Assembly: GCA_023248955.1 (NCBI GenBank)
Contig: JAHFDP010000045.1
Coordinates: 1-34,427, forward strand
DNA: 34,427 nucleotides
Direction of reading: 5' to 3'
Origin: Deltaproteobacteria bacterium
Lineage (GTDB): Bacteria; Myxococcota; Myxococcia; Myxococcales; JAHFDP01
Below the pieces are notes generated by a model. That model was not told the origin of the DNA. It saw nothing but the letters and a program-made list of their open reading frames with translations, and searched no databases. The first letter of the stretch is position 1, and each line of letters opens with the position of its first letter. Shown in pieces: positions 1 through 34,427 of the stretch. Position numbers and translations under genes: made by a program.

Positions 1-91
1 GATCGAGCAGCGTGCCGAGCATGACCTCGCTGTCCACCCGGTTCTTCGGGCAGCCAAGAGAGAGCATGTAGAGCGACGGTGCTGCGGGCAT
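1..91 (-). CDS. rimO: Ribosomal protein S12 methylthiotransferase RimO (N-terminus only)
   Basis: Only the first 30 codons lie in the window; the gene runs off the left edge. The translation contains [19 protein letters not shown], the first cysteine motif of the MiaB/RimO methylthiotransferase N-terminal domain, and the form LGCPKN.VDSE is typical of RimO. RimO is a radical-SAM enzyme that adds a methylthio group to an aspartate of ribosomal protein S12. The ATG at 91-89 directly follows the TAG stop of the yajQ gene (94-92) with no spacer, so translation is probably coupled to YajQ. The radical-SAM and TRAM domains cannot be seen. Confidence 0.85.
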
Positions 92-583
92 CTATTCTCT
101 GAAGTTGGTGAACTGCAGCGCCAGATCTAACGTATCCGCCTGCGCGCGCACCAGGGCCATGGCCGATTGCAGGTCGTCGCGATTCTTTCCGGACACTCGG
201 ACCAGATCGCCCTGAATCGCGCCCTGCACTTTGATTTTCGAATCCTTGATCGCTTTGACGATCTCTTTGGCCTTCTCGATCGGAATGCCTTGCTGCAACG
301 TGCAGAGCTGTTTCAAGGCACCGCCGCCAGCTTGCTCAATCTCGCCCCGCGAAATCCCCTTCAGCGAAACGCCGCGTTTGGCGAGTTTTTGTGCCAGCAC
401 TTCCCAAGCCGCTTCGAGCTGCATGTCGCTCGCGGTTTTGAGTGTAATGCCCTTGTCGTCTTTGGTCAGCGTCGTTCCGCTGCCCTTGAAGTCGTAGCGC
501 TGATCGATCTCTTTGCGTGCCTGGTTGAGCGCGTTGTCCACTTCGGCGAGATCCAATTTGGAGACGATGTCGAAGGAAGGCAT
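92..583 (-). CDS. yajQ: YajQ family nucleotide-binding protein
   Basis: This 163-residue protein matches the full length of the YajQ (UPF0234) family. It has the MPSFDIVSKLD start, the RYDFKGS segment near residues 29-35 and a C-terminal LALQFTNFRE tail, all characteristic of the family. YajQ proteins have two ferredoxin-like domains; some bind cyclic di-GMP and influence transcription or phage development, while others are only described as nucleotide-binding. An AGGA 9 nt before the ATG is a reasonable ribosome-binding site. It is the fourth gene of a minus-strand run and abuts rimO. Family assignment is firm; the ligand in this organism is unknown. Confidence 0.93.
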   Translation of the reverse strand: MPSFDIVSKLDLAEVDNALNQARKEIDQRYDFKGSGTTLTKDDKGITLKTASDMQLEAAWEVLAQKLAKRGVSLKGISRGEIEQAGGGALKQLCTLQQGIPIEKAKEIVKAIKDSKIKVQGAIQGDLVRVSGKNRDDLQSAMALVRAQADTLDLALQFTNFRE

Positions 584-615
584 GGCGCGGTTCCTAGCAT
601 GAAACGCGGGATTTT

Positions 616-1926
616 CTACGCACGCACAATCTTCTCGCGACCGCGCGTGACCTTCTTCGTCGCGTTGCGTGTGTCCACGGTTAGCGGCGCCGCGTCCACC
701 ACGAGATCGTAATCGACATTCGAGTGATCGGTTACGATCAGCGCCACGTCTTGCGCGGCGAGGACTTCGCGCGTGAGCGGGACGCTGATCATATCCAGCG
801 TGTGTTTGCGCATCTCCTTGGTCTTGGGAATGTAGGGATCGTGGTAGGCGACGAGGGCGCCTTTCGCTTCGAGTAATTCGATCACGCGAATGGTCGGGCT
901 CTCGCGCACATCGTCCACGTTCTTTTTGTAGGCGAGCCCGAGCACCAGCACCTTGGCGCCCTTGAGCGCGCGGCCGCGATCGTTGAGCGCTTCCATGACG
1001 CGGTCGACCACGTGGTGCGGCATGCCACTGTTGATCTCGCCGGCCAGTTCGATGAACCGCGTGGAGAATTCGAATTCACGCGCTTTCCACGTCAGATAAA
1101 ACGGATCGATGGGAATGCAGTGCCCGCCGAGCCCCGGCCCTGGATAGAAGGGCATGTAGCCGAAGGGTTTGGTCGCGGCGGCGTCGATCACTTCACACAC
1201 GTCGATGTTCATCCGCTCGCACAAGAGTTTGAGTTCGTTGACCAGCGCGATGTTGACCGATCGAAAAATATTTTCGAGCAGCTTGGTCAACTCCGCCGCG
1301 CGCGTGGAGCTGACCGGCACAACGCGATCCAGCGCGGCACCATAGAGCAGTTGCGCGAGTTCGGAAGAGATCGGATCGTCGGCGCCAACGATCTTGGGAA
1401 TCGTTTGCGTGTTGAAATGTTGGTTGCCGGGATCTTCGCGCTCGGGTGAAAAGGCGAGATAGAAATCTTTTCCGGCCTTGAGTCCGCCGCGTTCCAGAAT
1501 CGGCCGAACCACTTCGTCGGTGGTGCCCGGATAGGTCGTCGACTCCAGGACGTAAATTTGACCGGCGCGGACGTAGGGCGCCAGCGACGCGCAGGTGCCG
1601 GTGATGTAGGTCATGTCGGGTTCGCGCGCGGCGGTGAGCGGTGTGGGAACGCAAATGATGATGGCCTGGCAGGTTGCGGCTTGCGCAAAATCGCTGGTGG
1701 CGATGAAGCGTGACGAAGCGTTGAGTGCCTGCACGTCGGCCGCCGGAATGTGGCGGATGTGGCTCTCGCCCGCCTTGAGCGCGTTGATTTTGCGCTGGTC
1801 GATGTCGAGACCCATCAGCCGAAATCCAGCACGGGCGAACGTGAGCACCAGCGGCAGTCCGACATAACCCAGTCCGACCACGCCGATGCGCGCGTCGTGT
1901 GATTTCAGATCGTCGAGCAAGCTCAC
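616..1926 (-). CDS. Nucleotide-sugar dehydrogenase, WbpA type (UDP-GlcNAc 6-dehydrogenase-like)
   Basis: The protein (436 residues from GTG 1926) belongs to the UDP-glucose/GDP-mannose dehydrogenase family, which oxidises the C6 hydroxyl of a nucleotide sugar to a carboxylate in two NAD-dependent steps. The Rossmann motif is VGLGYVGLPL near residue 20. ESTTYPGTTDE and SPEREDPGN follow, and GPGLGGHCIPIDPFYL carries the catalytic cysteine at about residue 270. The ESTTYPGTT/SPEREDPGN combination is typical of WbpA/UDP-N-acetylglucosamine 6-dehydrogenases rather than plain UDP-glucose dehydrogenase, so the product probably feeds cell-surface polysaccharide. GTG 1926 is preferred over ATG 1953 because AGGAGG lies about 5 nt before it. 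It follows RNase J on the same strand. Confidence 0.9.
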   Translation of the reverse strand: MSLLDDLKSHDARIGVVGLGYVGLPLVLTFARAGFRLMGLDIDQRKINALKAGESHIRHIPAADVQALNASSRFIATSDFAQAATCQAIIICVPTPLTAAREPDMTYITGTCASLAPYVRAGQIYVLESTTYPGTTDEVVRPILERGGLKAGKDFYLAFSPEREDPGNQHFNTQTIPKIVGADDPISSELAQLLYGAALDRVVPVSSTRAAELTKLLENIFRSVNIALVNELKLLCERMNIDVCEVIDAAATKPFGYMPFYPGPGLGGHCIPIDPFYLTWKAREFEFSTRFIELAGEINSGMPHHVVDRVMEALNDRGRALKGAKVLVLGLAYKKNVDDVRESPTIRVIELLEAKGALVAYHDPYIPKTKEMRKHTLDMISVPLTREVLAAQDVALIVTDHSNVDYDLVVDAAPLTVDTRNATKKVTRGREKIVRA

Positions 1927-1968
1927 GGTCGCCTCCTGCCAGTGGAGGCACAAAGCTATGCATCGTCG

Positions 1969-3630
1969 TTACAGTTCGACCACCAGGGGCAAAACCATCG
2001 GCCGTTTGCGATCCTGATCTTTGGGAAACGCTCGCCGCACCGCAGCACGAACGGCCTCTTGTACAGCGCGGACATCGGTTCGGGAATCTTCAGGCAAGCT
2101 AGCAAGCGCCGTTTCGGCGTTGGCGCGCGCGGTCGCGAAAAGCGCAGCATCCTCCGAAACACCGCGGCCGATGATCTCCGGCGAGCGTAGGAGCGTTCCT
2201 GTTTTGCGATCGATGGCCAACACCACCAGCACGAGGCCGGCATCCGCGAGCAGCGCGCGATCGCGCAACGTGATCTCGGATGCGCCGTCGGGATCACCGT
2301 GTCGGCCGTCGAGGTAAATTCGACCGACCGGCGCGCGCCCGGGCGCTTTGGTGATCGCGCCGTTGGTCAACTCGAGCACGTCGCCGTCCTCGATCACGAA
2401 GCAGCGTTCGCGCGCCACGCCTTGTCCCACCGCGGTCCGCGCGTGTGCCACCAGCATGCGGTGTTCGCCGTGAATCGGAACGAAATTGGCCGGCTGCACG
2501 AGCGAAAGAAGGAGCCGCTGCTCGTCCTGGCAGGCGTGACCCGTCGCATGAAAGGGGCCAACGCCGGCGCGATCTTCGAGGAGATCGACGCCGATGCGCG
2601 CCAATTCGTCGCACAGTCCGGCGACGGCGATCTCGTTTCCGGGAATCGCGCGCGAGGAGAGAATCACCGTGTCGCCGCGTCCCAATTCGACGAGCTTGTG
2701 CTCGCCGTGCGCCATGCGGAAGAGGCCCGAGCGCGGTTCGCCCTGCGCGCCAGTTGTCAAAATGACTAGTTCGTGCGGCTTGAAAAATTCGAGCGTTTCG
2801 GGATCGACGAGCAGGTCGGACGGATATTTCAGAAGTCCGAGGTCGGTGGCCAGCCGCACGTTCTCTTGCATCGAGCGGCCGAGGACGACCGCTTTGCGCC
2901 CGCAGGCCGCCGCGGCGGTGAGCGCGCTCTGCACGCGGTGAATGTTGGAGGCGAACGCGGCGACGATGATGCGTCCGGACAGTTGCGGAAAGAGTCGTAA
3001 GAAGCTCTCCGCCACGGCGCGCTCGCTGATGCTTGAGCCGCCGCGCTCGGCGTTGGTGGAATCGGAGAGCAACGCGGCGGTGCCGTTGGTGCCGAGCTCT
3101 GCGAATCGGCGCAAGTCGGTACGTTCACCATCGACCGGCGTGAGATCCAATTTGAAATCGCCGGTGTGCAACAGGCGTCCTTCCGGCGTCTCGATACAGA
3201 GCCCGACCGCGTCCGGAGTGGAGTGGCAGACGCGGAGCGCTTCCACCGTGGTGGTTCCAATTTGGAACCGTTCGCGCGGCGCGATTTCTCGGAAGTCGGG
3301 CGAGAGTCCAAATTCCGCTAGCCGATGCTTCACCACGCCCAGCGTGAAGCGCGTTCCATACACGGGTACGTGCGGATGGCGCGCGAGCAGGTAGGGCAGG
3401 GCGCCGATGTGATCTTCGTGCGCGTGTGTAAGCACCACGGCGGTCGGCCCGCCGCGTTCGTCGAGGTATTTCAGATCGGGGATCACCACGTCGACGCCGA
3501 GTGCGCTCTCCGCGTGCGGGAACATCAGGCCGCAATCGATGAGCAGCCGCGTCTCGGCGCTTTCGACGACCAGTGCGTTCATGCCGACTTCGCCGAGGCC
3601 GCCGAGTGGGATAAGACGAACGGGAGGCAT
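1969..3630 (-). CDS. rnj: Ribonuclease J
   Basis: This 553-residue protein has the metallo-beta-lactamase/beta-CASP architecture of RNase J, an mRNA-decay and rRNA-processing enzyme with endonuclease and 5'-3' exonuclease activity. The N-terminus IPLGGLGEVGMNALVVE is diagnostic. The zinc motif HAHEDH is at residues 69-74, and later segments include LHTGDFKLD, SDSTNAE, ATGHACQDE and VPIHGEHRML. ATG 3630 aligns with family starts. A reading frame open to ATG 3696 adds 22 unlikely residues. A TTTAAT box, extended by TGC, ends 7 nt before ATG 3630 and would give a leaderless message. A lipoprotein gene lies just upstream and the nucleotide-sugar dehydrogenase just downstream. Confidence 0.93.
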   Translation of the reverse strand: MPPVRLIPLGGLGEVGMNALVVESAETRLLIDCGLMFPHAESALGVDVVIPDLKYLDERGGPTAVVLTHAHEDHIGALPYLLARHPHVPVYGTRFTLGVVKHRLAEFGLSPDFREIAPRERFQIGTTTVEALRVCHSTPDAVGLCIETPEGRLLHTGDFKLDLTPVDGERTDLRRFAELGTNGTAALLSDSTNAERGGSSISERAVAESFLRLFPQLSGRIIVAAFASNIHRVQSALTAAAACGRKAVVLGRSMQENVRLATDLGLLKYPSDLLVDPETLEFFKPHELVILTTGAQGEPRSGLFRMAHGEHKLVELGRGDTVILSSRAIPGNEIAVAGLCDELARIGVDLLEDRAGVGPFHATGHACQDEQRLLLSLVQPANFVPIHGEHRMLVAHARTAVGQGVARERCFVIEDGDVLELTNGAITKAPGRAPVGRIYLDGRHGDPDGASEITLRDRALLADAGLVLVVLAIDRKTGTLLRSPEIIGRGVSEDAALFATARANAETALASLPEDSRTDVRAVQEAVRAAVRRAFPKDQDRKRPMVLPLVVEL

Positions 3631-3637
3631 GCGGGTG

Positions 3638-3646
3638 ATTAAAGCA
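3638..3646 (-). promoter_or_regulatory. Putative extended -10 promoter box of RNase J gene
   Basis: On the minus strand the sequence TGCTTTAAT ends 7 nt before ATG 3630. It matches an extended -10 element (TGn plus a TATAAT-like hexamer) and would place transcription start at or next to the A of the start codon. A short palindrome, GTCTC-CT-GAGAC (3656-3667), sits around the -35 position in place of a recognisable TTGACA. The prediction rests on sequence only. Confidence 0.4.
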
Positions 3647-3697
3647 CGCGCGCTAGTCTCCTGAGACAGAGTTCGCCGCATAAATGCGGCGGTCATT

Positions 3698-4138
3698 TTA
3701 GGAGCCTAGCCGATTCGACAACACGAACTTCATCGGCCCCTGTGATTTCTGAATCTCCGCAAGTGCGGAAGCGATGGGCGCGAGCTCCGGTCCAGGGGCG
3801 GGGGCGTTGGTATCGGTCGTTCCGATCACCATCCAGTAGGTCATGTCGGGGAGTGAGGCCTGCAGCGGAATGGGTCGTTTGGAAAAATCATCCACGAGTG
3901 ATTTCACCCCTTGGTGAATCGATTCCGGCGCGAGCACGATGAGGCTTCCGTCGGGCGAGATGTTGACCTTTCCCAATGCCTTCGACTTGTCCTCCATCGA
4001 AAAGACCGAATCGAGCGCGTTCCGGAGGTGTCGCGCGTTGGCGACTTCGTAGGTGCGCAGGGTCCATGATTCGTTGGCGGATGGTTTGGAGCAGTGGATG
4101 GCGGCGAGTGCGACGAGGACGGCTGCGGTGCGGTGCAT
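3698..4138 (-). CDS. Small putative lipoprotein with secretin N-domain-like region
   Basis: This protein has 146 residues. The first 16 form a signal peptide (MHRTAAVLVALAAIHC) ending at a cysteine, though histidine at -1 is unusual for a lipobox. Residues about 27-90 have the secretin N-domain pattern: a YEVANARHLRNALDSVF helix, then strand segments NISPDGSLIVLAP and a final helix. The following YWMVIGTT segment resembles the next strand in secretin-associated periplasmic proteins. The protein stops soon after MKFVLSNRLGS and may be truncated. GGAG lies 5 nt before the ATG. Its TAA ends 1 nt before an upstream in-frame ATG of the RNase J frame. Function is unknown; a part in a secretion or pilus assembly is possible. 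Confidence 0.6.
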   Translation of the reverse strand: MHRTAAVLVALAAIHCSKPSANESWTLRTYEVANARHLRNALDSVFSMEDKSKALGKVNISPDGSLIVLAPESIHQGVKSLVDDFSKRPIPLQASLPDMTYWMVIGTTDTNAPAPGPELAPIASALAEIQKSQGPMKFVLSNRLGS

Positions 4139-4224
4139 GGGGTCTCCAAGGAAAGGCGTTTGCCTCTCCTACGCACCAGCCGGAATTTTCTTCACGGGAC
4201 TCGGCATTAGTAAAATAACGTTCG

Positions 4225-4265
4225 GTCCACTTTACTCATGAGCAAAATGGACTATAGTCTACTTT
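4225..4265 (+). promoter_or_regulatory. Promoter with overlapping inverted repeats for the first DUF4143 ATPase
   Basis: TTTACT (4231-4236), a 16-nt spacer and TATAGT (4253-4258) form a plausible sigma-70-type promoter. The -10 box ends 7 nt before GTG 4266, implying a leaderless message. It lies in an imperfect 22-bp palindrome, 4244-4265, with arms AAAATGGACTA and TAGTCTACTTT (9 of 11 positions complementary) and the perfect core GACTATAGTC. A further half-site, GTCCACTTT (4225-4233), forms a second imperfect inverted repeat with AAAATGGAC (4244-4252). Such sites would suit autorepression by the ATPase's own HTH, which is untested. Confidence 0.55.
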
Positions 4266-5405
4266 GTGGGTGAACAACGCTACATCGATCCGGCTGTCCG
4301 CGAGGCACTGGCCGGCAAGAAAATGGCCTTCATTGGAGGGCCGCGTCAGGTCGGGAAAACGACCTTCGCGCTCGGGCTCATTGGTCCGACGCCAGACGAG
4401 CGGCACCCGGCTTACCTGAACTGGGATAGCCCACGATCCGCGTCGCAACTGCGACGGGCCGAGCTGCCGCCGGGCCAATCGACGCTCATTTTCGATGAGA
4501 TTCACAAATACGCGCGCTGGCGAAACCTGGTCAAAGGGATTTACGACACCGAAAAATCCCACCGAAAAATCATCGTCACCGGGTCGGCCCGGCTCGACTA
4601 CTACCGAAAAGGTGGCGATTCGCTCGCCAACCGGTATCGCTATTTTCGCCTCCATCCCTTTTCGCTCCGCGAAATGAACGCCACGCCTTCGCGCTCCGAT
4701 CTCGATCGGCTGATGCGATTTGGCGGATTTCCCGAGCCACTCTTTCGTGGTGATGAGTCCACCCATCGCATTTGGCAACGCGACCGCCTCTCTCGCGTGG
4801 TGCGCGAAGACCTGCGAGACCTCGAATACGTTCGCGAAATTAGTCTCGTGGAACACCTGGTCGATTTGCTGCCTGACAAAGTCGGCTCGCCGCTCTCCGT
4901 CAAAAGCCTGCGCGAAGACCTCCAGGTCGATCACAAGACCGCCGAGCGTTGGCTGCAAATCCTCGAAAACTTGTACGTCTGTTTTCGCGTTTCCCCGTAC
5001 GGCGCGCCGCGGGTCAGGGCCGTCAAAAAGGAGCGCAAGCTCTACCTGTGGGACTGGTCAGCAGTGCAGGATCCGGGACCACGCTTCGAAAACTTGGTCG
5101 CCTCGCAGCTCCTCAAGTATTGCCACTGGGTTGAGGACACCGAGGGATTTCGAATGGAGCTGCGGTTCTTGCGCGATACGGACGGACGCGAGCTCGACTT
5201 CGTGGTTCTCAAGGACGGAAAGCCGGCGTTTGCCGTCGAGTGCAAAACCGGCGAGCGCGGCGTGGCGCGGTCGGCTTTGTACTTCAGCGAACGCACGGCC
5301 ATTCGCCGCATCTATCAAGTGCACCTCGGCGATCGTCACTTCGAAACCGGGCCGGTGACGGTCGTGCCGTTCGCGCGGTTCTGCCACGACCTTCGGCTTG
5401 TGTGA
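4266..5405 (+). CDS. AAA ATPase with C-terminal DUF4143 domain (first copy)
   Basis: This 379-residue protein belongs to the widespread COG1373 type: AAA_14 ATPase, a central winged-helix-like segment and a C-terminal DUF4143 domain. Walker A is GGPRQVGKTT (K31), Walker B is LIFDE (D77-E78) and the sensor segment is VTGSARLD. A helix-turn-helix-like stretch lies near residues 213-240 (LREDLQVDHKTAERWLQ). The C-terminus keeps a D...ExK pattern (ELDFVV then AVECKTG), as in PD-(D/E)xK nuclease folds. The biological role of this family is poorly understood. The start is GTG, because the reading frame has no ATG that fits the family N-terminus. It heads an islet with a toxin-antitoxin pair and a second, divergent family member. 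Confidence 0.88.
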   Translation: MGEQRYIDPAVREALAGKKMAFIGGPRQVGKTTFALGLIGPTPDERHPAYLNWDSPRSASQLRRAELPPGQSTLIFDEIHKYARWRNLVKGIYDTEKSHRKIIVTGSARLDYYRKGGDSLANRYRYFRLHPFSLREMNATPSRSDLDRLMRFGGFPEPLFRGDESTHRIWQRDRLSRVVREDLRDLEYVREISLVEHLVDLLPDKVGSPLSVKSLREDLQVDHKTAERWLQILENLYVCFRVSPYGAPRVRAVKKERKLYLWDWSAVQDPGPRFENLVASQLLKYCHWVEDTEGFRMELRFLRDTDGRELDFVVLKDGKPAFAVECKTGERGVARSALYFSERTAIRRIYQVHLGDRHFETGPVTVVPFARFCHDLRLV

Positions 5406-5426
5406 CTTGCTGCGCGAGAGGAGGTA

Positions 5427-5461
5427 TTGCATCAAAATGCTTTCTTGTTACACTTTGATGC
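5427..5461 (+). promoter_or_regulatory. Toxin-antitoxin promoter with operator-like inverted repeat
   Basis: GCATCAAA (5429-5436) and TTTGATGC (5454-5461) are perfect 8-bp inverted arms separated by 17 bp; allowing one mismatch, the arms extend to 11 bp. They overlap a possible promoter, TTGCAT (5427-5432), 16-nt spacer, TACACT (5449-5454), whose -10 box ends 7 nt before GTG 5462. Type II antitoxins usually repress their own operon by binding such repeats, so this is the likely operator. Confidence 0.55.
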
Positions 5462-5707
5462 GTGCGAACAACGCTGGCCATCGACACGGACCTTCTCCGG
5501 CTGCTCAAACAGCGCGCCGCCAAGGAGGGCCGAACGCTTCAGTCTCTGGTCAACGACCTCCTCCGGCAATCCGCGTCCAAGCCGACGAAGAAGACCTTCA
5601 AGCTGAAATGGCGCACTTGGAAAACCCATCTTCAGCCGGGCGTTGAGCTCGACGATCGCGACAAGCTCTACGATCTCTTGGATGGTCCCCGTGGTTTTCC
5701 TCGATGA
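5462..5707 (+). CDS. Ribbon-helix-helix antitoxin (VapB-type)
   Basis: This 81-residue protein starts RTTLAIDTDLLRLLKQRAAKEGRTLQSLVNDLLRQ, a classic ribbon-helix-helix DNA-binding fold: one short strand and two helices over residues 2-37. The tail, with lysine/tryptophan-rich and acidic segments, would wrap the toxin. The start is GTG 5462; an ATG at 5458 is in another frame. Its TGA overlaps the ATG of the PIN toxin by 4 nt, the standard antitoxin-first arrangement. It should neutralise the toxin and repress the operon. The subfamily is not certain from sequence alone. Confidence 0.8.
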   Translation: MRTTLAIDTDLLRLLKQRAAKEGRTLQSLVNDLLRQSASKPTKKTFKLKWRTWKTHLQPGVELDDRDKLYDLLDGPRGFPR

Positions 5708-6141
5708 TTGCCGTCGACACGAACATTCTCGTGTACGCCGCGATCGACAGCGGCAGGCACCATGCGGCCGCGCGCGCGCTGGTCACCGAGCTGGCCGAGG
5801 GAAGCTTGCCTTGGGCCATTCCCTGGCCGTGCGTCTATGAATTTTTTCGTGTGGTGACCCACGCACGCTTTAGCCAACCGCCGGTTCCGCTCGCCATCGC
5901 GCGCGCCAATATCGCTGCTTTGATGCAGTCTCCGCTGTTGTCGCTGCTCTCCGAAACCAGCCGGCACGAGAAGGTGCTCGAGGCTGTTTTGGATGAGTCT
6001 CCGGTCACGGGAAATCTTCTCTTTGACGCGCACATCGTTGCGCTCTGTCGAGAGCACGGCGTGAGTGAGCTGCTCTCGACGGATGGAGATTTCACGCGCT
6101 TTCGCGGACCGAAAGTGACGCATCCGTTTCGGGCTGATTAG
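5704..6141 (+). CDS. PIN-domain toxin ribonuclease (VapC-type)
   Basis: This 145-residue protein is a complete PIN domain. VDTNILVYA gives the first acidic residue (D5), YEFFRVV the second (E46), LLFDAHIVALCREHG the third (D108) and LLSTDGDFTRF the fourth region (D127/D129). All metal-binding acids are present, so the nuclease should be active. VapC toxins cleave tRNA or rRNA at specific sites until the antitoxin is degraded. The ATG overlaps the antitoxin stop by 4 nt. The gene ends 13 nt before the convergent end of the second DUF4143 ATPase. The PRxVTHPF-like C-terminus is common in this subgroup. Confidence 0.88.
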   Translation: MIAVDTNILVYAAIDSGRHHAAARALVTELAEGSLPWAIPWPCVYEFFRVVTHARFSQPPVPLAIARANIAALMQSPLLSLLSETSRHEKVLEAVLDESPVTGNLLFDAHIVALCREHGVSELLSTDGDFTRFRGPKVTHPFRAD

Positions 6142-6153
6142 GCAGCCTTCAGC

Positions 6154-7320
6154 TCAATCTCCCCACTTGATCTTCTGAATATCTTTCCACGGAATCACCT
6201 CGACGCCGCTCCGCTTGTGCGCCGAATCGCCGCCGTAAATTAGTCGCCGAGCCGCTGGCGGTGGGCGGAATTCAATTTCCCGCAAGCCCGTGAAAAAATC
6301 ATCGGCGATGGTCTGCCCTGACTTCGCCTCGACCAGCGTCACCTCCGCCGGCCGCTCGACGACCAGGTCGATCTCGGCACCGCGCGTCTGCCGCAGATGG
6401 GACAGATTCGGCGTGAGTCCCCGGTGCACGCGGCTCTTGTAAATTTCGGCCGCCACCCAACTTTCGAAGATGGCGCCTCGGTGCGGGTGCGTCACCAGCT
6501 CTCTGGGTTCACGAATGCCGAGCAGGTGGCAAGCGAGTCCGCTGTCGAAAAAATGCAGCTTGGGTGCTTTGACGAGCTGCTTCTTAAAATTGCGGTGCCA
6601 CGCCGGAACGCGAAAACAGATGAAGCTCGCCTCGAGCACGGAAATCCAGGCGCGCGCGGTGTTGTGAGAAACCCCCGCATCCCCGCCGAGATCCGAGAGG
6701 TTGATTTCCTGCCCGGTGCGTCCGGCGCAGAGGCGCAAGAATGTGGTGAAGGCGTTTAGGTCGGTGACGTTGAGCGTCTGGCGAACGTCGCGCTGAATGT
6801 AGGTGGTGACGTAGTCGGCGAGCCAGCGCGCGGCGGGAATTTTGCGGTCGAAGATAGGCGGGTAGGATCCAGACCAGAGCGTCTCGAAGAGATCCGTTGG
6901 CGCATTGGGAAATCGCTGCAACTCGTCGAGGCTCGGCGGCAAGAGGTGCAACACGCCCACGCGACCGGCCAGTGATTCCGAGATGCGTGCGGAAAGGCCA
7001 AAGTGCTGCGAGCCGGTAAGAATGAAGCGGCCAGGCTTGGGGTTGGTGTCGACTTCGGCCTGCAGATACGAAAAGAGATCGGGAACGTTTTGCGCTTCGT
7101 CGATGATGGCGCCGTCGGGGTAGGACGCGAGAAATCCGCGCGGATCGGATGACGCCCGGGCGCGTGTGTCGAGCGGTTCGAGCGAGACGTAGGGCTTTCT
7201 CGGAAAGGTGAGTTGGCAGAGCGTCGTCTTGCCCGACTGGCGCGGGCCCGTGACAGTAACGACCGGGTAAAAGGTCGCTACCTTGCGCAGATACGACGTG
7301 AGGTCGCGCGGGACCGGCAT
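6154..7320 (-). CDS. AAA ATPase with C-terminal DUF4143 domain (second copy)
   Basis: This 388-residue protein has the same architecture as the ATPase at 4266-5405 but little sequence identity with it, so it is not a local duplicate. Walker A is [10 protein letters not shown] (K31), Walker B is AIIDEAQN (D74-E75) and the sensor segment is [16 protein letters not shown]-type residues follow ([11 protein letters not shown]). A helix-turn-helix-like stretch near residues 208-232 includes [10 protein letters not shown]. The C-terminal DUF4143 region keeps a D...ExK pattern (EIDLVV then LVEAKSG). It is convergent with the toxin gene and divergent from dnaJ. A perfect 21-bp palindrome stands 6 nt before its ATG. 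Confidence 0.9.
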
Positions 7321-7326
7321 GCATGG

Positions 7327-7355
7327 ATTGTAAATCGGATTTACAATTGGTGCAA
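7327..7355 (-). promoter_or_regulatory. Perfect palindrome and promoter of the second DUF4143 ATPase
   Basis: ATTGTAAATC, one G, GATTTACAAT (7327-7347) is a perfect inverted repeat with 10-bp arms. Read on the minus strand, TTGCAC (7350-7355), a 17-nt spacer and TACAAT (7327-7332) form a promoter whose -10 box is the distal arm of the palindrome. Only 6 nt separate it from ATG 7320, so the message would be nearly leaderless. A protein bound to the palindrome would block the promoter; the ATPase's own HTH is the obvious candidate, by inference. Confidence 0.6.
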
Positions 7356-7368
7356 AGTCACCATCCGA

Positions 7369-7395
7369 TTGCCCCCGATCCCCCTGCCGTATTAT
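7369..7395 (+). promoter_or_regulatory. Weak putative promoter of dnaJ
   Basis: TATTAT (7390-7395) lies 9 nt before the dnaJ ATG and TTGCCC (7369-7374) lies 15 nt before it. The spacing is short and the match is weak. No ribosome-binding site precedes the ATG, which fits a near-leaderless message. No CIRCE element or clear sigma-32 site is visible. Confidence 0.25.
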
Positions 7396-7404
7396 TCAAC
7401 GCCC

Positions 7405-8523
7405 ATGCCGCCGCAGTCGCAACGTGACTATTACGAAGTTCTGGGCGTGGCCCGCAGCGCCAACGCGCAAGAGCTGAAATCCGCCTATCGCAAGCTCGCC
7501 ATCCAATTTCACCCCGACAAGAATCCGGGCGACCATCAAGCGGAAGAGCGATTCAAGGAAGCCTCAGCGGCGTACGGAGTCCTCTCCAATCCCGACAAGC
7601 GTGCGCGCTACGATCAGTTCGGCCACGCGGGTGGCGGGTTCGAGGGCTTTCCGCAGGGCGTCAACATCAACGATATTTTCGGCGATATTTTTGGAGACAT
7701 CTTCGGAGGGCAGCGGCGTTCGCGCGGTGGCCGTTCACGCGGCGCGGATCTCCGCTACGATCTCGAAATTACCTTCGAGGAAGCCGCCTTCGGCACCGAG
7801 GCGCGGGTCAAAATCCCCAAGCACAAATCGTGCGACACCTGCCACGGTTCCGGCGCGCGCGCAGGCACCGGACCGCGCACCTGTCCGACCTGCGGCGGCG
7901 CTGGCGAGCTGCGCATGTCGCAAGGCTTCTTCGCCATCTCACGAACCTGCGGCCATTGCGGCGGCACCGGTCAAGTCATCACCGATCCCTGCGCGACCTG
8001 TGGCGGCCGTGGCCGAACGGAGAGCGAAAACGCGCTCTCCATCAAAGTCCCCCCTGGCGTGGACACGGGCGTGCGGCTCAAACTTTCCAATGAGGGCGAG
8101 CCCGGCGATCGCGGCGGTCAACCCGGCGATCTCTACGTCGTGCTCCACGTCAAAGAGCACGAATTTTTCGTCCGCCAAGATCAGGACGTTCTCTGCGAAG
8201 TTCCCATCAGCTTCACGCAAGCCGCGTTGGGCGCGACCATCGACGTGCCCACGCTCGATGGCAAAGTGAAGATGAAAATTCCGTTAGGCACGCAGAGCGG
8301 CAAGGTCTTTCGCTTGAAGGGCAAAGGCATCGTGCAGCTCTCCGGACACGGCCGTGGCGATCAGCATGTCCGCGTGTTCGTGGAAGTCCCCGAGCGGCTG
8401 ACCAGCAAGCAGAAAGAGTTGCTCGAGGCGTTCGCGAGTGCGTGCGGTCAGGACACCAACCCACAGTCACGCAGCTTTTTTTCCCGCGTGAAAGAGCTTT
8501 TCAAGGACGCCGATGATGCTTAG
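7405..8523 (+). CDS. dnaJ: Chaperone protein DnaJ
   Basis: This 372-residue type I J-protein is the co-chaperone that delivers substrates to DnaK and stimulates its ATPase. The J domain (residues 8-70) carries HPD at 36-38. A Gly/Phe-rich linker with repeated DIFGDIFG follows. The zinc-binding region has all four CxxCxGxG motifs ([32 protein letters not shown]). The C-terminal substrate domains end with a long tail including FFSRVKELF. The frame is open to 7213, but the family start is ATG 7405. No dnaK or grpE is adjacent; the neighbours are a divergent ATPase and, 16 nt downstream, a histidine kinase. Confidence 0.96.
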
Positions 8524-8539
8524 ATACCGTTGAGCGCGT

Positions 8540-11140
8540 ATGCCAAACCAAACGTCGGCCAATAGCTGGTTCACGCCGGAACAGCTCAAAGGTCTGCTTG
8601 ATTATTGGCAGGTCTACGAGGCGAATTACGAAGCGATTCAGCACGATGCCCAGCGGTGGGCGGGGGACCATCCGATCCTTGGTCCCCTCGTTCGCAACAC
8701 GCCCAAGGAGGTTTCCGACGCCAACAGCGCGCGATCGCACGAACTGTCGCGACGGGCCATCGTCGACGGCGATTGGGCGACCTACATCGCGGATCTGCGG
8801 ACGCAGGGTGCGATGTATGCCAAGCAGGGTTTTCTCTTCGGGCACTGGTACGATCTGATTCGCTGGTACGGACGCTACATGGTGCCGCTGCTGGTGGAGA
8901 GGTTCACGGGCTCCACGGAGCGGCTGACCAACGCCGTCAACGGCATGCAGGAGCTGCTCGACCGCGCCATGGGCGTCTTGGGCGAGGAGTATTTGAAGAC
9001 GCGCGAGGCGCTTATCATCGAGAGCGAGGCGCGCAAATCCTCCATTCTCGAGGTGGCGCTCGACTGCATCGTCACGATGGACGAGGCGGGCGTCATCACC
9101 GAGTTCAATCCCGCGGCTGAGCGGACGTTTGGTACCAAGCGGGCCGAGGCGGTGGGCAAGCCGCTCGCCGACGTGATAATCCCCCCGCGTCTTCGAGAAG
9201 CGCATCGCAAGGGGCTCGCGCGCTACCTCGCGACGGGCGAGCAAAAAGTGTTGAACCGGCGCATCGAGCTGTCCGCTCAACGCGCCGACGGAACGGAATT
9301 TCCAGTTGAGGTGGCCATTAGCCGCATCAACGTCTCGGGCCCCGCGGCGTTCACGGGTTTCATTCGGGACCTCACCGGTCGCAAACAGGCCGAGGAGGCG
9401 CTGCGCAAAAGCGAAGCGCACGCCCGCGCGCTCGAAATTCGCGCGGCCAAGGCTGAGTTGCAGGAGAGCGAAGAGCGCTTTCGGATGTTGGTCGAAGCGG
9501 TCACCGACTACGCGATCTACCTGCTCGACGAGACGGGTCGCGTGGTGACTTGGAACGCGGGCGCGCAGCGAATCAAAGGCTATTCGGCGAGTGAAATTAT
9601 CGGGCGAGATTTTTCGACGTTCTTTCCCCCCGAGGACATCGCCAAGGGCCAGCCGCAGCAGGAGCTCGAAATCGCGACCAAGGAGGGCCGATTCGAGACC
9701 GAGGCGTGGCGGATTCGCAAGGATGGAACGCGGTTTTTTTGCAACATCATCCTCAATGCGCTTCGCGATGCGGACGGCCACCTGCGCGGCTTTGCCAAGA
9801 TCACGCGCGATCTCACGCTGTCGAGACAGGCCGAGGAGAATGAGCGGCGGCTCTTCCGGGAGCGGGTGGCGCGAGCGGCGGCCGAGCGTGCCGAAGAGAG
9901 TGCGCGTGAGCAAGCGGAGCGGTTGCGGTTGTTGGCCGAAGCTTCACGCTTGTTCGTGACGGCGAGCGTGGAGCCGGAAGCAATCCTGCAAACCATCGCG
10001 CGGCACCTGGCCGAGATCATCGGCGACAACTGCATGGTGCAGATGCTCGACGAGTCGAGCGATTTGCGTTACCGCGCTTTTCACGACCGAGATCCGGCGG
10101 CGCGCGCGCTGGCGGAAGAGTTGTTCGTCGGGAAACGGGTGCCGAAGAACGATTCCTCCGTGGCGTTGGCTCGCGGCGAATCTGTTCTCATGCCGGTCGT
10201 TGCGTCGAACCGTCGGGACAGCGAACCCTTCGAGCCGTTCACGCGCCGATTTCAGGTGCACAGCCTCGTCGCCGTGCCGTTGCGCAATCCGCAGGGAATG
10301 GTCGGGGCGCTGGTGCTCTGCCGGCACCGCGAGAAGCGGCCCTTTTCGGAGAGCGATCTTTCGCTCGTGCAGGACTTGGCTGATCGCGCGGGGCTCGCGC
10401 TGGAGAACGCTCGGCTCTACCGTGAGCTGATGGGTGCGGTGCAGGTGCGCGACGATTTCTTGGCCATCGCCGGGCACGAGCTCAAGACGCCTCTCGCCGC
10501 GCTGCTCCTGCAGTTGCAAAGCCTGCAACGCGCGGTGCTCAAGGGACCGCCCAGTAACCTCGCTGGCCGGCTCGACAAGGCCACTGCCAGCGGCGTGCGG
10601 TTGGAACGTCTTATCGGCGAGCTCCTCGATGTTTCGCGAATCGCGGCGGGCCGGCTCATCCTCGAGCCGGAGCCGTTCAATCTGACCGCATTGGTGCAGG
10701 AGGTCGCGACCCGATTCGCTGAGGGCTCGTCGCCTATTGCCGTGCGCGGAGAAATTTCGCTGCCGGGTTTCTGGGACCGCCTGCGCCTGGACCAGGTCGT
10801 TAATAATTTATTGGGCAATGCCGTGAAGTATGGACTGGGGAAATCGGTGGAAGTAGAGCTGTCGGTCGAGCAGGGGGATGCCGTGCTGCGCGTGATTGAT
10901 CACGGCATCGGGATCGACGAGGAGCATCAGAGAAAGATATTCGAGCGATTTGAGCGCGCTGTGGCCACGCGCGAGTACGGTGGCTTCGGACTTGGATTGT
11001 GGATCGCACGGCAGATCATCGAGGCGAGCGGCGGCGAGATCGAGGTTCAGAGCAAGCCGGAGCAGGGGTCCACATTTACGGTGCGGCTCCCGCTTCGTTC
11101 GCCGGAAGCGTCCACGGGCCTTGGTGAAGCTCGCGCCTAA
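8540..11140 (+). CDS. Hybrid-sensor PAS-PAS-GAF histidine kinase with globin-sensor-like N-terminus
   Basis: This 866-residue protein has no membrane segments, so it is probably a cytoplasmic sensor. Residues 1-160 are helical and resemble the protoglobin/globin-coupled-sensor domain, but the position expected to hold the haem-binding histidine appears to be Tyr93 (QGAMYAKQGF). PAS domains follow at about 165-285 and 310-430, then a coiled coil, then a GAF domain (about 465-630). HisKA carries AGHELKTP with phospho-accepting H646. The ATPase domain has the N box (NNLLGNAVKYG), G1 (DHGIGID) and G2 (GFGLGLWIA). No receiver domain is fused; a separate receiver follows immediately and is the likely partner. 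The stimulus cannot be deduced. Confidence 0.92.
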   Translation: MPNQTSANSWFTPEQLKGLLDYWQVYEANYEAIQHDAQRWAGDHPILGPLVRNTPKEVSDANSARSHELSRRAIVDGDWATYIADLRTQGAMYAKQGFLFGHWYDLIRWYGRYMVPLLVERFTGSTERLTNAVNGMQELLDRAMGVLGEEYLKTREALIIESEARKSSILEVALDCIVTMDEAGVITEFNPAAERTFGTKRAEAVGKPLADVIIPPRLREAHRKGLARYLATGEQKVLNRRIELSAQRADGTEFPVEVAISRINVSGPAAFTGFIRDLTGRKQAEEALRKSEAHARALEIRAAKAELQESEERFRMLVEAVTDYAIYLLDETGRVVTWNAGAQRIKGYSASEIIGRDFSTFFPPEDIAKGQPQQELEIATKEGRFETEAWRIRKDGTRFFCNIILNALRDADGHLRGFAKITRDLTLSRQAEENERRLFRERVARAAAERAEESAREQAERLRLLAEASRLFVTASVEPEAILQTIARHLAEIIGDNCMVQMLDESSDLRYRAFHDRDPAARALAEELFVGKRVPKNDSSVALARGESVLMPVVASNRRDSEPFEPFTRRFQVHSLVAVPLRNPQGMVGALVLCRHREKRPFSESDLSLVQDLADRAGLALENARLYRELMGAVQVRDDFLAIAGHELKTPLAALLLQLQSLQRAVLKGPPSNLAGRLDKATASGVRLERLIGELLDVSRIAAGRLILEPEPFNLTALVQEVATRFAEGSSPIAVRGEISLPGFWDRLRLDQVVNNLLGNAVKYGLGKSVEVELSVEQGDAVLRVIDHGIGIDEEHQRKIFERFERAVATREYGGFGLGLWIARQIIEASGGEIEVQSKPEQGSTFTVRLPLRSPEASTGLGEARA

Positions 11141-11153
11141 GAGGAAGGCGGTT

Positions 11154-11540
11154 GTGTCGTACACTCTAGCGATGGCGAAAGATCGACCGATGCTGGTCGT
11201 TGATGACGACCTGGCGCTGCGAGAGGCGCTCCGGGACAGCTTGACCGACGAAGGGTACCTGCTCGCCGAAGCGTCGGACGGGACCGCCGCACTGGCTTAT
11301 TTGCGCGCCAATCCAAGGCCCGCGTTAATCCTGCTCGACTGGAACATGGCCCCGATGAACGGCGCGCAGTTCATGAGCGAGATGGTCAAAGATCCGGTGT
11401 TGGCCGAAATTCCGGTGGTGCTGCTCACTGCCGATGCGCGCATTCGCGAAAAGACGTTGATGTACCGATTCGCTGCCTCGCTGAAAAAGCCGGTGGACCT
11501 AGACGCGCTGTTTGCAGTCGTCGGGCGTTACTGCGCCTGA
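11154..11540 (+). CDS. Single-domain response regulator
   Basis: This 128-residue receiver has no output domain. The acidic pair D17-D18 (VVDDD), phospho-acceptor D62 (ILLDWNMAPMNG), switch T92 (LLTADA) and K112 (LKKP) are all present. It lies 13 nt after the histidine kinase and is probably its phosphorylation target; being CheY-like, it must act by protein contact. GTG 11154 is chosen because AGGAAGG lies 5 nt before it; ATG 11172 (MAKDRPML) is the alternative without a ribosome-binding site. Its 3' end overlaps the convergent lipoprotein gene by 13 nt (11528-11540). Confidence 0.9.
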   Translation: MSYTLAMAKDRPMLVVDDDLALREALRDSLTDEGYLLAEASDGTAALAYLRANPRPALILLDWNMAPMNGAQFMSEMVKDPVLAEIPVVLLTADARIREKTLMYRFAASLKKPVDLDALFAVVGRYCA

Positions 11541-13558
11541 GCTGCGGCCGTGGGAACGACCGTGCTGGGGTCGAATTCGTGAACGCCGTCTTTGCCGATC
11601 GTCAGCCAGAAGAGCGCCGTCTTCGCTTCGCGGCCGTCGGTGAAAGCCAGCACGCCCGTGGCGCCTTCGAGCGGCGGCGCGCTCCGGAGCGCGGCCAGAA
11701 AGGCTTCGCGGTTTTGTGGACGCGCGGTTTGTAGAAGGCGTTTGACGAGCGACGCGGTGTCGTAGGCGGACGCTTCCAGAATTCCCGGCGCGCGATGGTA
11801 GGCCTCGGAAAATTGCGCCACGAACGTGCGTGTTTTCTCCCGCTCGCTCGGTGCGTAAAAGCCGTCGACGAAGACGCTACACTGAACATATTTGCCCGCG
11901 CGCGCGAGGAGCTCGGGGTTGTCCCAGCCGTTGCCGCCCAGCAGCAGCACGGTCTTGAGGTCATCGCGCTTGGTGGTTTTCTTGATCCGCTCGACGTCCT
12001 TGAGATCGCAGCCGTTGGTGACGATGTCTTCCACCGCCAGCGCCGGCGCCACCAGCGCGACCGTCTTGTAAAAATCGGGAATGAGCAGTGCTTCGAAATC
12101 GATCACCGGCGGTACGTCCTTGCGCAACTTCTCCAGCTCTTTTCGGCGACGGAAGGCGTCCTTGATCGACTCGGCCTCGCGCCGCTGCTCTCCATAGTCG
12201 GCGCGGTCGGCGAGACATTCGGTGCAGCGGCCGACGAGACGTTTGACCGGTTCGGTAAAAGTGGTCTGCTCGGCTTCATAAGTTTCGTAACCGCGCATTT
12301 GCGCGCCGCGGCGCTCGAGCTCGTCCCAGAACGCCTGCGTCAGCTCGTCGCCGTAGGGGATGTTCGGTTGCAACACGGCGAACGTTTTGTAACCGAGCCG
12401 ATCCACCGCGAAGTCAGCGAGGGCACGGCCTTGCGCGGAGTTGGTCAGCATGTTCCGAAAAATATGCGGACCGATGGCGGGAATTCCCTCGACGCGCGAG
12501 AGCGAAACCATGGGCAGGCCGAGCTCCTCGGCGCGTGCGGCGGCCGGCGCGGATTCGGCGCTGCCGATAGGGCCGATGACCGCGATCACGCCGTCCTCAC
12601 GCGCTAGGGACTCGACCATGCGCATCGCTTCGTCGGGTTCGCCTTTGGTGTCTTTCACGACCACGCGGATGTCGCCCGATCCGTCGAGTGGCAAGATCAC
12701 GGAGAGGCCGTCGAGCACCGATTTTCCGTAAGCCGCGAAGCGGCCGGAGAGCGGAAGAAGAACGCCGATGACGCCGGGCTTGCCCGAGCCTTGCGATTGA
12801 AGTTGCTCGCGCAAGATTTTTACATCCGTCACCAACGGCTCATCGCCAGAGAGGGGAACCGGTCCCCCTCCGTCCGCCGGTGAAGCCGTCGGCCTCCATC
12901 CCCCTGGCTCACTCCCTCCGTCGTTCGCAATTCCTAAGCGTCGATCGAGATCATCCAAGAGGGATACGGCGCGGCCGCGATCGCCGAGATGCACGTAAAC
13001 GCGCGCGAGCTTGAGCGCAACCGGTGGCCAAGCGGCGGACGCGCGCGGAATTTCTTCGGCGAGTTTCGCGATGTCGTTGAACGGAACTTTGGAATCGACC
13101 AACTCGACGAAGTGCGCCAGCGCTGCTGCTTTTCCCTCGTCGGGCGCGGCGTCGACGAGCTGCCAGCGCCAACGCGCGGCTTCGTGAAACTGTCCCGAGG
13201 CCTCCGCGGCCTGCGCGGCGGCCTCGGTGACCTGCACGCGCGAATCGCCGCTGGCGTCTTCCACCACGGGCCGCAGCGTCTGCACCGCATCGGCGGCGTG
13301 GCCGAGCTTCAACTGCGCGAGTCCCAGCTGCCGCGCGGCTTCGCGTGCCAACGGTGACGCGGGAAAGCGGTTCAGCACGTCGGAAAAACCCTGCTCCGCG
13401 GTCTTGAAATCACCGCGATCCGCCGCGGATTTGGCGGCGTTGAAGGCGTCTTGCGCGGCGGCTTCGTAAGGCACTTCGCGGCCGCCGACGAGAACGGTCT
13501 TTTGCGCGCAAGCAACAAGCGGCGTGAGAGCGACGAGAAGGGCGAGGGCGGTGCGCAT
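11528..13558 (-). CDS. LpoA-like lipoprotein with periplasmic-binding-protein domain
   Basis: This 676-residue protein has a lipoprotein signal MRTALALLVALTPLVAC with lipobox LVAC (C17). Residues about 35-230 are TPR-like helical repeats (DRGDFKTAEQGFSDVLNRFP, then LGLAQLKLGHAADAV). From GVIGVLLPLSGRFAAYG onward it is a type I periplasmic-binding fold as in leucine/amide-binding proteins and in LpoA, the outer-membrane activator of penicillin-binding protein 1A. Repeats plus binding fold on a lipoprotein match the penicillin-binding-protein-activator family. A charged, cysteine-containing insert (CTECLADRADYGEQ then ELEKLRKD) interrupts the binding fold. The frame is open to 13945, but only ATG 13558 gives a signal peptide. 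It is divergent from the M50 protease. Confidence 0.82.
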   Translation of the reverse strand: MRTALALLVALTPLVACAQKTVLVGGREVPYEAAAQDAFNAAKSAADRGDFKTAEQGFSDVLNRFPASPLAREAARQLGLAQLKLGHAADAVQTLRPVVEDASGDSRVQVTEAAAQAAEASGQFHEAARWRWQLVDAAPDEGKAAALAHFVELVDSKVPFNDIAKLAEEIPRASAAWPPVALKLARVYVHLGDRGRAVSLLDDLDRRLGIANDGGSEPGGWRPTASPADGGGPVPLSGDEPLVTDVKILREQLQSQGSGKPGVIGVLLPLSGRFAAYGKSVLDGLSVILPLDGSGDIRVVVKDTKGEPDEAMRMVESLAREDGVIAVIGPIGSAESAPAAARAEELGLPMVSLSRVEGIPAIGPHIFRNMLTNSAQGRALADFAVDRLGYKTFAVLQPNIPYGDELTQAFWDELERRGAQMRGYETYEAEQTTFTEPVKRLVGRCTECLADRADYGEQRREAESIKDAFRRRKELEKLRKDVPPVIDFEALLIPDFYKTVALVAPALAVEDIVTNGCDLKDVERIKKTTKRDDLKTVLLLGGNGWDNPELLARAGKYVQCSVFVDGFYAPSEREKTRTFVAQFSEAYHRAPGILEASAYDTASLVKRLLQTARPQNREAFLAALRSAPPLEGATGVLAFTDGREAKTALFWLTIGKDGVHEFDPSTVVPTAAAQAQ

Positions 13559-13639
13559 GGGACTCGAGAACTTAGCTAGAATCAGCGTGAGCCGAAAGGG
13601 AGAGAGAAAACGCCCGCCGGAAAAACGCTCGCGCTTCAC

Positions 13640-14485
13640 GTGTTCCTCTTCGCGGCCACCGTTGCCACCACTTGGCTGGCCGGTGGTGCCGCTTACAGCG
13701 TAGCCGTCATGACGATTCTGCTCTGCCACGAAATGGGTCACTACGTGCTCGCCCGCCGACACGGCGTCGACGCCTCGTTGCCGTTCTTCATTCCGCTGCC
13801 GTTCCTCTCGCTCTTCGGCACCATGGGCGCGGTCATCGTGATGCGCTCGCGGCTCTCCACGCGCGAGGCCGTCGTCGACATCGGCGCGGCGGGGCCGCTG
13901 GCGGGCGCGCTGGTGGCAATTCCGCTGACGTTGTGGGGCTTGCATCTCTCAACGTGGGTGTCGCCGGAAATTCCGCGCGCGGTGTTTGGACACGGGCTTT
14001 GGAGCGCGATCTCGCAGCTGGTCGGTCGTGCGCCATTTCGCGCATCGCACGCCTTGATCCCCGTCGAATACCACTCGATGCTCTTTGCGCTGCTCGCGAA
14101 AATCGCACTGCCCGCGCGTCCGCCGGGTACGGAAATTCTGCTGCACCCGATGGCCTGGGCCGGTTGGGTAGGGCTCTTCGTGACCAGCCTCAATCTCTTG
14201 CCCATCGGCCAGCTCGACGGCGGCCACGTGGCCTATGCGCTCTTTGGGCCGCGCGGGCACCGGTTGATTGGACGCGCCGCCATAACGATACTTATTATAT
14301 TATCTTTAGTTTCGTTCGCCGGCTGGCTCTTGTGGGCGCTGATCGCCTGGAAGCTGGTGGGCACGCGCCACCCGCCGATCGACGCGCCCGAACGGCCACT
14401 GGATTTGAGACGGCGTCTGATCGGGCTGGCGAGCCTGGTCCTGCTCATTTTGACGTTTCTTCCGAACCCGCTGGAGCTGGGTTAA
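13640..14485 (+). CDS. M50 family membrane metalloprotease (site-2 protease type)
   Basis: This 281-residue polytopic membrane protein carries zinc motif HEMGH (residues 30-34) in its second membrane segment and NLLPIGQLDGGH near residue 190, the NPDG-like second metal motif of site-2 proteases. The LPFFIPLPF...GTMGAVI segment is typical of the soluble-domain-free M50 subgroup. These enzymes cut membrane-embedded substrates. The frame has no ATG near the beginning; GTG 13640 starts inside the first predicted membrane helix. The reading frame is open upstream to 13580 without a normal start, so the true N-terminus is uncertain. Its stop overlaps that of the first calpain-like gene. Confidence 0.85.
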   Translation: MFLFAATVATTWLAGGAAYSVAVMTILLCHEMGHYVLARRHGVDASLPFFIPLPFLSLFGTMGAVIVMRSRLSTREAVVDIGAAGPLAGALVAIPLTLWGLHLSTWVSPEIPRAVFGHGLWSAISQLVGRAPFRASHALIPVEYHSMLFALLAKIALPARPPGTEILLHPMAWAGWVGLFVTSLNLLPIGQLDGGHVAYALFGPRGHRLIGRAAITILIILSLVSFAGWLLWALIAWKLVGTRHPPIDAPERPLDLRRRLIGLASLVLLILTFLPNPLELG

Positions 14486-15570
14486 TTTCCCCCACCCTGA
14501 CCCTCCCCCGCAGAGGGGGGAGTGGAATGGTTCAGCTGTCCAGACACATCAAGCCAATTGAAGAGCAGCGTAAATTTCTCGAGCGGCAATTCAAAAGTCG
14601 CGCCTTCGCTTTCGGGAGACTTTCGATGCCGCTCGCCAAAGGGATTGCGGAGCAACACGTAACGTTGTCCGTGACGCTCGTAGGCGCCGAAAACGCTGTA
14701 GGCGTGACCGCCGGTAATCAGATCGTTCGCGATGCGCAGCGACCCGTTGTTTCGCAACAGGCGCGTGGCGCGCGCGGACTGAACGCGCTCGTGAAGTTTG
14801 AGCGCCCTCATCGAAACGGAGCTGGCATCGACCAGGCGGCCTTCCGCGAGTGCGCGCTGAATGCGGGTGTAGGTCACGAACGCGCTCTCTCGCGTCGCCT
14901 CGATGGTGTGATGCGAGGCCCAGATGCCGGTTAGCGCTTCCATCACGCGCCAGGCGTGACCGCCGTCGATGCGATCCCAACCGGTTCGCCAACGCTCGTA
15001 ACGCGACGGCTCGATCTCGAGGCGTTGTGAGGTACCGTAAAATTTGTCGTTCCAAACCGCGAACGCTTTTTCGAGCGCCACGACCCAGAGTTTCTGATCC
15101 GCGACGCGCGCAAAAATCGGACGGCCCTTTCTGTCGACCGGAATTTTCGTGGTGATGGGCGCCAAGTCGCGCACGAAGTCGCCGTAGTCGTCTTCGCGGT
15201 AAAACATCGCCTGCACGCGCCCAGCGCTGTCCAGCGCGAGGGTGCCGTCGTCGTTGCGCGCGAAAAGTCCCTTGATCAAATCGGGATTGGCGCGCGCCAG
15301 CGAACTAACCGTCGCCAGAAAATAACAGTCACCGAGGGTGCCTTGCAGGACGTCATCGGGATGCGGTCCTTTCCCGAAGAGCGTGTGCTCGTCGAAGCGT
15401 GAGAGACCCTTCAGCGCCTCGTACCGCGGTTCGCGTTTCAGCAATTTTGGTGTGAGCAGAAGGCCCGGCTCGCCAGACTGGTGGAGCGTCTTCAGACCGA
15501 AATTTGGCCGTTCGCGAATCGGCGCGCCGGCGGCCACGATCAGCGCCAGCGCGAGGTGCAGCACGCCCAT
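14482..15570 (-). CDS. Secreted calpain-like (C2 family) cysteine protease, copy 1
   Basis: This 362-residue protein has an N-terminal signal peptide (MGVLHLALALIVAAGA). The calpain core is clear: QGTLGDCYFLATVSSLA has the oxyanion glutamine and catalytic C82, GGHAYSVFGA has H289 and LLRNPFGE has N309. ALEKAFAVWN is another conserved calpain segment. No EF-hand or C2 domain is fused. It lies 5 nt after copy 2 on the same strand, so the two are probably cotranscribed. The last 14 residues (STPPSAGEGQGGGN) are encoded by a GC-rich hairpin repeat and are absent from copy 2. The stop codon overlaps the M50 stop by 4 nt. Substrate is unknown. Confidence 0.85.
   Translation of the reverse strand: MGVLHLALALIVAAGAPIRERPNFGLKTLHQSGEPGLLLTPKLLKREPRYEALKGLSRFDEHTLFGKGPHPDDVLQGTLGDCYFLATVSSLARANPDLIKGLFARNDDGTLALDSAGRVQAMFYREDDYGDFVRDLAPITTKIPVDRKGRPIFARVADQKLWVVALEKAFAVWNDKFYGTSQRLEIEPSRYERWRTGWDRIDGGHAWRVMEALTGIWASHHTIEATRESAFVTYTRIQRALAEGRLVDASSVSMRALKLHERVQSARATRLLRNNGSLRIANDLITGGHAYSVFGAYERHGQRYVLLRNPFGERHRKSPESEGATFELPLEKFTLLFNWLDVSGQLNHSTPPSAGEGQGGGN
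14489..14524. repeat. GC-rich hairpin repeat, copy A
   Basis: CCCACCCTGACCCTCCCCCG followed by CAGAGGGGGGAGTGG forms a stem of C-rich and G-rich arms. The CACCCTGACCCTCCCCCG half is identical to copy B at 16708. It lies inside the 3' end of the first calpain-like gene and encodes its C-terminal tail. Confidence 0.7.
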
Positions 15571-15575
15571 GGAAA

Positions 15576-16610
15576 TTAGGCGCTGGTCGGCGCGCCGCTG
15601 CCCGCAACGTCGAGCGCGTGGAACAGGAGGACGAATTTTTCGATCGTTAGATCGAACGTTCCGCTTCCTCGATCGAGGTGGTGACGGTAGCCCCAGGGAT
15701 TGCGCAGCTTGATGTAGCGCTGGCCATCCTCCTCGAACGCGTCGAGCACGGTGTAGGCGTGGTTGCCGACGATGTGGTCCGCGGGAAGATGCAGCGGTTC
15801 GTTGGAACTGACCAGGTTGCTCGTGCGTGCGGTCTTCACGCGTTCGTAGAGCTGCATGGCTTTGACGGCCACGGAGTCGGCAGCCACCATGCGCCCGTCC
15901 GCAACCGCCTGGTGAATGCGGTCATACGCCGTCTGCGCACTCGCCGGATCAGCGTTCAACTTGACGTGCTCCGCGGGGACGCCCGTGAGCGCCTCCATCA
16001 CGACATGCGGCCAGCCTCCGGAGATGCGATTCCAGCCTTTTTTGGCGTACTTTTTTTTCGTCCGTTGAGGCGTATTGGGAAATCGATCGTTCCAGACGGC
16101 GTAGGCTTTTTCGAGCGACGCGACCCAGAGTTTCTCGTCGACAATCTTCGCGAACAGCGGGATTCCGTTCTTGTCGACGGGAATCTCCGCGGTGATGGGC
16201 ACTACGTCGCGAACGTGGCCACCGCCATCGGTACGGCGATAGAACATCACCTGCGCGCGACCGTCGCCATCGAGCGCGAGCGTGCCGTCGAGATTTCGCG
16301 CAAAGAGACCCTTGAGCGATTCCGGATCGGCATGCGCGTAGGCGCTAAGCGTGGCGAGGAAGTAGCAGGTGCCCAGGCTGCCCTGCCGAACATCATCGGG
16401 GAGCGGTCGCGGACCGTCCCAGAGCGACCGGGCGTTGAATCGCGCGAGATCCTTGATCGCCTCGTAACGTGGTTCTCGTTTCGAAAGCTTCGGTGTGAGG
16501 ACGAGGCTCGGTTCTCCAGCCTTGTGCAGGGTCGGAAGTCCTTTTTGCGGGGATTCGCTGGATGTCGCGGCGAGGAGAAACGGGAAGAGCAGCAGGGAGG
16601 CGAGGCGCAT
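15576..16610 (-). CDS. Secreted calpain-like (C2 family) cysteine protease, copy 2
   Basis: This 344-residue protein is a clear paralogue of copy 1 along its whole length, sharing for example KREPRYEA, DGTLALD and VWND. It has a signal peptide (MRLASLLLFPFLLAATS). C82 lies in QGSLGTCYFLAT, H284 in GNHAYTVLDA and N304 in KLRNPWGYR. The residue before the catalytic cysteine is threonine, where calpains and copy 1 have aspartate (GDC). A lysine-rich loop (RTKKKYAKKGW) is encoded by an A8 tract. GAGAGG lies 2 nt before the ATG, slightly close for a ribosome-binding site. It is first of the two-gene unit. The catalytic triad suggests an active enzyme, but the D-to-T change leaves some doubt. Confidence 0.84.
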   Translation of the reverse strand: MRLASLLLFPFLLAATSSESPQKGLPTLHKAGEPSLVLTPKLSKREPRYEAIKDLARFNARSLWDGPRPLPDDVRQGSLGTCYFLATLSAYAHADPESLKGLFARNLDGTLALDGDGRAQVMFYRRTDGGGHVRDVVPITAEIPVDKNGIPLFAKIVDEKLWVASLEKAYAVWNDRFPNTPQRTKKKYAKKGWNRISGGWPHVVMEALTGVPAEHVKLNADPASAQTAYDRIHQAVADGRMVAADSVAVKAMQLYERVKTARTSNLVSSNEPLHLPADHIVGNHAYTVLDAFEEDGQRYIKLRNPWGYRHHLDRGSGTFDLTIEKFVLLFHALDVAGSGAPTSA

Positions 16611-16707
16611 GGCCTCTCGCTAGCGTGGGGAGCGTCAACGTTTCAAGGGACGTGGGCTGGAACGCCCGGCTTGTGTTGAAAAACGACCGCCGTGGCTGAG
16701 TAATGCC

Positions 16708-16754
16708 ACCCCCACCCTGACCCTCCCCCGTCAAGGGGGAGGGAAATCGGTACT
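16708..16754. repeat. GC-rich hairpin repeat, copy B
   Basis: CACCCTGACCCTCCCCCG, the turn TCAA, then GGGGGAGGG gives a perfect C/G stem, followed by AAATCGGTACT. The final 39 nt are repeated in tandem as copy C. Repeats of the general form CCCTGACCCTC...GAGGG are known from intergenic regions of many proteobacteria. Confidence 0.75.
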
Positions 16755-16755
16755 G

Positions 16756-16794
16756 CCTGACCCTCGCCCGTCAACGGGGAGGGAAATCGGTACT
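16756..16794. repeat. GC-rich hairpin repeat, copy C, abutting the helicase start
   Basis: CCTGACCCTCGCCCGTCAA then CGGGGAGGG repeats copy B with compensating C/G changes in both arms (CTCGCCCG with CGGGGAG), so pairing is kept. It ends with the same AAATCGGTACT tail, directly before ATG 16795. Its GGAGGG is the only ribosome-binding-site-like sequence for the helicase, though 11 nt away. Confidence 0.72.
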
Positions 16795-18729
16795 ATGCGA
16801 CGCGTGAGCGTCCTCGACGAGATTCTTGGCCCCGATGGCGTCGCGGCGCGCGTGCTGCCCGGTTACGAGTCGCGGCCGCAGCAGTTGGAGATGGCGCATC
16901 TGGTGGCGCGCGCGCTTCGCGGCGAACGACCGGCGGTGATCGAGGCGGGTACCGGTACAGGTAAGACATTGGCTTACTTGGTGCCCGCGGCGCTCAGCGA
17001 GAAGAAAGTGGTCATCTCCACCGCGACGAAAACGTTGCAAGAGCAGCTCGCGCAAAAAGACATTCCGCTGCTGGTGCAGCTCGGCCTTCCGGTGAAAGCC
17101 GCGTTCATGAAGGGCCGAGGCAACTACTTGTGCCTGCTTCGCAAGGAGCAGTTCGAAGCGGCGCCGATGTTCATGATGCGCAACGAGGAGTCGCTCTACG
17201 CCGACGTGCGCGCCTGGGCCGCCGAGACGCCGACGGGCGATCGCGCGGAGCTGGAACTGCCGGAGACGTTTGCGCCGTGGCGCGAGATCAATTCCACCGC
17301 CGAAACGTGCATCGGGCAGAAGTGTTCGCATTACGACGCTTGCTTTATTGTCAAGATGCGACGCGCGGCCCAGAGTGCGGATCTGGTGGTGGTGAACCAC
17401 CATCTCTTCTTCGCGGATCTGGCGGTGCGATCTTCGAGTGCGGGCGACTTCGGCGGTGAAGTTATACCGCGGTATGAAGCGGTCATCTTCGACGAGGCCC
17501 ATGCCGTCGAGGAGATCGCCACCGACTTTTTCGGTGTCCAGGTTTCTAACTACCGCGCCGAAGATCTGACGCGTGACGTGACGCGGGCGCTGGCGACGCG
17601 GCCGCAGATGCCACGCGCGGCGCAGGATGCCGTTCACCACGCCGAAGAAACGGGGGCCGCGTTTTTCGAAACGGTCGGCATGGCGATGCGAAGTGACGCC
17701 CGCGTCCCGCTCGTCAAAAACGCGCTGAGGCAGTCCCAGCCTGCGTTGGACGCGTTGCAAGAAGCGCTGCGAACACTGGGCGCGCAACTTTCCGCGGGCG
17801 CTTCGGATCAGGAGATCTCCGCGTTGGAGCGACGCTGCCGCGATCTCTCGTCGGCACTCAATACCGTCTCCGCGGCGGACGATCCCTCTTTTGCCTATTG
17901 GGCGGAGCGGCGCGGGCGTGGACGTTTTCTCAACGCGGCGCCGATCGATGTGGCGCAGGAGTTACGCGCGCGGCTCTACGAAACGACACGCACCGCGATT
18001 TTTACCTCGGCCACGTTGGCCACCGGCGGGTCGCTCGACTACTTCAAGCAGCGCGTCGGTCTCGACGATGAAGTGACTCAGGCCGTGCTGTCTTCGCCGT
18101 TCGATTACGAGCGCCAAGCCGCGCTCTACCTGCCGACCGATCTGCCCGAGCCCAACGCACCGGGCTTCATCGAAGCAGCCGCGGAGACCATTCTCGCGCT
18201 GGTTCGGCTGACCGAAGGCCGCGCCTTTGCGCTCTTCACGAGCTATCGCAACATGCAGGCTGCGCATCAACTCCTGCGCGATCGCCTCTCGTGGCCGACG
18301 CTTTTGCAGGGTGAACGTCCGAAAGCCGCGCTGCTGGCCGAGTTCAAAGCGCGCCCCAGCGTGCTCTTCGCCACGCAAAGTTTTTGGGAAGGCGTCGACG
18401 TGCCCGGCGATGCGCTCTCGCTGGTGGTGATCGACAAGTTGCCGTTCGCTTCGCCCGCGGATCCGCTCGTTGCTGCACGGGCCGCGCGCATCAACGCCGC
18501 GGGTGGCGACGCGTTTTCTTCGTACCAAGTTCCCGCCGCCGCGTTGGCGCTCAAGCAGGGCTTTGGCCGCCTTATTCGCACGCGGCAAGATCGCGGCATC
18601 GTGGCGCTGCTCGATCGCCGCGTGACGCAAAAATCCTACGGCCGGTTTTTCTTGCGCTCGCTGCCGCCGTGCCCGCGGTTCGATGATCTCGAATCACTTG
18701 CTTCGTTTTGGGAAAAAAAAGTTGTCTGA
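16795..18729 (+). CDS. ATP-dependent DNA helicase, DinG/YoaA type
   Basis: This 644-residue superfamily 2 helicase of the XPD/DinG group unwinds DNA 5' to 3' and acts on damaged or structured DNA. RPQQLEMAH is the Q-like motif, EAGTGTGKTLAYL is motif I (K58), and DEAH is at 233-236. Four cysteines (C113, C172, C177, C183) form the iron-sulphur cluster site. QSFWEGVDVPGD and QGFGRLIRTRQDRG are motifs V and VI. Length and motif order match YoaA better than the longer exonuclease-fused DinG. Translation starts at ATG 16795 just after a hairpin repeat; GTG 16804 is an alternative. The end overlaps thiL. Confidence 0.92.
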   Translation: MRRVSVLDEILGPDGVAARVLPGYESRPQQLEMAHLVARALRGERPAVIEAGTGTGKTLAYLVPAALSEKKVVISTATKTLQEQLAQKDIPLLVQLGLPVKAAFMKGRGNYLCLLRKEQFEAAPMFMMRNEESLYADVRAWAAETPTGDRAELELPETFAPWREINSTAETCIGQKCSHYDACFIVKMRRAAQSADLVVVNHHLFFADLAVRSSSAGDFGGEVIPRYEAVIFDEAHAVEEIATDFFGVQVSNYRAEDLTRDVTRALATRPQMPRAAQDAVHHAEETGAAFFETVGMAMRSDARVPLVKNALRQSQPALDALQEALRTLGAQLSAGASDQEISALERRCRDLSSALNTVSAADDPSFAYWAERRGRGRFLNAAPIDVAQELRARLYETTRTAIFTSATLATGGSLDYFKQRVGLDDEVTQAVLSSPFDYERQAALYLPTDLPEPNAPGFIEAAAETILALVRLTEGRAFALFTSYRNMQAAHQLLRDRLSWPTLLQGERPKAALLAEFKARPSVLFATQSFWEGVDVPGDALSLVVIDKLPFASPADPLVAARAARINAAGGDAFSSYQVPAAALALKQGFGRLIRTRQDRGIVALLDRRVTQKSYGRFFLRSLPPCPRFDDLESLASFWEKKVV

Positions 18730-19678
18730 ATTTTCCTTCATCGATCGGTTCGTCTCCCACTTCCCTCGCGCTTCTCCGGGCGTCGCGCTCGGCCCCGGCG
18801 ACGATTGCGCCGCCCTCCGCGTCACCCCAGGCCATCTCCTCTGCGCCACCACCGACGCGCTCGCGGAAGGCGTTCATTTCGATCGCCGCTTTTTTCGTCC
18901 CTCCGACATTGGTCACAAAGCACTGGCGGTGAATCTCTCCGATTTGGCCGCGATGGGCGCTACGCCGCGCTGGTTCCTCTGCGCCATTGCGCTGGCCAAC
19001 GAATCGGACGCACGTCTCGCGCTGGCGGCCGCGCCTGCGATGGCCGCGCTCGCGCGATCGAGCGGCTGTGCGCTAGTCGGCGGCAACGTCACGCGTGGCA
19101 AACTCTCGTTGACGATCACCGCGCTCGGTGAAGCGCCGCATGCCGCGCTGCTCACACGGTCCGGCGCACGTCCCGGAGACATTCTGGGCCTCGTCGGAAA
19201 TCTCGGCGACGCGGCGCAGGGACTTCTTCGATTGCGTCCGCGCAAACGTCCGCCGTCGCGGCCAACATCCGCGGAGCGCGCGCAGCTTCGCCCGATCCCG
19301 CGCCTCGCTGCCGGAACCGCTGCTGCCGCGATCGCTTCCGCGGCCATCGATATCTCCGACGGACTCGCGCAGGACGCCGGCCATCTCGCCGCGGCATCAC
19401 GCTGCGGTTTGCGAATCGATCTGTCGAGCGTGCCGATCTCGCCGGCCGTTCGTGCGCTCCCGGAACGCCAACGCTGGAACCTCGTGGCCTCGGGTGGCGA
19501 AGACTACGCGTTGTTGCTGACGGCGGCACCGCACCGGTTGGCAGCGTTGGAAAAAGCCATCGCCAAAGCCGGTGAACATTTCGTCAAGATTGGCGAAGTT
19601 GTTTCGGGGAGCGGCGTTCGGCTGCGCACGGCCGATGGAAAGCGTTTTCCTGCTTCGAGCGGATTTTCGCACTTGTAA
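18722..19678 (+). CDS. thiL: Thiamine-monophosphate kinase ThiL
   Basis: ThiL phosphorylates thiamine monophosphate to the cofactor thiamine diphosphate. GPGDDCAAL binds metal and ATP; TTDALAEGVHFD, KALAVNLSDLAAMGATP, GGNVTRG, AAIDISDGLAQDAGHL and ASGGEDYALLL follow in the correct order for the PurM/ThiL fold. TTG 18722 (LSEFSFIDRF) matches the usual ThiL N-terminus and overlaps the helicase stop by 8 nt; ATG 18683 is in frame and would add 13 residues. An A8 run (18713-18720) precedes the TTG. It converges on the ATP-grasp gene with a 21-nt gap. No TPP riboswitch is visible. Confidence 0.92.
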   Translation: MSEFSFIDRFVSHFPRASPGVALGPGDDCAALRVTPGHLLCATTDALAEGVHFDRRFFRPSDIGHKALAVNLSDLAAMGATPRWFLCAIALANESDARLALAAAPAMAALARSSGCALVGGNVTRGKLSLTITALGEAPHAALLTRSGARPGDILGLVGNLGDAAQGLLRLRPRKRPPSRPTSAERAQLRPIPRLAAGTAAAAIASAAIDISDGLAQDAGHLAAASRCGLRIDLSSVPISPAVRALPERQRWNLVASGGEDYALLLTAAPHRLAALEKAIAKAGEHFVKIGEVVSGSGVRLRTADGKRFPASSGFSHL

Positions 19679-19699
19679 CTCGACGAATGACGCCCGCGT

Positions 19700-21061
19700 T
19701 TACGATTCGTTAATCAAGTCGCGTAGCAAAATCTCCGCCGCCGTTTCCGAGAGGAGCGGCGCGACGCCACCGCCGCCAACGATATTGACAATATGGCCAC
19801 CCGCGAATCGGCACACGCCACCCGTGGGCACGAAGGCCCCGGGCGCATCCGCTAGCGCGGTGTAGCTCGAAGCGTCCACGAACACGTCTTCCCAATGCGC
19901 TCCGCGGCCGTCGAGCAGAAGATGCCGCGTCGGCGTCGCCGCGACATATCGTTGCACGATCCAGGTGTCCGGTGGTGCGGCCAGCGCGGTGTCGCAAGCG
20001 GCGTCCCACGTTGTGCAATCGGGACCAATGACCACGCCTTTGCCGCCGTAGCCAGCGCTGGTCTTGAGCACTAGTGTCTCGCGGTTGGCGCGAACAAAAT
20101 CACCGAGCGCGGGCGTCAGCACACGCGTCCACGGCACGGTGCGGCATGCGGTTTCGATCTCGTCCGCGGTAAGTCCTGCCGCCTGCGCGCGCTTGTTTGC
20201 GGAAGTGTCTACCGCGATAGACAGTTCCGCCAGGAGCGCCTTCAGCTCAAGATGCCCCGCAATCGGATTCCACATCCGATGCTCACGCGGTGCCCGCGCG
20301 GCCGTCTCCAGCGTGGTTCCTAAGGGAATGCGGTGACCAAAAATGTGCCGATAGATGATCTGACCCGGCGCTTCCACGAACGCGTCGACGTCGATGGGCC
20401 GCGACACCACGCCCAGCGCGGTCCAGCGCGCGGCGAGCGCCCGCAGCTCGGGCAATTGCGAATCGCCCGGTCGATGCACGAGCGCAACCCGCGAAAAGGA
20501 GCGCCCCTCCTCCTGCTCGCGCGCTTGCAGCGATCGCAAGAGATCGTCCGCGTTCCGCCCGGTCTGCTCGATAATTGTATTCGCAACAGAAGGCGCCAGC
20601 GCCTCGGCCATCGCCGCAACGGCAACATCCGAATAGGCCTCCATCGCCGGAATCGTCGCGTTCAACTCGAGCGCGAAATGTCGCTCCTCCTCGGGCCGTC
20701 CCTCGAAAAACCAATCCACGCGCGCGATGGCCAGCCGCGACGCATCCGCAAATCGCGTCAGCAGCGCCTCGCTCTCCATCGCCGTCAGATGCCGCGCCAG
20801 CCGCTCGCGTAGCCCGGGCTCGGCCAACACCAACTTCGACACCGCCGACAAAATGCACCGGGCATCCCGCGCCCGCGTCTTTGCCGCATGGTGCGTCACG
20901 ACTTCGGGCGTCAGCGAAAGCGGAATCGCCTGCAACGTCCCATCGGGAAGATACCGCGCGAGCCCAAGTTCAAACGCCCGCCGCGCCGCCTCCCGCCCAA
21001 CCGCAGCAAGCCGCGAGGGAGAAATCAAACGAATCCGATCCTTGATCTCATTCGCGACCAC
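19700..21061 (-). CDS. ATP-grasp-like protein of unknown function
   Basis: This protein has about 453 residues. The C-terminal half has an ATP-grasp signature: LVLKTSAGYGGKGVVIG (strand, lysine and glycine-rich loop) near residue 330, then TWIVQRYV and, further on, the acidic VFVDASSY segment. The N-terminal half has a conserved-looking FALELNATIPAMEAYSD stretch. The closest general type is the circularly permuted or glutathionylspermidine-synthase-like ATP-grasp group, which joins a carboxylate to an amine, but no substrate can be named. A TTG at 21073 opens the frame; GTG 21061 is preferred because GGAG lies 6 nt before it. It is the last gene after lpxC and the DsbA-like gene, separated from them by a strong hairpin. 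Confidence 0.65.
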   Translation of the reverse strand: MVANEIKDRIRLISPSRLAAVGREAARRAFELGLARYLPDGTLQAIPLSLTPEVVTHHAAKTRARDARCILSAVSKLVLAEPGLRERLARHLTAMESEALLTRFADASRLAIARVDWFFEGRPEEERHFALELNATIPAMEAYSDVAVAAMAEALAPSVANTIIEQTGRNADDLLRSLQAREQEEGRSFSRVALVHRPGDSQLPELRALAARWTALGVVSRPIDVDAFVEAPGQIIYRHIFGHRIPLGTTLETAARAPREHRMWNPIAGHLELKALLAELSIAVDTSANKRAQAAGLTADEIETACRTVPWTRVLTPALGDFVRANRETLVLKTSAGYGGKGVVIGPDCTTWDAACDTALAAPPDTWIVQRYVAATPTRHLLLDGRGAHWEDVFVDASSYTALADAPGAFVPTGGVCRFAGGHIVNIVGGGGVAPLLSETAAEILLRDLINES

Positions 21062-21161
21062 AAGAGGCTCCAAAAATAGCCCTCGGCAAGGGCACCAAAC
21101 TCACCTCTTCCGGCATAACGCTCCGTGGCCAGGAGATGACCAACAAACCACGGAAAGCGTA

Positions 21162-21209
21162 CGCACCCGGATTCCCCTTTTTGGTCCCCCAAAAAGGGGT
21201 CCGGGTGCG
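21162..21209. repeat. Long perfect-armed hairpin between two minus-strand genes
   Basis: Left arm CGCACCCGGA, two bulged T, CCCCTTTTTGG; loop TCCC; right arm CCAAAAAGGGG, TCCGGGTGCG. All 21 paired positions are complementary. It lies between the stop of the DsbA-like gene and the start of the ATP-grasp gene. There is no T-tract after the stem on either strand, so it is not a textbook terminator; it could be an intergenic repeat element, an RNA-stabilising stem or a weak terminator. A shorter inverted repeat, TCCGTGG/CCACGGA (21122-21154), stands beside it. Confidence 0.75.
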
Positions 21210-21251
21210 GGCACAATGTCCGGTAACGCCGCCGCGCAGGCAGAAACTTAT

Positions 21252-22328
21252 TTAGTTGATCCGCTTCAATTCCCGCTCGATCGCATCCTTAAACTTCTCA
21301 AACGGCTGCGCCCCCGACACCAACTGACCATTCACGAAGAAAGCGGGAGTCCCATTCACGCCCGCTTCTTCTCCGGCCTTCTGATCCTTCTTCACGTCAT
21401 CCGCATGCTTCCCGGAATCAAGGCAAGCATCAAACTTGGCGCTGTCGATCCCGGCGTCCTTGGCCTTACCCTTCAGCTCCGCCACGCCAAGGTGCTGCTG
21501 GTCGTTGAACATCTTGTCGTGCAGCGCCCAAAATTTCGCGTCGCCGCCAACTTCCTGTGCGCACACCGCGGCCTCGGCGGCCTTCTCGGCGTGCTCGTGG
21601 AACGGCAGCGGGAAGTGGCGGAAGTAGAGCTTCACCTTGCCATCGAATTCCTTCATGACCTGATCGACGACCGCGATCTCGCGACCGCAGTAAGGACATT
21701 GAAAATCGGAGAACTCCACGATGGTCACCGGCGCGTCTTTGTTTCCACGCTCCGGCCCCGTTGCCGCGACATCGATGCGCGGCAGAACCGGTGCAGGCAA
21801 ATTCAGGCTGACCTTGGTCTTCTTCTTGAGATCCTCGACGAGGTCCATCATGGCCTTCTGCTTGCCCTGGCGACCTAGGTACTGCTTGAGCGGCTCCTTG
21901 ATCTGTTCGAAGGTGCGGCCCTGCATCTGCTGCGGGTTCTTGTCGAAGAAGGCCTTGGCCTCCACGTCGGTGGTCTCCTTGCCGAAGGTGTTCATCTGCA
22001 TCTTGACGTAGTCCTCTTCGGAGAGGTTGTGCGCTTTGGCGTCGGCCTTGATGAGCCGGCCGGCCACCTCGCCCTCGAGAGCATTTTCCCGCAGCTCGTA
22101 CATTTTCTGCTGATGGTCGGCCTCTTCCTGCCGAACTTTGCCGCCGATGATCTTGTCGAGATCGGCGGCCGTGATCTTATCGGTACCGACGGTGGCCACC
22201 ACCGTCGACGGGTCCATCGTGCCCGCCGCTGGAGCTGCCGGCGCCATCGCACGTGCGGCCGTTGTCTGTTGTTCGGCGGGTGTCTTACAAGCGAATACAA
22301 CGAGAGCGGCAACGAGCGTCCGGCGCAT
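21252..22328 (-). CDS. Lipoprotein with SurA-like and DsbA-like thioredoxin domains
   Basis: This 358-residue protein has a lipoprotein signal (MRRTLVAALVVFAC, C14). Residues about 42-170 are helical with the VATVGTDKITAADLDKI start, like the N-terminal region of SurA/PpiC chaperones, but no parvulin domain follows. Residues 192-358 are a DsbA/DsbG-type thioredoxin fold with CPYC at 211-214, FEFSDFQCPYC-like context and the cis-proline loop GTPAFFVNG. It should act as a thiol oxidase or reductase on exported proteins. ATG 22328 is preceded by AGGAG at good spacing; the frame is open to 22415. It lies 53 nt after lpxC on the same strand. Confidence 0.88.
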   Translation of the reverse strand: MRRTLVAALVVFACKTPAEQQTTAARAMAPAAPAAGTMDPSTVVATVGTDKITAADLDKIIGGKVRQEEADHQQKMYELRENALEGEVAGRLIKADAKAHNLSEEDYVKMQMNTFGKETTDVEAKAFFDKNPQQMQGRTFEQIKEPLKQYLGRQGKQKAMMDLVEDLKKKTKVSLNLPAPVLPRIDVAATGPERGNKDAPVTIVEFSDFQCPYCGREIAVVDQVMKEFDGKVKLYFRHFPLPFHEHAEKAAEAAVCAQEVGGDAKFWALHDKMFNDQQHLGVAELKGKAKDAGIDSAKFDACLDSGKHADDVKKDQKAGEEAGVNGTPAFFVNGQLVSGAQPFEKFKDAIERELKRIN

Positions 22329-22381
22329 GGAGTTGCTCCTGAAGGGGAAGGGCCGATGTAAACGACGAAAAAAACCGTGGG

Positions 22382-23284
22382 TCAAGCAGTAACGAGCATT
22401 GGCTCCGCGTTCCACGTTCCGGAGAACGGACGCGCTTCGACGATTTCGCTGGCGGCGGCTTCGGTGGCGATGGCGCGAACCAGCGCCTGGTTGAGCGCGT
22501 GTCCCGACTTAACCGCGATGAGACGCCCGACCACCGGCATGCCCAACAGCGCGAGATCGCCGATTACATCGAGAATCTTGTGGCGCACGAACTCGTCGGT
22601 GAAGCGCAGTCCGCCTGGATTGAGAACGTGAAAATCGTCGACCACCACCGCGTTGTCGAGCGACCCGCCGCGGGCGAGCCCGACCGCTTGCATCCGCTCG
22701 ATGTCGCGCTTGAAGCAGAACGTTCGCGCCGGGGCGATCTCTCGGCAGAAGGTGGCCGCGTCGATGTCGAGCGCGAGTGACTGCTCGCTGGCCAGCGGGT
22801 GGCGAAAGTCGATGGTGTAGTCGATCGAAAAGCGGCTCGCGGGCAGGAGCGTCGCCTGTTTATCGCCCTCGCGCACCGTGATGGGACGCCGGACAACGAG
22901 CGTGCGCCGAGGCGCGGTTTGCACGCGGACGCCGCCGGCTCGCACCAGATCCACGAGCTGCGTGGCCGATCCGTCGAGTACGGGAATTTCGGGACCATCT
23001 ATCTCGACGCGGCAGTTGTCGATGCCCAGCGCGAAGAGCGTCGCCAAAAGATGCTCGACCGTGCCGATACGGACGTTGCCTTTCCCGAGCGTGGTGGCCA
23101 GCGCGGTGTCGACGACGAATTTACTCTTCGCCGGAATTTCCACCGGCCGCGCCAAATCGGTGCGCACGAAAACCACGCCGGTTCCCGCGGCCGCTGGGCG
23201 AAGCGAGAGGTGCACTTCTTCGCCAGAATGCAGACCGATTCCCGTGCAGTGAATCGACTCGATGAGCGTTCGTTGGCGGTCCAT
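22382..23284 (-). CDS. lpxC: UDP-3-O-acyl-N-acetylglucosamine deacetylase LpxC
   Basis: LpxC catalyses the committed step of lipid A synthesis, removing acetate from UDP-3-O-acyl-GlcNAc. The 300-residue protein starts MDRQRTLIESIHCTGIGLHSG, the family signature. Catalytic E77 and zinc ligand H78 are in VEHLL, H235 and D239 in FVRHKILDVIGD, and H262 in KSGHALN. The pattern is complete and matches E. coli numbering within a few residues. ATG 23284 is the family start; the open frame extends to 23338. The gene is first in a minus-strand unit and shows the cell has an outer membrane with lipid A. Confidence 0.97.
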   Translation of the reverse strand: MDRQRTLIESIHCTGIGLHSGEEVHLSLRPAAAGTGVVFVRTDLARPVEIPAKSKFVVDTALATTLGKGNVRIGTVEHLLATLFALGIDNCRVEIDGPEIPVLDGSATQLVDLVRAGGVRVQTAPRRTLVVRRPITVREGDKQATLLPASRFSIDYTIDFRHPLASEQSLALDIDAATFCREIAPARTFCFKRDIERMQAVGLARGGSLDNAVVVDDFHVLNPGGLRFTDEFVRHKILDVIGDLALLGMPVVGRLIAVKSGHALNQALVRAIATEAAASEIVEARPFSGTWNAEPMLVTA

Positions 23285-23308
23285 AGGGGAGCAGACGAAT
23301 AGGCGCCC

Positions 23309-23337
23309 GCTATAGCAACATTGCCGCGGCGCGTCCA
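23309..23337 (-). promoter_or_regulatory. Putative lpxC promoter
   Basis: On the minus strand TGGACG (23332-23337), a 17-nt spacer and TATAGC (23309-23314) match sigma-70 boxes at four of six positions each. The -10 box is 24 nt before ATG 23284, giving a short leader. Confidence 0.35.
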
Positions 23338-23462
23338 CGGCGCAACCGCCTCTGTTTGATTTCGATTCTTTACAGCGAAGCTTCGTGGCTATTCCGACAT
23401 TCGTTCAAAGAAAGAGCCTCGCCGACCGCGATCGCCAATGGCCGCGCGGTATGGGCGTGTGC

Positions 23463-24455
23463 ATGAACGGCCGCCGACCCGCCAGCGCACTCGTGCTCGT
23501 GCTCCTCGCGATCGCGTCCATGGCCCAGGCCGGCGTCCGGCGCTCTGTTCGTTCGGCGCACCTACGACCGGAAGAGCCTCTTGTTTCCGTACGCGTTCGG
23601 CCCAAGCGGGGGCTGCGCGATCAACTCGCCAGAGGCACGCTGATCGGCGAAATCGTCAATGACGAAGCCGTGGCAATGAAGGCGACCAATGCGTCGTCGA
23701 TTGTGACCTTGCATCTGCCGCGCGGGATGTTGCGCAAAGTCATTTTCAAACCGAAGAGCGGAGAAAAGGACGCGGGCCACGGTATTGCCGTCGGCACCTT
23801 CTACCGGCGCGAGATCGCCGTGTCGCAACTGGATGAAGCCCTTTCCTTGAACCTCGTTCCGACGACAGTTGAACTTACCGGCAAGCAGGGTATCGGCTCG
23901 GCGCAGCTCTTTTCGGACCGGTCCACGCTTGCTACGCGGGTTGATCCGAAAAAAATCTCGCTCGATCGAGTCTCGGCGGAAAAGCTGCGCGCGTTTGATT
24001 ATCTGATCGGAAATTCCGACCGCTCTTGGCGGAATCTGATGGTCAAAAAGTCAAGAGGCGTCTACCTGCCGGTGGCCATCGACAACGGCTACACGCTACC
24101 GACGGCGGTTCCCGCGCGATTTCTCTGGCCGCATTCGCTGCTGCGGGGTCAGGTCGGTCCGCTGACCAGCGAGGCCAAGCAGTTCATAGCAGCGATCGAT
24201 CCCCAGCGCGTCGCTCGGGTGCTGATTGAGGCTGGAATCGAACGCAAGGCCGTGGTCCAGGTGTTGCGCCGGCTTGCGCATCTCCAAACGGATCCGAGTT
24301 TTCTCGAAATCAGGCGGCCAGGTTGGGGGCCGTATCAGATGACGCTAGCGGTGGAGAAGCAGATCAAAAATCGAACGCAAGGCCTTTCGGCGGAGCAGCT
24401 GAAGGAGATCGAGCGAATCGTTCGCACGGCAGCCGCGGAGGCTGTTGTCGACTGA
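23463..24455 (+). CDS. Secreted PI3/4-kinase-like protein
   Basis: This 330-residue protein has a signal peptide (MNGRRPASALVLVLLAIASMAQA) followed by a kinase fold of the bacterial PI3/4-kinase-related type. VIFKPKSGE supplies the ATP-binding lysine (K96 or K98). FYRREIAVSQLDEAL supplies the helix glutamate, followed by the VPTTVEL...GIGSAQLF strands. FDYLIGNSDRSWRNLMV is the catalytic loop (D186, N191) and VAIDNGY the metal-binding aspartate (D207). All catalytic residues are present. Export of such a kinase is unusual. GTG 23385 and ATG 23451 are alternative in-frame starts; ATG 23463 gives the cleanest signal peptide. It stands alone, convergent with the GNAT gene. Confidence 0.7.
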   Translation: MNGRRPASALVLVLLAIASMAQAGVRRSVRSAHLRPEEPLVSVRVRPKRGLRDQLARGTLIGEIVNDEAVAMKATNASSIVTLHLPRGMLRKVIFKPKSGEKDAGHGIAVGTFYRREIAVSQLDEALSLNLVPTTVELTGKQGIGSAQLFSDRSTLATRVDPKKISLDRVSAEKLRAFDYLIGNSDRSWRNLMVKKSRGVYLPVAIDNGYTLPTAVPARFLWPHSLLRGQVGPLTSEAKQFIAAIDPQRVARVLIEAGIERKAVVQVLRRLAHLQTDPSFLEIRRPGWGPYQMTLAVEKQIKNRTQGLSAEQLKEIERIVRTAAAEAVVD

Positions 24456-24459
24456 TCCG

Positions 24460-25215
24460 TTACCGCGCGAGCGGTTTGTGCATCTCGATGTGTGCAATGC
24501 CGGCTTCTTCGAAAACTTCGCCATGCCGCGTGAACCCAACTCGGGCATAGAACGACTCGGCGCGAATTTGCGCGTGCAACACGAGCGACGGGCAGCCGCG
24601 CTGCTCCGCGGCCTGTTCGAGTTTGAGCAGCATCAACGCGCCCACGCCGAGTCCGCGGTAGTCGCGGTCGACCGCCATGCGACCCACCCGCGCGGCGCCG
24701 TTATTGTCGGGCGTAAGTCGCCCCGTGCCGATGATGTCCCAACCGCGCAAGCGCGCCACGATGTGCAACGCGGTGGCGTCGGCGGCATCCAATTCGAGAT
24801 CGCGCGGAACGAGCTGCTCTTCCACGAAGACGCGCAAACGTAGGTCCAGCGCGGCTTTGCGCTCGGCGTCGGTTTTCGGAGGCGAGACTTCCAGCGCCGC
24901 GGTGTCGCGCAGGAGCGCGTCCATGCGGTAGCGACTGGGCCACGATGCGACCAATTTGCTCCTGGCATCGAGAATGAGATCTTCGCCATCGAACTGTGCA
25001 TGCAGTCCACCCGGTGGTTTGGGCCCAAGAATTTCCGCGCCCAGCATGGCCGCGAGTGGCGGTACTGGATTCTCGGTATTTTCGTGCTCGCTCCAACGCC
25101 ACGCGCGTTCCACGCCGCCTTCGCGCCACCGCCAGACGCCGCTCGTTCCACGCGACGCACACGCGAAATCCGCGCGTCCAACGTCACCAACGCGATAACG
25201 CCCGACGGCAATCAC
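24460..25215 (-). CDS. GNAT acetyltransferase with unknown N-terminal region
   Basis: This protein has 251 residues. From about residue 100, DAERKAALDLRLRVFVEEQ, HIVARLRGWDIIGTGRL, VGRMAVDRDYRGLGVGALML and AESFYARVGF form a complete GNAT fold. RGLGVG is the acetyl-CoA pyrophosphate loop, and the EEAGIAHIEMHKPL end is like ElaA/YjcF-type proteins. The substrate is unknown. The first 95 or so residues, with repeated tryptophan-arginine segments (VWRWREGG, RAWRWSEHE), match nothing I recognise. GTG 25215 is chosen because its GTGA overlaps the thioesterase stop by 4 nt, typical of coupling; the frame is open to 25257. It ends 4 nt from the convergent kinase-like gene. Confidence 0.78.
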   Translation of the reverse strand: MIAVGRYRVGDVGRADFACASRGTSGVWRWREGGVERAWRWSEHENTENPVPPLAAMLGAEILGPKPPGGLHAQFDGEDLILDARSKLVASWPSRYRMDALLRDTAALEVSPPKTDAERKAALDLRLRVFVEEQLVPRDLELDAADATALHIVARLRGWDIIGTGRLTPDNNGAARVGRMAVDRDYRGLGVGALMLLKLEQAAEQRGCPSLVLHAQIRAESFYARVGFTRHGEVFEEAGIAHIEMHKPLAR

Positions 25216-25655
25216 GACCGCTTGCGCAGCCGATAAGTAAACGTCGCCGCCGCGCACACCGCGCCCGCCGGATCTCTGATTTCGACGCTGTAGGGGAAGA
25301 AAACTTTCCCCTCGCGATCGGCCGTTGCTGCGTAGCCGCGTGCCGTCTCCAAATCGAGACGCGCCTCGACCGTCAGCCGTCCGCGCGCGAGCCGCAAATA
25401 GTCAATCTTGCCGTCCTTCACCATCGGGACGTAGGTCATCACATCCAGCGCGGAGATCACGGCGGCACCAGCGGCGGTCTCTGCGAACATGTAGAGCGCG
25501 CCGGCATGCACGCTGCCGAGGTGGTTCAGCACGCCGTCGCGTTCGCGCAAGGCGCACAACACGCGACCAGGCGTGGCCTCCACGAAATCGACGCCAAGCT
25601 CCTTGGCGTAAGGCACGTGATCGTACACAGCGGCGATGTCGGCGGGCGTGATCAT
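25212..25655 (-). CDS. Hotdog-fold thioesterase (PaaI/DUF4442-like)
   Basis: This 147-residue protein has the single-hotdog pattern: a helix HLGSVHAGALYMFAETAAGAAV after the first strands, then VMTYVPMVKDGKIDYLRLARGRL and a long C-terminal strand AVCAAATFTYRL. Such enzymes hydrolyse acyl-CoA thioesters; the exact substrate is unknown and DUF4442-type relatives are poorly studied. Its ATG is 27 nt from the divergent glgA start, with overlapping -10 boxes. It is followed by the GNAT gene with a 4-nt overlap, so both may belong to one unit. Confidence 0.82.
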   Translation of the reverse strand: MITPADIAAVYDHVPYAKELGVDFVEATPGRVLCALRERDGVLNHLGSVHAGALYMFAETAAGAAVISALDVMTYVPMVKDGKIDYLRLARGRLTVEARLDLETARGYAATADREGKVFFPYSVEIRDPAGAVCAAATFTYRLRKRS

Positions 25656-25663
25656 GGGTCGAT

Positions 25664-25671
25664 GTTATAGC
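25664..25671. promoter_or_regulatory. Overlapping divergent -10 boxes of glgA and the thioesterase
   Basis: GTTATAGC reads TATAGC toward glgA and, on the other strand, TATAAC toward the thioesterase. The boxes end 11 nt before ATG 25683 and 8 nt before ATG 25655. The near-palindromic AT core suits a bidirectional promoter with very short or no leaders in both directions. No good -35 box is seen on either side. Confidence 0.4.
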
Positions 25672-25682
25672 TTGAACGAAGC

Positions 25683-27038
25683 ATGCGGATCCTCTTCGTG
25701 GCCTCCGAAGTCGCGCCCTGGTCCAAGACCGGCGGGCTGGGGGATGTGGCCGGCGCTTTGCCGCGCGCCCTAGCCAAACGTGGACATGCGGTGACGGTGG
25801 TGTCGCCACGTTACGGCTGGATCGATCCGATACAGCAAGGATTCGAGCGCTCGGGCGATCTCTGGATCGGCGAATCGACGGGCGTCCGCTGGGTTTTTCT
25901 GGAGCAGCCGAAATACTTTGCGCGCCCGAAGCCGTATGGCGATGCGACCGGGGATTACCCTGACAATGATCTGCGTTTCGGATTTCTCTCGTCGGGAGCG
26001 TTGGAAGCGGCGCGTGTATTGCAATTCACACCGGAAGTAATACACGCCAACGATTGGCAAACGGGCCTCGCTCCGCTGCTCGCCAAGGGAATGGCGCGCA
26101 CCGTTTTCACCATTCACAATCTCGCCTACCAGGGACGTTTTCCGCCAGCGGCATTGAAGCGGCTGGGACTCTCCGACGCGCTCTTCGCACCCGAGGCGAT
26201 GGAGTTTTGGGGCGAGGTTTCGCTTCTCAAAGCGGGAATCGTCTTCGCCGACGCGCTCACCACCGTGAGCCCGCGTTACGCCGAGGAGATCTGCGCGGAC
26301 GACGCGGTCGGCTGTGGTTTCTCAGGACTCCTCGGGGCACGTGCTTCGGATTTGCACGGTATATTGAATGGCGTTGATTATACGGAGTGGAATCCGGCTG
26401 CCGATCCCCATCTGCCGGCGTCGTTCGGCCCGGACGATCTGGTCGGCAAGGCGCATTGCAAAGCCGAGCTGCGCACCGAAATGAAGCTGGAAGCGAACCG
26501 ACCGGAGGCGCCACTTTTCGGTTGCGTCGGCCGGCTGGTCCATCAAAAAGGTTCTGATCTCACGGCCGCCGCGGCACCCGCACTGGTAGAACGCGGTGCG
26601 CAGATCGCGCTGCTCGGAAGCGGCGAACCCGCGCTGGAGACGGCCTGGCGCGATCTGGCGGCGCGTTTTCCAGGCCGCATCGCGGTGCAGATCGGATTCG
26701 ATGAAGGCCTCGCGCACCGAATCGAAGCGGGCAGCGATCTCTTCTTGATGCCGAGTCGATTCGAGCCGTGCGGTCTCAATCAGATGTACAGCCTGCGTTA
26801 CGGAACGCTTCCGATAGTCCATGCGGTAGGCGGCCTGGCGAACACCGTCGAAGACGAAGTGACCGGATTTACTTTCACCGAAGCAACGGTCGAAGCACTG
26901 GTGGCGGCGGCCGATCGCGCCTTAGCGATGTATGGCAACAGTGATCGCTTCGAAGCCTGCCAGCGGCAAGCGATGGCACGTGACTTTTCGTGGGATCGCG
27001 CGGCGGCGGCGTACGAACGGATCTACACCGGAACGTGA
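25683..27038 (+). CDS. glgA: Glycogen synthase GlgA
   Basis: This 451-residue GT5 enzyme extends alpha-1,4-glucan from ADP-glucose (UDP-glucose in some relatives). The N-terminus has the KTGGLGDVAGALP loop (K15). HANDWQTGLAPLL, TIHNLAYQGRFP, TVSPRYAEEI and GILNGVDYTEWNPAADP follow in the standard order. CVGRLVHQKGSDL, then MPSRFEPCGLNQMYSLRYGTLPIVHAVGGLANTV, forms the nucleotide-sugar site. Length is slightly shorter than typical (about 480) but all motifs are present. No other glycogen genes are near. It is followed by the convergent tRNA-Gln gene. Confidence 0.96.
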   Translation: MRILFVASEVAPWSKTGGLGDVAGALPRALAKRGHAVTVVSPRYGWIDPIQQGFERSGDLWIGESTGVRWVFLEQPKYFARPKPYGDATGDYPDNDLRFGFLSSGALEAARVLQFTPEVIHANDWQTGLAPLLAKGMARTVFTIHNLAYQGRFPPAALKRLGLSDALFAPEAMEFWGEVSLLKAGIVFADALTTVSPRYAEEICADDAVGCGFSGLLGARASDLHGILNGVDYTEWNPAADPHLPASFGPDDLVGKAHCKAELRTEMKLEANRPEAPLFGCVGRLVHQKGSDLTAAAAPALVERGAQIALLGSGEPALETAWRDLAARFPGRIAVQIGFDEGLAHRIEAGSDLFLMPSRFEPCGLNQMYSLRYGTLPIVHAVGGLANTVEDEVTGFTFTEATVEALVAAADRALAMYGNSDRFEACQRQAMARDFSWDRAAAAYERIYTGT

Positions 27039-27054
27039 AGTTGCCTGCCGTTCG

Positions 27055-27128
27055 TGGTTGGGGCGCAGGGATTCGAACCCCGATAAAGGGCTTCAAAGGC
27101 CCTTGTCCTGCCGTTAGACGACGCCCCA
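27055..27128 (-). tRNA. tRNA-Gln (anticodon UUG)
   Basis: Read on the minus strand, the acceptor TGGGGCG pairs with CGCCCCA, followed by A73 and an encoded CCA (27057-27055). The anticodon stem AGGGC/GCCCT encloses CTTTGAA, giving anticodon TTG for CAA glutamine codons. The T-arm is CGGGG-TTCGAAT-CCCTG. U1-A72 is characteristic of bacterial tRNA-Gln. Total length is 74 nt. No integrase or att-like repeat lies next to it. Confidence 0.95.
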
Positions 27129-27209
27129 GCGACGCGGATGTTTAACAAAGTTTCCTTGACGCGCGCCAGAGGCGTCCGCTTCTGGCCCGAGGGGAAGCGG
27201 GAACACCGA

Positions 27210-27228
27210 ATCGGTCCATATGACCGAT
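27210..27228. promoter_or_regulatory. Palindrome at the start of the pseudopilin cluster
   Basis: ATCGGTC, CATAT, GACCGAT has perfect 7-bp inverted arms and overlaps the ATG at 27227. If the true start of the first TadE-like gene is GTG 27263, the palindrome would lie at -35 to -53 and could be an operator for the five-gene cluster. Confidence 0.35.
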
Positions 27229-28033
27229 GGACGACACTGGCTACTTGCGGTCAAAATGCCTTGTGCCCTCTCCGTCTTCGCGCCAGCGAGGCCAGGCCAT
27301 CGTCGAAGCGGCCATCGCGCTGCCGATGATGCTGATGCTCATTCTTTGCATCCTTCAGCTCACGTTGATTCAGCAAGCGCGATTAATGACTTACTACGCG
27401 GCCTTCGTCGCTTGCCGCGCGGGCGTTGTTTACAGCGCCGACCACGATCATATGGAAGCTGCCGCGTTTATGGCGCTGCGGCCGACGTTAGGCGGCAAAC
27501 CGCCCCGGGATCTCTCGGCGTTCGGCGCCAATATGAAAGCAATCGAAGCGAAGAACACCCATTTCAAGACGCTGCTCGGTAATCCGCAGGTGCACGTCAA
27601 TGTCACCAGCCCGCGGCCCGAAGATTTTGCGAAGTGGGGCGGCCATTTGAAGAGCCAAGAAATCGACTTCGACGACGTTCGTCCGGGCGCGCAGGAAGCC
27701 ACCACGCTCTCGGTGAACCTCACCTATTACTACCGGATGAACATTCCCTTCGCGAACCGCCTGTTGCAAACGATTTGGCTCGCTGGCCACGCCGATACAC
27801 TCAAAAGATGGACGGGGTTTAACGCCGCGGCGCCGGCGCTCGACAAGAACAGTGGCCCCGCTGCGATCGATGCCGCGCGCAAGGCGGCAGCAGGTAAGGA
27901 CCTAGATGTTGATCTCAAGAAACTCGTCGCGGCAGGAAAAGCCAAAGCTCCCGACGGCGGATTCTATTTCCCGGTTCGAGCTACTTATTCAATGAAGATG
28001 CAATCCAACCCATTCAAGAAGAATATTCCTTAA
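27227..28033 (+). CDS. TadE-like pseudopilin
   Basis: This 268-residue protein has a prepilin-type N-terminus: a basic leader ending RG, then QAIVEAAIALPMMLMLILC, with glutamate at position 5 after the glycine (E27) and one membrane helix. The rest is an exported domain without recognised motifs. TadE proteins are processed by a prepilin peptidase and belong to Tad/Flp pilus or secretion systems. ATG 27227 is listed; GTG 27263 (MPSPSSRQRGQA) would give a more typical short leader. The TAA overlaps the next ATG by 1 nt (TAATG). It is first in a five-gene chain. Confidence 0.75.
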   Translation: MDDTGYLRSKCLVPSPSSRQRGQAIVEAAIALPMMLMLILCILQLTLIQQARLMTYYAAFVACRAGVVYSADHDHMEAAAFMALRPTLGGKPPRDLSAFGANMKAIEAKNTHFKTLLGNPQVHVNVTSPRPEDFAKWGGHLKSQEIDFDDVRPGAQEATTLSVNLTYYYRMNIPFANRLLQTIWLAGHADTLKRWTGFNAAAPALDKNSGPAAIDAARKAAAGKDLDVDLKKLVAAGKAKAPDGGFYFPVRATYSMKMQSNPFKKNIP

Positions 28034-30042
28034 TGCATTTTTTCCTGCGCCGACTCCGCCGTACCGAAGAGGGCCAAGCGCTGGTCCTGGCCGCCATTTG
28101 CGGGCTGATTCTCGCGGTGTGCGTCCTGGTAACGGTGCAGGTCGGGCATACCGTTTATCAGAAGATTCAATTGCAGGATGCCGCGGATAATGCCGCATTT
28201 AGTCAGGCCACGATGGAAGCGCGGGCCATGAATTTTATGGCGTACACGAACAGGGCGATGGTGGTGCATTACTGCTCAATGATGGTGTGGGTGAGCTGGA
28301 TTTCGTACTTGCGATCTTTGCTCGAACTGGTGATTACGGTCGCCGCGATCTTTAACCTAGCGCCGGGCATGGCGACCATCATGCAATCGTTCGCTCAAAT
28401 GGTGGAAAAGGCCATTGTAAAATTCGCGCAGGTCGTTTCTGTTGTCATTCCTGTGCTCGGTGTCGCGAATATGGTTCTGTATATGTTGCAATGGGCGATG
28501 CGTTACACAACCGTTTCCAGGATCTCCACAAAACCGCCCGAGCTTACCCATAGCGATAAGGACGTCCACGAGATCCCGGTTAACGGCCAATACCCCGGCC
28601 AAGTCAACGGCAAGGTTTTTCAGAATGCCTTTGACGAGCGTGCCGAAAAGGGGCTCGCCGAATCGATTGGCGGTCCGTTCGCTCCGGATTATGATCGCGA
28701 CCAGACGCAGCTTGCCCGCGGCGCGATAGTAGAGATTGCCAATGGAAGCCGCCACCGTTGGGTCGCGGACGGAAGCCCTAACTTCCCCATTCTTGGCCGG
28801 AAGTACGACATTAATTTCCTCATTCTTCGGATCAAGAAAACCGCATTTACCGAGATTGGAATGTGGCCCTCTAAACAGTTTATTCTCGGCATGCACGACG
28901 AGATTTTTTCTGATGACACTATCAAAATCGACCTCAATCTCCTCGTTATCAAAATGGGTGTCAGCGATAGCGTGAACATGCGCAGCGTCCTTAAGGTCGA
29001 CTATCCGGCGAAGATGAAAGAAATTTTGAATATGGGATTGAAGGACATCAGCAAAGACGCAGCTCAAGCAATCGACGCCATCCCCGGCAGTTCAGAAGAA
29101 ATGATGAAAGACATGCTGAAAGAGGCTGGGGTCTCCGCGGCTTTAGGGGGAGGCCTTACAAGTCTGATGGGCCTGCTCAAGCTCAAGCTTCCGCAAATTC
29201 CGGGGTTGGCCAAACTAAAGCAGGTTTCGCACATGAAGCTCGGCGATCTATTGCACGTGCCGGCCAACGGCGGCCCCGCTAATTGCACCCCCAACTGCAT
29301 TGGGCTACAGCAAAAAGTTACCCGCGGACCGTCATGCCAAATCCTGACCACGTGCGGCTACCAGGCTTGCTCGACAATCGCGCCTTCGGACAACCTTGTC
29401 TACGAGGCCGCGCTAAAGTTTTGCCACATCCCACCCACCCCATTTACAGCGTCGGTATGGTTTTGCATGTGTCCGGTGAGACTACTCCTAGACAAGGTAC
29501 CAGGTGAGGGCGGTACTATGCTGAAGTCTCTGCAAAGCCTGAACGTCTGGGCCGAGAACTTCAAGAAGCAGTCTGACAAGATGTTCAAGTCCGGGGCCTG
29601 GAGCACCATCTCCAACCTAGGCGTTTTTCTCGGTATCACGCCTTACGCAACGTTCAATCCGCAGGCCCATTGGTCCCCGCAGCCAGGCGAAAACCTCGGC
29701 AACTATGGCCAGCCAGACGTGCTGATTGCCGCCGGCAAAGACGACACGCATCTGATCTTCGCCAACTTCCTGAACAAGGTCGTCTACACGTTCGGTTCGC
29801 GAACAGGCTTTCTCGATTACGGAATGCATGAGAATGGCGGGGGCGTTGTTCCGGGATTAACGAGCGGCCTCAACGTCTATGCAGCGGCGGAATGTTACTA
29901 TCACCGTCCCGGTGCGTGGAGGGAGATGCCCAACCTTTTTAATCCACTCTGGGGAGCGAAGCTCATGCCCGTCGCGGAAAGCGAATCCGCTTTCCGGATC
30001 GGTCTCAATTCATCGCCCATTCGGGATCTCCTTCTGCACTGA
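28033..30042 (+). CDS. TadG-like pilus assembly protein
   Basis: This 669-residue protein starts with EEGQALVLAAICGLILAVCVLVTVQVGHTVYQK and continues with QLQDAADNAAFSQATMEARAMNF, the typical Tad/TadG N-terminal pattern. Unlike its neighbours, it lacks glutamate at +5 after the glycine (leucine instead), so it may not be processed as a prepilin. Three more hydrophobic stretches follow within residues 70-160. Residues about 415-485 contain eight or more cysteines (NCTPNC, SCQ, TCGYQAC, KFC, FCMC) and may form disulphides outside the membrane. It starts at ATG 28033, overlapping the preceding stop, and ends TGATG, overlapping the next gene by 1 nt. Confidence 0.7.
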   Translation: MHFFLRRLRRTEEGQALVLAAICGLILAVCVLVTVQVGHTVYQKIQLQDAADNAAFSQATMEARAMNFMAYTNRAMVVHYCSMMVWVSWISYLRSLLELVITVAAIFNLAPGMATIMQSFAQMVEKAIVKFAQVVSVVIPVLGVANMVLYMLQWAMRYTTVSRISTKPPELTHSDKDVHEIPVNGQYPGQVNGKVFQNAFDERAEKGLAESIGGPFAPDYDRDQTQLARGAIVEIANGSRHRWVADGSPNFPILGRKYDINFLILRIKKTAFTEIGMWPSKQFILGMHDEIFSDDTIKIDLNLLVIKMGVSDSVNMRSVLKVDYPAKMKEILNMGLKDISKDAAQAIDAIPGSSEEMMKDMLKEAGVSAALGGGLTSLMGLLKLKLPQIPGLAKLKQVSHMKLGDLLHVPANGGPANCTPNCIGLQQKVTRGPSCQILTTCGYQACSTIAPSDNLVYEAALKFCHIPPTPFTASVWFCMCPVRLLLDKVPGEGGTMLKSLQSLNVWAENFKKQSDKMFKSGAWSTISNLGVFLGITPYATFNPQAHWSPQPGENLGNYGQPDVLIAAGKDDTHLIFANFLNKVVYTFGSRTGFLDYGMHENGGGVVPGLTSGLNVYAAAECYYHRPGAWREMPNLFNPLWGAKLMPVAESESAFRIGLNSSPIRDLLLH

Positions 30043-31184
30043 TGCGCCAATTTAATCGCCAAGAGGGATCGGCCTTGACCGAGCTGGCCATTCTGGCACC
30101 GGTGCTCATCTTTATTGTTTTATGCAGTCAGGCTTTCACGGATGAGTGGATCGTGCGGCTCAAGGGCCAGGAGGCGACGCGGTTTGCGCTCTGGCAAACC
30201 ACCACGATGCAGGACAAAGGCGCCGTTTTGGCGGCGACGCAGGCGCGCTATGCCATGCTGCGCGGCGACGAACGCGCTGGCGTGACCCATGGCGATACCG
30301 GGCTGCTAACCTTTCCGGCGCGAGCAGGTGTCGGGGTCGACCCCAGTTCGTCGGTCGAGACGCATTTAAAGACGGAATTCCCAACCGTTTCCGTTCGTCC
30401 GCCTCCTGCACACGGCATTATTGGGGGCATTATTGGATTGTTCATGTCATTCTTTCAAAGTTGGGCCACCGGCGCGGTTCACCCGGCGCTGGATTTCTTC
30501 AAATTCGATCGCAATGGAACCGCCACGGCGCACGTTGACGTGTTTGCGCACGAGGCGCTCTTTCACCCGCTAGCGCAGCCGATCTTTGGCGTTGATTTCT
30601 CAGGGGCGGGGGCGGGGAATTTTCATTCGAGAGCCGAGCAGCAGGAATTGACCTACGATACCTGGAAGGCGTGGCCCTCTCCGTACCACATCCAGCACGA
30701 CCGCCCGTCCGAGGTTACCGATACCAGTGAATCACCGGCCGCCACCTATCACGTGGTTCAGCGCAACGTATCGACGCAAGTCAAGCATATGGTCTATTTC
30801 GGTGTGACAAACATTCCGCTGTTCGGTGTTGTCGTGTCGCTGATCGACGGCCTCTTCAGCAACGTGCTGGGGCTCCCGAGTCTCGTCAATACCCAGCACC
30901 TCAATGAAGAGGACCGCAGCGGCCCCATCGGCATTCACAAGGTGGATGAACTACGTAACCAGCACTATACGGTCCCCTATAAGATCAAGGTTGGCGCTTG
31001 GACCAGCGAGCCTGGACCCGGTAGTACCAGCGCGCATGGGTCGCCGATCAAGATGGCCAATAAGAATCCATACGTAGATAGCTACACCTGCCGTGGCGAT
31101 TTCTATCTCGGTGCGAAATCGGGCCAGGCTCCTGACGATAGTGGACCCAATTGGGGCGGGAAAAAATGGCGCGGGTGCAAGTGA
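30042..31184 (+). CDS. Second TadE-like pseudopilin
   Basis: This 380-residue protein starts MRQFNRQEGSALTELAILAPVLIFIVLC: a leader ending in G9, then SALTE with glutamate at +5, then one membrane helix. The large exported domain has no motif I recognise; it includes a hydrophobic, glycine-rich segment (IIGGIIGLFMSFFQSW). The start overlaps the TadG-like stop (TGATG). The 3' end overlaps the next gene by 19 nt. With its neighbours it probably forms minor pilus or secretion-complex subunits. Confidence 0.7.
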   Translation: MRQFNRQEGSALTELAILAPVLIFIVLCSQAFTDEWIVRLKGQEATRFALWQTTTMQDKGAVLAATQARYAMLRGDERAGVTHGDTGLLTFPARAGVGVDPSSSVETHLKTEFPTVSVRPPPAHGIIGGIIGLFMSFFQSWATGAVHPALDFFKFDRNGTATAHVDVFAHEALFHPLAQPIFGVDFSGAGAGNFHSRAEQQELTYDTWKAWPSPYHIQHDRPSEVTDTSESPAATYHVVQRNVSTQVKHMVYFGVTNIPLFGVVVSLIDGLFSNVLGLPSLVNTQHLNEEDRSGPIGIHKVDELRNQHYTVPYKIKVGAWTSEPGPGSTSAHGSPIKMANKNPYVDSYTCRGDFYLGAKSGQAPDDSGPNWGGKKWRGCK

Positions 31185-31930
31185 GGATCGTGCGCGCCAT
31201 TGGCGGCGTTGCGGGTGCTGCGACCATCGCCGCGGTCGGTCTTTGGGCCGGTGCGCCGGCTGCTTCCGACAATCCGCCCCCGGCACCGGCAGCGGGTATC
31301 GCGCCCTCGGGAAGCGACGCCGTCCGCTTAGGCGAAAACCATCGGATCGACGGCGCACCGATGCAAGTGGACGTCAGCATCGTCTCCGATCCGGCCCGCG
31401 AGGCGGTGGAATGGTACGCGCAGCAATGGCGTTCCGCGGGTATGAAGCCCTTCGTGACCGGTGAGAACAACATCTGGCACGCCTCGGTCTTCGACGAAAA
31501 AGACGGATTGCAACGCTCCATCACTGCCATTGGGCAACCCGATAACTCAACGCTGCTCATGCCGAGCGTCTCTAACCCGCGCCGTCCTGTCGACCTCTTG
31601 AACGCCGAGAAGCGCTCACCGGTACCCGTTCCGGCAGACAGTCGAATGTACCTGGACGATGAGGCGACCGATGACGGTACGCACGGTTATTCCGCGCAAT
31701 ACCTGACGCCGATGTCGCCTTCGGCGGCAACCGAGTTTTACGGGCGAGAGATGGCAGCCAAGGGTTGGGTCCTCTCCGCGCAAACCGCGGCAACCAAGAA
31801 AGGACCGGCGACGGTGACCTTCACGAAAAACAGCGCCCATTGCGAGGTTCAGGCGAGCCAACTGGACGACAAGAAGCCCGGGAGCCTCGTTTTCGTCGCC
31901 CTAGATTATCCCGAAGGGACCACGCTTTGA
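31166..31930 (+). CDS. Exported protein with two similar modules
   Basis: This 254-residue protein has an N-terminal signal or anchor (VRIVRAIGGVAGAATIAAVGLWAGAPAA) followed by a proline-rich linker. Two modules look related: one with AREAVEWYAQQWRSAGMKPF then a strand-rich tail, and one with AATEFYGREMAAKGWVLSAQ then VTFTKNSAHCEV. Each is a helix with a WY/FY-x-x-x-M/W pattern, a glycine turn, and strands. No family is recognised. ATG 31166 overlaps the previous gene by 19 nt; TTG 31151 is an alternative. Its TGA overlaps the next start by 4 nt (TTGA). Position suggests a role with the pseudopilins. Confidence 0.6.
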   Translation: MARVQVRIVRAIGGVAGAATIAAVGLWAGAPAASDNPPPAPAAGIAPSGSDAVRLGENHRIDGAPMQVDVSIVSDPAREAVEWYAQQWRSAGMKPFVTGENNIWHASVFDEKDGLQRSITAIGQPDNSTLLMPSVSNPRRPVDLLNAEKRSPVPVPADSRMYLDDEATDDGTHGYSAQYLTPMSPSAATEFYGREMAAKGWVLSAQTAATKKGPATVTFTKNSAHCEVQASQLDDKKPGSLVFVALDYPEGTTL

Positions 31931-32112
31931 TCGCGCGTTGGCGTCGAGCGCCCCGCGGTCAGGCGGCCACGGAGACGGTGCTTCTGGTCGCGTTGGGGCT
32001 CTGCGTTTTCGGAGGCGTCATGGCTGTCGCGCGTTTTAATCCGGACATGCTGAATGCGCTGACCAATTACCTGCGCGGGTACTATTACGTCCTCTCGCTG
32101 CCGGTTCCTTGA
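31927..32112 (+). CDS. Small prepilin-like (Flp/TadE-like) protein, TTG start
   Basis: This 61-residue protein is easy to miss because it starts with TTG. The sequence begins MIARWRRAPRGQAATETVLLVALG: a basic leader ending in G11, then QAATE with glutamate at +5 and a single membrane helix, as in Flp-type major pilins and TadE proteins. The short C-terminus has NYLRGYYYVLSLPVP. The TTG overlaps the stop of the previous gene by 4 nt. It ends exactly where the convergent gene at 32113 ends. Size and form suggest a major Flp-like pilin or a very short minor pilin. Confidence 0.68.
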   Translation: MIARWRRAPRGQAATETVLLVALGLCVFGGVMAVARFNPDMLNALTNYLRGYYYVLSLPVP

Positions 32113-32799
32113 TTACTCGCCGCTTCCTGGATCGATATCTGGCGTCGCACCAGCACGACCGCTGCCGACGAGCACCACCGTTTGTCTGCCGCGTTCGATC
32201 TTGACGAGGCCGAAGAGCGGAACATCGTGCGAGTACCAGGCTGTTTCGGGCAGACTTCCGGCATGTACGAGGCGCTCCGCCCTGAATTTGCCAGCGGGCA
32301 CCTCCACGGTCTCTGCAGGGCTCCGCTTGATCTTTACATCTGAGCGCAGGGGTCGCGGCAGGACAACTTCGATACCGAGCCCTAGGAGTGGAATCTCCAG
32401 TGCGGCCTGGCCCGCGTGCTTGAGGAGGAGCCGTTCGATCCGCTTCGGCTGCGTGGGATCGCCCCTAAAGAGCCCGAGAATGGTCAAGCCTCCAACGATG
32501 TAGTTCGCACGAACCTCGAACCAGAGCCGATCGTCCTTGAAGGACGGCGGCACCACTGCGAACCGCACGCGCAAAGGATGCTGTTCATCCGTTGGTCCAC
32601 CGACGAGTTGGTACTCGGCCCAGCTTCCGACCGTCGTGTCTGGCGCGCCCCAAGCCGCCTGCATTTCGGGCGGGACCACGTGGCTGACCATGAGGCGGAA
32701 TTCATCGTCCGGCTCGTTTGCGGAGGGGCCCTTTGCCATCTTCGCCGGCGTCGCCGCGAGGCATAATGCCGCCACCAGGATGCGCGCTGTCACTCTCAT
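32113..32799 (-). CDS. Exported protein of unknown function
   Basis: This 228-residue protein has a signal peptide (MRVTARILVAALCLAATPA). The mature part is rich in beta strands, including GSWAEYQLVGG, VRFAVVPPSFKDDRLWFEV and VEVPAGKFRAERLVHAG, ending PETAWYSHDVPLFGLVKIERG. The VPAGKF...AWYSxDVPLFGLVK pattern resembles periplasmic beta-barrel DUF3108-like or LolA-like proteins that bind lipids or hydrophobic ligands, but I cannot assign it firmly. Its stop abuts the stop of the small prepilin gene. Its start overlaps the start of the plus-strand gene at 32780 by 20 nt. Confidence 0.6.
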   Translation of the reverse strand: MRVTARILVAALCLAATPAKMAKGPSANEPDDEFRLMVSHVVPPEMQAAWGAPDTTVGSWAEYQLVGGPTDEQHPLRVRFAVVPPSFKDDRLWFEVRANYIVGGLTILGLFRGDPTQPKRIERLLLKHAGQAALEIPLLGLGIEVVLPRPLRSDVKIKRSPAETVEVPAGKFRAERLVHAGSLPETAWYSHDVPLFGLVKIERGRQTVVLVGSGRAGATPDIDPGSGE

Positions 32800-33439
32800 C
32801 TCGCGATCACTCTACGCCACGATCGCCGCGCTGGGCTTCGGCTTTCTCTCTCCCGGGCTGCGCGCGCTCGTGAACAACGCGGGCCTCCTCTCGCTCGAAC
32901 GTCCGCTCCGCTTTCCGTTCGCTTGGGCCGCGCTGGCGCTGGTGCTGCTCGCGCTGACCGCGGACCTCTTGATTCGCGCGCAAGCGACGCTGGCGAAGCG
33001 CGCAACGCTGCTCGTGGTGGTGGGGCTCTGCGCGCTCTTGCGGCGGCTACCCGCGCCCTCCGCCATCGATCCCAAGGACGCGCTTCTTCGGGCGCAAACC
33101 GCAGCGTTGACTGCGCTCGATACTCAATGGCGAACGATTGGCCGCTACCAACCTGCGATGCAGCTCCCGCGCCGGCCGTCGGGGTACGTGTCGCGGCTCC
33201 GCGAAGTTTCCATCGAGCTGATCGTGCAAGGTGACCGTGCGGGGCCGCTACTGGAGCCACTTTCAGAGGGCCCGGCGGTTCTGTTGTCTGTTGCCCCGGA
33301 CGGGCAGACCGCGTGGGTGACTGTCCAGGAACCGCACGCGTTGCTGGTCGGAAAACGCGGTCCGTTGATTGGCCGCGCCACGCGTGGAATCATCGCGCCG
33401 CCCGGAAGCGATCCGCTGCTGCCGCCGTACAAAAGATAA
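32780..33439 (+). CDS. Membrane-anchored protein of unknown function
   Basis: This 219-residue protein has two or three hydrophobic segments near the N-terminus (SLYATIAALGFGFLSPGL, FAWAALALVLLALTADLLI, ATLLVVVGLCALL). A mostly soluble C-terminal part follows with alternating strands (SIELIVQGDRAGPLLEP, GPAVLLSVAPDGQTAWVTV) and ends in PLLPPYKR. No family is recognised. ATG 32780 is the only reasonable start; the open frame extends to 32537 but is antisense to the preceding gene there. The gene ends 5 nt before the convergent methyltransferase. Confidence 0.55.
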   Translation: MRAVTLISRSLYATIAALGFGFLSPGLRALVNNAGLLSLERPLRFPFAWAALALVLLALTADLLIRAQATLAKRATLLVVVGLCALLRRLPAPSAIDPKDALLRAQTAALTALDTQWRTIGRYQPAMQLPRRPSGYVSRLREVSIELIVQGDRAGPLLEPLSEGPAVLLSVAPDGQTAWVTVQEPHALLVGKRGPLIGRATRGIIAPPGSDPLLPPYKR

Positions 33440-33444
33440 ATTCG

Positions 33445-34427
33445 CTACGGCGCGCGCGTGAGGGCGCAGAAATAAAAACCGTCTGTCCCGTGGCGATTCG
33501 GTAACAGCTGCACATCGCGCGCACCCGCGCCCAGCTTGGTCGCCAGCGATTCGCCGAGCAGTGTGGCGGGATTCGTCCAGGAAAATTCCGGATGCGTCGC
33601 GATGAACGCTTCGGCGATGTTTTGATTCTCCGCGCGGTTGATGCTGCACGTCGCATAGACGAGCCGTCCGCCCGGCGCCACCAACGTGGCATAGCGCGCG
33701 AGAATTTCAGATTGCCGCGGTGGAAAGGTCGCCACCTCGGCGGCGTCGAGCCGCCAGCGCGCATCGGGGCTGCGCCGAATCGCGCCGAGTCCAGAGCAGG
33801 GCGCGTCGACCAGAACGACGTCGTGTTTCGCGAGATGCGGTTCCAGCCGCTTGTCGCCTTCGCGCCCCTCGGGAACCGCGAGGCGCTCGATGTTGTGCAC
33901 GCCGGCACGACGTGCGCGCAACTTGAGATCCTCGAGCCGCCGCCCGTCGCGATCGCAGGCCAGGAGCTTGCCGCGGTTCTGCATCTGCGCCGCGAGCGCC
34001 AACGTTTTTCCGCCCGCGCCCGCGCAGGCGTCGACCACCGATTGTCCCGGTCGTACGTCGCAAAACAGCGCGATGAGTTGTGACCCCTCGTCCTGCATTT
34101 CGAACAGGCCGCGCTTGAAGGTGCCGAGCGCGCGCGCGTTGGTGCGCGATTCGATGGTCACGCTCCAGGGCGAAAGCGGCGTTGGTGTGGCCTCTACGTT
34201 CTCATTTTTTAGCGCGGTGAGGAGATCTTCGCGTGTTGTTTTGAGTGTATTCGCTCGAATATTGAGCGGGGCGCGTGCGGAGAGCGCCGTGGCCAGCGCG
34301 CGTGTTTCCTCGTCGCCAAGCTCGTGTTGCCAAAGCGCGGTCAGCCAGCGGGGAAGCGAAGTTTCGGCGGCCAACCGATCAATCGGATCGGTGGGCCACG
34401 GCAATTTCTCGGGTGCGCGCAAAAGCG
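33445..34427 (-). CDS. 16S rRNA m5C methyltransferase, RsmB/NOP2 family (N-terminus outside window)
   Basis: The visible 327 codons are the catalytic part of an RsmB-type enzyme that methylates a cytosine of 16S rRNA using S-adenosylmethionine. ALNIRANTLKT-type N1 residues (APLNIRANTLKTTRED), then FEMQDEGSQLIAL, VDACAGAGGKTLALA (SAM motif I), VDAPCSGLGAIRRSPDARWR (motif IV cysteine) and YATCSINRAENQ (motif VI catalytic cysteine), appear in order. The frame stays open past TTG 34422 to the window edge, and RsmB proteins have an NusB-like N-terminal domain, so about 100 residues are probably missing here. Confidence 0.9.
   Translation of the reverse strand, partial: LLRAPEKLPWPTDPIDRLAAETSLPRWLTALWQHELGDEETRALATALSARAPLNIRANTLKTTREDLLTALKNENVEATPTPLSPWSVTIESRTNARALGTFKRGLFEMQDEGSQLIALFCDVRPGQSVVDACAGAGGKTLALAAQMQNRGKLLACDRDGRRLEDLKLRARRAGVHNIERLAVPEGREGDKRLEPHLAKHDVVLVDAPCSGLGAIRRSPDARWRLDAAEVATFPPRQSEILARYATLVAPGGRLVYATCSINRAENQNIAEAFIATHPEFSWTNPATLLGESLATKLGAGARDVQLLPNRHGTDGFYFCALTRAP

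Follow-up and report, generated by a model that had tools for sequence, protein, structure and literature searches.

A stand-alone pilin cluster of a Myxococcota bacterium, very probably the tip of a Kil-type Tad pilus, with two conserved companion genes

The closest described relatives of the locus analysed here belong to the Kil system of Myxococcus xanthus, in which a heterotrimer of the minor pilins KilL, KilM and KilN is modelled at the pilus end (PMC12075869); in the available part of that source, tip function, the role of the adapter and prey killing are shown or modelled in M. xanthus only. Tip1-3 of this species, published in 2025, are encoded in clusters away from the core, and killing through them requires a type III secretion system (T3SS), whereas Tip4 kills without it, lysis still being T3SS-dependent (PMC12075869). 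Among the Kil features given in the accessible part of PMC8460266 are a KilF ATPase fused to an FHA domain, an abundance of FHA proteins and the division of the core between two clusters. Here we analyse a gene cluster that very probably encodes the tip of its own bacterium's Kil-type Tad pilus, a function that we infer for this organism. It is of the stand-alone Kil Tip type, a kind already published in 2025; the new points are two conserved companions (genes 4 and 6 of Table 1) and a single-Tip, T3SS-free setting.

The window, i.e. the whole stretch of DNA that was analysed, is an entire contig (C93) of 34,427 bases, and the cluster lies in its interior with unrelated genes on both sides: glgA and a tRNA-Gln(UUG) gene on one, an rsmB-like gene (named by eye) further down on the other. 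An earlier note, made from the letters of this stretch, had described five overlapping genes; all their frames are intact on the + strand, and the junctions are those it gave, namely TAATG at 28031-28035, TGATG at 30040-30044, a 19-nt overlap at 31166-31184 and TTGA at 31927-31930. A sixth, convergent gene belongs to the same module. Judged from their sequences, genes 1-5 match a Kil Tip gene for gene, with the order KilM-KilN-KilL, an unnamed exported protein and an Flp adapter.

Table 1. Features of the cluster and its borders, with positions in the window
Feature	Position	Strand	Description	Basis
gene 1	27227-28033	+	268 aa, KilM-type (TadE-like) minor pilin	TadE 1e-5, position, Tip homology
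gene 2	28033-30042	+	669 aa, KilN-type (TadG-like) large tip pilin	
gene 3	30042-31184	+	380 aa, KilL-type (TadE/F-like) minor pilin	profile match to relatives
gene 4	31166-31930	+	254 aa from ATG, Tip-associated exported or anchored protein	
gene 5	31927-32112	+	61 aa from TTG, Flp-like adapter minor pilin, KilK/KilO type	
gene 6	32113-32799	-	228 aa, convergent exported protein, predicted LolA/RseB-like fold	
tRNA-Gln(UUG)	27055-27128	-	cluster neighbour, outside the system	context
7-bp inverted repeat	27210-27228	.	overlaps gene 1 start codon	chance level

The TadE match of gene 1 is joined in gene 2 by matches to Tad (9.6e-5) and TadE (1.1e-4), and genes 4 and 5 have no Pfam match. Gene 3, which the earlier note had called a second TadE-like gene, is of the KilL type by the profile of its relatives, though its own TadE match (0.085) misses the Pfam cut-off. 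The cluster thus holds three adjacent TadE/F/G-like prepilins, of which the large middle one carries an extra variable domain. Prepilin-like sites are found in gene 1 (G/QAIVE), gene 2 (G/QALVL), gene 3 (G/SALTE) and gene 5 (G/QAATE). Genes 1, 3 and 5 have a glutamate at +5; gene 2 does not, and neither does any of the 17 sequences in its alignment, which carry Leu or Ile instead. GspK, the tip-most pseudopilin of type II secretion, typically lacks Glu5 as well. The middle part of gene 2 is variable, and its C-terminal motif YYHRPG-W-E-PN-FNP-W is conserved and intact in the window.

Homology to the Myxococcus KilL, KilM and KilN proteins is weakest for gene 3, and gene 5 corresponds to the KilK/KilO-type Flp adapter. 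In a pairwise comparison with the Tip proteins of loci L178-L184 only, the M. eversor loci L185-L187 being left out, the best match of all six genes is the stand-alone cluster of M. eversor (L183), at a modest level of similarity. Gene 1 is 33% identical to its counterpart there (3e-36) and 27% identical to that of the M. xanthus Tip adjoining KilB/G/H (L178; 3e-25). Gene 3 matches L183 (7e-17, 24% identity), L178 (3e-10) and L182 (2e-6), with nothing significant against L180 or L181. Gene 5 is 42% identical to its L183 counterpart (5e-10), 34% to the KilO-like Flp of L180 (6e-6) and 31% to the KilK-like Flp of L178 (0.003), so that by pairwise score it is nearer the KilO-like than the KilK-like adapter. 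Genes 2, 3 and 4 score closer to Tip4 than to Tip3, gene 1 about equally.

These comparisons place the window set beside three described arrangements. In M. xanthus strain AM003, the genome compared, locus L178 reads g1 g2 g3 g4 g6 g5 KilB KilG KilH FHA and fits, by counting, mxan_4660 (KilM4), 4659 (KilN4), 4658 (KilL4), 4657, 4656 and 4655 (KilK) as numbered in the available text of PMC12075869. Tip4 and KilK (mxan_4655-4660) thus comprise the same six genes, with the five Tip genes in the same order; they stand directly before KilB-KilG-KilH, with gene 6 on the same strand between genes 4 and 5, whereas the window set is unlinked to the core and its gene 6 is convergent. Locus L180 can be taken as Tip3 because its 59-aa Flp fits KilO (mxan_1150); as in the window, g1-g2-g3-g4 are followed by a short terminal Flp adapter and the core is absent from the stretch, but gene 6 was not found in L180 and the two are distant in the tree. 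The stand-alone Tips of M. eversor, Corallococcus and Pyxidicoccus share the order of the window, in most cases with a convergent gene 6, and have no core gene in the stretch. This type is probably the 'fifth type of Tip' mentioned in the available text of PMC12075869. M. eversor has further Tips and two T3SS gates, as opposed to the one Tip found, and the gate not found, in the genome of the window. With canonical TadE/TadF/TadG the window genes have in common the prepilin N-termini and the Pfam TadE/Tad matches. Canonical Tad loci hold core and tip genes together, unlike this genome, where they lie on different contigs.

M. xanthus AM003 also has a lone KilN gene (L179:2872-5037) that shares 70% identity with KilN of L178; neither gene 1 nor gene 3 has a match beside it. 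This lone gene does not seem to be included in the 14 minor pilins (KilN1-4) listed in the available text of PMC12075869. Copies of gene 2 stand alone in L062 and L134 as well.

The absence of a TadA ATPase and of TadB/C from the window, as first noted, is borne out, since the T2SSE and T2SSF matches of the genome all lie outside it, and the search for a Tad core elsewhere, which had been proposed as a check, is successful. One strand of contig C87 carries a Peptidase_A24 protein of 152 aa (KilA), a 487-aa secretin with T2SS-T3SS_pil_N (KilC), an unrelated-looking membrane protein, an FHA+T2SSE ATPase of 582 aa (KilF) and a double-FHA protein. Contig C56 carries RcpC/CpaB (KilB), two single-domain T2SSF proteins (KilG and KilH), the only adjacent pair of this kind in the genome, and an FHA protein. 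Kil clusters I and II have this same gene content in the available text of PMC12075869, which also gives 97 aa for KilP of M. xanthus. The KilP candidate on C41 has 95 aa (88 from the first ATG), resembles the 97-aa M. xanthus protein by eye, and has an Flp match of 27.5 bits, below the Pfam cut-off of 32.2. The genome therefore contains KilA, KilB, KilC, KilF with FHA, KilG and KilH, together with a KilP that is sub-cut-off and recognised by eye, and these are not arranged as a single canonical Tad locus: the core is on C56 and C87, the pilin on C41 and the tip on C93. The KilG protein is 50-65% identical to its match in each of 37 other genomes (E <= 1e-80).

With the core on other contigs of the same genome, the description of the set as an orphan is wrong, and that of a new Tad-like apparatus is unsupported, given that Tip1-3 of M. 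xanthus likewise lie away from the core (PMC12075869, available text). What remains of the earlier interpretation is the apparatus tip, which was right in kind: the genes are homologous to those of the minor pilins in Kil Tips. The window cluster is the only TadE-type set found in the genome: at E <= 1 the only TadE matches are its own three, and the searches with gene 2 and gene 4 each return a single place. A second Tip may have escaped, because the assembly is a draft (116 contigs, 95.6% complete) and the TadE profile is weak, giving E 0.07 for gene 3 itself.

Relatives of gene 2 are found, among the matches listed, in 41 of 60 genomes of the same order, its own included. A wider scan of 84,980 species gave 130 relatives; among the best 80, from 78 loci, the named matches are mostly assigned to Myxococcota or 'delta', with Myxococcus, Corallococcus, Pyxidicoccus and Archangium among them. 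Combining the named loci with M. xanthus, M. eversor and the window, and dropping the duplicates L112, L140, L083 and L122, yields 87 clusters, in which gene 1 is present in 82, gene 3 in 80, genes 4 and 5 in 66 each and gene 6 in 39. The conserved co-occurrence of the five genes, for which a search had been suggested, is confirmed: the order g1-g2-g3-g4-g5 recurs in Myxococcota, including another family. Whether the same genes are a routine part of a Tad locus in relatives, the finding named beforehand as the one that would overturn the earlier view, has a divided answer, as KilB, KilG or KilH lies in the same stretch in 21/87 clusters and KilA, KilC or KilF in none (stretches up to 20 kb).

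Trees of genes 1-3 were computed for the 77 clusters (of 87) in which all three are present, and again for 36 hand-picked from these 77. In the 36-row tree, the window groups with eight metagenome loci (95/83), then with L104 (100/99) and L105 (93/85), and the next join is to the Myxococcaceae stand-alone Tips with L099 and L133 (89/94). Outside the stand-alone type are the Tip4 group (100/100) and the M. xanthus Tips L180-L182, long branches being flagged. Forcing the 18 stand-alone rows without L105 into one clade is 5.6 log units worse (AU p = 0.061), a result that neither rejects nor establishes such a clade. In the window, as in L049, L051, L052, L053 (in opposite orientation) and L056, a tRNA-Gln(UUG) gene lies no more than about 110 bases from the start chosen for gene 1; in L050 the distance is 1.3 kb. 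Loci L049-L053 and L056 are all from family f7. It was not found at L054, L055, L057, L060, L061, L067, L183, L091, L178 or L180-L182; L054, L055 and L067 among these likewise belong to f7, and the L054 contig ends inside gene 1. The shared neighbour suggests that the cluster has been passed down in one chromosomal position ever since the two families diverged. The cluster has a G+C content of 57.4%, against 62.8% in its surroundings; this deficit of about 5 points was considered as a sign of horizontal gain and rejected, because 13 other clusters vary similarly, from 1 point above to 7 below their own surroundings, and the low value therefore carries little information.

A record named 'Comamonas sp. 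KCTC 72670' (L108) has a Myxococcus-type Tip4 with KilB/G/H inside the Myxococcus clade, and the Comamonas-named record (L108, L134) is probably a mislabelled or mixed genome. In Candidatus Auribacterota, outside Myxococcota, L157 and L159 hold TadE/TadG-like sets matching KilN patterns, in L157 as a tandem pair.

Gene 4 of the window has no Pfam family, and its own family shows scattered weak Pfam matches in one or two of 54 members. Its structural model (pLDDT 88.9) begins with a helix at the N-terminus, after which come two helix-grip-like β-α-β-β-β-β domains in tandem. Foldseek gives a best E of 0.0067; the second domain aligns with PA1624 (Z 10.6, rmsd 3.1, 102 aligned), and START-, PsbP- and BamC-like rows are weaker. 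We take these matches as the common helix-grip arrangement and not as kinship, and an identity through PDB sequences was likewise rejected (best E 0.031, the best stretch being the N-terminal part). In the 60 genomes, a search scoring at most 44 candidates per genome places the gene 4 profile at at least 93 sites, 83/93 of them within 6 kb of a typed KilN. Conversely, of the 97 KilN places typed among the matches listed (the rows that mark KilN places, with C-terminal-half rows left out except that of G015), 84 have gene 4 no more than 6 kb away. The other 10 of the 93 gene 4 places are on contigs without a nearby typed KilN, three of them weak rows of family f5, and some of the 13 KilN places without gene 4 are contig ends or lone KilN genes.

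In M. xanthus AM003, all four of the KilLMN clusters that were found carry their own copy of gene 4, the lone KilN of L179 has none, and in M. eversor five of six clusters have it, the second Tip of L185 being without. Since there is usually one gene 4 per Tip, these distributions suggest a Tip-specific rather than a core function. The gene is not indispensable everywhere, because some Corallococcus-type stand-alone Tips do without it: in L058 and L059 genes 3 and 5 abut and leave no space for it. No gene 4 was found in L094 and L096 either.

The placement of gene 6 varies with the setting of the Tip. Among the 87 clusters it is convergent behind gene 5 in 20, on the Tip strand in 19 and not found in 48; KilB/G/H are in the stretch in 13/19 of the Tip-strand cases and in none of the 20 convergent ones, the window included. 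The model (pLDDT 80.5, residues 1-38 mostly below 50) is a half-barrel resembling RseB (Z 10.2, rmsd 4.0, 151 aligned), MucB (9.6) and LolA (7-8), so the predicted structure places gene 6 in the LolA/RseB class at the level of the fold. The top Foldseek row is a Parabacteroides lipoprotein (E 2.2e-4), and an assignment to DUF3108 was dropped, this family touching one of 33 members (0.013). A second, weaker relative of gene 6 adjoins the convergent one in M. eversor (L183:13661-14296), and likewise in L084, L092, L101 and L106. Genes 4 and 6 appear to be undescribed among the companions of Kil Tips: in a literature check by gene number only, mxan_4656 and mxan_4657 are absent from the main texts of PMC12075869 and PMC8460266 in their available parts.

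Tip genes and a strong KilG match mostly occur in the same genomes. With the KilG of this genome as query, a match at E <= 1e-40 is found in 39 of 60 genomes, 38 of which have Tip genes; the single exception (G041) is 74% complete. Strong KilG is present in 38 of the 41 Tip-bearing genomes, and Tip matches occur in three of the 21 genomes without it, i.e. G015 (96% complete), G019 (69%) and G024 (86%). All 18 genomes of family f5 are without Tip matches and without a KilG match at E <= 1e-40, and because the pattern is mostly this one phylogenetic contrast, the co-occurrence supports, and does not prove, a functional linkage.

The needleless T3SS* that in Myxococcus forms a predation machine with Kil was not found in this genome: the export gate family PF00771, which covers flagellar FlhA too, has no match in it (95.6% complete); M. 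xanthus AM003 and M. eversor have two matches apiece. No gate was detected in 18 of the 41 Tip-bearing genomes among the 60 searched, the present one included; 16 of these 18 have strong KilG, and 12 reach a completeness of 90% or more with contamination of 5% or less. The f7 genomes G006 and G023 have one gate each. The Kil pilus may thus often work without the needleless T3SS, and a T3SS-free form of it seems to occur naturally, which would agree with an activity like that of Tip4.

The most serious alternative to a Kil tip, though a rather unlikely one, is that the cluster forms the tip of an ordinary adhesive Tad pilus, with the same anatomy but with attachment or biofilm formation in place of prey killing. 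TadEFG tips have been proposed for Tad pili generally (PMC12075869, available text), and the lack of a detectable T3SS gate fits such a pilus, as M. xanthus needs the T3SS for prey lysis and for killing through Tip1-3. Against this, M. xanthus Tip4 kills without T3SS, the window Tip groups with Kil Tips, and the core has the Kil traits of an FHA-fused KilF, a short KilA, further FHA proteins and a split arrangement. It is very improbable that the cluster serves another filament, be it a type IVa pilus, type II secretion or a second Tad-like motor using the lone CpaF-like ATPase of C81 (L044:9725-10909), which has no Tad gene recognisable by eye within 20 kb. Of 11 T2SSE matches in the genome ten are above the cut-off, some adjoining pseudopilin- or PilT-like genes by eye; yet only C56 has an adjacent single-domain T2SSF pair, only the ATPase of C87 adjoins a secretin and a short peptidase, and strong KilG accompanies the Tip in nearly all Tip-bearing genomes. 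That the cluster is a decaying, functionless leftover, as its solitary position and low G+C might hint, is hardly credible in view of frames that are all open with tight overlaps, an order conserved in another family and in several genomes also beside tRNA-Gln, an intact C-terminal motif in gene 2, and its being the only Tip found in the genome.

Based on the Kil reading of the cluster, we propose the following mechanism. The KilM-, KilN- and KilL-type prepilins would enter the inner membrane and be cut by the short KilA-like peptidase, after which the products of genes 1-3 would bundle through their N-terminal helices and form a heterotrimer with the variable domain of gene 2 as its crown. 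This crown would be joined to a filament of the KilP-like pilin by the Flp-like protein of gene 5, and on contact with a target cell the FHA-KilF ATPase, with KilG and KilH, would extend the filament through the KilC secretin. Gene 4 might supply a membrane-anchored factor, specific to the Tip, for assembly or docking, and the gene 6 product might assist in the periplasm by binding lipids or lipoproteins. We put forward, tentatively, that Kil Tips include genes 4 and 6 as components so far overlooked, with gene 4 as a dedicated docking or assembly factor in the choice of Tip, and that this lineage has a minimal natural predation pilus of one Tip, one core and no T3SS, for which Tip- or pilus-borne killing suffices; this is possible rather than probable. 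With the tip assignment, an apparent orphan becomes part of a known contact-killing machine, and the case shows how such parts can be recognised in draft genomes. It also raises two questions for Myxococcus: why do most Tips bring their own gene 4, and is a single-Tip Kil pilus without T3SS a complete killer? If such a pilus kills, the T3SS-independent killing by Tip4 gains natural counterparts in the 16 of 60 genomes that have a Tip and strong KilG and no gate.

The palindrome that the earlier note had placed at the cluster start is present with perfect 7-bp arms, but such repeats occur at chance level, with 30 in the window against 26 +/- 7 in order-1 Markov sequences. Its core, CGGTC-N5-GACCG, is found in 21 of 201 loci, three of them (L009, L077 and L078) representing the stretch of the window itself; the kil-core loci of the same genome (L043, L080, L189) contain no exact copy. 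As an operator it was rejected: with up to 2 mismatches the window has a single match, and 21 of 100 shuffles have at least one. Because the repeat count is at chance and the core loci have no match, we put no weight on it.

Elsewhere in the window, positions 14482-16610 of the - strand encode two tandem exported cysteine proteases of the calpain family (Peptidase_C2; 362 and 344 aa), whose N-terminal parts look alike by eye. The gene at 23385-24455 (+) has a borderline match to a PI3/PI4-kinase domain (2.9e-6; 27.8 bits against a cut-off of 27.1). At 4266-7320, two AAA_14/DUF4143 ATPase genes surround a small gene and a PIN-domain gene that resemble a toxin-antitoxin pair.
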